64,000 nt of DNA, from positions 11,891,001 through 11,955,000 of the forward strand of contig OZ022502.1 of the NCBI GenBank assembly GCA_963989385.1, given 5' to 3'. The translations under genes and the position numbers were made by a program. This stretch comes from Ctena decussata (taxonomy: Eukaryota > Mollusca > Bivalvia > Lucinida > Lucinidae). Below are positions 1 to 64,000 of the stretch, piece after piece (position 1 is the stretch's first letter; each line of letters begins with the position of its first letter). A model generated the notes under the pieces. The model did no database searches. It had not been told where the DNA came from and saw nothing but the letters and a program-made list of their open reading frames with translations.

Positions 1-1440
1 AACAACGCAATTAAAACAATCACACCGTTCCTGTGTAAACGTTTGAACATCCCCCGCGTTTGGCGCGACGTTACGTGACGTTAGTGGCGCCAAACGTTTC
101 ATTTTACTCTCCTCACATGACGTAATCAAAAATAAAAACCCTTCAAAAGTCGATTTTAGCGTCTATAAAAGCAACAATTTATATATTTATGAAACGACAG
201 ACTATTTTATAAAAAAACACTATGTTTTCAATTATTTTTACGGAATTTTTGGACCGAATCACTCACACTAGAAATGGAAATGGTCCATTTGGCACAGAAC
301 ATGTTAATTAGTACATGAAAATTTATGCGTACTAGAGGTCAAGGTCTCTCTTTGACTTTTGACCCTGGTCTCTCATATTTTTACAATTTCACACATCTCC
401 TCAAAAGCCACTGGGCCTATTGTAATCAAATTTAATGTAGAGCTTCTAGAGGTGGGGGAACGAAAATTTGTCCAAACGGTCTGGGTCACATGACCAACAT
501 GGCCGCCAAGCCCATATATGGTAAAAAACTTTAAAAACCTCCTTCTCCAGAACCAATAGGCGGATGGCTATGAAACTTGGTATGTAGCATCAGGTACACG
601 AGTACCACCAAGATGGTACAAATAATTAACTTGGGTTGACCTTGACCTTTTTTACGGTAAGGTCAATTTTGCTTTCTGTATCTTTTATATGGGAAAATGC
701 TTGAACATAATATTTCTTGGAAACTGTTGAAGATTTTGCCCTGACAATTGGTGTATACGGTCATCTTTATGAGTACTTAAAAATTTATGCGTACAAGATG
801 TCAAGACAAGGTCATTCTTTGACATTTGACCCTGGTCTCTCATATTGTGACAATTTCACACATCTCCTCAAAAGCCACTGCACCAGTTATAACCAAATTT
901 CATATAAAGCCTCTAGGGGCTGAGGGAACAAAGATTTGTTCAAACGGTCTGGGTCACATGACCAACTTGGCTGCCATCCCATGCCAAAAACGTGTACAAA
1001 TCTTCTTCTCCAGAACCAAATATTTGATGGCCTTGAAACTTAGTATACAGCATTAGGTACTTGAGTACTATCAGGATCGTTCAAATGATGAACTTGGGCT
1101 GACCTCGACCGTTTGTAAGGCAAGGTCAAGTTTCGGAAAATGCTACAACATAAAATTTCATGACAAGTTTAGAAGATTTTGGCCTAAAAATTGGTATATA
1201 AAGTCGTCTTTATTAGTACATGGAAAAGTTGCGGATTCAAGAGGTCAAGGTCATTTTTGTACCTCTGAAACATGTCTCATATTTTGACAATTTAAGACAT
1301 CTCCTCAAAAGCCACTGGGCTAATTGTAACCAAACTTCATATACAGCCTCCAGGGGCTGAGGGATCGAAAACTTATTCAAGCGGTCCAGGTCACAGGACC
1401 TACCGTGATGGCCACCATACTCAGGTGAGCGATCCAGGGC
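1..1440. repeat. Tandem degenerate repeat of about 450 bp, three units
   Basis: Three diverged units begin near 310, 775 and 1215. Each carries, in order, an AAGGTCA-rich stretch, a block reading CATCTCCTCAAAAGCCACTG, and then GGTCACATGACC or a close variant with a purine-rich tract. Unit spacing is about 440 to 465 bp. The first 300 bases are AT-rich and unrelated. The short open frames here run across unit boundaries and resemble no protein. I see no gene. Confidence 0.6.
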
Positions 1441-1522
1441 CTCATGGCACTCTTGTTTTAATCAGGGAGGAATAAGGCAGCGAAAGGAGAGGGGAGGATT
1501 CAACAGTGCATATGCTGTACAG

Positions 1523-1768
1523 CTGGGGCCGAGTGCACAAAGCGAACGTAAGCCTACGCCCGACCTACGTCCGTCGTAAAAAGGTCGCAGAATTTTAATC
1601 CGTGTGCACAACCGAGGCGTGTCGTAAATTAAGTCGTAAAATAGCTTCAAAACTCACAACTCGCTTCGTGCACTTGTATGAAAATACAGTCGTAGTACAA
1701 TTCTGCAATTTTTACGACGGCCGTACGTCGAGCGTAGGCTTACGTTTGCTTTATGCACTCGGCCCCAG
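1523..1768. mobile_element. MITE with TIR CTGGGGCCGAGTG, copy 1
   Basis: The left end reads CTGGGGCCGAGTGCACAAAG and the right end is its inverted complement with few changes. Inverted similarity continues through the blocks around GTAAGCCTACG on both sides, so most of the 246 bp can fold back. No coding capacity. A second, diverged copy lies 160 bp downstream. Confidence 0.7.
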
Positions 1769-1931
1769 GTTACTGACAACTTATTGTAGCGTGGGATGGA
1801 GAACCAGTCGTCCCCTGCTTATTCATCCCAGTATTTGTCTGGTTTTCTTTCTCTCTTTACCCTGAATAATGCAATTTTTCGTAAAAGATTTCACAGTAAC
1901 CCTTCAAGGTACAATGTTCATATTTGGTATA

Positions 1932-2149
1932 CTGGGGCCGAGTGTACAAAGGAGGCGTAAACTACGCCGGCGTAGCTTACGAACGTCACAACCGAGGCGT
2001 GTCGTAAAACTAAGTCGTGAAATTGCTTCAAAAGTCACAAATCGCTTCGTGCGCTTGGATTGAATACAGTCGTAGTACAGACTTAGTTGCGCCGACGTTC
2101 GTAAGCTACGCCGGCGTAGTTTACGCCTCCTTTGAGCACTCGGCCCCTG
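1932..2149. mobile_element. MITE with TIR CTGGGGCCGAGTG, copy 2
   Basis: Same family as 1523-1768: it shares the GGGGCCGAGTG termini and the internal block CACAACCGAGGCGTGTCGTA. The subterminal arms differ and read GCGTAAACTACGCCGGCG with its complement near the other end. Confidence 0.7.
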
Positions 2150-2169
2150 GTCTTTAACCACCATTGCCC

Positions 2170-3230
2170 CCACGTAAACTAGGCTACGGGAAACGTTTCG
2201 TTAAATCTACAGAAAAGGGACAATGTCATTTATATACTGTAATAGTTCTAGATACCTATTTTAATCAAATATCATCAGGTGATATGAACAAAAATGATCA
2301 AACAAGAATTTACAAATAACGATACGCAATAAATCTGTTATGTGTAAAGGTTTATTCATAATCTATATTTTATTTACAAATTAATAGAAACGTGTTTAAT
2401 TTGAGTATCAGTCTAATTATGTTCCCAAATCAGTTTATAACGATTAAGGTCGGAAGCGTTTACTGAAATTACCGTTTACATAGATTTTTAACATTAAGAG
2501 ATACCTGAATAAGCAACCAATGAAGATCCAGGTCAGACTGGGTCTACACTATTTGCCATTTCGCTAACATACTTACACTACTTTGTCAGACAGAAAACCA
2601 AGTTGATTACAATAAAAAAAAAAAAAAAAAAAATACAGAAAATATAATGATGTTCCAAAATTTAAGATATACCATAACATTCTAAAAATTGGGACATATA
2701 GGATAAACCGTAAAATTTTAAATATTGCGACACCTAAGATTATTTTCCTTCATATTAAAGAGTTCTGCTTTACAATGCAGTATGTAATGCGTCCAAATGC
2801 AGTCTGATCAGGGTCTGCACTGATTGCTCAGACATATTGTCGCAATATTTAGACTTGTTACGGTAAATAAAAACCTTACCCTTAAATACAGATAATATTG
2901 TCGCGACCCCCAAGTGATTTGAGAGAAGGGAGTGTTCTTATATGAGCAATTTCTTAAAAACAAAAAAGAAGGAAAAAAAAAATGTTGTTACAGGTGTGCA
3001 AATTCCGCATACTCAGACCACCCTGCGCAGATGTGCAGTCTCGTGAAGGCATGTACGATTAGTGTTTCTTACAGTGTTCACGGTCTAAGCAGTGCCAAGG
3101 CGAACTGTGCATAATTGCCTACACAAAGGTAAAACAGGAAGGTTTTCTCATGACGCGGCTTACAGTTTCGAAGCCCAGTTTTTCGAGTGGGTAGTCTACG
3201 TGTGAGCTTCTCTAATGTATTTTGAGAAAT
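2170..3230. other. No gene seen; AT-rich with poly-A
   Basis: AT-rich sequence with an A run near 2612-2632. Around 2780-2840 there are pieces resembling the CAGTCTGATCAGGGTCTGCACTG hairpin families seen elsewhere. No splice-bounded open frame and no domain recognised. Confidence 0.4.
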
Positions 3231-3237
3231 CAAGGAA

Positions 3238-3475
3238 TACCACGACACGAGAAAACCAACAAAGTGGTGGTGTTCTTATTGCAGACTCAGATCAGCCTGG
3301 GCATCCGCTCAGTCTGATCAGTGTCATCACTGTTGGCATGGAGGTAGCTCAAACCCTTAGCTACTCTTTAAGTGCACAGCAAAGACACAGATCAGACTGG
3401 GCGGATGCCCAGGCTGATTCGCCTGAGTATTTCCGGCTCACATGCTATATTATTGGTTTTGTCATGTCGCGGCTT
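3238..3475. mobile_element. Family-A palindromic MITE, diverged copy
   Basis: Reads CACGACACGAGAAAACCAAC on the left, then GATCAGCCTGGGCATCCGC, with the inverted counterpart GGGCGGATGCCCAGGCTGAT and TGTCATGTCGCGGCTTA on the right. It is a degraded member of the 240-bp family described at 21835-22072. The 124-residue frame across it is an accident of the repeat. Confidence 0.7.
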
Positions 3476-4162
3476 AAATATATTTTTTTCAGTAGCTGGG
3501 GTCTTATATGTTTGGAGAAAAAATGCCATGCACATGCTTTCAGGCCCGGATCTAGACCAGAACTAACTAGCGGGGCCGTCTCTGCTTAGGGCCAAAAGAA
3601 AGGGGACATTATCAGGGTCCAATATAAAATAGAGTTTTCGATGAAAAATCAAGATTATTTCATGCCTATCTTTAAATAAATGTTATGGCATCTCATAGAA
3701 ACCACCTCGGCGAGGCGATTCCAATGAGTTGTCACAACACGTATTTCATTCTAACCTTAGGCTATGGAATATAATCTCAAATTATCATCAGGTGCTCCTT
3801 ATTACACACATTTCCTCATAATATTGGACACAGAGCACTACGTGGCTGGGCTTAAGCCCCAAATTCCACCCCCTGGATCCGGGGCTGTGCTTTACATCCT
3901 AGGTGTGCATGACTATCTCTCATGCCCTTGCGAAACTTGGTATTCTGTTTCCAATTTTATCAACGCTATAGATAAACGGCGAATGCATGTATGTTATCAG
4001 CCAGCTACGTTCTTTTATGCCGCTTCGGAATGGACAATGTGACTGGTCAGAGATTAATCTGAGCTCCTTCTAGTGGTCAAAAACTTGAGTGAAGAGTTAA
4101 ACATCTTCCTATGCAATCATCAGCATTTTACCAACAGGATGGAGACATGTCTGTAAAATACA

Positions 4163-4529
4163 TACCGTATATATGGTAATTTTGGCGGTGTTCTATTTTT
4201 CGCGGTAAAACGCGGTCACTTAGAAACCGCGAATATTTAAATCGCGAAAAATTTCCTGTTTCTTACAAAGTGTCTTCTGTAGACACAGTGTTCATATGTT
4301 TTGTTTGTGTTTGCTTAGGTAGTTGCTGGTACTTTTCACTTGAGCCAGTTCTTTCATTAACCTGCGGCGGCCCTGCCGCCGGTTAATGAAAGAACTGACT
4401 CAAGTGAAATAGTTTTGCTTTTCAAGCACGTTGCTAACCGCGAAAATTAAAAATCGCGAAAATTAATAATCATGTTTTGATCCTTAACCGCGAAAATTTG
4501 AACCCGCGAAAATTACCGCGTATACGGTA
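4163..4529. mobile_element. MITE with TIR TACCGTATACGCGGTAATT, copy 1
   Basis: Termini are TACCGTATATATGGTAATTT and, inverted, TACCGTATACGCGGTAATTT. Subterminal regions are rich in the motif CGCGAAAATT. The centre holds an inner palindrome around TTAACCTGCGGCGGCCCTGC. A related copy in inverted order is at 15161-15535. Confidence 0.8.
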
Positions 4530-4898
4530 AATAACAAAGTGCCACATATTCAGTATCTTCCTCTTGAAATGGCTTGAACAAAACAGCAACATTTGAATTA
4601 ATGAAGTATTTAATTCATTTCGATCACACAGAAAGCTCCACGAAACGTATAATCCAAAAAGCGTCACGAACTTACAAATGCGTTATCGATACGTATGTAG
4701 GGATTCCGCAGTTTAAATGTTGGTAAAAAACGGACAACCCAGAGACAATCACCGACTTTGGATGGGCGACCTTGTAACATGTCGAGCCGGTTACCGCAAG
4801 CGGTGATAAACAAGAGACAAACGTCTTCGTTGTTCACATTTTTCCTATATGACCATTTATTTTGGCAATTTCATAGTCTTGTATTTCACACCTGGGAA

Positions 4899-5158
4899 GC
4901 AATCGGTAGGGCACCTGACTCGTAAGTCAGAGGTCCTGGGTTCGAATCCCGGTCTGGCCACATACTTTCGTTTCTCCTTCCGCTGATTCAAGAAGGGCAG
5001 TTGTCAGTTACTGGCGAAAGTATGTGCACTTAGTACTGGTTAACCGCTTAGGAGGTCTAAGCCTGCCCAGGAATAGTGTGGTTAGGTTAACTGACCGTCC
5101 CGACATGACCTTAGTTGTTTACCGTGGACGTTAAGCATCAAATCAACCAACCAACAAC
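4899..5158 (+). mobile_element. tRNA-derived SINE family 1, 5'-truncated copy
   Basis: The head resembles a tRNA, with a remnant A box (TCGGTAGGGCACC), a Thr-like anticodon region and a clear B box (GGTTCGAATCC). The body contains TTAACCTAACC-type blocks, shared with the copies at 35949 and 54010, and the 3' end is a CAAC-rich tail. It is flanked by an exact 12-bp duplication, CACACCTGGGAA, at 4887-4898 and 5159-5170. The first dozen bases of the tRNA head are missing, so this is not a tRNA gene. Confidence 0.85.
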
Positions 5159-5170
5159 CACACCTGGGAA

Positions 5171-6083
5171 AATACATTTCCTCTGGAAAAATGTTTCCCA
5201 TCGGCAAGCTGCTCTTGACGAGGGCTTCGGACACTTTTATCGACATAAATAAAAATCAACATAACCTTTTTTCTGTCATATAGAAAGGACCTTTCAATAG
5301 TAAATGTTTTCAGTCAGTCGTAAAGGTAGAAAGATATCCAGAGTTTGCATTAGAAGAAAAGCATGTTTTCCCCGATTGGAATCTTAAAACTTAGAGAAGT
5401 GTTTGCCGCTGTTTATGTCACAAAAATAAAAGAGATGCGAAATGCTTAATGATCTTCGTCAATGTAAGGACCATTCCGTGTATGAGGGATTAAATCTTCT
5501 GGAATGCTTTCTTGGATCCCAATTTGTGACACTCTGTATCCGAGTGACGAAGTATGGCCGGGTAAACTAAGCTGGCACAACGAAAATATTACTTTATGGT
5601 AAATGTGCACATTTCAAAGAAATTCCACTGTAAAGTGACAAGCGTTTGCCTCCCTTTTCCAAGTAGAGGACACAATAGCAGAAGAGAATTGGTCTTCCTG
5701 TAAGTAACCGTTGTTGTCACAGATGGCTATTCTTCAAGGAAAGAATTTGCTTCCAGAGGAAGCAAATTCTTACCTAGAAAGAATAGCTTCGCAATAAGAA
5801 GAGAGAAAAGGGCTTCCAGACTAGAGTTATCTTCCTTGGATATGTGACCATACACATTAATCATTTCTTTTCAACTCTTTTTTGGTTTTGAATGAGTCAA
5901 TTTATACAACTCCGATTCAAGTTCTCGGTCTTCAACAGTTTTGCCCGCTCTGCGCACCGAATGAATAGCTTCCGGGTCACCGACCCAGTGGAGTTAATCA
6001 AGAGCGGTAACGCTACCAGTATTTTAAAAGCTTTCTCTTGAAGATCCATTAGAATTATTGCCTGTTTGCCCACGTTTTGCACT
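5171..6083. other. No gene seen; one hairpin
   Basis: Apart from a strong hairpin at 5728-5786 (arms containing AAGAATTTGCTTCC), I find no coding signal, repeat array or RNA gene. The part next to 6084 would be 3' UTR if the candidate exon there is real. Confidence 0.4.
5728..5786. repeat. Hairpin of the AAAGAATTTGCTCC family
   Basis: Inverted arms CTATTCTT and AAGAATTTGCTTCC around the centre AGAG. The same motif recurs at 33985-34048 and 44598-44655, with fragments near 30133 and 31236, so it is a dispersed short palindrome. Confidence 0.6.
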
Positions 6084-6325
6084 TCAAATTTTTCGTCTCA
6101 GCCCGGGGGAGGTCCGTGGGGAAGAGGAATTACTGCCAACACCAAGATGTGTCTTATACGTTGGTTTTTGTGAAGACGACATAGAATATACTCTCCTACG
6201 GTGACCGCCGGTTGATTCCGAATCTTCATCGATGCTGAATAGTAACCTTGACCCTGTATCTTCAAGAGACAAGACTTCATATTCCTTCGATTGTCGTCTT
6301 CGTCTGCTGTTAGCGTAAGCTCTGC
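6084..6325 (-). CDS. Candidate terminal coding exon, product unknown
   Basis: On the minus strand a good acceptor (TATTCTGTCCTTTCAG) ends at 6326. It is followed by 80 open codons to TGA at 6084-6086. The peptide is basic and serine-rich (SRRRRQSKEYEVLSLEDTG near its start, SSSPRTSPGLRRKI at its end). This looks like a disordered C-terminal tail with possible proline-directed phosphorylation sites rather than random translation. I recognise no family and found no upstream exon in the window. It could equally be a chance frame. Confidence 0.35.
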
Positions 6326-6479
6326 CTGAAAGGACAGAATACGTTATGTGATCTTACATGCATATGTGTCATATTCTTGAAAAATTGTAAATGAGAAAAC
6401 ATGAAATGTACGTAATATCCACCAGTGCCTTCAACAAACATACGTAAGTAAGACTGGACAAGCTGTCGCTTGCATTACT

Positions 6480-6690
6480 AGAAAAACGGAATTAAATGAC
6501 TCGAGAATAGTTCCTTGTTGGAGAAAATCTGCAGTTTCTGTTGAAGAAAAAGAGCTTATAATGTCATTAAAAAATTTGCGGAGCATGGCAAACACAGCAC
6601 AGTAGCTATGGTACCAACAGCTGCTGTGCATAGTACCTTGACAGAATGATGTCTTGGTGACGTTTTTTGACATCAGTATGAACTATCAAG
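6480..6690. repeat. Dispersed repeat shared with 16105-16300
   Basis: The block GGAATTAAATGACT followed by GAGAAAATCTG, then AATGTCATTAAAAAA and GGAGCA with GGCA, occurs in the same order near 16109. The two copies have diverged strongly. The 80-residue frame on the minus strand is inside this repeat and is not a gene. Confidence 0.5.
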
Positions 6691-6899
6691 TTGCTGTGAT
6701 AACAGAAATATGACCTCATTGGTATTGGAGCATGGCAAAGGGTTCGAGAGAGATATAGAGAAACATAAAGCTAGACAGACGGACAGACACACAGAGCAAA
6801 ACAGACGGACAGACAGCGAGAGAACCAGAGAGAAACGTTTTCATCACATAACAACAACTCAGTGGTTCGAAATGACATCGGCTATTACACACAAGACCT

Positions 6900-7600
6900 T
6901 ATCTGATTTTACATACATGCCTACTTGATTTCTTTGGGTCGAGCGAAGCTGAATTGTTGGCTAGGAAAGTCACAGGATATGGCTCTGTAGGAATCGCATG
7001 GCTACTTTTCGTGTGGTTAGTGTGTGAAGCGACCCTCTTGTCTTTCATTTCTTAAAACAGAGGAACAAAAAAATAAAACGATCTATTCAGACAGACATTA
7101 AAAAAAAATCCATTTAAAAAAAAAAATTTGGCTCGAAGAAAAAGCCTCCCTTGAAATGTGACTTATAGTTTTGAACTTAAGCGTGCACTTTATGCCATCC
7201 AGTGATATCATCCACCACCCCATTTCTAGAAAAGCTACTATATTGACTTGAGTAGAATGCTACAGTAGCTAACACTATTACATAAGTTAACAATCTAACG
7301 CATCTTGTAATCTAACCTTAAAGTACACAGTTTGATATACTAAATTGAAGGTCAGAATGTTAAACACTGGGTAGAGTTTATGGTTAAATTTCTGGGCAGA
7401 ATGTTAATTCTGTAGTTAACACTCTGCCCTAACGTTAAAAACTTATTCCTTAGGATAATAATTTATTCATAAAATTAGCAACCTATTTCTAAAAGTAACG
7501 CAAGTATTTGATGTGGTTTATGATTTCTGCATTAAAGAAATATTCAATTAATCTTGAAACACTCGTCAACAAATACCCAAGCTAAGGCCTTGCTTTAAAA
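6900..7600. other. No gene seen
   Basis: AT-rich, with two A runs near 7101-7132. A self-similar stretch at 7360-7440 repeats GTTAA and TTAAC words. No exon-like frame, RNA or terminal repeat recognised. Confidence 0.35.
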
Positions 7601-7608
7601 CCCTCGAA

Positions 7609-7784
7609 ATTATCAGACCAACAGTTGGGGTAAGACATGGATGCCTCTCTCTTCTACCCTCTTTAACATTCTTCTCGAAAGGATCATGCCTGATGCTATG
7701 GAAGAAAATGGTGGAAAGGTTAGCATAGGCGGCAGAACTATTATCAATCTGCGGTTGCCGATGACATTGACGCTCTTGATAACA
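7609..7784 (+). pseudogene. Reverse transcriptase fragment of a LINE, decayed
   Basis: Read with frameshifts, this stretch gives the order expected in the palm of a non-LTR reverse transcriptase. It has GVRHGCL (motif B, usually GVRQGCLLSP), then TLFNILLERIM, then VSIGGRTI, then a leucine-arginine with Ala-Asp-Asp in the next frame where the catalytic [FY]ADD belongs. Only about 60 codons remain, with at least two shifts, so it is a dead fragment. The words around it resemble RTE-like or similar LINEs, but the clade cannot be fixed from so little. Confidence 0.7.
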
Positions 7785-7799
7785 ACCCGTATACACTGG

Positions 7800-8456
7800 C
7801 TACGTGGAAACGCGTGTAGCACGGGCAAGTGTACTCGTAAATAGTATAGCACAGAGCCACAAGGCGTAGCACGGCGATTGTTTACCGAGGGTAGGTCACT
7901 TTAGATAACAAAGACAACAAGGAAAGCGGTAGGTTGACATGCTGTTTTACTTAACTTGGCTTGTTTTACGTTGGTGAGTATATATACACCAAACTTTGAA
8001 ATCCGAATTTATGCTCATACTGTATTCTGGAGCTGTTGAAGTCATAAATACCACATTATATCTTCAATGTTTATTCTCACTATAGGTCAATAAAATCTTG
8101 AAATAAACACATAAATCAATACAAATATGTTTTAGGCATTTGTCAATGAAAGTTTCATCAAGATTTTTTATGATGCCACCTTGAAATGGATTATTGCAAG
8201 ACACCACCCATTTTCAAAGTCACGGAGTAATAACGGATACCTTTCTGTGACGGTTACGGCTTTACCCGGAGCAGGCATCGGTATAACCCGGGTAACGCAA
8301 AATCAAATTCTTTCCTTTTCGGTCTTTTTGTCCCATCCGGAGCAGAATAGAATCCTGTTTTAGACTAGTAGTAGACAATGAAAGATTTCTTAGACAAACA
8401 CAGGCCAGGTACATAGTCTTTACCTCCGGTATTACTGTAAAGAACGTTTCACACTG
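7800..8456. other. No gene seen
   Basis: Unique-looking AT-rich DNA between the reverse transcriptase scrap and a SINE. No conserved frame or structured RNA recognised. Confidence 0.35.
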
Positions 8457-8467
8457 CCCGAAAATAT

Positions 8468-8668
8468 GGATGGATGGATGACTTACGACTTTAACGTCCT
8501 TTTTAACAGTATTTCAGTCATATCAGGACGATGGACAGGTGATAATGAAAGTCTGAGTGCAATGGAACCCCGTTTACGATTGAAAAGATTCCCGTCTACA
8601 GCTGGGCTTGAACCCGGGTCCGCCAGATCAGCAGGCCAGCGCTTAACCTACTGAGCTACCGGGGCTCC
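8468..8668 (-). mobile_element. tRNA-derived SINE family 2, copy 1
   Basis: On the minus strand the head reads GGAGCCCCGGTAGCTCAGTA (A box) and then GGGTTCAAGCCC (B box). The body is shared with 40520 and 51445, and the tail is a run of ATCC (GGATGGATGG on the plus strand). The flanks CCCGAAAATAT (8457-8467) and CCCGACAATAT (8669-8679) form a near-exact target site duplication. Confidence 0.85.
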
Positions 8669-8724
8669 CCCGACAATATGAAGGTATTGAAAAAGAAAGA
8701 AAATGAACCTTCTTAAATAACTAT

Positions 8725-10596
8725 TTAAGGTGAGGTGGGAGTAATTGACAAAACACATGATTTTATTCATACTTCCTTACATTGTACATTTTCAGTCCCT
8801 CTATCAGAAAATGTAATAAAAAGGGGGTCGCCGTTGTCATTTTCAAGATATCTGATCTCAAAAACGTCATTTTCCACTTTTTTGACCCGACGTTATAATG
8901 GCGCTCTATGAAAAACGCACTTTTTGGCTTGTCACTCTTGGTTAAAAACCTTCATTCTGAGAAAACACAACACATTTTTTTCTTGAAAAACTAACACAGT
9001 ATGGCCAAATGACAGAAGATTACACTAAAGCAATAAAAATGATAGGTCGCCGACTTAACTTTCGAGCTAATGTGCATAAAATGCCCGGTTTGTCTTTAGA
9101 CTGAAATATTAAGGTTGCGCATGGTCACGTTAACGTTTCTTAATTTTTAGCGCCACATATCAACTATCGCTTTTTGTAGGCGACCGGCAAAAAAAAAATT
9201 GTCTGGGACTTTCATCACTCATGATTGTCATCGTCGGGAAAGTGCAGGATGAAGGCAGATGTAATACTTTTCTCTCAATCTCTGCATATGCCGTCTTCAT
9301 TCATTATTATTTTAATTTAAAAAAAAAAAGACATCGCCATAATGCCCTCCCATACAGTTGACGCGCACCCGAATTGAAAAACTCTCAGAAGCAACAACTA
9401 GAGCGGGCTACCTCGTGTTATGACATTTAAATAATAACCTTGTCCACTTGTAAATTGTACAGTGTAAGCGAGCCAAGTTTTCCAGTTCCTGACCAGACCC
9501 AAGAAAGAACCTATAATATTCTGCACTATAACCCAGCGTTCCAACGACTGGACTTCGGCGACCCCCTCTCTCACTCTCTCACGCTCTCTTTCTTTCTCTC
9601 TCTCTTTGTAAAATTTTGTAAGATTCTGGTCACATCAGCCGAATGTCCTGGACAAGGTGCTTCCTTGACATGAGTTTGATGTTAGCTGGTCTTTTTATTT
9701 AAAAATAATGCCAAGAAATATTGGAAATTGAGGACAAAAATATAAAAAAAAAAATGCTGACTGTCAAAGGAAGTCTTTTTCGACAACATATGTTCAAATT
9801 AAACCAAATAAAATGATATGGAAATATATTTTAGATGTTCTGTTAATCATTTTATCAATTCCTGTCTGTCTGTTATACTTTTCTACCAAATAAGAATGTT
9901 TTTACAAGACAGGCTAAAACCATGTTGGATTACCCCACCCACTTCTGAGGACCCATAGCTCAGTAAGTAGGGCTTTCCGACCAAAGTCACATATGGTTCA
10001 ATAAACCAGACACATAGGAGTATACCATCAGTTAAAAAATAAAACTTTGGTAGGATGCAGAAAACCCACCTTATTGATACCCCCCCCCCCCCCCACCCTT
10101 TGGAATAATTTTTGCTGATTAGAATTTCAAGTGTGGGTGGTATGAAAACGACTGCCTATGGCTGCCACCATGTTAACTGTAACGTGCGTGGTCTAAGTGT
10201 AGACAGTGATCTTACTACTCATTGTACGATTCTGGATTCAATTTCAAGAGGCTTTGTTGTCGTATGAAAATTTGTAATGAAATTATTGCAAGTCAACAGC
10301 TGCGAACTCCGTCTAATAAACTGATAAGAACTTGTCGGCTATCTCACAATTAGTTTTCCGCATGGAAAACTAACTATACTTTTTTCAGTTTCTTCTCTAC
10401 GACACTTTCTATTTCCTTTAAATTTCACCCAGCGCTCAGCATCCTTGCATTTTGTGAGCAGACCATGTAGTGATCACAGAAGCGGCTAGCGTTGACGCCA
10501 TCTTGTTTTTACCAAACGGAACGTTTTACGTCATTACGTAACGTAGTGACAGAAACTGCCGCACGGCGGCGCTGAATTACTCCCACCTCACCTTAA
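8725..10596. mobile_element. 1.87-kb non-autonomous element bounded by TTAA
   Basis: The left end reads TTAAGGTGAGGTGGGAGTAA and the right end is its exact inverted complement (10575-10596), so the shared terminal repeat is about 22 bp including TTAA. The TTAA at both borders is what piggyBac-type transposases leave. The inside has no transposase; it holds a CT-rich tract (9555-9605), a copy of the 9655-10090 repeat and a C run at 10080-10094. The right flank continues a sequence found intact and inverted at 11640-11655, which supports a real insertion there. Family assignment is inference. Confidence 0.6.
9655..10090 (+). repeat. Direct repeat, copy 1 of a 430-bp unit
   Basis: Matches 11800-12230 in the same orientation over nearly its full length. 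Both copies include the words GATGCCAAGAAATATT or a close variant, AAATGATATGGAAATATATT, CCCATAGCTCAGTAAGTAGG and GGATGCAGAAAACCCACC. The CCATAGCTCAG and GGTTCAATAAACC words resemble RNA polymerase III A and B boxes, so part of the unit may be a degraded tRNA-like head. Confidence 0.75.
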
Positions 10597-11790
10597 CTGC
10601 TATATTATGCCCCATAACCGTGACAACCCCGCCACTAAAGGTGATGGAATACATATTGGCTTCAGTGCGGATCTCGTTGGAGTCTGCATCTGTGTCTGTG
10701 TCACATATCAAGTTCTTCTGTGACCTTGGAAACAAGGTCAAGATCATCTTAATCTGTCATCTTTAGCTTGTCATTTTGATACATGTATATCCATGCAAGT
10801 ATTGTGGAATTGCTCTTATTGTTTCAAATTAAATAAAATGATTAACAGAAAATCCTAAAATGTGTTTCCATATCATTTTATTTAGTTCAATTTTAACATA
10901 TGATGAAGAAATAGACTTCCTTTGACATCCAGCATTTTTGATATTTTTGTCCTCTATTTTCAATATTTCTTGGCATCACTGCTAATTAAACTGACCAGTG
11001 AATTAACCATCAAGCGCATGCCAAGGAACCACCTTGACCAGGACAATCGGATGAGGATACCAAAGTATCACCATGACCTAGTTTTCACAGTTGACTGAAC
11101 ACATATACTTGCTTGGAGATGGTTTTCATTCGAATTGATGATGAAGGGAGACGTATTGGTTTTAGTGCAGATCCCATCGTCGTATGTGTCGTCGTCGGTG
11201 TGACAGTTTGTACCTACTATATTTCTTGAATCAACGGTTGGAATTTTACCAAATTTGCATCTGTGGAATTGGACCAAGCTTGCTTGGATATACAATTGGG
11301 ATAAGCCAAACGGCTGATTCTGTTTTGTTTAATTTGACCCCATTTTCAAGGTCACGGGGGGTCTTAAGCTGTTAAATTTTCTGCATTACAGTAGGCGTGA
11401 CAATTTCCTGTACCTATGATATCTTTTGAAACAATAAGATCAATTCCATAATACTTGCATGGATATATCATTATGACATGCTTACCAGGTGCTCTGATTT
11501 CGATGACCTTGGCTCTATTTTCAAGGTCACAGAAAAACTTAATATGTGACACAAACACAGATGCAGACACCAACGATATCCGCACTAAAGCCAGTATGTA
11601 TTCCCTCACCTTTAGTGGCGGGGATGTAGGGCATAATATAGCAGTTAAAATAGTAATTTGACCAAAGTTTTGTAGTTCTAGGTCATAAAATTGAATGAAA
11701 ACCATCTTCCATGCAAGTTTATGTGTTCAGTCAACCATGAAAACTAGGTCATTGTAAAATTCTGGTCACATCATCCGATTGTCCTGGTCA
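10597..11790. repeat. Cluster of inverted repeat modules
   Basis: The block 10597-10830 is the reverse complement of 11440-11655, sharing GGGCATAATATAGCAG and AAGGTCACAGAA. The block 10830-11115 is the reverse complement of 11690-11950. A third diverged module lies at 11120-11360. The whole reads as one repeat unit placed in alternating orientation, interrupted on the left by the TTAA element. The 113-residue frame on the minus strand lies in the repeat and has no protein likeness. Confidence 0.6.
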
Positions 11791-11799
11791 AGGTACCTC

Positions 11800-12230
11800 A
11801 TTGACATGAGTTTGATGATAACTGGTCAGTTAATTTAACAATGATGCCAAGAAATATTGAAAATTGAGGACAAAAATTTCAAAAAATGCTGAATGTCAAA
11901 GGAAGTCTTTGTTGACAGCAAATGTTCAAATTAAACCAAATAAAATGATATGGAAATATATTTTTGATGTTCTGTTAATCATTTTATCAAATCATGTCTG
12001 TCTGATTTACTCTTCTATCGAATGAGAATGTTTTTTACAAGACAGGCTAAACCATGTTGGATTACCCCACCCACTTCTGTGGACCCATAGCTCAGTAAGT
12101 AGGGCTTTCTGACCAAAGTCACATATGGTTCAATAAATTAGACACATTTGAGAATGCCATTAGTTAAAAAAAGAAAACTTTGGTAGGATGCAGAAAACCC
12201 ACCTTATTGATACCCCCCACCCCCACCTTA
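11800..12230 (+). repeat. Direct repeat, copy 2 of a 430-bp unit
   Basis: Second copy of the unit at 9655-10090. It differs by scattered substitutions and small indels and ends in the same CCTTATTGATACCCC followed by a C-rich stretch. Confidence 0.75.
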
Positions 12231-12350
12231 TGAAAGGCAAGCAAAAGTTTGCATTTGCATTGCATAATCAGCTCTTAGGAAACTGTACAAAATGGACTAG
12301 TTCTGATTTAACAAATCTGACAAACCTGTTTAACTTTCACAGGCATTGAG

Positions 12351-12569
12351 TACTTTCAACCCTCGATATCTCAAACACTGATATCTCAAAATACCTCTGA
12401 TATCAAAGAATATAGTTTGGACATATTCCATATTTTTATTTAAATATCAACTCTTTTTACCTCAAACTACTGATATCTCAAAGTAAATTTTCTGGGACCA
12501 GAAAATATACTTTGAGATATCAGTAGTTTGGGAAGAGCTTCGACTTTGAGATATCGAGAGTTGACTGTA
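12351..12569. mobile_element. MITE with TIR TACAGTCAACTCTCGATATC, copy 1
   Basis: The right end is the complement of TACAGTCAACTCTCGATATC, and the left end (TACTTTCAACCCTCGATATC) is its diverged partner. The middle holds the inner palindrome CTGGGACCAGAAAATATACT. A second copy in the opposite orientation lies at 41044-41261. The CAGTYRAACYYTCGA-like terminus recalls pogo/Tigger elements; this is only a resemblance. Confidence 0.75.
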
Positions 12570-12830
12570 TTTGATTGATGTTGGGTTTGAAGAGACTGTA
12601 TGTCACTAGAAGCATGTTAGTGCTAAAATCAGCATCTGCACAAGCTGCTAAGTTTCATTTTTGGATGCTCAAGGCTTCACAGAGTGGGAAGACTCTGATC
12701 CGACTGTTGCTGTGCATGCGCAGGCTGTTCTGAGTCTTCACTGTTATGTGCCATATAGATCCTTTTTATGCGATACCAGTCATTAGAATTTCTTACCCAT
12801 TTGAGACCGGATACACGTTATGGGACATAT

Positions 12831-12897
12831 GCAAACAGTGCAGACCCAGATCAGACGCTGCAAAATGTGGCATCTGATCAGGGTCTACACTGTTTGC
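12831..12897. repeat. Hairpin with GCAAACAGTGCAGACC arms
   Basis: GCAAACAGTGCAGACCCAGA on the left is mirrored by CAGGGTCTACACTGTTTGC on the right. The same hairpin type appears at 40159-40237, 43166-43231 and 50307-50373 and as fragments elsewhere. Confidence 0.65.
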
Positions 12898-13007
12898 TTA
12901 AAGGAATACTGTGCAAAATACATTAAGTGTTAAAACATTCACCAGAAACCCCCAAAACTACCTAATTAAGTCATACAAAATTCTGCTATATGGTGGAGTA
13001 ATACTTT

Positions 13008-13070
13008 CCAAAACAATCTCAAAATCTAGACCCATCTTATAAGACAGATCTAGATTTATGGATTGATTTA
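13008..13070. repeat. TCTAGATC hairpin family, copy 1
   Basis: Arms CCAAAACAATCTCAAAATCT and the complement around GATCTAGATTTATGGATTG, centred on CTTATAAGA. Member of a family also at 14850, 14982, 48325 and 53572. Confidence 0.65.
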
Positions 13071-13089
13071 AGAGGGGGAAACCCTGCAT

Positions 13090-14333
13090 CTTATAAACGA
13101 AGAAATATTGTACACAGAGCTGTAGAAAATAGGAGTATTTGATGAGAATTGTTTTGATTTTTGTTACTTCTCCATAATAAGATTATGTGGCTCTCTCATT
13201 CAAACAACCTTGCTCAATCAGACCACCTTGTCAAGGGAGTGCTACTGAGGGATTGCACCGCATACTTTTCCAGAGAAGTGAATGATTTCAGAATTATCGA
13301 ACATTACTTTTGTTTCTCTCTCTGGGCGCACAACCGCTTTGTTGGTTTTCTTGTGTTGCGGTTCATTTGTATTTTATATTCGCCTGCCCTGCCTCATTCA
13401 AGTGTTCCACGTATCCTTTTTGATGTTTTTTTTTATTTTTATGGCTTTTACAGGCCTTCAAAGAATATTTCACTTATGTCGCGCCAGTTGTTAAGCAAAC
13501 TTGGCCAAACAACTGGAGCTCTCAGGGAAAAGCCACCCGACCTCCAGGAAGCAGAACTTGTCTTTCTTAGATGTGTGAGGTCCAAGGCTCTAACCCATAG
13601 CAGTGAAAGAACTAATGTTAAAAAGACAGCTTTCTTAATCACTAGGCGAATTAAAATGATGACAAAGACAACTCATTTCAATATACCTAAATATTCACTG
13701 AGCAAAAGACAAGCAATTATTTCTTGCTGTGCAAAGTTCTAGATTTTGAGACAGCACAATATTTAAACTGTTCACAATTTTTAAAGAGGCATTAATTTTT
13801 ATCCCAACAGAGGTAGACTTTGAGAGTGTTATAGTAATTTTGAAAGCCTGGAAGTTCCTGTTCATGATCATGGAAAGTTAAATTTCTTTAACTTGGGCAC
13901 ATGAAATATGTAATGGGGAGATCACATCAAACAGTATATAGCTTTCCTTTCTGTCTATCTCTTCACCTTTTCATATAATGTACATTATAGTTTCACATCA
14001 AGTAGGCCACGGCAACAGATGAGCTGTATAGTTAATTCAGAAATCATAAAATGAGACAGACTGATACTGATTTTTATTCACACTGACAGTATAGAAAGGA
14101 GTTTTTCTTACAAAAGCTGATTATGTGTATTTTTTCTGTAGCTATTGTTAAAGATCAAATATGATAAAAAAAATGATATAAAACAAGGAAAAAACAGTTC
14201 TAGTTTTTTACATCCACACCATATCTTTTATAAAAAGTGCCTGGTTATATATTGGCCATGTTTGGTTGTGTATGAGGAGGTGTTGAAACTGTGGATTTAC
14301 AATTAAGAGGCTGCAAGCTCAACTAGAGCTCAA
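13090..14333. other. No gene supported; contains a family-A fragment
   Basis: A 193-codon open frame (13161-13742, plus) is present but runs through the right end of a family-A MITE at about 13318-13370 (GGGCGCACAACCGCTTTG, then TTGGTTTTCTTGTGTTGCGG). It shows no domain. The rest is AT-rich with no structure seen. Confidence 0.45.
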
Positions 14334-14587
14334 GGCCCAGTTGTCCAAAGCTAATTACATAATAAGTTAACGAGACGTTAAATTTTCGAACAAATTGACA
14401 CAATGTATTTAAAAAAAAATCTGTCAGTTTTTGCCGAAAAAATGGTAGGAGCTTTCGCAGTGCAAAAGCTCCTCTCATTTTTTCGGCAAAAATACGAGCA
14501 CTTTCAATCTTTATGTGCACGTAAAGACTTAACGAATCCTGGACTAAGGGCTTAGTTAAGCTAACAATGCTTTGAACAACCGGGCCC
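14334..14587. mobile_element. MITE with TIR GGCCCAGTTGTCCAAAGC
   Basis: Left terminus GGCCCAGTTGTCCAAAGC pairs with the inverted right terminus GGGCCCGGTTGTTCAAAGC. An inner palindrome has arms GGAGCTTT and TTTTTGCCGAAAAAATG. No coding capacity. Confidence 0.75.
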
Positions 14588-14849
14588 AGGTCTTCAGCCT
14601 TTTTAGTCTCTTGATTAGTTCTTTCTCATTAAATCTCAACCATTCTCTCATAGAAGCACTGTTGAAATGGCCATAAAACCCAATATATCCATCCACCAGC
14701 CTACCATATTTATTTGGTTATAAAATGAGAATTTCCACTCTATAAAATGACATTATGTATCTAAATCGGTCTTATGAAATTCTGCTAAAATATTCTTTTT
14801 GTTCTTCCAAAACAATCCAAAACATCTAGATCCATCTTATAACTCTCTT

Positions 14850-14915
14850 CCAAAACAAACCGAAAGGTCTAGATTCATCATATAAGATGGATCTAGATTT
14901 TTGGAATTGTTTAGG
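14850..14915. repeat. TCTAGATC hairpin family, copy 2
   Basis: CCAAAACAA and GGTCTAGATTCATC are mirrored by GATGGATCTAGATTTTTGG and TTGTTTAGG. A half copy without its partner lies just upstream (about 14810-14842). Confidence 0.6.
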
Positions 14916-14981
14916 AAGGGAAAACCTCAGATATCTTAATCGGTTTATGAAATTCTGCTAAAATATTGTTTGTTTTTTTAT

Positions 14982-15048
14982 TCCAAACCAATTACAAAGA
15001 CCTAGATCCATTTACAGGATGGATCTAGATTTTTGGGATTGTTTAGGA
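14982..15048. repeat. TCTAGATC hairpin family, copy 3
   Basis: TCCAAACCAATTACAAAGAC is mirrored by GATCTAGATTTTTGGGATTG around the centre CATTTACAGGATG. It is 70 bp from copy 2 and shares the upstream block TATGAAATTCTGCTAAAATA, so the two may be a tandem duplication. Confidence 0.6.
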
Positions 15049-15160
15049 AGAGAAAAACTTATTTTATAATCAAAGAAATAAGGCACTCATATGAAATAAG
15101 CACTCAGGTATAGGATGCACTTGCTGAACTAATCTTGAGACAATAAAAACATTCAGTGGG

Positions 15161-15535
15161 TACCATATACGCGGTAATTTTTGCGGGTTCAAATTTTCGT
15201 GATTAAGCGTTGAAAACATAAACAAAAAATTTCGCGATTTTAAATTTTCGCGGTTAGCAACATGCGCAAAAATCAAAACTGTTTCTTTTTTACTTGAGTC
15301 ATTTCGTTCATTAACCTGCAGAAGGGCCGCCGCATGTTAATGAAAGAACTGGCTCAATTGAAAATACCAGCAACTACAAAACCAAACAGAAACAAAATAA
15401 ATGAACACTGTGTCTACAGAAGACAATTTGTAAGAAACTGGAAATTATTCGTGATTTTGATATTTGCGGTTTCTAGGTGACCGCGAAATACCCCCCAAAA
15501 AATGGAACACAGCGAAAATAACCTTGCATACGGTA
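15161..15535. mobile_element. MITE with TIR TACCGTATACGCGGTAATT, copy 2
   Basis: Same element as 4163-4529 in the opposite orientation. It shares the ends TACCATATACGCGGTAATTT, the inner TTAACCTGCAGAAGGGCCGC palindrome and the block GAACACTGTGTCTACAGAAG. Confidence 0.8.
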
Positions 15536-16104
15536 TATGCATATCATAAGATTAATTCATGCAGTTTCACATAAGCAAATAGATTACAAATTCATCATTG
15601 TGTCTGTACAAAAAGTTTAGTGTTGCGTAGACAATAAGGCCTCTTACCAATCTGTAGACTCTTTTGATTTACCAGTGTATAGATTAAAAAGCTTTTTACA
15701 AGTCATGGGGGTGATAAAGTTTCTCACCAGACGGTAGTCCCTAGTTTGGAGATGGTAAGATATTATCAGTCTGTGAGTAATTAGATCTTACGTCACTGTG
15801 TGGATCATAACATTTCTCTCTGCGCTAGAGATCATACAGTTTCTGCCAGTCATGAAGTTAACTTTTTCTTGCCAATATTTTCTCACTAATCTAGAGATCA
15901 TTCAGTTATCACCAGGCAAGAGTTCATATAGTAACCACTCTAGAGATCTTACAGTTTCACACCAGTCTAAAGATCACACGGTATCTCAGCAGTCTTGTGA
16001 TCATAGAAATTTTTCATCAGTCTGAAGATCATAAAGTTTCTCACCAATCTGGGGATCATAAAGTTTCTCGCAAATCTGGGGATTAAAAATGTTTGTCACT
16101 AGTA

Positions 16105-16530
16105 TCACGGAATTAAATGACTTGAGAATAATTGTTTGAGAAAATCTGACGTTTCTATTGAAAGAATTTCAAATTGTAATGTCATTAAAAAAATGGTGGA
16201 GCAGGGCATACAAGGTTTGCCATGCTCTAGAACCAATGATGTCATACATTTGTTACCATAACGACTATGACGTCAAACTGATGTCTAAGTGACGCCCTCA
16301 TAACGTCATTCAACCAAGGAACCAACCCAGTTGGTTATTCTATAGTTGCTCAACAGATGTATAGTATCATCTCACTTATAATTCGAGAGGGACATGGCAT
16401 ACAATGACTGCCATGCCCCTGTATGCCATGCTTTTCTCGAATTATAAGTTAGATGCTACCTGAAATTCATACAATGGCAAAATGTAATTTTCTCAAACCT
16501 AAACTCAAATAATTTAATTCTCTGTTTAGT
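16105..16530. mobile_element. Palindromic repeat with inner hairpin
   Basis: GAATTAAATGACTTGAG and GAGAAAAT near 16110-16150 are mirrored by ATTTTCTCAAACCTAAACTC and AATTTAATTC near 16484-16528. Inside, 16364-16459 is a strong hairpin (arms GTATCATCTCACTTATAATT and complement). The left part is shared with 6480-6690. Confidence 0.6.
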
Positions 16531-16852
16531 CATAAACCACTTGACTATTAATTCTCAATTGAATTCTCTGTTTATTCTGGAGATCAGACAATTCCTAACC
16601 AGTATATTTTGGCAATAGGACATGTTTTGGTCCAGTCGAAAATGAGTTTTGCCATGGGAAAAAAACGTGCCTAATTGCATCAGCCTAAGATCAGTATGAT
16701 TTTCCATTCGCTACACATTTATATCCCAGGATCTATCTGTTCAGGCCAACAGGGAAATATCAGATCAGACTGCGCGGACGCGCAGGCTTATCTTAAAGTT
16801 AGCTTTTATTTTACACCCATAGTTCTCTCTTCTTCAACTACTGCAGATAAGA

Positions 16853-17087
16853 CGAGCCTCGACACGAGAAAACCAACAAAGTTGTTGTGCCCCCAGCGCA
16901 GACTCTGATCAGCCTGGACATTCACCCAGGCCGTTTAGACTCTTCACTAAGAGCTTTAAGGGTAGTTAAGGATCTAAGCTACATCCATGCGGACAGCGAA
17001 AACTCTGATCAGACTGGGCGAATGCCCAGGCTGATCTGAGTCTGCGCTAGATACACAACCACTATGTTGGTTTTCAGCGTCGCAGCC
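16853..17087. mobile_element. Family-A palindromic MITE
   Basis: CGAGCCTCGACACGAG at the left and GGTTTTCAGCGTCGCAG at the right, with the inner mirrored blocks GATCAGCCTGGACATTC and GGGCGAATGCCCAGGCTGAT. It lies 28 bp before the retrozyme-like repeat. Confidence 0.75.
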
Positions 17088-17157
17088 AAATTTAGTTATT
17101 TAGTCCATTGTTTCAATTATAGTATGCCTTTTCTGGTTTCGTCACCAGATTTTGTCA

Positions 17158-17203
17158 GGGTCACTGATGAGGCTTTATTAGCCGAAACTACGTAGTCTGG
17201 CCC
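17158..17203 (+). ncRNA. Type I hammerhead ribozyme, upstream copy
   Basis: The conserved core is complete. CTGATGA lies at 17164-17170. Stem II is GGC/GCC (17171-17173 and 17181-17183) with loop TTTATTA. GAA lies at 17184-17186. Stem III is formed by the palindrome ACTACGTAGT (17187-17196), then C17197 as the cleavage-site nucleotide. Stem I is GGGTCA (17158-17163) with TGGCCC (17198-17203), six pairs with one G-U. An outer stem CAGA/TCTG with internal loops is possible. Stem III can form at most three pairs and a four-base loop in one molecule, or pair between two molecules; such short stem III forms are typical of retrozyme and Penelope hammerheads. Confidence 0.88.
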
Positions 17204-17542
17204 ATACTTCTACTTCTGTATGTATTCTCTGCTCTTGAAGGAACTTTTTAAGATTTTAATTTTACCTCACTGCAGCTGGTGTTGTGCCGTGTGGCGGCCG
17301 TAAAAAGTCTCCCCGTACATCATCCATAGTGCAGAATATATTTTATTTACATCCTTTGAGATCAGAGGATAGATTCTGAGAAATCTAAAATTTGAGATCG
17401 ATTTAGACTATTATTCTAGATCATCTTCTTTTATATTATTTGGATCCTTTTGAAACTAATCAGTCTTTCTTTGAATCGACTGCCCAATTAAAATTAAGAA
17501 ATTATAGTATGCCTTTTCTGGTTTCGTCACCAGATTTTGTCA

Positions 17543-17588
17543 GGGTCACTGATGAGGCTTTATTAGCCGAAACTACGTAGTCTGGCCC
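17543..17588 (+). ncRNA. Type I hammerhead ribozyme, downstream copy
   Basis: Identical to the upstream copy. Stem I strands are GGGTCA (17543-17548) and TGGCCC (17583-17588), the core CTGATGA is at 17549-17555, stem II is GGC/GCC and stem III is ACTACGTAGT. Cleavage is predicted after C17582, exactly 385 nt from the first site. Confidence 0.88.
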
Positions 17589-17664
17589 ATACTTCTACTT
17601 CTGTATGTATTCTCTGCTCTTGAAGGAACTTTTTAAGATTTTAATTTCAATGTCTTTATTTTAC

Positions 17665-17810
17665 CAGGCGTCAGATACAAATCATAAGGCACTTGATCAG
17701 CGGCCGCGCCGAATGAAAATATACTTTTTGTTCCATATACAACCGGAGAACATGCACTCTGATTACTTTTAAATCTATATTGGCTGCAAGATGATGCAGT
17801 CTGGCGTTGA
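17665..17810 (-). other. Candidate internal exon, product unknown
   Basis: On the minus strand, 146 bp lies between an acceptor (TAATTACCAAAG) and a donor (CTGGTAAAAT). The open reading runs from QRQTASSCSQYRF to PYDLYLTP with mixed composition unlike the surrounding AT-rich DNA. No family recognised and no partner exon found. Its donor is 17 bp from the end of the retrozyme-like repeat. Weak evidence. Confidence 0.22.
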
Positions 17811-17899
17811 CTTTGGTAATTATCAAAGACAATATATATACACTTGGTCAAAAACGACAATGTCTTCCCTACACCAAAAGCGATATATAGCATTTTTCA

Positions 17900-18610
17900 T
17901 CACTAGTCGGAGAACGACTGCTAGTGGTACACAATTACTTCTATTCATCAACATATTTTTTGTCTGATGTTTAAATCCGTTAATATATAGTTAACACACC
18001 TTCCTCGCAGTATGGGCAGATCCACTTGCACATTGAGAGAGAGCGTTCTATGTTTCGCTGTGTCCATTGTGCGTGCATCTCTCATGTAAACGGATTGTTA
18101 TTATGTACATTTTTACAGCATCATGTCCCAGCACCGCAGAAAACGTATATACATTAAAGGTCGTCTACACTCATCATGAAATCTGCATTTCTCACAACAG
18201 CAATTGTTAACCAGTAAAATAGCCCATTTATTCGAGTGTTCCAAGAGTTCTTGAACGTTGTACGCATTTCGCTCTGAATCAAGTATGGTGAAGAACCATT
18301 CTGTTCTCCAGTTGAAAACCAGTCTGCTCTCCACTTGTATATTCTATATACATAATAAGTTCAATATTATTTTTTAAGAGATGCAATTCATTCAAATAAT
18401 AAAATGTTATACGCATCCAGGGTACACTTCGTGTGTAAGTAGGAGTAGGTAGGTCGAAAGCGTAAACTGTTTTTGATTGATTGTGTTGACGCTGATCAGA
18501 CGCCACGTTTTGTGGTATCTTGTATGCAGTGTTTGCAAGAGCCCCTTTTCATGATGGGACGCTGGATATTAATGCGTTAAATTTCATTGCTTCAAATATG
18601 ACTTAAAATA
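17900..18610. other. No gene seen
   Basis: AT-rich sequence downstream of the TRIM-like gene with only short frames. Nothing recognised. Confidence 0.35.
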
Positions 18611-18616
18611 CGGTAA

Positions 18617-18714
18617 TGTGCGTTTATACTGGGACACCTAAAAATAATGAAATTTCCAATTGGGACAAATGGAAAAAAAATATCATTTTAGGTGTCCTAA
18701 TACATATGCACATA
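18617..18714. mobile_element. Short MITE with TIR GTGCRTNTATNYGGACACCT
   Basis: GTGCGTTTATACTGGGACAC at the left and the complement of GTGCATATGTATTAGGACAC at the right, followed on both sides by CTAAAA and ATGAT-like words. It ends 30 bp downstream of the stop codon of the TRIM-like gene, so it would lie in that gene's 3' UTR. Confidence 0.65.
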
Positions 18715-18744
18715 AGGGTAGTCCCCACTTTCAAATATATCGCA

Positions 18745-20026
18745 TTACTGAAGGATAAAGTTGCGGTAGTCAGTATCTTCAGCACAACTTGTTAACACTA
18801 GTTCTGATCGTCTGCTGTTATAAGCCATCGCAAAGGGAGACTTTAAGTAATTACTCCCAGTTGTCAGACGTGTTTCTTCCTGCATACCTCTTGGCCAGAC
18901 AGTGATCTCTCCTGACTTGTAACATACATAGACATTTCCATTATCATCTACAGTCACACCGCCGGGTGTCTTTCCTTTAACATCACAAACCTTGACAACC
19001 TTCCCAGTGCCAGCATCAAGGACAGTTATGGTCTGTTTCTTCCAGTCTGTTACCATCACAGTGTCACCATCATCATCGGAACATGTTGTAAGGAACCAAG
19101 CACTGTCAAACAGGTTTTTACCTTCAGAGTCAGTTGTCGTTGTCCACAGGACCATACCATTCATATCAATCATTTGAACTGAACGAGGACTCTCAGTAGA
19201 CTTAACGCATGTAACAATCAGATTGTTGTTGTAGGCCGTGATTCCCCAGACGTACTGCTCCGTGTTGATGATACGTTTCAAAGATCGGTTACCACTATTA
19301 GCTATGTTTATGACACCTATCTGTTTGTTCACCATACTGACAGCAGCTTCTGATTTGTTGATAACAGCGACATCTATAGGTGTCCCTGGTGGTTTCAGAG
19401 ATGATAACAATCGCCCATCAGGAGAAAACAGTTTGACTTTACAGTTGTCATGATCCATAAGCAGCATATTGCCATCGACAGTAATGTCAATTCCAATTAT
19501 GAGGCAGTCCTTTTTCTCATATATGAAGCAGTCATTTTTCTCATCACGGGTCTTCACATTAATCTTATCTAACGGCGTCAGCTTCACAGATTGTACTGCA
19601 TGCCCTTTTATAGCGTCTGACCCTGATGCAGTCTTCTCAGTGTCCTGACGGAGTCTTGTGTACGGGTAGCGAATGCAAGGAAGTTCAGTGCTATAGTGAA
19701 ATGCTGCAGTTTTCAATGAAAGTTCACCAAACTTATCTTTCTTTAAGATCAAAGGCTGAATATTGGCATTTAAGGTGTAGTTTATATCTATGTGCTTAAG
19801 GTTGAGCAGTTTAATCTTATCTTCACACAGTCGAACTTTTTCAGCAGAATAATGGAGTTCTAGAAATTCATTCTGATCGTTTAGTATCTGCGTACCGCTT
19901 TGCTGTAAATTTTGCAATATAATGTTGGCCTTGGTCGCAATCTCGTCAAGTGTTGATTGATGCGTAGATAAGGTGCTAACATGATCTTTGAACAGGCTTG
20001 TAACTTCCTCATGAAAATCCTGGTAG
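18745..20026 (-). CDS. TRIM-like protein, last exon (coiled coil plus NHL propeller)
   Basis: The open frame continues to 20076, but the coding exon most likely starts at 20026, after the acceptor TATTTTATGCATAG. It then gives YQDFHEEVTSLFKDHVS and about 426 residues to TAA. The first 80 to 100 residues are heptad-rich (QNLQQSGTQILNDQNEFLEL), as in the coiled coil after B-boxes. The rest holds NHL-type blades such as DITVDGNMLLMDHDNCKVKL and GGVTVDDNGNVYVCY. In TRIM proteins this propeller binds partner proteins or RNA while an N-terminal RING recruits E2. No RING or B-box exon is seen upstream in this window, so the gene is either split over a long intron or is an NHL fragment. Family is strongly supported; subfamily is not. 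Confidence 0.85.
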
Positions 20027-20084
20027 CTATGCATAAAATATTCGCAAAGAAAACTAAAACTGTATGTTATCTTCACTTACAACG

Positions 20085-20408
20085 TTAAAGACAGGTATGG
20101 TACGATATAAGAAGGATTAACTTCCACAGTGTCAGTCATGGGCGGACACACGGTGCCAGGTGTGTGCATCTATGGTTACCTACCGCTGTGCCACTTGGGA
20201 AACGTTGTTTCGAGAATTGAAACAGAACAGAATAGTGTCATTCTGTCTCTTGATCACGTAGTGTCAACATCTCCAGTCAGCCAATGAAATTATTATCCCT
20301 CTTTATCCTGGCCCACTGACTGGTTGACAAAATTACCACACCGTCTGCACAGGTAACATCGCTATGTGCTGGTAAACAGGCCCCCGGCAGAAGAGTCGTG
20401 TCTTTAAG
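20085..20408. mobile_element. MITE with TIR CTTAAAGACAGG, copy 1
   Basis: The left end TTAAAGACAGG and the right end GTGTCTTTAAG are inverted. The body shares GTGTCAACATCTCCAGTCAG and CTGGTAAACAGGC-type words with the adjacent copy. It carries about 100 bp that copy 2 lacks. It begins 59 bp upstream of the TRIM-like exon. Confidence 0.7.
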
Positions 20409-20432
20409 TATTTTTAATTGTTCAATTATATA

Positions 20433-20655
20433 CTTAAAGACAGGGATGGGACTATATAAGGAGGATTAACTACCACAGTGTCATTCTATCTCTTGATCTC
20501 ATAGTGTCAACACCTCCAGTAAGCCAATAAATTCATCATAACTGTTAATTCTGTTCCACTGATTGGTTGACTAAATTTTCACACCTTTACCTATACAGGT
20601 AACAGTGTTATGTGCTGGGAACCAGACCCCCCGGCAGAGAAGTTCTGTCTTTAAG
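20433..20655. mobile_element. MITE with TIR CTTAAAGACAGG, copy 2
   Basis: CTTAAAGACAGGGATGG at the left and CTGTCTTTAAG at the right. It lies in tandem, same orientation, 24 bp from copy 1. The two share GGATTAACT-CCACAGTGTCA and CAGGTAACA blocks. Confidence 0.7.
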
Positions 20656-20875
20656 AACAAAAGTTTTGCACGGTTGTTCCTTTAACACCCGTGCAGTACT
20701 TTTGTCTTTAAGTGTACTTGTAGTGATCAATCATAAAACTTAAAATTCAAGTAATTTCTTCTCCACTCAACTTGAACATTATCAAAGCATCACTTCCTGA
20801 AATCAACGCCTAAAAGAAGGATGTTTATGATTCAGTTAATATTTTTATAACCAGTTGATACAACATACCGTATTA

Positions 20876-21184
20876 ATCCTATTAAACACTCTGGGGCTTT
20901 GCATTTTTCGAAAGGGTGGCATTATTTAGAGCCTAAAGTGTACATGTAGTAAATCAGCCACTGCCGAATACCTCTTATGAATATATAGTGCGCTTGCAGA
21001 GGAAGCAACACTTTTAAGCCTCCTTTCTCAGCAGGGGTCAACGTCAAGAGTAGGTCACGTTTTGAAGAGCTGCCGCATCTAGAGAAGCTGACAGGAATCC
21101 ATGCAAGCTAATATAACATTATTTTCCAAAACAGAGGCATGGAGCATTTATTAGAGAGGAGCGTTTAATAGAGTTTATACGGTA
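20876..21184. mobile_element. MITE with TIR TACCGTATWAAYYCTATTAA
   Basis: Left end TACCGTATTAATCCTATTAA pairs with the inverted right end TACCGTATAAACTCTATTAA. No open frame of note inside. Confidence 0.65.
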
Positions 21185-21834
21185 AAACACTGCATCAGAC
21201 CGCATGCTAAGTGGTCAACCAAATCATGGTCGGCAACTTTGCTGCCCTCTTTAGTTGCAAGTTGGTGGGTCGAGGCTTTGACCAAGTGATGACTCTGAGT
21301 ATTAAATATTTTTACTAAGTTGATTCGGGAGTTGCTTGGGGCCCGATATATGTCTTTGGTCGGGCTCATCGGGCTTCAGCTGTTGGAATTCTTTTGTTCC
21401 AGCATTTTACTGCTGTTCTTCTCGAGTCTTTAATTCTGAGTTTGTTTGTTTTTTGTTGCTTTCTTGTTGTTTTTTTTATTTATTTATTTTTTCATGCAAT
21501 AAATCACGAAAACTTTGACTCACCAACACGCAATGGAACTCATACTACTTCGTCCTGTTAAATTATACTATCATAGTTTTAATAGGAATGAAAAGGATTA
21601 TGTATTTTCTGAAAGTTGTCCTCAACTGACCATGTTTTATCAGAGGGACTTTTCAGTTTTATTGACTAACTGACTTATACGTATTAGATTCTGAAGCCAG
21701 TCTACTCCTGAAGGCACGCCCAGTTACCTTGACAATTCATAACAATAGTTATACAAATAAATGACTCAGAAATGTGGACCTTTGCTAAACCTATATTAGT
21801 CCTTTTTTATAAGGAACTACACTGTATGAATATT

Positions 21835-22072
21835 TGAGCCGCGACACGACAAAAACAACAATGTGGTTGTGCGGCCAACGCAGACTCAGATCAGCCTGGG
21901 CATCCGCCCAGTCTGATCAGAGTCTTCGCTGTCCGCATGGAGGTAGCTTAGACCCTTAGCTACCCTTCAAGCCCTAAGCGAAGAGTCTGATCAAACTTGG
22001 CGGCTGCCCAGGCTGATCTGAGTCTGCGCAGGGCGTACAACCACATTGTTGGTTTTCTCGTGTCGCGGCTCA
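21835..22072. mobile_element. Family-A palindromic MITE, well preserved copy
   Basis: Best example of the commonest family here. The termini are TGAGCCGCGACACGAC and its complement, followed by AACAATGTGGTTGTGCG, CAGACTCAGATCAGCCTGGG and CATCCGCCCAGTCTGATCAG, all mirrored in the right half (CTGCCCAGGCTGATCTGAGT). A short centre reads GGAGGTAGCTTAGACCC. Nearly the whole 238 bp can fold into one hairpin. No coding capacity. Confidence 0.88.
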
Positions 22073-22074
22073 TT

Positions 22075-23396
22075 TGTCTTACCTGCTCGAAGAAACATAA
22101 CAAAACACACAAAAGAAAAAAAAAGAATCGAACAGGTCACGTGGCAGGATAGATTGGAAATATGTTAAAACCATATCTGTCTTCTAATTTATATACTAAG
22201 CACAACTTCTAACCGACCGCTTGCTTTGTCTTAAACACTGTCATTAGAAGATGGTATCCAGACATGATTTTCTTATATTCAGAACACCAATTTAGTCATG
22301 TGAACGTTTTCAAAGATGTGAGCTACATACCATTATATTTTTTTCCTGGCAGCAGTGGATGCACAATGTACACCCATTTTCGAACTTCGCAAGGAATAGG
22401 ACTGTGGTGATGCAAGTTTTGAAATTATGACTGAAATTTTAAATCCTGTATTTGAATGATGCTTTATGACGCATTCTCAAGTTCAGTTTATCATTATCTA
22501 AATATTCGCGAAAGTAATAAGAATATGCTGATAAAATTCCGAAATGTGGTTCTGTCCGAATCATGACAAATGTAGACGTATCCATACCAATTTTAGAGCG
22601 ACAGACGCGCGTTTCTGTATTTAACTTCTTCAGTGTCGCTAAACCCCAAAAGTTTGAAAGAAAAGAGATGATAGGCAGGTCTCGGCAGGCAACGAGCATC
22701 CCCCTCCAAGCCACACTTTCTGTCACATTCCGCGGGACACATTAGCTGCAGACATCAGGTAAGAGACGCCCATGTCACAATGATTAACTCGCTAGCGCAG
22801 GCGTCCCCCATCGAGCCACCTCAACCCCTGTCCAGAGAAAAGAGACAGGCAAGGGCATCAGGAAAGAGATGTCCGATGGAACAAGAACCCGCAAAAATCC
22901 AGAATGACTTACAATAATGGACTGATGAAATGTTGCGATTTTCAAAAACAGGGGCACCGTTACCTTTCACCCATTTAAAGGTATTTTTTAGGGGGCACCT
23001 GATTTATTTTACAAATACATCAATTTTATAAAAGATAAAAACACGTGCTTGATAGAACTTTTTATTTTGCGGGAAAAAAATAAATGGATATAAATAAGAG
23101 GTCGGTTAGAAGATGGTTCTAGTATATTACAATGTACAACTATCTGTCTTACCTGGTGTAACTTAAGACTGCAGGGTATCGAACATGACACATGACTCAA
23201 AAGACTGAGTATTTGCTCAATCTTTAATTGTTCTCTCCTAGATGTTATTGCAATGTGCAAATCTTCATCTTACCTACTCGAATTTAAGAGAAAGAAGAAC
23301 CAAACAGCTAACATGACTGAAGAGATTCAGCATATGCTAAACCTATATTAGTCCTCTCCTTGATGGTTTTGCAATTAACAAATGTTTGTCCCATAA
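22075..23396. other. No gene seen
   Basis: Mostly unique AT-rich DNA. There is a G+C-richer stretch at 22670-22880 (AAGAGAYG words repeated near 22758 and 22863) with no exon-like frame. Nothing recognised. Confidence 0.35.
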
Positions 23397-25215
23397 TACG
23401 AGGGATGTTTAAAAAGTTCTGATAGTGACGTCTTATTTTGGTAACCATCATAAATGCAGAACTTCTGATAGCGAAAATATATAAAAGTATGATATGTCCG
23501 GACTACTCTGCAAACGTGGTGTATATTTTCTAAAGGACATATTTTTGAACGTTTTTGAAAGAGGTATACCTTACAGCTACTTCAGATTTTCACTTAAGAA
23601 GGTCATAGTTTATATATGAGAAGTCTTTGAATTTGTTTCATCATTGCTACTTAAACTTAGTCCCCAGGCAACTGTGACCTATAAATATCGCTGAAAAAAC
23701 GTTTAATTTAGGTTCCATAGTGTCTCTGGAATTTAGATTAGAAGAATTTTATGCAGTAGCAGCTTCTCCCTTTCAAATAAAGTTATAATGATTTTGTAAC
23801 GAAAACAAGGGTCTTTACATTCAAAATCTTGTAAGGAAGAGCCTTTGCATGGGCCAATTCGAAACCGTCGAAAAATTAAAATTGATGTAAACAACGAAGC
23901 CGCTAAGAACTTTCGAAAATGACGTTGACGTCGTTTTCAATAACGTCATAATAAGAACAGCGCATTGCTTTGCAAGGACTAAATCGATAACGTTTGCTGC
24001 CCCTCTAACTTTTGAATGGATATTGAAAGCAACGAATGACTAGAAGCTGACAAAAATTTATTTTGTATTCACAATGCTTTTTTACTTGAATGGCACACTG
24101 AAAATATATTCTTATATAAAATTAGCCCAGTGGTATGACTGGGGCCTAATAACATGCATTGTAACTCGATAAGAAAATATATACTGAACATCAAAAGAAA
24201 CGCATACAAGTTTAGGTTCAGTTTTCTTCTGTCAGCTGATATATGGCTTTAATTCACATACAGCAGAAAATACTACTGACGTCTGCCAACATTATGAACT
24301 TAGCCTTTTGCAAAATTAAACCTTGATTAAAGAGTTATCTCAATTTATTGTGAAACATTAAAAGTTGTTGTATGAGTTGTCTTTCTTTTGGCAGTATAAT
24401 AAATTGTTTCCAAAACGCGGCTCTAATGTGTGGTTATGAAAAAAACGTCGGTTTTATAACCATGGTATTCTTCTTAGGAACATGACAGCAGTTTGAAGTT
24501 TAACACTTGTCAAATTATCTCCCTTGCAATTAAACAAATAGCAAATTGGGAAGTCCAATAACATCAAAAGCTCTGCAGTTCTACGAAAAATTTCTTTGCA
24601 AATCTTTTTATTTTACTCTTGTAAATTCATTTAACCGCTTCGTATGAATGGTTTCTGTTCTTTTCAAGAAATACAGGGTGTTAAAAGGTCTATGGGAAAT
24701 CCAATGGTGAGCCAGTGTTACTGTTTCTACTGCCAACTTTCACCTGATTGTTTCTCTAAACCGCAAGGCTCGATTGCTTTGAGTTTTTCGTTGTTTCTTA
24801 TCCTTGCTGCGGACATTATGTCTGGAGAGAATAATTGGCTGATCATTTTATGGAATTAAAAATTCAGCTTCTGAAAGTATGGTGACTTTAAGCTTAACCC
24901 CCATCACAAATGCAAGCGTTCTGGTCTCTAAAGTTTATGGAATATCGATGCGTTAAGGTGCTCATTCTGTCGGAATATCATAAACAAAGTAACTTAAAAT
25001 GTCTAAATAAGAGGAGCATATAACTATACCGTCAAATAAATTGGGCGTATACATTGTATGCGTTTCTTTTGATGTTCAGTATATCTTTGTCTAGTGTTAG
25101 GTATCAGTGTGAAGACGAAATGTAGTGTTTTCAATACATTCATAGCATTTGTCCCCAGCATGCCGCCAAACAAAGTTGTGCAGCTAGAATCAGAACTTTC
25201 TGAACAACCCTCGTA
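23397..25215. mobile_element. Mariner-like non-autonomous element (outer of a nested pair)
   Basis: Left end TACGAGGGATGTTTAAAAAG and inverted right end TACGAGGGTTGTTCAGAAAG. This terminus type is known from mariner-family transposons. Removing the nested element at 24182-25081 leaves about 920 bp, too short for an intact transposase gene, and no transposase frame is visible. Confidence 0.7.
24182..25081. mobile_element. Nested 900-bp Tc1/mariner-like element with TA duplication
   Basis: The termini TACTGAACATCAAAAGAAAC and the exact inverted complement are flanked by TA on both sides (24180-24181 and 25082-25083), the signature of Tc1/mariner insertion. No transposase is encoded. It interrupts the outer element, so it is the younger insertion. 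Confidence 0.78.
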
Positions 25216-25401
25216 CCTAATCAAACTTAGAGAAAGAAGACTCAAACAGGTCACATGACTCAATAAATTGAACTTTTGTTATATCTGCATGTGTCCTCTC
25301 CAAAATGGTATCGCAATACATGAAAGGTTGTCCTATCCGCTCGAACTTCAGAGAATAATACATGCGACTCAATAGACTGAAATTTTGCTAAACCCACATT
25401 T

Positions 25402-25636
25402 GAGCCACGACACGAGAAAACAAAAAAAAATTGTGCGCCCAGCGCAGACTCAGATAAGCCTGGGCATCCGCTCAGTCTGATAGGACCATTCGTTTAAAGC
25501 CTAAAGGGTAGCTTAGGGTCTAAGCTACCTCCACGCGGACAGCAAAGACTCTGATAAGACTGGGCGGATGCCCAGGCTGCTCTGAGTCTGCGCTGGGCGC
25601 AAAACCACTTTGTTGGTTTTCTCATGTCGCGGCTCA
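25402..25636. mobile_element. Family-A palindromic MITE
   Basis: TGAGCCACGACACGAG to CTCATGTCGCGGCTCA with the inner mirrored GCCTGGGCATCCGC and GCGGATGCCCAGGC blocks. Confidence 0.85.
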
Positions 25637-26192
25637 TTTATCCTGTTTTAATTAGTATTGCAAAGCACTGGTATTTTTTTTTTATTTTCAAGAACAAAAG
25701 AAAGATAAACCAGCCAGTACAAATGACTCAAAAGATTGAACATACCCGTGAATATTTTTGTCCTGTCAAAATTTGTCGAACCTGCTCGAACTCGAGAAAG
25801 GGTCACCAACCGGATACAAGTAACACCATGAACGAACTTATTCTCTCTCTTTATTTTTTTTCTTTTCTTTTAATAGTTTTCTTTTATCTTTTCAGTTAAC
25901 TTTCTGAATACAAATGAAAACTGATTTTAAGAATGCTTAGTTCTACAGCCGAATGCGGTACTTTAGGGGCGAGTCCTCATTATAATATATGAGATGCATC
26001 CTGGATAAACTAATCTATGGTCATAATTTTTTTTAGACGTCCAAAGTAATAACCAAATTGCCCTAATGAATGGAACAGTCTGCTTTTACATTGCTGTATT
26101 TCAAAAAGATGCAAATGAAATGGCAAACAGTGAAAACTCTTATCAGGCTGATCTTGATCTGCAGACAGTGAGTGTTTTCACACAGACATAAT

Positions 26193-26431
26193 TGAGCCGC
26201 GACACGACAAAACCAACATTGTGGTTGTGCGCACAGCGCAGACTCAGATCAGCCTGGGCATCCGCCCAGTCCGCTCAGACTCTTTCGCTAAGCGCTTAAA
26301 GGGTACCTAAGGGTCTAAGCTACCTCCATGCGTACAGCGAAGACTCTGATCAGACTGGGCAGATGCCCAGGCTGATCTGTGTCTGCGCTGAGCGCACAAC
26401 CATATTGTTGGTTTTCTCGGGTCACGGCTCA
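26193..26431. mobile_element. Family-A palindromic MITE
   Basis: TGAGCCGCGACACGAC to CTCGGGTCACGGCTCA, with mirrored GATCAGCCTGGGCATCC and GATGCCCAGGCTGATC. Confidence 0.85.
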
Positions 26432-26589
26432 TATCCGTCTGAATACTTAGAAATTTTACGATATACAAGTCGACTTTTGTTTTTCAAAATACGAGCCTCT
26501 TGAATTTTCAAAAGTGACGCGCTCTCAAGGGGCTCATAAGTGTTACATTAGGATGCTTAGTCTACATACCGGTAGCAGTAAACAAGATA

Positions 26590-26826
26590 TGAGCCGCGAC
26601 ACGAGATAACCAACAAATTGGTTGTGTGCCCTGCGCAGATTCAGATCAGCCTGGGCATCCGCCTAGTCTGAGCAGAGTATTCACTAAGTACTGAAAGGAT
26701 AGCTAAGGGTCTAAGCTACCTACATGCGGCCAGCGAAGACTCTGGTCAGACTGGGCGGATGCCCAGGCTGGTCTGAGTCTGCGCTGGGCGCACAACCACT
26801 TTGTTGGTTTTCTCGCGTCGCGGCTC
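26590..26826. mobile_element. Family-A palindromic MITE
   Basis: TGAGCCGCGACACGAG to CTCGCGTCGCGGCTCA. Only 158 bp separates it from the previous copy. Bases ATA and TAT flank the ends. Confidence 0.85.
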
Positions 26827-26864
26827 ATATTTGTTATTGAAACATAAACAGATGCCCCCCTTTT

Positions 26865-28935
26865 CTCCCTATCCCCTCATGAAATTTGGGTAAAGTTCTG
26901 CTTCTTTTTCTGTGAACATCAACTGAAAATGTTTTATATTTGTACCAAGTGTTGTAAAAATATCTGCAAAGGTTATAACCTTATAGTCCATTCTAAAATG
27001 TTCAAAAAGGGACAGAATTATGTAAAACATCTACATGTAGGTGGAGTTAAGGTTCTTATCCTCTGCCTTTTGTCAACGGTTGCTTAATATTTGTACAAAG
27101 TCTTATGAAAAATATAGATGAAGGTTTGAAAGTTATAGAGGTGACATGGCTTCAATTCAAAATATAGATGATGTTATGATTCTTGTTCTCTGCAGATTAT
27201 TTGCTGATGCATTATATTTGTACCATGTTTTGTAAAAAATATCTTCAAGGGATCAAAAGTATAGAGCCGACAATATCTCCATACTGAAATAATTCCGAAG
27301 AAATTGTAGGTGTAGTAACCATTTCTGTTCACTGCACACTGTATTATGATGCTTTTATAAATTTGTACAACGTTTCGTGAAATTTTTTTTGACGGCTTGA
27401 AAGTTATAGAGCAGACATGATCTCATTACTTAAAATTAGAAAGTGAAATGATTATGTAAAAATGTAGGTGGAGATACTGTTCTTGTTCTCTGTTCAACAG
27501 GCACATGACGTCGAAATGACGTCGTACTAACGTCGATGCGACGTCATAAAGTCGCATCGACGTCAGTGCGACGTCATTTCAACGTCATGTGCCTGCTGGG
27601 TGCACATCGTCTAATGCTTTATATTTGTATCAAGCTTAGCGCAAAACTCTCATACGATTTTATATCAAGCTTAGTGCAAAAAAAAACTCATACGGTCTCA
27701 GAGTTATTGACACCATTTCCATACTAAGAAAAGGGCATACTTCCGTAAAAATGTAAGCGGAGTCATGGTTCTTAATCTCTGAACATTGTTTGATGTTGTT
27801 TAATATTTGTACAAAGTTTCATGTAAAAATCTTTTACGGTGTTAAAGATATAAAGCCCACACTAAAATTACAAAGGGGCATAATTCTGTAAAAGAATGTA
27901 GGGGAAGTTATAGTTCCTCTTCTCTGCTCGTCCTCTGATGATGTCCTACATTTGCACAAAGTTTCATGAAATTATCTTTCATGCTGTTAAAGTTATAGAG
28001 CCGATACTATTTCCATTCTAAAATTCCAAAGGATCATAATTTTGTAAAACTGTTGGGGTTATGGTTCTTCTTTTGTGCACATCCTCTGATGATGCTTTAC
28101 ATTTATACAAAAGTTTCACGAAAATTTCTTTACGGTTTAAAAGTTATAAAGCCGGCAAGATTTCCAAACTAAAAATTACAAAGGGGTATAATCCTGTAAG
28201 AAGTGTAGGCGGAGTTACTTTGCTTGTTCTCTGAACATCGTCTGATGATGCTTTATATATTTGTACAAAGTTTGGCGAAAATCTCTTATATGGTTTCAGA
28301 GTTATTGAGCAGCCGTCATTTCTATACTAAAATTCATAAAGGGGCATCGTTCCGTACGGTTCTTGTTATCTGCTCATCGTCTGTTAATGCTTCATATTAG
28401 TACAAAGTTTCGTGAAAATATCCTTTACTGTTAAAGAGCGGACACAATTTCCCTCCTAAAAATCACAAAACGGCATAATTTTGTAAAAATGTAGGCATAA
28501 TTATCGTTTTTGTCCTCTTATCTGTAAAGCGTCGGATGATGCTTTATATTTGTACAAAGTTTCATGAATTTCACGATTTTCATACTAAAAATTACAAAGG
28601 ACATACATGTAATCCCGTAAAAAGTGTAGGTGGAGTTACTGCTCTTGTTCTCTGAACATCGTCTTATGATGATTTGTATTGTTAGCGAAAATATCTCATA
28701 TGGTTTCAGAGAAATGGAGAAAACAGGAATTCCATCTTAGAATTTACAAAGGGACATAATTCCATAAATAATGTAGGTGGAGTTACGGTTCTTAAGCTCT
28801 GCACATATTCTAATGCTGCTTTTTGTTTGTACCGATTTTCATGAAATTATCTCGATCGGTCTTAAGAGTTATTGAGCGGACACGATTTGTGACGGACAGA
28901 CAGACAGATGGACAGACGTACATGTCCAAACAGAC
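26865..28935 (+). repeat. Degenerate tandem array of about 150-bp units
   Basis: About a dozen diverged units of 130 to 175 bp each contain TTTGTACAAAGTTTCATGAA, then TTAAAGTTATAGAG, then AATTCCGTAAAAATGTAGG-like words and GTTCTTGTTCTCTG. Clear unit marks lie near 26938, 27088, 27217, 27360, 27623, 27950, 28260 and 28549. The array ends in a CAGACAGACAGATGGACAG tract. A palindromic MITE interrupts one unit at 27495-27600. Such arrays are non-coding. Confidence 0.75.
27495..27600. mobile_element. Small palindromic MITE rich in TGACGTCA-like sites, copy 1
   Basis: About 105 bp, almost a perfect palindrome. ACAGGCACATGACGTCGAAA pairs with the complement of TTTCAACGTCATGTGCCTGC, centred on GACGTCATAAAGTC. 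It splits a satellite unit cleanly: other units read CTCTG then ACATCGTCTGATG without it. It contains many GACGTC words, which resemble CREB/ATF core sites. Confidence 0.8.
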
Positions 28936-29372
28936 TGACAACTATTGGAAAAAACAATATGTCTCTCCCAGATCCGTGAGAAAGATAATTTGCCTAACGG
29001 TATGCCATGCAGAAAGAATACTCAGGTCAGCCTATGTATCCACGCAGTTTGGTCCGAGTCACCACTGTTCTCAAACTGTGACAAACTATAAATCCCTAAC
29101 AGCCCATGACTTTTATCATTGTTTGCCGATTGGAAGGCTAAGCTTAGCGGTCTTTGAAGTACATTTACCAAAACTCCAGGAAAAGTACCAACATCACATA
29201 GTCAAGTATCATTCATTTAATTTTTCTATTGTTCTATTGTTCCTTTGTTCAAAACTGTGCTTTTATTAGCAAATGAATAGTTCTTTTATGCTCGCTTTTG
29301 TCCAGTCATAATCTTGGGGAATGTTTTCTTTGAAGGAAGTAAATTGCAAACGTGGCAAACACTGCTTCTCTG
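28936..29372. other. No gene supported
   Basis: A 148-codon frame spans 28823-29269 but starts in the satellite and passes through a family-A-like fragment (AGGTCAGCCTATGTATCCACG). No domain recognised. Confidence 0.4.
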
Positions 29373-29577
29373 TTAATCTTAATGCGCCAAAAAGCAGACG
29401 ACAAAATTTACGTCTGCAGAAATTTCAAAAAATGTTTTGTCCAAGCACAGTGTGACCAAGCTATATCATATTGAGACCTCACAGACTATAAGGCAAACAG
29501 TGTATGAGCCACCTAATCTGGATCTACGCTGTTTGCAAATTCAACATTTTTTTCATTTTTGGCGCTTTAAGAGTTAA
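29373..29577. mobile_element. MITE bounded by TTAA with TIR TTAACTCTTTAAGCRCCAA, copy 1
   Basis: Left TTAATCTTAATGCGCCAAAA and inverted right TTAACTCTTAAAGCGCCAAA. The body carries AGCAGACGACAAAATTTACG and a GCAAACAGTGTA hairpin. It matches 40073-40275 in the same orientation. Confidence 0.78.
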
Positions 29578-29759
29578 GCATTTTGTTTTAGCGACTACCT
29601 CTAACGTAGATACACTGGTTCACTGTTCATTTGAGATAGGGTTTAGTTGGGAAATAAATAATAGTTGCATAGTGTTGTTATAACTGGCTAAGTTTCAGAG
29701 TTGTAGTTAAAAGGGGGGGGGGGTTGATAATTAAGGATATTTTTTCTTATTTCTCATTC

Positions 29760-29834
29760 AAAACATATGTTGTGACCCCTCATCTGAACCGTCTCATCGA
29801 GACGGTTCATATGAGGGGTCACAACATATGTTTT
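29760..29834. repeat. Near-perfect 75-bp hairpin
   Basis: AAAACATATGTTGTGACCCC continues through CTCATCTGAACCGTCTC and is mirrored with one mismatch, centred on ATCG. It may be a minimal MITE; the arms are the most exact of any hairpin in the window. Confidence 0.75.
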
Positions 29835-29839
29835 ATGCA

Positions 29840-30510
29840 GAATTAACAAACATTATTCCTAATTATCACCAAATACTCCCTCTTATCTAGAGCTCTGCTA
29901 ACTAGTAGCATATTATATAGCTCAAAGATTTTACAACAGCTATCATCAAGCACGTTTACAGTACACGATGTGTAACACAAGAAAAATATATACATGTACA
30001 TTATTACAAATGTACATAGTTTAAACGGGTTTCCGCCTATCTTGCACCTGCAGCGAAGTTATCCAATTGTTTATTGGTGATGAGATGGTATATATCTATT
30101 AAAAATAGACAAATCCATATCCACACCTAGAGGAAAGAATTTGCTCCTAAAGAAGTAAAGCCTTCCTGTACAAGTTGTCACATGTGACTGCGTTTCTCGA
30201 CGTAATGATACTTTGCATCAATGTTTTCTTATATTGGTATTTTGCTGAAAAGAAATCGCGCCAACATATAAATGGAATTGTTTCTTTCCAATATGAATAA
30301 TTGCTTGCGAATACACATGTATAATTCAAACTCAACTTCCTAATACTAATTTAGTGCAATTTGATTGGTTAAGAGCGAATATGAACCGGCGTTTATACTT
30401 CGATAAACTCCCTGAGCCAGAAATCTGGAACTTGGAACTATTTTCTTTGCGGCGATTTCTAAGATACTCACTATAGCTGACAATTTTGAGAAAAAGATGG
30501 CCGAGTTGGA
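29840..30510. other. No gene seen
   Basis: AT-rich, with a fragment of the AAGAATTTGCTCC motif near 30133. No exon-like frame. Confidence 0.35.
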
Positions 30511-30676
30511 ATTATAAGAAATGAATTCTATTTTTGTGGATTTTATGGATGTGTAAACGCCAGCGAATCACTCACAAACTTAAAATAAAGCCCTTCGGGC
30601 TTTATTCAGTTTGTGAGTGATTCGCCGGCATTTACACGTCGATAAAATCCACAAAAATAAAATTCGTTCTTATAAT
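30511..30676. mobile_element. 166-bp hairpin MITE
   Basis: ATTATAAGAAATGAATTCTA, then TTTTTGTGGATTTTATGG and AATCACTCACAAACT, are all mirrored in the right half. The loop is AAAGCCCTTCGGGCTTT, itself a stem. Confidence 0.75.
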
Positions 30677-30798
30677 ACCCGCAATTCTGCTCAACTACCC
30701 CGAAAGTAAATTTAATATCAACAGGGTTGAATAACATGCTTCAGATTGGGGAAAAAAAGACATTCATGTCCAACGTATGATCATGCACAGTTAACCAT

Positions 30799-31024
30799 AA
30801 GACCCACGACATGACAAAACAAATAAAGTGGCATGTGCGCCCTGCGAAGATCCAGATCAGCCTGAGCATCCGCTCAGTTTGATCAGAGTCTTTGCTTTGC
30901 GATTAAAGAATAGCTAATGGCCTGAGCTAGCTTCTTGCAGGATAAGACTGGGCGGATGCCCAGGCTTATCTGAGTCTTCACTGAGCGCACATGCCACCTA
31001 GTTGGTTATGTCGTGTCGCGGCTC
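30799..31024. mobile_element. Family-A palindromic MITE, diverged left end
   Basis: Left end GACCCACGACATGACAAAAC, right end GTCGTGTCGCGGCTCA. Inner blocks GATCAGCCTGAGCATCCGC and GGGCGGATGCCCAGGC are mirrored. Confidence 0.8.
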
Positions 31025-31025
31025 A

Positions 31026-32700
31026 AATAAGGTTTCTCATAAGCATATAACTTTATTTCGGGTCACAATAAGGCTTCGTACCAGCATGTAAATCTGCGGT
31101 GCTGCAGTGAAATGGAAAGTGACCTATGCCTACTCCCAAAAAGAAAAGAATTTCTCAGCCCAACCTCCCTGCTCCCCTTCCTCGCATCCCGCTGCTCTTC
31201 CAACACCCGCTTTCCACTGGAAATTTTCTCTCCTGTTGACTCTTATAGGAGAGAATTCGCTCGCCTAGGAGCGTAAGAGCATAGACCAGGAGAACACATG
31301 CTTTTCCTTAGTGTAGACTATATTGAAAGGGCTACGTATTACAAGGAAGCAAACTGCAAGTCTCAAAAGGGGTTTGCCTTTGTAAAGATGGCGGAAGATC
31401 ATGGAGGTATAGCAATACACTGTAACGTCTCTGTATTTGTAACACAACAACTGTTCTGTCGGCATCCAAGTGGGTACTGGCGTGCGACCAGTGGCAGTAA
31501 TTTTTGTAACACTTTCTCGGAAACCTACTTAAGTTAGTTAATAAGTCTGTATTCTGATTACATATACAAGTAAAACTGTCGTGATAAAATCGACTTATTT
31601 TTAAGTAGACTTTAACATGTGCCTATGACAGGTCCTCAAAATAGGTCAATGACTAGCAGCAAAAACGCACGTACTGTACCAGTGACAGCCATCACTGTTG
31701 CCATGCGCTGAATATTGCAGTTTCCAATAAATTTACGTGAATTAAAACTATATTTTTTTCTGTTCTAAGAGTGAGGACTTTATCGTAATTTTACACTGGG
31801 TGCATTTGGAATACACACTCATGGAACACTGCTGTAAGAGGATAAAGTGGTACAGTACAAAATGACTGAAATACCGCTGAAACTAAGCGATCAAGAGTAA
31901 CAAATACCTGAAATACCGCAGAAACTAGCTTCAATGGGATTGTCATTTGGTACTCATTAATTTTATGGTATGGAACTCCGAGAGTAATTCCGGTATCTCA
32001 GTACCTCAGTGGGTTTAGTTTGATAAGAACACGCAATTTGTTTGAGGAAGGTGGAAAAGGTGAGTCATACCCTGTTGAATGGTTAGGATTGCCAAGTGTA
32101 GCCATGGATGTGCTAAAGATGGTGAACTTATACTCACACGTGTCATAAACTGCCGAACAGTAAACAGGTACCATATAAGTAACTATACAGACTGACCTAA
32201 AGTCGCTTGAGGAGAGAGTCAACATTTCTCTCAGATAACAGTGAGGACAAATTAAGAAAAAATAGATCAAACTTTTTTTTTTAAGAAAACCGTATTTATT
32301 GCATTTCACCAATCAAACAATTTTATGCAATATAAATAGGTAAGTAGGACACAGGAGAGCAGAATTATCATTTACATAACTTGTTCCTCAGCTGTTCCGT
32401 TAGAATTCATTTTTAAAAATCCATTAAATGACTTTGGTAAAGTTCAAGATGGCAGGGCAAAAAGATGTAGAGTACCTTAATCGTCTTATATCTTTTGTTA
32501 TTTACAAGACTTATGCTGTTCATCTGCCAACTGGTCATAAGCCGACAAAAGGCTTGCTATTATTTATTGAGCACGGCTATTGGTATTCAGCAAAATACCA
32601 ATAGCCTAAAGCGCATGTGCATTTACAGAACAAACAAACAAACAAAAAAAAGATCGGATCTGTTTAAATTAAAAAAAAAATGGGTAGAATGTGGCATATA
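31026..32700. other. No gene seen downstream of the transporter
   Basis: Mostly unique sequence with a GAGAGAATTCGCTC palindrome fragment near 31236-31275 and a short hairpin at 32578-32606 (CTATTGGTATT arms). The part next to 32713 is the expected 3' UTR of the transporter. I see no clear polyadenylation signal. Confidence 0.35.
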
Positions 32701-32713
32701 TATATATAACAGA

Positions 32714-32917
32714 TCATTCTTTTGTGGTGATAATCTTTGCAGCATCGCCATTCTGCACGTGTTTTTTCTCTCCTTCCTCAATATTAATTGTTTTAGAGTC
32801 ATGAATCATGTCATCAAGATCTTTATGTTTTGTTTCGTCCAGAAAAACACACAGTACGCCTGAAAGAACACACACTATCCCCGACACCAAGTACAGTAGG
32901 CCTGGAATCTCCATACT
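32714..32917 (-). CDS. Transporter exon 9 (stop codon)
   Basis: Acceptor GATACATTTCAG; TGA at 32714-32716. Encodes TM12 (IPGLLYLVSGIVCVLSGVLC), LDETKHKDL and a short hydrophilic tail ending AAKIITTKE. The longer open frame reaching 33103 includes intron and a TC repeat and is not all coding. Confidence 0.92.
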   Translation of the reverse strand, partial: SMEIPGLLYLVSGIVCVLSGVLCVFLDETKHKDLDDMIHDSKTINIEEGEKKHVQNGDAAKIITTKE

Positions 32918-35422
32918 CTGAAATGTATCAAACAGAAAATTGTATTCTTCGTCTCTCTCGCTGTCTCTCTCTGTGTCTGTCTCTCTTTCTCTCTTTCTCT
33001 CTCTCTCTGTTATTCTAAACTGAGTCTCTCCCTCTATCTCTGTCTCTCTCTGTCTCTCTCTGTTACAAAACCTGAGCGTTAAACTATTTGGAAAGAACAA
33101 CATAAGTGTCGATTATTGTACTGCCAATACAGTTCGGGTTTCAAACTACTCTCTTGTTGAGGCACTCCAGCAAGTGGTTTTTAGTGGAACTTTTTTCTTT
33201 AAAGATGCTTAAATATCAAAATTTTAAGTTTAACATACCCAAAACCATTTCTCGTAGCTAAATACTGACTTGCAGCATATTGCATGACCTCTTTTGTCTA
33301 TTTTTATCATTTTTTGTTTTGAGGTGGGTTTTCCAATAGTAAAAATATTCCTTCTGGTTTCCAGCCTTTAATGAGGTTCATTTTAATTTTAATAAAGCTG
33401 GGAACCACCCATTGTGACATCACAACAGAAATGATGTCATCACTAATCACCTGATCTGTTTTGGAATATGACCATTTCAGCAAAGGGTTGTTTGCAGTGT
33501 CAGCTACACTTATGCATCTTTTTGTTTTCCAAAAAGATATTACTTATGAAAATAACTGCTACAAGATACAAGCATAAATTCTTCTGAAATGATTTCATGT
33601 TAATTTTATATGAAATGGTAATTTTTAAGAATGTGCTTGAAACATCCCACCCCTACAGCAATAATGGTTATCTTGAGGCGGCCATTATTAAACTGAAAAA
33701 AATACATTGCAAGAGATTACTTTCCAAGCTTGAGAGCATGCCAATGAATTTCAAAAACTCTACTGGACAAATCTGACTACGAGAAATGGTAGTAAACTGA
33801 ACCATGTAAGTGGAATTTGCTGTTTCTTTATCTTTTAAGTATAAACTTCGAAAAACCACTTGCTGGAGTGCCTCAACAAGAGAGTAAGCTTCATGACAGA
33901 GGCTTCTTAAGTAACTGGGAACACTTTCAGGGGAACAACTCTGCTAATTTTAATTTTGTCTTCCTTCTCAGTACGGGTTCACTCTTTAAAGGAAAGAATT
34001 TTCTCCAGTAGGAGCAACTGGAGCAAATTCTTTTCATTAAGAGAAGAACCCTATTTTTGGTAGAGCCAAATCGTCCAGGGAGACAAACAGGACGTCATAA
34101 AAATGACGTCATAAATTTTGTTCTCTATGGCTGAAAAAACATACAGTATCATCATACATCTTAAGTTTGGTCGTGTTGACTGACAGGTTAATGATCTGGG
34201 TTCTCACTCCACAGACCGCGGGTTTGAGTCAAACCTAGATCGTGATTTTTCTGTTCCTTCTGAGCTTTTTTATTTTTCATGATCTGAAACATGCCGCATT
34301 TATCTGAAATGACTAATCCTAGCAGGCACATGACGTTAAAATGACGTCGTACTGACGTCGATGCGACGAAATCACGTCGCATCGGCGTCAGTGCGACGTC
34401 ATTTTGACGTCATGTGCCCGCTGGGATACTGTTAACAGTTCTGTTGTCCCTGAAGCAGCCATTAATTGGAAAATCTGATTTTGATTATATATTCAATAAA
34501 GCAGTACGGAAAGAGGGTGGGGTAAATACCGGCGTGCCCAACCAGTGAACACCGACAAATGTCATAGTTTCTCGTCGTATTTTGCCCTCGGGCAACTTTA
34601 GTCATCACCGGTCTCAAAAGAAGTTGGCAACTCCGTTTATCACTGGTCTCAAAAGAAGTTGGCAACGTCATATGTAACCAGTCTCAAAACATCGTATTTT
34701 TCTCGTTGTATTTTGCCGCTAGGAAACTCCATTCATCATCGACTTAAAAATTAAAAAGAAATTAGCAACCGGTCTTTAAAGAAAATGTTAGAAACTTCAG
34801 TTATCACAAGTCTCAACAGAAGTTGGCAACTTCATTTTTCACCAGTCATAAAAGAAGTTGGCAACTTTGTCACCAATCTCCAAACAAGTTGTCAACATCA
34901 TTTACCACCAGTTTGCACTGAAGTTGGCAGCTTCATTTATCACCAGTCACTAAATAAGTTGGCAACTTCATCACCAGTCCCCAAACTAGTTGGCAACTGC
35001 ATTAATAACCAGTCGCCCAAGAAGTTGCAACTTCATTTATCACCAAACACAAGATAAGTTGGCGACTTTATTTATCAATTGCCTTAAAAGAAGATGACAA
35101 TGGTAGAATAAGATGTTTGTCTAAAATTTAAGATCTTACCAGTGTAATTATCTGAGGTGCAACCATGGAGCCCACACGGGATATAGAACTTATGAAACCA
35201 TTTCCTATGTTCCTGCAAGGTAATTAGAATTAAGGCATATGTCCTTTTGATATGTTTTCATTGTTTGTAAGCCATTTTTGAGAGAAATCACAACTGCTAC
35301 AGCGGAATGTTATTTTCCTCCTAACAGGTACCTGCACACGAAACTACTCTATTAAACAGGCAATGTTTCTTCAGACCAGTACGATAAAAAACATTGTATT
35401 ATTACTATTTGTATTATTAGTT

Positions 35423-35455
<33 letters not shown>

Positions 35456-38400
35456 GTTATAATTATTATCATCATTATTATTATTATTGTTATAGGCAAA
35501 TTTCATTTACAATATATGAACATATTTTTCACTCTTGAAATGAACGAATTGGAATATATGAGCAGCGCAAGGATTAGTGTTTGTTAAAGCTTCAATAATA
35601 AATCCCCCATGCGGCTATGAAAGGGATAATGAACACAATCTGTTCAACCATACCTGACAACAGTTGGGAATGACTCACTAGACCAGAGGGTATTCAGGTC
35701 CCAGGCAGCAGAAATTCCAAGCTTAGACAACAAAGCTAAAACATTGACAAGTGTGCCTGCAACCCCAGCATCTGAAATATGTAAATGAAATGAAAACTTT
35801 AGCGGCAAATAACATAACAGCATTCTTGGTTCGACTGAGTCTCTTCATGACAAATTATGAAACATGCAACAACGGCCATGCTCCAGCCGAACTCTTCTTA
35901 AGAATGGTTCTAATGGACTCAACTGGTCCCATAAAACCAGAAAATATACATGTAATGTTGTGTTATTGTTTAACGTCCACGGTAAACAGCTATGATCATG
36001 TAGGGACGGTCAGTTAATCTAACCGCAATATTCCTGGACAGCTTAGACCTCCTAAGCGGTTAACCAGTACTAAGGGCACTTACTTTCACCAGTAACTGAC
36101 AATTGCCCTTCTTGAATCAGCGAAAGGGGAAATGAAAGTAAGTGGCCGGACCGGGTATCGAACCCAGGACCTCTGACCTACAAGTCAGGCGCCCTACCGA
36201 CTGCGCTACGCGGCCCGGCCAAGAAAATATAAAGTGAATGAGTTCTTTTTCGGCCGCCAAAAAGCACTTATCAATAGAGGTAGTGAAAATAATACAAAAT
36301 GAAAAAGTGGTCTTTCCTCTGTAAAGAAGACAAAGAAAAACACCATAATCAAACTGCCATTTCGCGTAATTTGAATAGCGTCTTCGCTTTGTATACAAGC
36401 TCAAAGGTACTTTTCTACTTGCTATGGAAAGAATATATACTATAATCCTAAATTTTGGCCAAAGAAATATACCAAAGAAATATGCCAGTGTACCTGTATA
36501 TTTCAAAATGCCGACAGCCAAAGCAAACAACCCGCCAATCAAATAGAAGCCTACACAGGTCCATCTTCTACCACCCCTGAAAAACACAAATCGGTTTAAC
36601 TTACTGCAAGACTCCTGTTAGAGAAAAATGTTTTTAGATTTAAACCTTATTCAGAGATCAGCGTTTTCCTGAGTTAGAACTTGCAAGAGATCAGCGTTTT
36701 AATTTTTTTCGGGCCTTGCTGCGGACGGCCCTCCCTTGATTTAACACTGTCTTATTAAAGACGAGTGTTATATGATATTAAGATTAAAATCCGGTTTCAA
36801 ACGGAATTACTCAAAAGACTTTGTTTCCCTTGTTTTGAAATTCCTTTGACAGGGAGTCACTCTAAACCAAACAAATTTGCTCCTAGACGGCTACATTTAA
36901 AGTGACGGGAATTACCCCAGAAGGAAGCTAACTCTCTTGTCTTTATCAGCAGCTCCTAGTCCCCTTTTATTTCTATGAAAAGGAGACAAGTACATGTACT
37001 TCCAGGCTAGAGTGAGTCCCTTAGGTGATTCTTACCAAGTATTAAAGAGAACAAGCAGATAGGCTCCGGGAACATCAGCGACACTGAGAAGAAACATATT
37101 AAGGTAGAGATTGCCAGATAGCTCCTGCACTGCAAAGGCTATCCCATAGTAGCTGAACGCCGAAAATAACCTGAAAAGGGATATATAATAGCACAGTAGG
37201 CTAAAACTTGGAGTAGAACTTTTTGATTAGGCATTATGTTGATCTCATTGTAAGTCTGAACTCGTTCATACCAAATTAACTCTTCTAGCCTTATGAATTA
37301 TGTGAGCCGTGACAAGAGAAAACGAACAAAGTGGTTGTGCGCCCAGCGCAGATGGGCATTCACCCAGTCTGATCAGAGTCTTCGCTGCTTAGACCCTTAG
37401 CTACCCTTTAAGCGCTTAGCAAAGAGTCTGATCAGACGGGGCGGATGGCCAGGATGATCTGAGTCTGCGCTGGGCGCACAACCACTTTCTTAGTTTTCTC
37501 GTGTCGCGGCTCATATGAGGGCTGTCTAGATTAAACGAAGGCACTAAAGTGGTTGAGACAGGATGACAAAGTAGAGGAAGAAAAAGTAAACATTCTGCGC
37601 CCACCCACTTTTGGGAACCAGAACATTTCTTCTTAATACACAACTCAAGTGCAGGACAATATTTGACACCTGAAGCTAACAAAATTCCTAGACGGCTAGC
37701 AGATGTTCACTTTCAACTGCAACTGAATAGCTGCCAGCCCTCTTGGTTTTCTACTATTCTTCACTGAGAATTCGTGTCGATGGTGAAATTTTGCCAGATC
37801 AATTTTGAGCTTTTTAAAACGCATCATGGTTTCGCATCCAGAGCGCAGCCATTGGATGGATTTTGAGGTTTGAAATAAATTCATTTTTACTTTCTCTCGA
37901 TCTCAAATGCTCATCGAAAGGAGGCAAAATTGCCTGAATATCAGAAAGCAACAATTTATAGCTCAAAATACAAGCCTACCCCCGGGCCGAAATAATAGCG
38001 AAAATGGCAACCTTACCAGATAGTACTAAACACAAGAGTTATCTTTCTGATGCGGGCTGTACGGAATAAGTCCAGCACTGAATACACTTGGAGTGCCTTG
38101 GTCTTCTCCGCCTCTTTCTGTTCGTATTCTGAAATGAGACCAAAGGAGTACATTAATTGCTTACAATTACGTTGTGAACCAGGCACAAAATAGCCTATAT
38201 CTATTATCTAATGCGAACACTTATTTTCTTCTTATTCATTCCACAGTTCATTCAAAACAGCGGAATGGTAAGATCACCTTAGAACAACATGGCATAACGC
38301 ACAAAAAGACCTAAGTAAAGACTAATAGACTCGAAACTGACTTTAATAAATTCAATTTTTTTTTCACTTTATTCAATTTTATTTTATTTTTTATTCATTA

Positions 38401-41400
38401 TTTTGTTTGTATAAATGCTTAAAAAGTCGTTTTCAAACTAATAGCTAGTCTGTGAATGAATAAGTCAGTTTCATACAGAAAAGGCAAACGTTCTACATAA
38501 TTTATAAAAGATGATTATTGTATTCCACCGTAATTTTGTATTATTGTTTACTGGAAATGGGTAAAGCACCGACATGATTACTTGCTTACCAAGCACTGAT
38601 TCAATCTGTTTTAAATTTGGTGATGGCTTCCTGTTTATTTTCGCCACATACTGAATTGCCTTTTTCGCCTCCTCCAGTTTCCCATTACAGATTAGCCATC
38701 GGAAACTTTCAGGAACAAAACTACAAGAACAAAAATATCACGCTTGATAAGTATACAATTGAGCCGCGACACGACAAAACCAACAATGTGGTTGTGCGCC
38801 CAGTGCAGACTCAGATCAGCCGGGGCATCCGCCCAGTTTGATCAGACCCTTCATTAAGTTCTCAAAGGGTAGCTAAGGGATTAAGCTACCTCCATGCGGA
38901 CAGGGAAGACTCTGAACAGACTGGGCGGATGCCCAGGCTGATCTGAGTCTGCGCTGGGCGCACAACCACATTGTTGGTTTTGTCGTGTCGCGGCTCAATT
39001 ATATTCCTATACAGAAATTTAAAGATTCTAGCTTCTGTAATATATATCTGAAATATAACAATCATATTCGACACGTGTGTAAAGCATAATAATTATATGT
39101 GCCCGATGTTTGCTTTCATGGCAAAAGAACTCGTGGTGTTACCTCAAAACTCCTGAAAGTGGCCAAACCGAAATTTCGGTTTGGCAACTTTCAGGAGTTT
39201 TGAAGAAGTCTACCAGTTCATCATTTACAGTGCTGAATGTTTTGTTCTAATAACTTTATATAATTATATGTACATATAGGTCGAATAATATACACGTACA
39301 TATAGTTCGAATGAACTATTATTTTCTTGGCTATCCATTAACAGAAGCTTGAATTTTTAATGTCGCGGTGGGAATGATATTGCACGTTTATAATTTTAAT
39401 TTTTTAGGCGTGAAATTTCCTTTGCAGGAGATATACTGAACATAGGGTCTGTAGCCAGACTAGAATGTTCCATGTACGCTCATAAAATTGCTATTTTACA
39501 AGCTTCTCGAATATTTGTTTTTACAATCTGCTACAAAATAAAAGCAACAGCCTGTACAGCAATTGATTAAACTGAAATTTACAAGCTATTTGGAAGAGAA
39601 AATTATGTAAACACTGAATGTTCTTACCACCACGTCATTAGACATAACACCGACATCCCTGTGATCACTAAATGTATATAGTGCCAGTCGTGAACCTGCC
39701 AGCAAAACAGAGCCATCAAGGAAGCCCACAGTGCCCAGCCGGGCATCAGATACAGGTAAACCCGCCATTTGTTCCGGATGTACTCAAAGTAGATTGATGA
39801 CATCATAAATCCAGAGCAGCCGAATCCAATTCCAAACCTCATTGCAGCGAACATTTCCCAGTTCACGGAGAAATATGAGACTAAGTTAAAAATGCCGAGA
39901 AGTATTAAATTCAGATAGAGAGTAGGTTTCCGGCCGATTCCGTCTGACACGTGACCCCAGAACAGTCCGCCAACAAGTAGTCCCGACATCTGTATTGTCG
40001 TCATAGTTTGAGAGATCCACTTCCGGTTACAAATGAGATTCCACTATAATTCAAGCAGATTAACAGGGTATGTTAACTCTTTAAGCACCAAAAAGCAGAC
40101 GACAAAATTTACGTCTGCAAAAATTAAAAAAAAATGCCTTGTCCAAGACATTTCATTTTGAGAACTCAAAGACTAGAGGGCAAACAGTGTAGATCCACAT
40201 GAGGCGGCTCATTATGATCAGGATCTACGCTGTTTGCAAATTATGCTATTTTCGTCACTGGTGCTTAAAGAGTTAAAGAGCGATTGATCCATACACTTTA
40301 CGTAAATGAGACAACGTTGAAAGGCATTGACTAGACCATATGGTGTGGCATAAAATCTGTTAAAACTGAATAAAATTGAATGACAACAACTGAAAACCTT
40401 GAAGCGGTTGAAAGAGTCATGAATACTTCTGCCTTGTTTTCCGTCTGTCTAGCATAAGCCGGCTTACATGTGGCATTTTAACAGCTATACACACTCTAAT
40501 GTTAACCCATTAATGCCCATAGGAGCCCCGGTAGCTCAGTTGGTTAAGCGCTGGCCTACTGATCTAGCGGTCGCGGGTTCGAGCCCTGCTGGAGGCGGAG
40601 TTCTTCCTATCGTAAACGGGGTTCCATTGCACACAGCCTTTCATTATCACAAGCCCATCGTCCAGATATGACTGAAACACTGTTGAAAAGGACGTAAAAT
40701 CGCAAGCCATCCATCCATCTATTAATGCCCAGTGGACTATTCTAACTGTATATATTGGATGAGTCCATTTGTCATTTAAGGGGTGTTAGGTTTAGTTTAT
40801 TTTTAAGAATTTTTGTTTTATTTTGAGAAAAAAAAATACCCATTTGTCTTTGCAAAAAGTGTAGACCCTGATCAGACGCCGCGTTTTGAGTCGTATCATC
40901 ATGGTCTGCACTGTTTGCCTATGTCTCATGTTTGGGACACTAAACATTAATGGGCTACGTGAAGGGAAATACTTTCAGGAAAAATTAACTCCGTCATTTG
41001 CAGTTGTGCCTCTCTTTCCAAAAGGATTTAACTCATAAAAAGCTACAGTCAACTCTCGATATCTCGAAGTCGAAATTCATCTCAAACTACTGATATTTCA
41101 AAATAAATTTTCTGGTCCCAGAAAATTTACTTTGAAATACCAGCAGTTGAGGTAAAAGAGTTGAAATGTAAAGAAAAATAGGAAATATTTCCAAAATATA
41201 TTCTTTGATGTAAGAGGGTATTTTGAGATATCAGTGTTCGAGGTAATGAGAGTTAGCCGTAATTTACTCCCTGTGAGAATTTTATTCCGAGAAAGGTAGA
41301 CCATTCTTTGAGAGGCTATTATCGCACAGGGAAGCAAACAAGAAGTCAAGGGCGTAGCTACCTACACGCAAATACGCAGGTGCGTATTGAAATTTTGTCA

Positions 41401-43026
41401 AATTGACAAAATTTCAACACACACCTGCGTATTTTCATGCTGAAATGTTGTTAATTGGGCATAATTTTAATGCTAACTGCCAACAGACAGAAAATTTGAA
41501 ATATCTAAGCGGATTAACCCCCATCATAACCCTCAGTGAGTATAAAGCATAATTGTGCGTACAGTGTGATTGCTTGCTACGCCCCTGGATGTTACAAACG
41601 TTGATTCCCTTTAATGAATTGGCAGAAAAGACAGGGATGTGTAGCGAGCTGCCTATTTTCTAGCATTAAATTCGTTACTGAAAATACCCATGTTTGCATA
41701 GTCTTTACAAAAGCTCATATATAAAAAAGACAACTAGAACAAGTGAGCAGGAGCTCATGTATACCCCCGACCAGTGCCGCCGCCGAATGAACGTATACTT
41801 TAAAACACAACATCAATGCAATAGTCATACAAAATTTAAAGTCTGTCACCTTGACTTTAGGCCAGCAGCAGCATCCATATGATGTAAACTAGTATGAAAT
41901 AAACATAGTAATGTAGCATTAGGCTTTATTGATATATATTACAACTATATGCAAAAATAACTTCAGCATATGGCTAAGTCCTAGTTATTGACCCCTGGCC
42001 CCATCCATGAGCCTGACCCTGCAGCTTAGGTAGTCCACGTTGAAAACAATAATACACAGATATCCCAAACCAAGCATGGAAGAAATCTTCAATGCACTTA
42101 CAGAGATATGAGCAACCAGAAAGGTTAAACACAAAACTTTGACATAAAGAAAATACCTTAGTCCTAAGTATTGACCCCTGGCCCCACCCTTGGGTCTGAC
42201 CCAGGGGCTTAGCTAGTATACATCAAAGATAGATATCGATCATGAACCAAATTTGAAAAGAATCTGATTTGTGGTTACAGATATGAGCAATCAAAAAAGG
42301 TATAACGCAAAACTTTGACGAAAGTTGACGAACGGACGGATGAACAAACTAACGGACGAACAAATAAACGAAGAACGGACGGACGGACGGAATGACAAAA
42401 CCTATACCCCCTAACATACTGCGGATATCGGGGTATAAAGCAGTGTGTGTTCTTGCTAGAAAGTTCTAGTAGCTGTAAATCAGATGCCTAAAATAGGGAC
42501 AAGTCGGGTAAATTCGGACAGCAGGTTAATTCGGACAGTGACATTTTTTTCCTTTTTTGTGTCAGTTGTTTGGAATTAAAACAAAATTAACTGGGCAAAC
42601 TGTGAAAATCCTGATGAGACGGCTCATTATGAGCCGTCTCATCTGGATTTTTACTATTTGCAATGGTATGTCCGAATTTACTCGCTGTTCGAAGTTACCC
42701 GACTCGACCCTATTCAGTTTTGCACAGAGTATACATACCTGACTAACTGCGGTATTCATGTCCTCAGCAAACATAATGCTGTCACATGTCGTTCCGTTTA
42801 CATCACAAACTTTTGTTGCGTTCCACATTTCAGTATAATTTCCGTCAGTCGTGGAACCGTAACATTCCCATGACGGGGATGAAGCCGTGAACGCCATCGT
42901 CATCATGCTCCAGTTGAGAACCCCAAGACTGAACGTAGTGAACGCAAATAAAACTATCTGGAAGATGCCGAAATCTCCCGTCTCCTTGATGACGTCACCA
43001 AGATTTAGGGCCTGCTGGTCCTCCAT
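32714..43026 (-). CDS. SLC22-type organic ion transporter, nine coding exons
   Basis: The span covers the whole coding gene; exons are listed separately. Joined at GT-AG sites with consistent phases they give 519 residues, in the normal range for SLC22 transporters of the major facilitator superfamily. A first membrane segment (about 21-47) is followed by a short extracellular loop with glycosylation sites at N63, N69 and N77. VSQ then WNLICNRKW matches the family's conserved pre-TM2 block. GHVSDGIGRKP (126-136) is the MFS motif after TM2, FVPESFRWL (236-244) follows TM6, and GGRRW (362-366) and ESFPTVVRNIG (421-431) are the C-terminal family marks. LDET near residue 483 ends TM12. It should sit in the plasma membrane and carry organic cations, anions or zwitterions; the substrate cannot be read from sequence. 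No lesions. Confidence 0.94.
32945..33062. repeat. TC-rich low-complexity tract
   Basis: TCTCTCTCTGTCTCTC-type repeats just upstream of transporter exon 9, inside the last intron. Confidence 0.85.
33147..33886. mobile_element. 740-bp element with inverted ends in the last transporter intron
   Basis: TACTCTCTTGTTGAGGCACT plus CCAGCAAGTGGTTTTT at the left is the exact complement of the right end (about 36 bp). Weaker inverted similarity continues inside (ACCATTTCTCGTAG on both sides). No open frame for a transposase. Class unknown. Confidence 0.7.
33985..34048. repeat. Hairpin of the AAAGAATTTGCTCC family
   Basis: CTTTAAAGGAAAGAATTTTC is mirrored by GAGCAAATTCTTTTCATTAA. Confidence 0.55.
34321..34425. 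mobile_element. Small palindromic MITE rich in GACGTC, copy 2
   Basis: AGCAGGCACATGACGTTAAA is mirrored by TTTTGACGTCATGTGCCCGC. Same family and length as 27495-27600. It lies in the last intron of the transporter. Confidence 0.8.
34600..35085. repeat. Intronic minisatellite, about 35-bp unit
   Basis: Roughly fourteen degenerate copies of AGAAGTTGGCAACTTC followed by ATTTATCACCAGTC and a short A-rich spacer. Spacing varies between about 24 and 40 bp. Each unit has a small dyad (GAAGTTGGCAACTTC is self-complementary). The array ends 55 bp from the donor of exon 8. Confidence 0.85.
35140..35212 (-). CDS. Transporter exon 8
   Basis: Acceptor ATTACCTTGCAG; donor GTAAGATC at a codon boundary. 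Encodes NIGNGFISSISRVGSMVAP and TM11. Confidence 0.92.
35419..35495. repeat. ATT trinucleotide repeat
   Basis: TTATTATTATTATTATT with interruptions, inside a transporter intron. Confidence 0.9.
35654..35771 (-). CDS. Transporter exon 7
   Basis: Acceptor CATATTTCAG; donor GTATGGTT. Encodes TM10 and ends in SSESFPTVVR, the conserved block before TM11. Confidence 0.92.
35949..36221 (-). mobile_element. tRNA-derived SINE family 1, longest copy
   Basis: On the minus strand the head reads GGCCGGGCCGCGTAGCGCAG, TCGGTAGGGCGCCTGACTTG, then the B box GGTTCGATACCC. Body words ACTTACTTTCATTTC and AACCGCTTAGGAGG follow. The repeat AGAAAATATA on both sides (35939-35948 and 36222-36231) fits a target site duplication. 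It lies in the intron between transporter exons 6 and 7. Confidence 0.88.
36494..36576 (-). CDS. Transporter exon 6
   Basis: Acceptor TGTTTTTCAG; donor GTACACTG. Encodes GGRRWTCVGFYLIGGLFAL, the second basic MFS loop motif and TM9. The open frame runs on past the donor into intron sequence. Confidence 0.9.
37036..37170 (-). CDS. Transporter exon 5
   Basis: Acceptor CCCTTTTCAG; donor GTAAGAAT. Encodes LFSAFSYYGIAFAVQELSGN and TM8 (LYLNMFLLSVADVPGAYLL). Confidence 0.92.
37303..37513. mobile_element. Family-A palindromic MITE in a transporter intron
   Basis: TGAGCCGTGACAAGAG to CTCGTGTCGCGGCTCA. The left half lacks about 25 bp present in other copies. Located between exons 4 and 5. Confidence 0.85.
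38017..38128 (-). CDS. Transporter exon 4
   Basis: Acceptor CTCATTTCAG; donor GTAAGG. Encodes a charged loop (YEQKEAEKTKALQVYSVLDL) and the beginning of TM7. Confidence 0.92.
38590..38720 (-). CDS. Transporter exon 3
   Basis: Acceptor TTCTTGTAG; donor GTAAGC. Encodes FVPESFRWLICNGKLEEA and the start of the large cytoplasmic loop. A family-A MITE ends 40 bp upstream of the acceptor. Confidence 0.92.
38760..38997. mobile_element. Family-A palindromic MITE next to exon 3
   Basis: TGAGCCGCGACACGAC to GTCGTGTCGCGGCTCA, very well preserved. It ends 40 bp from the splice acceptor of transporter exon 3, in the zone where a branch point would be expected. Confidence 0.88.
39143..39204. repeat. Hairpin, about 29-bp arms
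   Basis: CTCAAAACTCCTGAAAGTGG, CCAAACCGAAA is mirrored almost exactly, with centre AATT. Intron of the transporter. Confidence 0.7.
39628..40043 (-). CDS. Transporter exon 2
   Basis: Acceptor TTGAATTATAG, then WNLICNRKWISQTM; donor GTAAGAAC after two bases of codon 235. It encodes TM2 to TM6 including the GHVSDGIGRKP motif. Confidence 0.93.
40073..40275. mobile_element. MITE bounded by TTAA with TIR TTAACTCTTTAAGCACCA, copy 2
   Basis: TTAACTCTTTAAGCACCAAA at the left and TGGTGCTTAAAGAGTTAA at the right, an 18-bp perfect inverted terminus. It lies 29 bp upstream of the acceptor of transporter exon 2. Copy 1 is at 29373-29577. Confidence 0.82.
40520..40720 (+). mobile_element. tRNA-derived SINE family 2, copy 2
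   Basis: A box in GGTAGCTCAGTTGGTTAAGC, B box GGGTTCGAGCCC, body AACGGGGTTCCATTGCACAC, tail CCATCCATCCATC. It is flanked by an exact 11-bp duplication, ATTAATGCCCA (40509-40519 and 40721-40731). It lies in intron 1 of the transporter. Confidence 0.9.
40856..40925. repeat. CAGACCCTGATCAGAC-type hairpin fragment
   Basis: GTGTAGACCCTGATCAGACG with GGTCTGCACTGTTTGCC on the other side; a degraded copy of the hairpin at 12831-12897. Confidence 0.45.
41044..41261. mobile_element. MITE with TIR TACAGTCAACTCTCGATATC, copy 2
   Basis: Opposite orientation to 12351-12569 and about the same length. Inner palindrome CTGGTCCCAGAAAATTTACT. It lies in transporter intron 1. Confidence 0.78.
41371..41433. repeat. 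Hairpin with AATACGCAGGTG arms
   Basis: AATACGCAGGTGCGTATTGA and AATTTTGTCAA are mirrored around the centre ATT; two to three mismatches. Confidence 0.65.
41930..42440. repeat. Two-unit repeat ending in a GACGGACG tract
   Basis: CCTAGTTATTGACCCCTGGC and CCTAAGTATTGACCCCTGGC start two units of about 175 bp. They share GATATGAGCAA, GGTTAAACACAAAACTTTGAC or a close variant. The second runs into GGACGGACGGACGG. The layout resembles the end of the array at 26865-28935. Confidence 0.6.
42494..42712. mobile_element. MITE with TIR TAGGGTCGAGTCGGGTAA, copy 1
   Basis: TAGGGACAAGTCGGGTAAAT at the left and the inverted right end TAGGGTCGAGTCGGGTAACT. The centre is the palindrome GAGACGGCTCATTATGAGCC. 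It lies 26 bp from the donor of transporter exon 1. Confidence 0.82.
42739..43026 (-). CDS. Transporter exon 1 (start codon)
   Basis: ATG at 43026-43024, 96 codons, ending in VSQ before the donor GTATGTAT (phase 0). It encodes the cytoplasmic N-terminus, TM1 and the first part of the extracellular loop. A MITE lies 26 bp inside the following intron. Confidence 0.92.
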
Positions 43027-43165
43027 TTTGTGAGTTACTATAGTTGGACTAAAATAGTAAAAGAAGATGGAACATTGACTTCACAAAAACCTGATTTTTA
43101 GGAACTTAAGCTATCTAATTGACTGTTGACCCTTTTTAGACTGGAAACCCGTTTTGGGGTCATAT

Positions 43166-43231
43166 GTAAACAGTGCAGACCCAGTTCAGACGCGGCTAAA
43201 TGTGGCATCTGAGCAGGATCAAGACTGTTTG
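43166..43231. repeat. GTAAACAGTGCAGACC hairpin
   Basis: Diverged copy of the 12831-12897 hairpin. Confidence 0.5.
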
Positions 43232-43423
43232 GTTTAAACAATATTTTATTTGCAAGAAAATACATACATATATATATAATTACAATACACAATGGCACAG
43301 GATCTGACAGTAAGCAAAATGCTTATATATAAGCCATCTCCTGAAGCTATCTGAAAAATTCAATATGCGTGAATGGCTATAGGCACAAAATATATCAAAC
43401 GATATTACAACCTAGTAAACAAC

Positions 43424-43427
<4 letters not shown>

Positions 43428-43478
<51 letters not shown>
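43428..43478. repeat. GA dinucleotide repeat
   Basis: About 25 uninterrupted GA units upstream of the transporter start codon. Frames that read Arg-Glu repeats across it are spurious. Confidence 0.95.
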
Positions 43479-43479
<1 letters not shown>

Positions 43480-43734
43480 ACGGACAGAAACCCTGCTGGT
43501 AAGCGGTTAAATGAAAGGAAACTATGCTATACGTCAACGAAAACCACAATGCGCAAAGACTGTTTGCTACATGAAAGTCTATGCAAAATGCAATAAAAGC
43601 AAAAATATTCACCAGAAACCCCTAAAACTAGAAATAGACACATCCAAATGATAAAGATGGACAAGTCCACTGGTCAAAAAAGGTTTGAAAATATTCCTTC
43701 ATGGTCTGGTCGATATTTTTCAAAGTGAGACAGT

Positions 43735-43950
43735 TAGGGTCAAGTCGGGTAAATTCGGACAGCAGGTAAATTCGGACAGTGACATTGTTTCATTTATATG
43801 TCAGTTGTTTGGAATTAAAACAAAAATAACTGGGCAAACAGTGAAAATACTGATGAGACGGCTCATTATGAGCCGTCTAATCTGGATGTTCACTGTTTGA
43901 AATGGTATGTCCGAATTTACCGCTGTCCGAAGCAACCGGACTCGACCCTA
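43735..43950. mobile_element. MITE with TIR TAGGGTCGAGTCGGGTAA, copy 2
   Basis: Same orientation and inner palindrome as 42494-42712. It lies about 700 bp upstream of the transporter start codon, so the two copies bracket exon 1. Confidence 0.82.
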
Positions 43951-43996
43951 AAGGTGAGTGATGTTCTCGCGAGAGGTAATCGATAGCTTGACATGA

Positions 43997-43999
43997 CCC

Positions 44000-44030
<31 letters not shown>

Positions 44031-44060
44031 ACACATACACACATGCACACACACACACTC
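43997..44060. repeat. Poly-C run followed by AC repeat
   Basis: Twenty C residues (43997-44016), then ACACAC with few interruptions. Confidence 0.9.
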
Positions 44061-46680
44061 CCATATTATGCGCATGGACTTCTGGGTATTATCCAGTTTT
44101 TCATAAAGATGGCGGAAACGTTTGCAAAGAAATGCTGCCGAAATTATCCGAAATCCCGAAAGATTTTGGGAAAATGCATTATTCAGCGCATGGAAACCAT
44201 GATGGCCGCCACTGGTACAGTACTTGAGTGTGTTGCTGCTTGTTTGTGACCGATTTCGAGGACCTATCACAAGCATATGTTGCAGGGGCTCAGTCGTCCA
44301 AGACAGCAAACGTGAGGTAACAAAAGTTGATTCCTTGAGTATAAATCAAAGGCCGGGAAAAAATAATAATAATGATAAATAAAAAGTAAAAAAATGAATA
44401 ATAAATAGAATAAAAATCGAGTTGAACAACGCCGTAAAATCGACAAGCCACCCCTTACCAAACTTTTTACTGACAGTGTAGTCATCATTTTAAGGCAAAT
44501 AGATAATTTTACATTTTTCCACCATATTTACAAGGGGGAACAACTTTTATGACCGCGTGTTTGTTCCCCTCAGTACAAAACACTTCCAAAAGGGGTTCTA
44601 TACTTAAAGGAAAGAATTTGCTCCTAGAGGAGCAAATTCTCTCTTTTAAGCATAGACCCCTCCCCCACCCCCTTCAGAAGGTAGCAGAAGGTAGAAAAAA
44701 TGAAACTGGCAGATTTTCTTCCCCTGAATGTGCACCTATTCATCTTGATAGGTCATAAAACAAAACAAACATAATTTTATAGATGTTTCGTCTCAAGGAC
44801 CCATCATAAAATTTGATTTACCTCAACTTTATCATTTTTTTGGTGAGGTTATTGAACTTGCACATATGCCCGATGTTCGTTTTGGCTATTTTTATCATTA
44901 TTGTTATTATGTATTATTTTTAGTTGATGACGTTTGCTGTTCGTAAAACTAACAACGTCCTCATAATTTCCTTTTTATTTTACGTCATTTGTTGTCATTT
45001 TTCTTCCACTACTGTACGCAGTGGATATTAAAAGAGCACGTAGAAGGCACCAGAGGCACATTTTGCTATGTCAGAGTTTATAGTTTTTTGGCTCACTAAT
45101 TTCTTAAATAAAGCTCAAATCACAATTTGACTCCGACTTCTCGCTCAGTATCAATGCGTGAAATATACGTTTGTTCCAAGTTTGTGAAATCTTTAAAGAT
45201 TGTCTCCCTCGTTTTCGTGTTTACAGAAACAAACATTTTAACAAAATTTCGTTACACAATTTATCATAGTCTCATAACTAACCGTACAAGTTTTGAGAAA
45301 ATGCATGTTTTTTCGATAAATGTGGAATGGAAAATAATCTTCAAATTAAAATGCAAATTACCTATTTCCTCAGGGCGTGTAAGAATATCGATTTTGACCA
45401 CGTGTCTCATGTGATCATGTACAGGTATTTTTCTTATTCGTGCACGTGATTGTGATGTATGAATAAATTATTTTTGTCCAATACTGCGATTTCGAGCGCG
45501 GTCCCCGATCGTTTAAAAAATTATCTTATTTGTTGTCTAAAGTCACTTTTATCAACTATTATTATCTAAATTCTATTTCAAATGTATTGTTAGACCATGT
45601 CGGAGGCATTGCGTGAAATATTTCATCAAATCATTTTTTATTACTATCAAGGGAGTAAATCTTTAAGGTTTGGTCGAGCAGTTTTTTTACAGAACTCAGT
45701 CTAATTCGATTACTAAAAAAATGTCCCACAGGCCATGCTCGCAGATTTTTATAATAATGATAACGACTTTTTTTCGCATTACGTACAAAAATCGTCCTCA
45801 GCTGAAAGAATCTGCAGACACTATGCAGTTTGCAAGAGCCCTTTGCTCTTCGTCTGTTCAAAGAAGTTTTCGCAGACAGATATATAAAGGAAGATATAAT
45901 ACAAAAGATTTATTTTCATTTAATACCCTGTTTTGAAACAGCGAAATAATGAAAAAAGTAAAAATGAATAAACAAATAAAGACTAATAACATTTAAAAAT
46001 TAGGCACTTACCTTTTGGGTGCTATTCACGGAGTCTACCGAAAACTTCCGAGTGGTCTAGACTGACCATTCCTGCATCACCATATTGCAGTCCCGCATTA
46101 AATGGAAATAGACACTGGTATTTGGTACTATACACAAAATCGCAGAGGTTTATGAAATATAGGCATGATTAAATAGTTTGGGCTCCATAATAAGTGTATG
46201 TTCTAAATTATAATATTAATTTGTCCTAGATAATTATTGGGTGACATATGACTACATATCAAGATTAACTTGCAGCTAATTGTTTACATACAAATACTGT
46301 GTAAAAGTGAATAGGTACTTTCTTAAGGGAAGCAACACTGGTATTTCTCTTTGTGCATCCCTTCTCAATGGGGGACAACTCTTAAATTAATGCTCTCCCA
46401 AGCGTAAATTCTTTCCTATAAGAGTACATTCAATTTTTTTCGGAAGGCCCTCCTAGTCCCTGCAAGGAAACAGGAAGGTGCATTGCCATTTCTGTATTGT
46501 AAAACCAAACTTCTCCTTTTTTCTTTTTTTTTTTTTTTGGTATTTTTTGGAAATTCTTTTTTTCTTTAAGTTTTCGTGTCCCAAGCTTCAGAATTTAAGG
46601 TAACCTGAGACAATGAATAAATGTGTTGATGCATTCATAATAAGGCTTCTGGCCTTTACTCATTAAGATTTAAAAAAGAT
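44061..46680. other. No gene seen; one hairpin
   Basis: A hairpin of the AAAGAATTTGCTCC family lies at 44598-44655 (arms TCTATACTTAAAGGAAAG and complement). Otherwise AT-rich with frames of at most 95 codons that show no family likeness. Confidence 0.4.
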
Positions 46681-46990
46681 AAAGGTAAAGGTTTCCCATA
46701 GCCTAATAGCCGTAGGGGCAGTGGGGGGGGGGGGGGGGGGGGGGGTAGAGATCCCACTGTATCTTGGGCACAGCTAATGAAAGGCGGAGCCCATCTCTCT
46801 CCTTTCGCTGCCATTAAGATTTGTGTCACATTAAATGAGGTACAGTCTTGAAACTTGGTAGACAGATAATGAGTTGAGATAAATAGATTCTATCATTAGT
46901 ACCCAGTGGGGATAAGGCGAGCCCAACCCAAGGGTCTACCGTTTAAGTGGGAAACAAGGCGAGGACTGGAATCCCTATCTCCACAGGACA
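46680..46990. repeat. Repeat-like block with a 23-base G run
   Basis: AGGTTTCCCATAGCCTAATA is followed by 23 G residues (46723-46745), then ATCCCACTGTATCTTGGGCA. The block looks like a degraded dispersed repeat. The G run could form a quadruplex. Confidence 0.4.
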
Positions 46991-47396
46991 CCAGTCTTTG
47001 ATTACTTTTCTCACCTACCAATATTAAAAAGATTATTTGGCTGACTGTATGCTTCTACCTTAAAACGAGGTATTCTGACGTCATTTAATGATCTAACATG
47101 ATCACCTCAGGAAATCAAACAAAGCGAAGGAACTACATGTAATACACTGGCCGTTAAGCTTGAAGAAGATTATTTCATGAAAATTATCATGTTAAAGAAT
47201 GTTTCTAAATCCTGTCTGGGAAGCCATTGAACAAAGACACAGATGATAATCAAGGGAACTTGCTCCAAAAAGAGTCAATGGAATTTTGTTCCCTCGACAC
47301 ATCCGGGAACTCTCGAGCTAGTACAATCGACACAAAAACTGTAAACAAAGGTATGTCTCGGAAGAATTTTATCCATATTTATTTCTTTTATTAGCG

Positions 47397-47590
47397 ATTT
47401 TTGGGAAAATCCGGCAATGGTATTGTACGAAGATGTTGATGATGGATTTGTTGTGGACTGGCTCGATTTCAATCCAGTACACACGTCAACGACAACGACA
47501 GGGATGGCAGCCCAATGTCGACCCAAAAATTACTATTATTATTGTTATTATCATTATTGTTATGAGTTTTAGTAGTAGAAGAAGTATTAG
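47397..47590 (+). other. Candidate exon running into a microsatellite
   Basis: After a good acceptor (TTATTTCTTTTATTAG), the frame reads DFWENPAMVLYEDVDDGF, VVDWLDFNPVHTSTTTTGMA and then enters the ATT/GTA repeat, stopping at TAG near 47575. The composition of the first 50 residues is protein-like. No family recognised and no other exon found, so this may be chance. Confidence 0.25.
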
Positions 47591-48110
47591 AGGAAAAAGT
47601 AGTAATGGTTGTAGCAGTAGTAGTTGTTGCTATAGCAATAGAAGTAGTAGTAGTAGTATGAGCAGTAGTAGCAGCAGAAACAGTAGTAGAAGGAGAAGTA
47701 GGAGTAGTAGCAGTAGTAGTAATAGCTGTTGTAGTAGTAGTAGTAGAAATAGTAGTAGTAGTAGTAGTAGACGATGAACTTTTTGTTGTTGTAGCAACAG
47801 AAGTAGCAGGAGTAGTAGTAATAGTTGTAGAAGTAGTAATAGCAAGAGCAATAGTAGAAGAAGTAGTAGTAACAGCAGCGGTAGTAGTAGTAGCAGCAGT
47901 AGCAGCAGCAGTAGTAGTAGTGGTAGTAGTAGTGGTAGTTTGTTCTTGTAGAAGTCATTAATGATTTTGAATAATGCACGTTTTCGCCATTTCAGCCTAT
48001 TGGCCATCTTTGAATTTAGATAAGTCTATTTTTGAATAATAATAATAATGATAATAATAATAATAATAATAGAAATAATAAAAATTATTATAATAATAAT
48101 AACAAATGGT
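47520..48110. repeat. Long AGT/ATT trinucleotide microsatellite
   Basis: Interrupted AGTAGTAGT tract at 47570-47940, followed by an AATAATAAT tract at 48037-48095. The poly-Ser, poly-Leu and poly-Tyr frames in this stretch are artefacts of the repeat. Confidence 0.95.
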
Positions 48111-48324
48111 AGAACAAACGCACTAGGTCCAGTTACCGTGGCTCTTTAAGGGCCATCTCATGTTAACCCACATCTGTTGGTCTGTCGGGCTGAAAGAGTT
48201 TAATGCATTACCCTATCTATTCGGTTAAAAGACTAGCCTTAAAAGACTGGACATACTCTTTCCAAATTACTTCAAATACGTAAATCAGTCTTTTGTAATT
48301 CAGCTACATAATGAGTTTTTCTCA

Positions 48325-48392
48325 TCCAAAACAATCCCAAAGATCTAGATCCGTCTTACAAGACGGATCTAGATCTTTGAGATTGTTATGGA
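48325..48392. repeat. TCTAGATC hairpin family, copy 4
   Basis: CCAAAACAATCCCAAAGATC is mirrored by GATCTTTGAGATTGTTATGG, centred on CTTACAAG. Best preserved copy with 53572. Confidence 0.7.
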
Positions 48393-48399
48393 AGGGGAA

Positions 48400-49434
48400 A
48401 CGCCCCTCTAATAACCGAAGAGTTACGGTAACCACTAGGCCCTAAATGACCATAAACATTTTCACATAAATACTTCTGAGGAGACTAGCAGCAAAAGCAT
48501 TTGGAACATAACACACACTGGTCTGGCATTCAACACAGGTAACGAAGACAACGTACATGAATCTTGCTTGTTCCGCTCATCAGGATAAGTTTGCTTCAAA
48601 AGTATAGTCTCACGGACCATCCGATCCCCGGCTCTTAAAATAGGAATCAAAAGTTTTACTGAATTCATATGCATATTCAAAAAATGCTTGAAAACAATTT
48701 TTGGACTACAACGTCTATGCAACGAATCGGTAAAGAAACTTATTCAAGCACTGCATATATACTAGACGGACTTTCTTCAAAAATCTGGTCTGACTAAGAG
48801 GTATAACAAACTGCCGGGTCCGTAAGAATAATGGTTTGGTATTAATCTAAGAGATATGCGAAAAAATCAAGTTTTATAGTACGTTGCCTTCGTTGCCTGT
48901 GATGAATGCCAGACCAGTGTGTAGCATGCTCAACGACTTGGGTTCAGTGTGACAAGTTAGGTCATTTGTAGGCCTACTTTTTACAAACTGCGTCGTAAAG
49001 TAAATGCCTACATCATAATGATGTGTGTTTAAAAGTGGACTATGGAGGTTCTAAGGCACACATGTGAACGGCGGAGGCCCTGACTAGACGGCGCGTATTC
49101 AAGACAGTCACAGTTTGATTCGAAAAGTGCAATCTTCGTCTGAACGAGCTTGGCCTGCCCTGGTTAGAGCAAAATTGATACACTTTCAAGGGTAGAAGGG
49201 AGAATTTATATTTGGGTACATCTCTACCTTTTCTACCATGTTTGGAGGGGGGGGGACAACTTTTATGAATGTTTGCTTCCGCGTGGATGACAAAACCGTT
49301 CTAAAATGGACTCAACACTGAAAAAAAATAATCTAAAGAAGCAAATTCTTAGGGGAGGTAAAACGAAAATGGCAGAGTTCCTTCTCTTGAAATTGTATGC
49401 ATTCACCATAAGAGTAGCCTTGTTAAACACCCTT
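48400..49434. other. No gene seen
   Basis: Unique-looking sequence with only short frames. GCACACTGGTCTGGCATTCA near 48516 and its inverted form ATGCCAGACCAGTGTG near 48907 hint at a degraded 400-bp inverted element. Confidence 0.35.
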
Positions 49435-49575
49435 TTTCTGCTACTTTCAGTATAATATGAACGAACTGGTCAATTTGATCTTTTTCTACTACTTTCAGTA
49501 TAATATGAACGGACTGGTCAATTTGATCTTTTTCTACTACTTTCAGTATAATATGAACGGACTGGTCAATTTAAT
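49435..49575 (+). repeat. 48-bp tandem repeat, nearly three units
   Basis: CTACTTTCAGTATAATATGA with ACGGACTGGTCAATTTGATC recurs at exactly 48-bp steps (49443, 49491, 49539), almost unchanged. Because 48 is a multiple of three it stays open and yields repeated MNGLVNLIFFYYFQY. The frame has no other coding sign. Confidence 0.9.
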
Positions 49576-49689
49576 AAGACACCTAATGTTTCCATCTCAT
49601 AACACCTTAGTATATAGGCTACATGAAATAATACTGTGGAGAAAGGGGTCTCTTTCAGTGAATCAATAACAAATTCAGCTGCACGTATG

Positions 49690-50020
49690 CACAGGGTATA
49701 AACCAGTGCGCCAATTTTCGCTTCCTGCAGAGACTGTACATCATATTCGGCTTCCGCCGAGACTGCCCGCGATCTCTTGCTTCCTGCTGAGACTTCTGTA
49801 CATGATACATGGCTTCCTGCAGAGACTGTCCGCGTAATTCTGCTTCCTGCCTAGGCTCTCGACAGGAAGCAGTCACGCGGACAGTCTCGGCAGGAAGCCA
49901 TTTTTCGAAGACGGTAGTCCCTGCAGGAAGCAAGAGATCGCGGACAGTCTTGGCGGAAGCCAAATATGACGGACAGTCTCTGCAGGAAGCGAAAATTTGC
50001 GGACTGGTTTATACCCTGTG
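49690..50020. mobile_element. Palindromic element built of ten 30-bp repeats, copy 1
   Basis: The ends are CACAGGGTATAAACCAGTGC and its inverted counterpart. The left half has five repeats of GCTTCCTGCNGAGACTGT starting at 49720, 49750, 49779, 49812 and 49842. The right half has five in the opposite sense ending at 49870, 49898, 49932, 49960 and 49990. The intervening 12 to 15 bases differ between repeats. A centre CTAGG joins the halves. No coding capacity; the open frames are products of the repeat. Confidence 0.85.
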
Positions 50021-50306
50021 GTATGTCAAAACTTGCATATTTAGTTGTAACATGTCTGCATACGAGGTGTCGTCGGGCAAATGCCCCACTTAACTTCTCC
50101 TTCATATATCACATGAATTTTGCTGGGTCAGTCTTTGATATGCCTTTCTCAAAGTGCGCATGAGTTCGAGCAAGTATTGTCATGCGTATTTTACAAACAT
50201 GTACATGTATATGCCTTGAAACAGATTTCTCATACGTGGAAACGCTCTGATATTGTCTTTATCCATTGGAAGAGGTCGGGGGAAGGGGGTGCAGAACTAT
50301 GTACTA

Positions 50307-50373
50307 GTAAACAGTGTATACCGAGATCAGACTGCTCCTATGAGCAGTCTGATCAAGGTCTACATATTATGCA
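50307..50373. repeat. GTAAACAGTGTATACC hairpin
   Basis: Copy of the 12831-12897 hairpin with the centre AGACTGCTCCTATGAGCAGT. Confidence 0.55.
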
Positions 50374-50520
50374 ATTTGCTAATGTTCCTGTGCAAGTCTC
50401 ACACTCCGCAGGAGTAAAAGATATCTGCCAAAGTGCTCTGAGCGCCCGCTTGAATGAGACACACAGCTGCTTGCCTCCACAATCACCATTGAAAAAAATA
50501 CGTAACTTAAAGAGGCAACT

Positions 50521-50737
50521 TACACATCACAACAAAACCAACAACGGGGCATGTGACCCACCGAAGACGCAGACCAGTCAGATCAGGGTCTCTGTTTTGC
50601 ACTCAGTAGATAGCTAAGAACAAAATCTTTCTTCATGCCGACAGGAAAGACTCTGATCAGACCTGGCAGTTGCCTAGGCTGCTCTGAGTCTTCGTTGGCG
50701 AACATACCATTTTGATGGTTTTGTGGTGCTGGGGCTC
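50521..50737. mobile_element. Family-A palindromic MITE, degraded
   Basis: CACATCACAACAAAACCAAC at the left; GGTTTTGTGGTGCTGGGGCT at the right; inner GACTCTGATCAGACC and GCCTAGGCTGCTCTGAGTC retained. Confidence 0.65.
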
Positions 50738-50739
50738 AC

Positions 50740-51435
50740 GTGTACTCCGTAATGATGTGTCCAAACAGAATACTAGCATACACTTTAAACTTCAACTCTG
50801 TGCATATTTCGGCCATTCTCCAATTCTTTTTAAATGTAGAGATTGTAATAAATTGACTCGCGAAAATCATTCATTTCTCGAAAAATTTTGGATGGGTCAT
50901 TAACATCAAAGTGTAATATCGCCAGGGTAAAATAACATATTCTTCAATTTTGGAAAACAAAAGCAAAGTTATTTTCATGTGGTGAACATTAGAGATTAAC
51001 AGCTGTCAGACAGGTCAGAAAGGAGATAAATATTAGAGAGCCATCTTCATCTTTAGTAAAGATAAATATGGCTCTTTAATATTTATCTCCTTTTTTATTC
51101 TCAGTAATCCATGTACATTCCAGAAAGCAGCCTTAAAATTCGTCCGTACACGTGGTACACTGCTTTTATTGCGCTGCGTGTTGTGCCATTATCATTTAAC
51201 CTATCTCAGTAAAGTACTCTTTAACAAAAGAAACAGCTGTATTTATAGTCATAAGCTAAGATCCTGGTGGTCGTTGAAGAGAGCTACTTGTTTATAGGGT
51301 TCCACTGCATACAGCTTCCTCAGGATGGTGGTCAGTGTAAATAGAGAAGACTCTGATCAGACTGCACACAGTGCAGTCTAAACAGAGTCTTCCCTTATTG
51401 CATTTTTCACATGGCACACTGAAAGAGTTAAATTT
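50740..51435. other. No gene seen; two hairpins
   Basis: A hairpin at 51019-51093 (AAAGGAGATAAATATTAGAG arms) and another at 51343-51396 (AGAAGACTCTGATCAGACTG arms). Nothing else recognised. Confidence 0.4.
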
Positions 51436-51444
51436 TCAAGTGGT

Positions 51445-51691
51445 CCTAGGAGTCCCGGTAGCTCAGTAGGTTAAGCGCTGGCCTGCTGCTCTAGTGGTCC
51501 CGGGTTCGAGACCAGCTGCCGCTGGAGTCTTTCCCGCTGTAAACGGAATTCTATTGCACACAGTCTTTCATGGAAATAATGTTGTATTTATTTATTTATT
51601 TATTTATTTATTTATTCATAATTTCATGATAACATATACATATGAAATAATGTCTAAAATGACGTAAAATCGCTAGTTATCCATCCATCCA
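51445..51691 (+). mobile_element. tRNA-derived SINE family 2, copy 3
   Basis: GTCCCGGTAGCTCAGTAGGT head, B box GGGTTCGAGACC, tail CCATCCATCCATC. A TTTA microsatellite (51576-51617) has expanded inside it. It is flanked by the 9-bp duplication TCAAGTGGT (51436-51444 and 51692-51700). Confidence 0.88.
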
Positions 51692-51791
51692 TCAAGTGGT
51701 TCTTGCTTTGTCCTTCATTGGCGGTCACAACTGCTAACCTTTTAGTGGTCTCTGTCTCCATCTTACAATGACTAGGAAATGTTATAGGCCA

Positions 51792-51998
51792 GGGGCCGTA
51801 TTCATAAAACGACTTAAGTGGTTGCTATGCTGTTGCTAAGGCTAAATTTCTTTGAAGGAGATTCCCTACAACTATGAAAACAGTCTTACAAAGACTGTTC
51901 CTCCAGAGCAAATTAAATAGTTGTAGGGAATCTCCTTTATAGAAATTTCCCCTTAGCAACAGCATAGCAACGACTTAAGTTGTTTTATAAATATGGCC
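51792..51998. mobile_element. MITE with TIR GGGGCCGTATTCATAAAAC
   Basis: GGGGCCGTATTCATAAAACG and the inverted right end GGGGCCATATTTATAAAACA. Inner mirrored AGGAGATTCCCTACAACTAT and GTTGCTATGCTGTTGCTAAG arms. About 207 bp, nearly a full palindrome. Confidence 0.82.
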
Positions 51999-51999
51999 C

Positions 52000-53560
52000 C
52001 AGGATGCCTACATTCTCTGTTTCTTCTTTAATATGGTGACTCTGGTAAACGACTCATTAAATTTAAAACAATTATTTCTAGAAAAAAAAATGAATGGTTC
52101 GTTTACATAAACGTGTAATATCATTAGGGATGAATTACATAGTCTTCGATTTTGGAGAACAGACGCAAATTCATTCGCATTTCGGAGATGTGATTGTGGA
52201 GATCAGCAGCTGTGAGAAAGGTAAATATGAAGATAGCACTTGAATACTGGTAATGAAATTTTTCTCTTTTTTTTTTTTAGCAATCCATTTACATACCGGT
52301 AAGCAACCTTATAAGACATACTCTAGGGACCCTAAAACAATTACCATAAATTTCCTAAAGTATAACCTTTATTTCTCACAATTTATATAAACTGGAGAAA
52401 AAGACTATAACAAATATTACACATCAGTACCAGGAGGGTCATCCCTGCAAAAGAGTAACCAAATTTAAATTCATTAAAATTTACCAGTGATCAAGCCGGA
52501 TAAAACAGCGTTGAAACCATGGCATGTCAGCGCTGATTCAATGTCATGGCAACGTTGAATCAACGTCGACACTACAATGTCCCAATGCTGTGGATTCGTT
52601 CGTTAATCCTAATTCATGCCACTTTTTTTCACGTGAATTTCTCGGGGACATAGTCCAATAAATAGATTTTTATTTCACCGATTGAACACCAAAAGCAGTA
52701 TTTTCACGAGTGGCGAAGCTTTTGGTGTTCATGAGTGAAATAAAAATTCATCTTACACTATACACTAAAAATGTCAAATTTTCTGTTTCTTTTATGCTTG
52801 AAAATCGCACGAATTCTGTTTATTCAAGAGCGTCAGCCATTACGACAGAAACACAACTTTTTTCTAGCCGTTTTGCGTCAAACTTGGTGCTTCAAACGTG
52901 TTTTGGGGTATGATAATGGTTGTAAGCAAGGTTTGCAACTGAAAAATAGCTTCAAATAATATTTTGACAAACAAATCTAAAAACATTTGCCAAGAAAGAA
53001 TGTCTACAGGAGACTTAGGCGGCCTGACGTCGGCCTGAAACAGTGAAATCAAAAATGATAATCTCAAGTTTCGATTTCACCGAGAAATCTCTATAATTCA
53101 TTGAAAAGTATAAAAGAAAACGGTTTGCTTTTACAATGCAGTGATGCGTCCAAAATATGCAGAGGAAATGGCAAACAGTGTAGGTTCTGATCCGGCTTCT
53201 CCTTGGACTGCACTGTACGCTCAGACCTACCTGTCCCAATACACAGATTGTTTATGGTAAAACAGCATGGCTATATACATACTGGTGAAAAGCATTATAT
53301 TGGGCACTCACAGTTGCAAATCTATTTCCTCCATTCTCAAGAGGCACCACTCTGGTTTACCTGAGCGTCATAGCAATGAGAAACTGTTCACAAAAACTGT
53401 ATCAAGGGAGGTTTGTTATAGACATATGAACATGAAATATTTATTTTCTTCATACATATAACTTTCAAAGCTCAACACTCTTCAAATACACTTACAAATA
53501 TTAGCCCAGCTCCTCCTTTCACTTTTAAAAACGAATACTTAATATTTAGGTAGTAAGACG
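52000..53560. other. No gene seen; one palindrome
   Basis: A hairpin-like MITE at 52661-52752 has arms TTTTTATTTCACCGATTGAA and ACACCAAAAGC. Repeated TTGAATCAACG-type words near 52535-52570 recur at 54915-54990. No exon-like frame. Confidence 0.4.
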
Positions 53561-53571
53561 CGTTTTCCATT

Positions 53572-53637
53572 CCAGAACAATCCAGAAAATCTAGATCCGT
53601 CTCATAAGACGGATCTAGATAATTGGAATTGTTTTGG
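53572..53637. repeat. TCTAGATC hairpin family, copy 5
   Basis: CCAGAACAATCCAGAAAATC is mirrored by GATAATTGGAATTGTTTTGG, centred on CTCATAAG. Confidence 0.7.
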
Positions 53638-53777
53638 CAGGGGAAATCCATCTTATAGCAGAATTTCATGGTTATATAAGTTTCGATATTTGGGGTTTTA
53701 TAGCAGAATAAATACAACTTGGGATTGTTTTAATAACGTCTAGTGAAAATTGTTCTGATACCATTCATATATAGAGG

Positions 53778-53870
53778 ATCTTACACGAGTGGTCATTTCA
53801 TATGAAATTTATGAAACGAGCCTTCGGCGAGTTTCATAAATTTCATATTAAATGACCACGAGTGTAAGAT
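53778..53870. repeat. 93-bp hairpin
   Basis: ATCTTACACGAGTGGTCATT and TCATATGAAATTTATGAAAC are mirrored in the right half with loop GAGCCTTCGGCGA. Probably a minimal MITE. Confidence 0.75.
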
Positions 53871-54009
53871 TGTGTTTATGAAATGACCCTTTGAAATGGG
53901 ATTTTAATGCCTTCAAACTGAACATTATTTCAATAAGAAAACACATTGTTGACACGGACGTTGTCAATGACGTTACGTGTACGCGCCAAAGTGTTATTAC
54001 ACGTGTGGT

Positions 54010-54226
54010 TGGTTGGTTGTGTTATTATTTAACGTCCACGGTAAACAGCTATGGTCATGTCGTGACGGTCAGTTAACCTAACCACTTACTTTCACCAGTA
54101 GCTGACAACTGCCCTTCTTGAATCAGCGGAAGGAGAAATGAAAGTAAATGGCTGGACCGGGTATCGAACCAAGGACCTCTGACTTACAAGTCAGGTGCCC
54201 TACCTATTGCGCTACGCGGCCCGGCC
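54010..54226 (-). mobile_element. tRNA-derived SINE family 1 with exact 14-bp duplication
   Basis: Flanked by ATTACACGTGTGGT at 53996-54009 and 54227-54240, identical at all 14 positions. The head reads GGCCGGGCCGCGTAGCGCAA with the B box GGTTCGATACCC. It lacks about 50 bp of body present in the copy at 35949. An intact duplication suggests a fairly recent LINE-mediated insertion. Confidence 0.93.
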
Positions 54227-54240
54227 ATTACACGTGTGGT

Positions 54241-55037
54241 CATACGATGTTTATGACACGACGTTATCCATTGAGTAGGCAGCGACATCATATGATAAAT
54301 CTGAATTAAAAATGTCATTTAGTTTAAACATGTTTTATTCATAATTTCACTGACATGCAACATAAGATATACACAAAATAGAGTTAATGGGATTGGAATG
54401 AAAGCAAAATGCTTATAAGATTCCTTTCCCTGAAAATGTCATTAATCCCCTCTGCTTGTATGTGTACGTATGCATCTGCAAAGGAGGACACTCTAGCATG
54501 GAAATACTTGCCCCCGTTTTCACTCTGCTTACCCAACAGAGTTTGCTCTCTTTTGAGAGCCATATTTTTCTTTAAAAGAGAGGATTTGCACTTTCCAGAG
54601 TGTCAGTTCTTTCCGTTAAAAATTGTTTTCATTGGAAAAGTGATTCACATATATACGAAAGAAGCAAATTCTATTGTGGTAAGTTTGTCTCCCTTGCAAA
54701 ACTGGCACCCAAACCATAGCAGTATAACAGTACACATTTGTTTCGATTAGTTGTTTATGATATTAGATTCCATACTCTTCTCAAAGAAGCAGCTCATACG
54801 ATTCCCTAAATTCACTCTCACCATAGCCTACGCCCCCATTCCCCGTTCACGCCAGCCTGCACTTTACCTTAGATATAATGAGTCTTCAGCAAATGCCGAC
54901 TTGGCGCATAGCATTGAATCAACATTGAATCAACACTGAATCACAGTTGATTCAACGTCATGACGTTGAATCAACTTTGATAAAGTGTTGATTAGAAGTT
55001 GCGTACCTGCTGGGTGCCGGAGCTTGGTGACTAACAT
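54241..55037. other. No gene seen downstream of the lipase
   Basis: AT-rich, then a stretch of TTGAATCAACRTTGA-like words at 54915-54995 that may be a degraded small palindrome ending in CCTGCTGGG, like the GACGTC-rich MITEs. Confidence 0.35.
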
Positions 55038-56132
55038 CTACAATTGTTGTAATATATTATCACAATGATTTGATACTCGGATTTCAAAGTAGTACCGATG
55101 ATCATGAATACACGGTTGTGGAAAAATGCAAGGCTTTTTACTTATAAGCCCATTGCTGCAATAATCGCTCTCGTCACCTCTGCAAACTGTAAATAGTGAG
55201 TTTACTTTCATTTCTTTATTGGGATAGAACACTTCCCTTCCGTGGTGGAATGGTCCACCGGTCTTATTTCCTGATATGAAAGGCATATGTGGCACAGGGT
55301 CCCTGTGGTGTACCAGACGATAACTGTTAGGAACCAGTCTGTCATGAGTTTCCGCGTATTTTCTGTTTCCAACACGAGGCATTCCGAATGTATACAGAGT
55401 CAAACGATCAGACCGAGTGACATTTTCGTACACCAGCGATAAACTTGCTAAAGACGCCATGGCTCCGCCAAGGGAGTGTCCGATAACTAACAGTTTATAC
55501 CCTGGGTGCTTTGATAGAAGTAATTTTACATTAGTTTTGACCTGATTATAAAGTCTGTAATGTGCATTGTAGAAATATTGCTCCACTTCACCGCCAGCTT
55601 CGAAAGGAACCTTGGATACAAACAGACTTATAAGAGCTTCTTCTAATAACTGTTTAGGATTTTTCGTCCCTCTATAAGCAACGATTATTGTTTTGTTTGA
55701 ATGAGTTACGCCTACATAAGCATAGCAGTTTGGATAACTGAATATGAAGTCATCACAATGGACAGAAATATTCGCCACAATCTCGTAATCCCTCGTTGGA
55801 AACAGCTTCCTTAAACACTCCACCGATCTGTTTGTATCTGCTATGGCCGTTAGTAGAACATTTTCATATGCTGCGGCAGCACTGTAACTCTGAAACAGTT
55901 TATTCCCACATTTCTGTGCGTTGATGATATCCTGTCCTACTGCACACTGGCTGATGGAAGTTGAAGACTTGCTATAGCATTTCTCGTCAAGTGGACACCA
56001 TGCACAGTAACGTGACGTGCAGTTGTAACAGTTTGTACTAGAACTACAGTCTTTGGCACTGAGCGTGTTCGCGCTGACTGAGAAACTTTGCAGACAAATC
56101 CAGACGATAAAGTACCGCATGTTAAATCCCAT
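55038..56132 (-). CDS. Secreted class-3 lipase with PSI-like module
   Basis: One uninterrupted frame of 364 codons. The frame opens upstream at a TTG, but I place the start at ATG 56132-56130, which sits in a good context (GAGACCATGG). Residues 1-21 form a signal peptide (YFIVWICLQSFSVSA). Residues 29-63 are cysteine-rich (NCYNCTSRYCAWCPLDEKCY) like a PSI/plexin repeat. The lipase_3 fold follows: VAYRGTKN is the oxyanion-side strand and GHSLGG (218-223) carries nucleophile Ser220. Asp278 in HHRDPVPHMP and His297 in HHGREVFY complete the triad. The C-terminus has further cysteines (CIFPQPCIHDHRYY). It should hydrolyse ester lipids outside the cell or in the gut lumen. Relatives include nematode lipase-like proteins. 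No lesion. Confidence 0.93.
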   Translation of the reverse strand: MGFNMRYFIVWICLQSFSVSANTLSAKDCSSSTNCYNCTSRYCAWCPLDEKCYSKSSTSISQCAVGQDIINAQKCGNKLFQSYSAAAAYENVLLTAIADTNRSVECLRKLFPTRDYEIVANISVHCDDFIFSYPNCYAYVGVTHSNKTIIVAYRGTKNPKQLLEEALISLFVSKVPFEAGGEVEQYFYNAHYRLYNQVKTNVKLLLSKHPGYKLLVIGHSLGGAMASLASLSLVYENVTRSDRLTLYTFGMPRVGNRKYAETHDRLVPNSYRLVHHRDPVPHMPFISGNKTGGPFHHGREVFYPNKEMKVNSLFTVCRGDESDYCSNGLISKKPCIFPQPCIHDHRYYFEIRVSNHCDNILQQL

Positions 56133-56273
56133 GGTCTCTACCAATGTGATTTGTTCTATGGGTCTTTTGGAACCTTAGAATCCTGGAATTAATACGGATA
56201 GCATAAAATGACACTTGACCATAACAAAAGCTGGAGGGACAATATTTGCATCTTCCGACACCAAATGCATTAT

Positions 56274-56606
56274 CACAGGGTATAATCGATTCCGCTAATT
56301 TTCGCTTCCTGTAGAGACTATACATCATATTTGGCTTCCGCCGCGACTGTCTGCGATCTCTTACTTCCTGCCGAGACTTCTGTACATGATAAATGGCTTC
56401 CTGCAGAGACTGTCCGCGTGATTCTGCTTCCTGCCGAGGCTCTTGGCAGAAAGCAGAGTCACGCGGACAGTCTCAGCAGGAAGCCATTTTTCGAGGACAG
56501 TAGTCACTGCAGGAAGCAAGAGTTGTCGGACAGTCTCGGCGGAAGCCAAATATGACGGACAGTCTCTGCAGGAAGCGAAAATTGGCGGACTGGTTTATAC
56601 CCTGTG
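56274..56606. mobile_element. Palindromic element built of ten 30-bp repeats, copy 2
   Basis: Same as 49690-50020, nearly full length. It has the ends CACAGGGTATAA and complement, GCTTCCTGCNGAGACTGT repeats in the left half and inverted ones in the right. It begins 142 bp upstream of the lipase start codon, so it probably lies in or next to the lipase promoter or 5' UTR. Confidence 0.85.
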
Positions 56607-56803
56607 GTTATGGCCCCTATTCAACAGTAAATAGTGTCATGTTTTCCTCTTTATCTAAGAAGTACTGTTTTTGCTCTATCTATGTTAAAATATGGCAAAA
56701 TCTTTTTAAATTGGTCCTCGAATATTAGCATGTTCTATTTTTTTCTCGCAAATCTTTGTAGACAAATATGCCCTGCAAGGAATGTGTTGTTAAGAGATAC
56801 ATG

Positions 56804-59237
56804 GGTAAACTATCACAGGTACCTCCGGCGGAGGTACCGATAAAAAGTTGCGACAGGCATCAGGAGCTGCCTGTGACTGTCAAAAAATGACAACAAACGG
56901 TAGGTATTCCTCTTTTTTTGACAAAATATAAAATAACCAGGGACTTTATTAAAAATCAAAAAGTGCTATTCGACCCTTATAGACATAAAGTTTTGTCACA
57001 CATCATATCCCCCAGAACTTTCCATATTAACCAAAGATACGACTTCTGAAGTGGCATTGATGTAAGCCCAAAGTACTCAAAACATAAAGAATTCGGCCGT
57101 TTTTTGGTCTTAAATGCAGTGATCTTGCATACGAATCTGTTTTTATCGGCACACTGATGTTTAAGTGACCTCCTTGCCCAAATATGAATGTCGATTGACA
57201 ACAAATAAGGTTTGATTTTTCAAAACAACAGCTGGAGGTGCCTGCAATGGTGTGGAGGTGCCTGTGATGTAAGCAAATATAGTGAAAATCTGAATAGTTA
57301 TTGCAGCTGGAAATACTGACATCTTCTCTAAACCACTGCCTGGGAAGGATCATTCATTCCACGTACCATTATGCTATCATAATGCGTATATCATGAAATT
57401 CCATGTTAAAATTCCTAAAACACCATCTCAAAGAGTTATTGCCCATTTTGTTTCCGCTTCTGTTAGTCAATCATTGACGAATTTCACATACATGTAGCTG
57501 CTGAAAATTAACTGCCTAATTCAGTGTTAGGATCGTTATGAAATGTGCGCCTAAATAAGAGTCGACATTTTTGTGAATGGTGATGACTGTGATCGGGAGG
57601 TGCTGCCTGTGAGTCATTCCAACTCGTTAGAAATTGTCGAGGTCACACGGCATGCCAGCTACACGTATAGTGTGTCAAATGGGTCAAAATTGCCGATACC
57701 CGTCAACAGGCATACACGTACAGGTATCTATAGTGTTGATCCTTTTGGTACCTCATATGCGTGTTGCTCGCATGTGTCGTATGACGCTCACTGTATGTGT
57801 TAACTTTGTGGTAACTGGAGTGATAGGTGCTACAAGTGATTCAGTCTGGCGCTAGAATCCAAATACATCCGTAAGGCCTACAGATTACATCATCGGCAGG
57901 GGACATATTCTCAACATTACACGTTTTAGTATATTGAAGTGATCGGAATCTTACTGTAAATAACGTGTAATTCAAAGTCTCCGAATAGCCGCTGCATCAA
58001 ATTTGGTAACAATAGAGCACTTTTACTACATAAAAGTCATCTTCCGAAACATTGTTGTTTTTGCAAACGTTTCGAGTAGCTAGCATGCCGGGCGTGTGAC
58101 CTCGACAATTTCTAACGATTTGGAATGGCTAACAGGCAGTCATCACCATTCACAAAAACCTTGCCTCTTATTTAAGCGCATTTCATAACTATTCTAACAC
58201 TGAATTAGGCAGTAAATTTTCAACAGCTACGTACAACTCGTCAATGTTTGACTAACAGATATGGAAAAAAACGGGCAATAACTCTTTGAGATGATGTGCT
58301 TTGGATTTTGGATTTCTGTTGTGAAGCATCAATGTTACGTGTTCTTAAGTCCGCTTGTCTGTAGTCTTCCAGCAATAAGGTAACCTGTACAGCTGCCCCT
58401 TTGCTTTCTGGTTTGTTTTGTAATTTAAAATATAAATTAGGTAAAACAGAAGTTAGCGTTGTTTTTATTTGGGGTAGGTGAATGACCATCTAACTGGGAA
58501 AGAGCTCTTTATTTGGTTTACCACGCTTGTCTTTTATGAACTATTGTCAATGTATACTTACTTCTATCTTGGTTTTGAGAGCAGGATGTAGAATTTGATT
58601 GTATAAGTTCATGGTCATTGTCTGTCGTTTTAACGAAAATATGCTTGATATTCGCATTATGATAGATTATTGCGACGTAGAATGAACGATTCTTTTAAGG
58701 CAGTGGTCTAGAGATGAAGAATATCAATATTTGCAACCGCAATAAATCTTCAGATTTTCGCTATATTTTCTTACATCACAGGCACCTCCATTTCGTCACA
58801 GGCACCTCCAGTTGTTTTTTTACAGATCCAACCTTATTTGGAGTTTATCGGCATTTATATTTGGGCAAGGAGGTTTATTTTACGTCCGTGTGTCCAGATC
58901 AACAGATTCTTATGCGGGAAAAGTGCATTTAGGACCTAAAACAGCCGATTTGTTCTTGTTTTGAGTACTTTCGGCTGACCTTAAAGCCACTTCAAAAGTC
59001 ATATCTTCCGTATATATGTAAAGTTCCCTGGGATATATTGTGTGGCAAAACTTAATGTATATAAGGGTCGAATAGCATTCTTTGGTTTTCGATAAAACTC
59101 CCTGGTTATAATGTATTTTATCAAAAAAGACGAATACCTACCCTTTTTTGTTTATTTTTGGGCCGTCACAGGTAGCTCCGGATGCCTGTCACAACTTTTT
59201 ATCGGTACCTCCGCGGAGGTACCTGTGATAGTTTACC
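56804..59237. mobile_element. 2.4-kb foldback element with arms near 1 kb
   Basis: Left arm 56804-57658 and right arm about 58082-59237 are inverted copies. Both begin GGTAAACTATCACAGGTACC and share, in order, TTCGACCCTTATA, CCTCCTTGCCCAAATAT, GCACTGAATTAGGC-type and AAATTGTCGAGGTCACAC blocks. The right arm has about 250 bp more. The loop is 57659-58081. The motif GGAGGTGCCTGTGA or a variant recurs several times in each arm, also at the tips as CCTCCGGCGGAGG. No transposase is visible in arms or loop, and no clear target duplication. This is a non-autonomous long-TIR element of unknown class. Confidence 0.82.
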
Positions 59238-59538
59238 AGGCGCGGTATACTTAAAAGAAACTATACACCCGAGAGGAGTTTGTGAAGTTTTGAACCACGC
59301 CAGGTTTACATGTTATCTTTCGCGCTCCTAGGTGCAAAAAGATGAGGTTTTACTGTATTTCGATGAATGCATAGGTTTTCAAAAACGTGTGATGCATTTC
59401 AGGCACACATGACATGTGCCTTGACGCTATAATAGCACGTGCGACACGGGTATTTACCAATATCTTTGCGCATAATATGTTATTGGTTACTTTCGTGTCG
59501 GTTTCCGATGTGAAAATAACCAACAAGAGTGTGCCGTT

Positions 59539-59622
59539 ATGGTTTGTCCGCCTGTACGAGGAGATAATCCACGAGCTTTAGCTTTAGCTAGTGGATTATC
59601 TCCCGTACAGACGGACAAACCA
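59539..59622. repeat. 84-bp hairpin
   Basis: ATGGTTTGTCCGCCTGTACG and GGAGATAATCCAC are mirrored by GTGGATTATCTCC and CGTACAGACGGACAAACCAT, with two single-base bulges. The loop is GAGCTTTAGCTTTAGCTA. Confidence 0.75.
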
Positions 59623-59639
59623 TGGTAGAGCTCAGACTT

Positions 59640-61925
59640 GGGGTCGAATACTTTCAAAAGTATTCGAATACAAATACAAATACTTTGCAATTTAAGAATA
59701 CAGAATACAAATAAAAATACTTTTTTTTATGAATGTATTCAAATAAAAATACAAATACTTTGCAAATTTATTTGAATACTTTTGAATACTTTTCAATAAA
59801 AATGGAAATTTCATTAACCAAAAGTTTATGCTGAACTTCCATATCTCTAGTAGTCCAGACTCTAGAGATTTTACTACATGAAAATAATTTTGATTACAAT
59901 ATCCTTTCTTTTGACCTGTCCTAGATATCTTCATATCTGTTTTAGGAACCTTATATTTCTATGGTACAATTGGATATCCTTCTATGTTTGCAAATTTTGC
60001 ATATTTGGTGTAAGGTGATTTATTTCCATATTCTGATGCCAAAGCTGGATCTCTTCATTTTAGTTTGAAAAGCATATGCTTCTTATCTGTGACTTATCCT
60101 GGATAACTTCAGAAGCCAGTTGATCTGGATTTACACTATTTGTCATTTTGATTCTAAATATATAGCAATAAGTTGTATCAAATTCAAAGTTATCATGGCA
60201 TTTTAATTTATTCACAGCATAAGGGTTAAGGGCAGTGTCTGTACAGGGTTTTCTTAAATTGTATGAGATTGGGCATTTGTTGTGATTTTCATTCTCTGTT
60301 TCAAATTATGTTTGGCTGAAATTAAGATGGGATCATAATTGTGTATTGTAATTTTTGAGAAACAAGTGTCAAATAATTGTACAGGTATGACATGGCTTAG
60401 TTGTCAGTTCTATGCCTTGTCCCTATTTAAAACTGTCCTGGGGCAATCTACTGAAAGATGACATATAGGTGTTATATTTGCTAACTTGGCAGTTTAATGG
60501 ACGGACGCTCGGCGCCCCGTTACTGCGGCTATGGATACGTTCCGCTGAGGTATATATATACTTTATTTACACTCAATCCATACAGAATATGGCATAAGAG
60601 GTACATGATACAAAATATACATATGTGACAACTGCATGCGCGGATTCGTTAGCAAAATATATCTAAACAGTCTGGATCACAATAATGAACTGGAGGAGGG
60701 TTATTATACTTAGTATTACTGCTAATTCTATAACTCTATAGATGACTGAATGATAATAATGAACACAAAAAATCAAATAACTTAAGGTGAACGGGTACAT
60801 TTCAGGGGAAGCAGCTCAGTCCACACTTTTTTTTTTTCTCTCCGTCCCTCCGAAATGGGGTCGAGCTCGAAAAGTGCAGAATTTGCACCACGGGAGCAAA
60901 TTCCTCACTCCTGGAGAAGACTACATCCCGGAAGGGCCCAGTTCTACAGGGAAGAAAACAGAAAGCCACAAAAGCTGCCTCCATTGCCTAAAATGGCGAA
61001 AAGACATGTCCGTGCACCCATACACCCTAGTATATTTTCGTCTTTTCTCACAAACATTACACTTCTATCTTTGAATTTGTACCCATCGTTTTGAAGAATT
61101 TACAATCAGGAGAAAAAAGGTAGTGAAGATTCGGATGAGACCCATCCCATCCGAATAATCACCACGGATCAGACAGGTTGAAATAGTAAGCCATACTGGT
61201 AGCATAATAAAATGAAAAGTCCTTAAGACGTACTGAAAATCAGCAATTTTGCGTGCGCTGTTACATTTAGAAAAATTGATCGCTCAGTTATGTTAAAATC
61301 AAGTAGCGAGAAATGGCAATTCATATAATGATTTGGAATATAAAGTTCGTTCCATTGAAAAAAAGGAATATAACAAATGTCTTGTAATGTTGTAAGTATA
61401 TAAAACTTGCCAGTCATGAAACGGCTTGAAGAAGCATCCGCTACACGCTCCATGCCAGTCGGAATATTAGACTGGCATGGGGCGTATAAAAGGACGCTCC
61501 TGGAAAAAAAAGAAAAGAAAAAACAAAAGAAAAGAAACCTACACGAGCCGCAACATGGCTGGCATTGAAATTAGATCTGAATAGGATTTAGATATAAATA
61601 TACTGACGACTAAAGCATCTAATTACAATGAGATATGTGATTACGGAAAAAACACATGTACTATTTACATTAATATACATATATAAACGTAGATACAATC
61701 AATATTATCAAAGGACGCTGGCGCTTCACCAGAGGGATCGACATGGGCTATGTAAGGCAATCACAACGAACAGCACCACCGAAGAAAAAAAAAAAAAAAA
61801 AAAAAAAAAACACTCTGGATAGAAATCGTGGCTCAAGGCCTCTCAAGGGTCCCCCATCTCGACTGCTCCCGTGAAGCGTCAGTGTTGTGTACTTAACAAT
61901 TTAACAGTTTACGTTTCATCATCAT
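59640..61925. other. No gene seen; AAATACAAATAC repeat
   Basis: At 59645-59800 a low-complexity tract repeats GAATACAAATACTTT words. A T run lies at 60826-60838 and an A run at 61786-61810. The frames near 60787-61094 fall in a dispersed repeat (GGGAGCAAATTCCTCACTCC). No exon-like feature. Confidence 0.4.
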
Positions 61926-61926
61926 T

Positions 61927-62088
61927 TTATATCCGGTGACAGATCCGAGAAGTGCACAAGAGTCCTGCGAAGTCTGGTGTAGGCCTCCGTGTCGCACATG
62001 CAGCATGTGAGTCCACAAACTGCAATTGCGAGCCGGTGGCGTAGACAAGCCGGTGCAGGAGCGTATGTTTATCGTCAAGCTCCAGTCG
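61927..62088 (-). other. Candidate terminal exon, product unknown
   Basis: On the minus strand a strong acceptor (AATTCTTTTTTCTAG) is followed by 53 open codons to TAA at 61929-61927. The peptide begins RLELDDKHTLLHRLVYATG and continues SQLQFVDSHAACATRRP, richer in G+C than its surroundings. No family recognised; no other exon seen. It may belong to a gene interrupted by the LINE, or be chance. Confidence 0.28.
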
Positions 62089-62135
62089 CTAGAAAAAAGA
62101 ATTAACATTTAAGAAAAAAGAAAACTAGATATATC

Positions 62136-62248
62136 TACCAAGTGAGCATCCTACAATGGTACCGTGTCCACCCAACGCTGGTGCAACGTCATAGACGTCG
62201 CACCAGTGCCGGGCTGACACTGTCCAAATGCCAAACGCTCACTTGGTA
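62136..62248. mobile_element. Short MITE with TIR TACCAAGTGAGC
   Basis: TACCAAGTGAGC and GCTCACTTGGTA bound 113 bp. The centre is the palindrome CTGGTGCAACGTC-type, CTGGTGCGACGTC inverted. It lies between the LINE 3' end and the candidate exon. Confidence 0.8.
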
Positions 62249-62336
62249 CGAATAAAGTCTACTACATTATCTGAATTGTTTCGAGCTGTTTTGGTATTCA
62301 AAAACAGAGTGAATATATACGGCATTAAAACAGGTA

Positions 62337-64000
62337 TTATGAACATGAGTTAAGTATAATTTTGATAAACTTACACAAATTCTTTAACTGTTTTATATTT
62401 CTTACATTCATTAATTGTTTAAATTTAATAACATTTGGTTGCCTAAAGTAATATGCCTTAATATATCGTTTTCTTTCTGAGGCTAGATGTGTGCACTCAT
62501 CAAATAATGAAATTCGTCGCCAGGAGAAATACCGCAAAGATTACATTTCCTCTCTGATATATCAGTGTTTGACCATCTCCCAGTTTCTATTGGTAAATGG
62601 TGATTTCGTGTTCGAAAAAAGCACATTATTTTTCTACAGGCATTCGGAAGTTTTAACATATAATTTTCCAATGCAAAATTTTCCTTAAAAAGACGGTAAT
62701 TAATACACGAAGAACTATCGTTAACATTTGAAAACCAGCTATTGATATACAGATCCTTATTCTTTTGTTTTATACTACGGACCAACCATCTTGGGTTCTG
62801 AACTACCTGGGCATCCCATATGCCACTAAAGCCACAATTTATGAGTATTCCTTTAATGTATTCCAACCAGGGTAATTTCTTATCTGATACCATGCTAAAA
62901 AGAAATTGGTAAAGTAAATTTGAAAATTTCAGTGAATCTGGTGCTATTAATTTAGTCCAATAATTTATCATTCTAGCTTTTATATCGATTTCGATTGGGT
63001 ATACACCAAACTCTCCGTAAATCATTATATTTGGAGTTGATTGCTTAAGGTTGAATATCGATTTAAGAAATTGTAACTGAACGCGTTCTATTAGTTTTAT
63101 GTCGCTGAAACCCCAAACTTCACAACCGTATAATAAGATAGGTTTAATCATCTAATCGAACAATTCGATTTGTAAGTCGATTGAGAGATTTAATGGATTA
63201 ATTTTCCTTAAAAGTAAAAACATCGCTTTGTTCGCCTGATCACTGTTATGTTTAATTGTCTTTGCGAACGAACCACCGCGTGAGAAAATTACTCCTAGAT
63301 ATTTAAAGAAATTTACAATTTCAATGTGTTTTGAACCAAAGTGAAACAATAAATTGTTTTTATGTTTGCCGCGACCGAAAATCATAATTTTCGTTTTATC
63401 AATATTGACCGTTAGTCTCCAGGCAGTACAATAATTTTCAAAAGTGTTTAATGCATGTTGAAGGTTATTTGCCGAATCCGCAAATATTACTGTGTCGTCC
63501 GCATATAAGAGTACAAACAGTTTAAAATACATAAACAATTCATCCGTCCGTAATGTACAATCAATACCTGCTGTATTATTTGTCCTCAGGTAGTGTTCAA
63601 GATCGTTTAAATAGATGCTAAATAAAAATGGCGACAAGTTTTCTCCTTGTCGTACCCCTATAGAGCATTGAAAAAAAGACGAAAGTTTTCCATTGACAGA
63701 AACACAGGACTTAATTCCCTGATACATATTGTATATTACTGTGAAACATTTTCCTCGAATATGCGAATTACTCAGCTTTTCCCAAAGACCCGCCCGCCAA
63801 ACTGTATCGAACGCTTTTTGGAAGTCGACGAAGGCACAATACATTTTTTTCTTATTTCTAGACATTAATTCAAATAGAGCGTGCAAAGAAAATACATTAT
63901 CTATTGTAGAGTAGTTTTTTCTAAAACCGGTCTGGTTTTCCTCTAAGAGATTAAATTCATTGGCAAATTCTTGGAGTCTGGAGTTGATTACCGAAGTAAA
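62337..64000 (-). pseudogene. LINE (non-LTR retrotransposon) reverse transcriptase, damaged, cut by the window edge
   Basis: The frame enters at 64000 and reads TGFRKNYSTIDNVFSL, then FVDFQKAFDTVW (motif A with catalytic Asp), GVRQGENLSPFLFSIYLND (motif B), YADDTVIFAD (catalytic YADD) and FKYLGVIFS. It continues through ILLYGCEVWGF to the cysteine-bearing CNLCGISPGDEFHYL tail. Two lesions interrupt it. A TAG codon at 63154-63152 lies between ELFD and MIKPILLYG. A frameshift near 62500 moves the end (ECTHLASERKRYIKAYYFRQ) into another frame, ending about 62337. An intact protein would copy its own RNA at a nicked target. This copy is probably dead in place but its damage is slight. The clade is not resolved, and the endonuclease part lies outside the window. 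Confidence 0.93.

Follow-up and report, generated by a model that had tools for sequence, protein, structure and literature searches.

Insert ends of a hammerhead retrozyme in a lucinid bivalve genome, and a parallel with its Penelope-like elements

Described retrozymes and the element in the window

Metazoan non-LTR retrozymes, including mussel elements with units of 350-390 bp, have been described as tandem units of low GC content that carry type I hammerhead ribozymes, lack LTRs and are present in many copies, with RNA circles in tissues; the part of that account drawn on here also places Penelope-like elements (PLEs) with minimal hammerheads in the same genomes (PMC7229834). PLEs have been proposed as the carriers of retrozymes, given that both have type I hammerheads, are arranged in tandem and co-exist (PMC7229834, PMC7761336), and target priming has been mentioned as one possibility, with no mapping of insert ends in the text used here (PMC7229834). 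Which enzyme copies animal retrozyme circles is an open question in these accounts (PMC7229834, PMC7761336). Pseudo-LTR hammerhead PLEs, as portrayed in the relevant portions of two studies, have a hammerhead upstream of the 3' end, an internal start of reverse transcription, partial tandems, variable or no target duplication, and optional "tail" ends (PMC11167929, PMC3846280). An internal start was described for a lizard PLE (PMC11167929), and for Penelope of A. vaga insertions occur with and without duplication, and other sequences are moved through pLTRs (PMC3846280). Plant LTR retrozymes are likewise non-coding, with two hammerheads that give circular RNA (PMC4918200, PMC7761336, PMC7229834); their hammerheads are of type III, and they have LTRs of ~350 bp, a tRNA primer site and 4-bp duplications (PMC7761336, PMC7229834).

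The window is the whole 64,000-nt stretch of DNA analysed here. As the earlier note had claimed, it contains two identical copies of a 148-nt repeat (17115-17262 and 17500-17647; 100% identity) at a spacing of 385, and the monomer predicted to be released between the two cut sites has the length of 385 nt given there. The "internal region" of 237 bp, by contrast with that note, is the remainder of the 385-nt monomer, such that the insert is a partial tandem array:

17115..17647, plus strand: whole insert, 1.38 tandem units of the 385-nt monomer
17115..17499, plus strand: unit 1, a complete monomer; monomer position 1 is 17115
17500..17647, plus strand: unit 2, partial, monomer positions 1-148
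17198..17582, plus strand: monomer predicted to be released between the cuts, 385 nt
17616..17646, plus strand: 3' terminal box ending CTTGAAGGAACTTTTTAAGATTTTAATT, placed from the 3' ends of other copies and from its likeness to PLE tails

The insert is truncated at its 5' end, and its 3' end is the fixed end of the family (monomer 147, at 17646); an internal copy of the terminal box lies at 17231-17261. A reading as an element with two LTRs was ruled out, because 5' ends scattered over the monomer leave no definable terminal repeat. The predicted monomer has 36% GC, and its longest stop-free stretch, read around the circle, is 57 aa, leaving no ORF for a reverse transcriptase (RT) or GIY-YIG protein. 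Searches of phage records and a pattern search of viral contigs each gave no matches. Immediately left of the insert, imperfect inverted and direct repeats (16742-17075) correspond to the MITE of the earlier note; the left flank of the insert has 45 matches among the fetched loci.

By its anatomy we assign the element with high confidence to the metazoan-type non-LTR retrozymes, a kind already described: unit size lies within ~150-450 bp, dimers and longer arrays occur, copies are dispersed, and GC is below 45-50%. It differs from plant LTR retrozymes in its type I hammerhead, its lack of a defined terminal repeat and its lack of a duplication signal, while sharing with them non-coding sequence and two hammerheads that are predicted to give circular RNA. 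The PLE features listed above recur in it, the internal start being putative; unlike PLEs, which code for an RT and GIY-YIG protein, the retrozyme is non-coding and has longer stems I and II. Its fixed 3' end, its arrays of one monomer and its PLE-like tail have no counterpart in the description of the metazoan elements in the text of PMC7229834 used here. The mapped ends and the parallel with PLEs are new as far as the literature searched extends.

We consider it probable that the element is a non-autonomous retrozyme whose hammerhead-cut RNA circle is copied from a fixed site, most likely by the RT of an endogenous PLE. The sequences themselves contain a fixed 3' end, scattered 5' ends, arrays of one monomer, intact hammerheads, and PLEs of similar geometry in the same genome.

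Hammerheads of the element and of its genomic copies

The motifs that the earlier note had listed (CTGATGA, stem II, GAA, a self-complementary stem III, the cleavage-site C and a six-pair stem I) can be read in both repeats. The hammerheads are of type I, with helix I as the open one; their features were read from the sequence, with base-pair counts in the copies:

17121..17208, plus strand: hammerhead 1
17121-17125 with 17204-17208, plus strand: outer stem I, AGTAT/ATACT
17133-17148, plus strand: hairpin
17158-17163/17198-17203, plus strand: inner stem I, GGGTCA/TGGCCC
17164-17170, plus strand: CTGATGA
17171-17173/17181-17183, plus strand: stem II, GGC/GCC
17184-17186, plus strand: GAA
17187-17196, plus strand: stem III palindrome, ACTACGTAGT
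17506..17593, plus strand: hammerhead 2, with the features of hammerhead 1 shifted by 385
C17197 (copy 1) and C17582 (copy 2), plus strand: predicted cut sites, after C17

The core pattern CTGANGA-N3..30-CGAAAC matches the window at these two places only, with 0.17 matches expected, and two or more matches occurred in 2 of 100 shuffles. No hammerhead reached the Rfam gathering score; when the thresholds were lowered, each copy was recognised by the Hammerhead_3 model (22.4 bits, cut-off 48.5; E 0.039). A fold of the linear monomer has -92.8 kcal/mol (z -2.24). For the 94-nt hammerhead region, the fold of lowest energy differs from a hammerhead, and energy alone therefore lends it no support.

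We sought copies in the 1.66-Gb assembly with three queries. The 533-nt insert gave at least 84 matches, from the best 40 of 1,786 first-look candidates; a 65-nt tail query gave 418 candidates, the best 40 of which were scored and were all identical to the query; and a diverged relative, met by chance in locus L074, gave 1,382 candidates, of which the best 40 were scored. First-look candidates, unconfirmed as copies, thus put the copy number at hundreds to over a thousand, and old copies are under-sampled because the scored candidates are the best ones. The main set comprises 40 loci with 42 inserts of at least 300 nt, shorter inserts and the overlapping loci L002 and L004-L008 being left out. 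The tail-query set comprises the 11 single-hit loci among 14 new ones; since the three two-hit loci were left out, this sample leans to short inserts. For the diverged subfamily, 20 of 39 non-self places were fetched.

The copies are short inserts dispersed over many contigs, with lengths of 0.19-4.9 units (0.19-1.05 in the tail-query loci), and six of them sit inside repeats whose relatives lack the insert. The genome search that the earlier note had proposed for the monomer thus returned near-identical inserts on other contigs, and dispersed copies with intact cores support its claims of retrozyme identity and mobility. Its claim of a recent insertion stands in part: identity of the two repeats is no proof of youth, since an insert's units are probably identical from the outset, but near-identical copies on other contigs favour recent activity.

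All twelve core positions are intact in 99 of 104 complete units, a statement about sequence rather than activity, and in 18 of the 21 aligned copies of the diverged subfamily, where position 17 is A in 20 copies and G in one. Units differ from the consensus by a mean of 1.2% over the core (monomer 44-89), compared with 2.6% at 149-385, 4.1% at 1-44 and 2.9% at 90-148. All 21 copies of the diverged subfamily have ACTTCGAAGT in place of ACTACGTAGT as stem III, with both bases of pair 76-79 exchanged (A-T to T-A); this double change is probably one event and not 21. The evidence for the hammerhead fold consists of core integrity across copies and this double change, by which the match is judged better than chance. 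Because pair 76-79 cannot close a two-base loop, a dimeric hammerhead is hinted at; retention of the palindrome through the double change would suggest that the ribozymes act as dimers, as in PLEs.

The number of paired variants lends the fold no support, since in a slid-pair control a shift of +2 gave more of them (97/124) than the true register (72/112). In the diverged subfamily, the hairpin pairs 20-33 and 22-31 are unpaired in 18 and 19 of 21 copies, probably through a one-base misalignment. Pair 12-89 is lost in 10 of the 21 copies, its base 89 being also part of inner stem I.

Insert ends and Penelope-like elements

By BLAST, 50 of the 53 inserts mapped have their 3' end within monomer 145-155, the misses being L041 (161), L094 (164) and L095, which meets the end of its stretch and was counted as 290. 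In the main set, 40 of 42 end at 145-151, and the other two at 155 (L042) and 161 (L041). Because the query itself ends at 148, we examined separately the arrays long enough to hold the whole query in any phase (917 nt or more, 18 arrays): 17 end at 145-151 and one at 155. Nine of the 11 tail-query inserts end at 148-155, one ends at 164 (L094, by BLAST), and one runs off the fetched stretch. Of 39 non-self matches in the diverged subfamily, 29 stop at query positions 157-161, including 21 at 158, which is monomer 147. By eye, 20 of its 21 aligned copies depart after monomer 147 and one continues into the next unit; positions 146-147 are kept in all 21, after which the commonest base is present in 10 copies at 148 and in 13 at 149. 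The fixed 3' end is 64 nt downstream of the predicted ribozyme cut, and the terminal box at 17616-17646 is the putative start of reverse transcription. A hairpin seen by eye in the tail was dropped as a candidate, as T-to-C changes break its pairing in several copies.

The 5' ends of the 42 inserts are consistent with a uniform distribution over the monomer (Rayleigh p 0.57, KS p 0.15), compared with a Rayleigh R of 0.999 for the 3' ends. None of the 53 mapped inserts begins at the cut site (monomer 83-85), ruling out as the template a cleaved linear RNA with 5' ends at the cut; each insert that spans the cut site would have needed a template that was either uncut or re-ligated. In a post hoc count, 13 of 53 5' ends lie inside the hammerhead at monomer 53-83 (17167-17197 in the window), with 4.3 expected; perhaps the enzyme stops on the folded ribozyme.

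Strict target-site duplication was ruled out, as re-paired flanks are as similar as true flanks: the mean longest match is 4.95, compared with 4.79 in re-paired flanks (largest 5.19), with no excess. In the window, the 7-mer TTTCAAT at 17111-17117 and 17645-17651 overlaps the ends of the insert and was not counted as proof of a duplication. Six inserts compared by eye with unoccupied relatives have no duplication or one of up to ~3 bases, losses of 0-14 bases, and often T-runs at the 3' junction. Similarity to these relatives is 70-84%, making single bases at the junctions uncertain. Fifteen of 42 inserts have TAT in the nine bases that follow GATTTTAA, compared with 1-10 of 42 in later windows, and TTTA occurs in 12 of 42; both excesses are mild and partly helped by the insert's own final TT, which usually supplies the first two bases. 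The retrozymes lie in ordinary DNA and the local PLEs mostly in (TA)n runs, so a target preference is not common to both.

For the GIY-YIG domain, at least 150 matches were scored of 926 candidates, and many are tandemly arranged, their ORFs being 774 or 766 aa long. In two families, PLE-B and PLE-A, the ORF pieces were assigned RVT_1 plus GIY-YIG and GIY-YIG alone, respectively; a PDB search with the 592-aa PLE-A piece gave no matches. PLE cut sites were placed by analogy, and end mapping for the genome's own PLEs excluded L047, L050, L052, L055, L056, L061, L065 and L066. In PLE-A a minimal hammerhead follows the ORF on its 3' side, and inserts end 55 nt (three loci) or 101 nt (four loci) after the inferred cut, while four loci, including the reference, run on. 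The two alternative ends, 46 nt apart, are like the optional PLE tail. In 8 of 11 PLE-B loci, a (TA)n end lies at most 77 nt behind a degenerate hammerhead; two loci (L054 and L069) have a long form in which a box lies 99 nt after the cut, and L070 is the reference. The PLE-A and PLE-B inserts that end in (TA)n are L051, L053, L057-L060, L062, L064, L067, L068, L071-L074 and L076.

The third family, PLE-C, was first seen in L052 and L070; the best 40 of 174 candidates were scored. Among its loci (L077-L084), L077 holds 2,080-bp tandem units in which an ORF1-like region is joined to a GIY-YIG domain identified by eye, and no RT was seen in the one unit read. PLE-C ends with TTTTTCAAGATT followed by TA-rich DNA in all seven fetched copies, five of them with the exact CTTTTTCAAGATTT, though the query ran five bases past the end and favoured such ends; in the tandem unit of L077 the element itself continues differently past the end point. 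Its cut-to-end distance is 89 nt in L052 (1216 to 1305). Further minimal hammerhead-like motifs, several with a palindromic stem III (ACCGGT, AGCGCT), occur in L055 (835), L062 (reversed, 2220), L061 (reversed, 2636), L065 (2758) and L067 (reversed, 2248), and probably come from other PLE-like families.

A fixed 3' end thus lies behind the hammerhead in the retrozyme (64 nt), in PLE-A (55 or 101 nt), in PLE-C (89 nt) and in the long form of PLE-B (99 nt). By our arithmetic from the numbers given for the lizard PLE, reverse transcription starts 85-92 nt after its hammerhead cut (PMC11167929).

The retrozyme tail reads GAACTTTTT-AAGATTT. Against the retrozyme box, the common form of PLE-C scores 23, reached by 16 of 16,841 AT-matched 32-mers, and PLE-B scores 24, reached by 10 of 16,841. 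One PLE-C copy, picked after the fact, matches the retrozyme tail at 16 of 17 positions with one gap, a score of 27 reached by none of 78,338 AT-matched 30-mers of the window. Placed on the whole retrozyme circle, the PLE-C tail scores best at the 3' end (23, compared with 14 elsewhere). The PLE-A tail scores at background and has no box, such that two of the three families examined have a retrozyme-like end box, PLE-B in its long form only. We regard the likeness of the boxes as suggestive.

Fixed 3' ends and 5' truncation are also typical of SINEs moved by LINEs, and an ordinary LINE RT that recognises the 3' tail might therefore move the retrozyme with no PLE involved. A LINE-like RT fragment (RVT_1) is present in the window (63152-64000, minus strand), and the retrozymes do without the (TA)n targets of the PLEs; both fit a LINE. 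Most LINE insertions carry target duplications, however, unlike the insertions described here, which have no clear ones, and it is the geometry and box of the PLEs that resemble those of the retrozyme. We consider a LINE unlikely. A PLE is the likeliest carrier, a published hypothesis that gains genomic evidence here. A narrower proposal, on which we are evenly balanced, is that a PLE protein copies retrozyme circles from the box behind the hammerhead, the retrozyme being to the PLE what a SINE is to a LINE, tail included. A fixed 3' end at a PLE-like distance, with a similar tail, makes the PLE idea concretely testable, since the RNA and the protein to be paired are now specified.

Tandem arrays and their template

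Over 17 diagnostic sites (a single 4-nt deletion accounts for four of these), the units of an array agree at 566 of 573 array-sites, and seven are mixed. Unit length is constant in 14 of 17 arrays with at least two full units and differs between arrays (378, 382, 383, 384 or 385); full units measure 378-388 nt, except one of 399. Variants private to one array occur in all its units in 39 cases and in only some in 125, the pattern expected when units copied from a single template mutate afterwards. In total, 213 array-sites differ between units of one array, and full units are 99.1% identical within arrays (38 pairs), compared with 95.9% between arrays (1,792 pairs).

Fixed 3' ends, scattered 5' ends and uniform arrays together suggest that a one-unit RNA circle is copied by target priming, always from the same internal site, and a one-unit circle would be the simplest template for such arrays. 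We propose that multimeric transcripts cut themselves at their hammerheads, as the intact core would imply, and that the monomer is closed into a circle of ~385 nt, as the genomic copies suggest. The RT would start at the fixed site 64 nt downstream of the cut, presumably primed by nicked T-rich DNA, and would run a variable distance around the circle, leaving 0.2-4.9 units in tandem that share a fixed 3' end. This RT would most likely be that of an endogenous PLE, whose own copies end ~55-100 nt after a putative hammerhead. If so, inserts longer than one unit are a genomic record of copying from circular RNA, and the length of an array reflects the distance that the RT covered on the circle.

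Alternatively, the template might be a long uncut multimeric transcript of the parental array, with cleavage irrelevant for mobility. Multimers would also give tandem copies, and hammerhead mutants of the lizard PLE inserted like wild type in vitro, which counts against a need for cleavage, as far as the part of that study used here goes (PMC11167929). Copies of a linear multimer transcribed from a homogeneous array could look like those of a circle, but mixed parent units should leave differences where nearly all diagnostic array-sites are uniform (566 of 573), so that this template fits only with uniform parent arrays; moreover, the core diverges less than the internal sequence (1.2% vs 2.6%), suggesting that cleavage matters. 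We consider an uncut template slightly less likely again than a LINE. Spread of a tandem satellite by unequal exchange at the DNA level, with the hammerhead as a passenger, would suit a tandem, non-coding, AT-rich sequence, but this outcome, against which the earlier note had wished its reading to be checked, is contradicted by short copies seen scattered across many contigs, which share one fixed 3' end while their 5' ends vary, by the six inserts inside repeats whose relatives lack them, and by the conserved hammerhead core, and is highly improbable.

Elsewhere in the window, 49720-50004 and 56463-56590 hold related 30-bp minisatellites of the GCTTCCTGCAGAGACTGTCCGC type, in opposite orientations.
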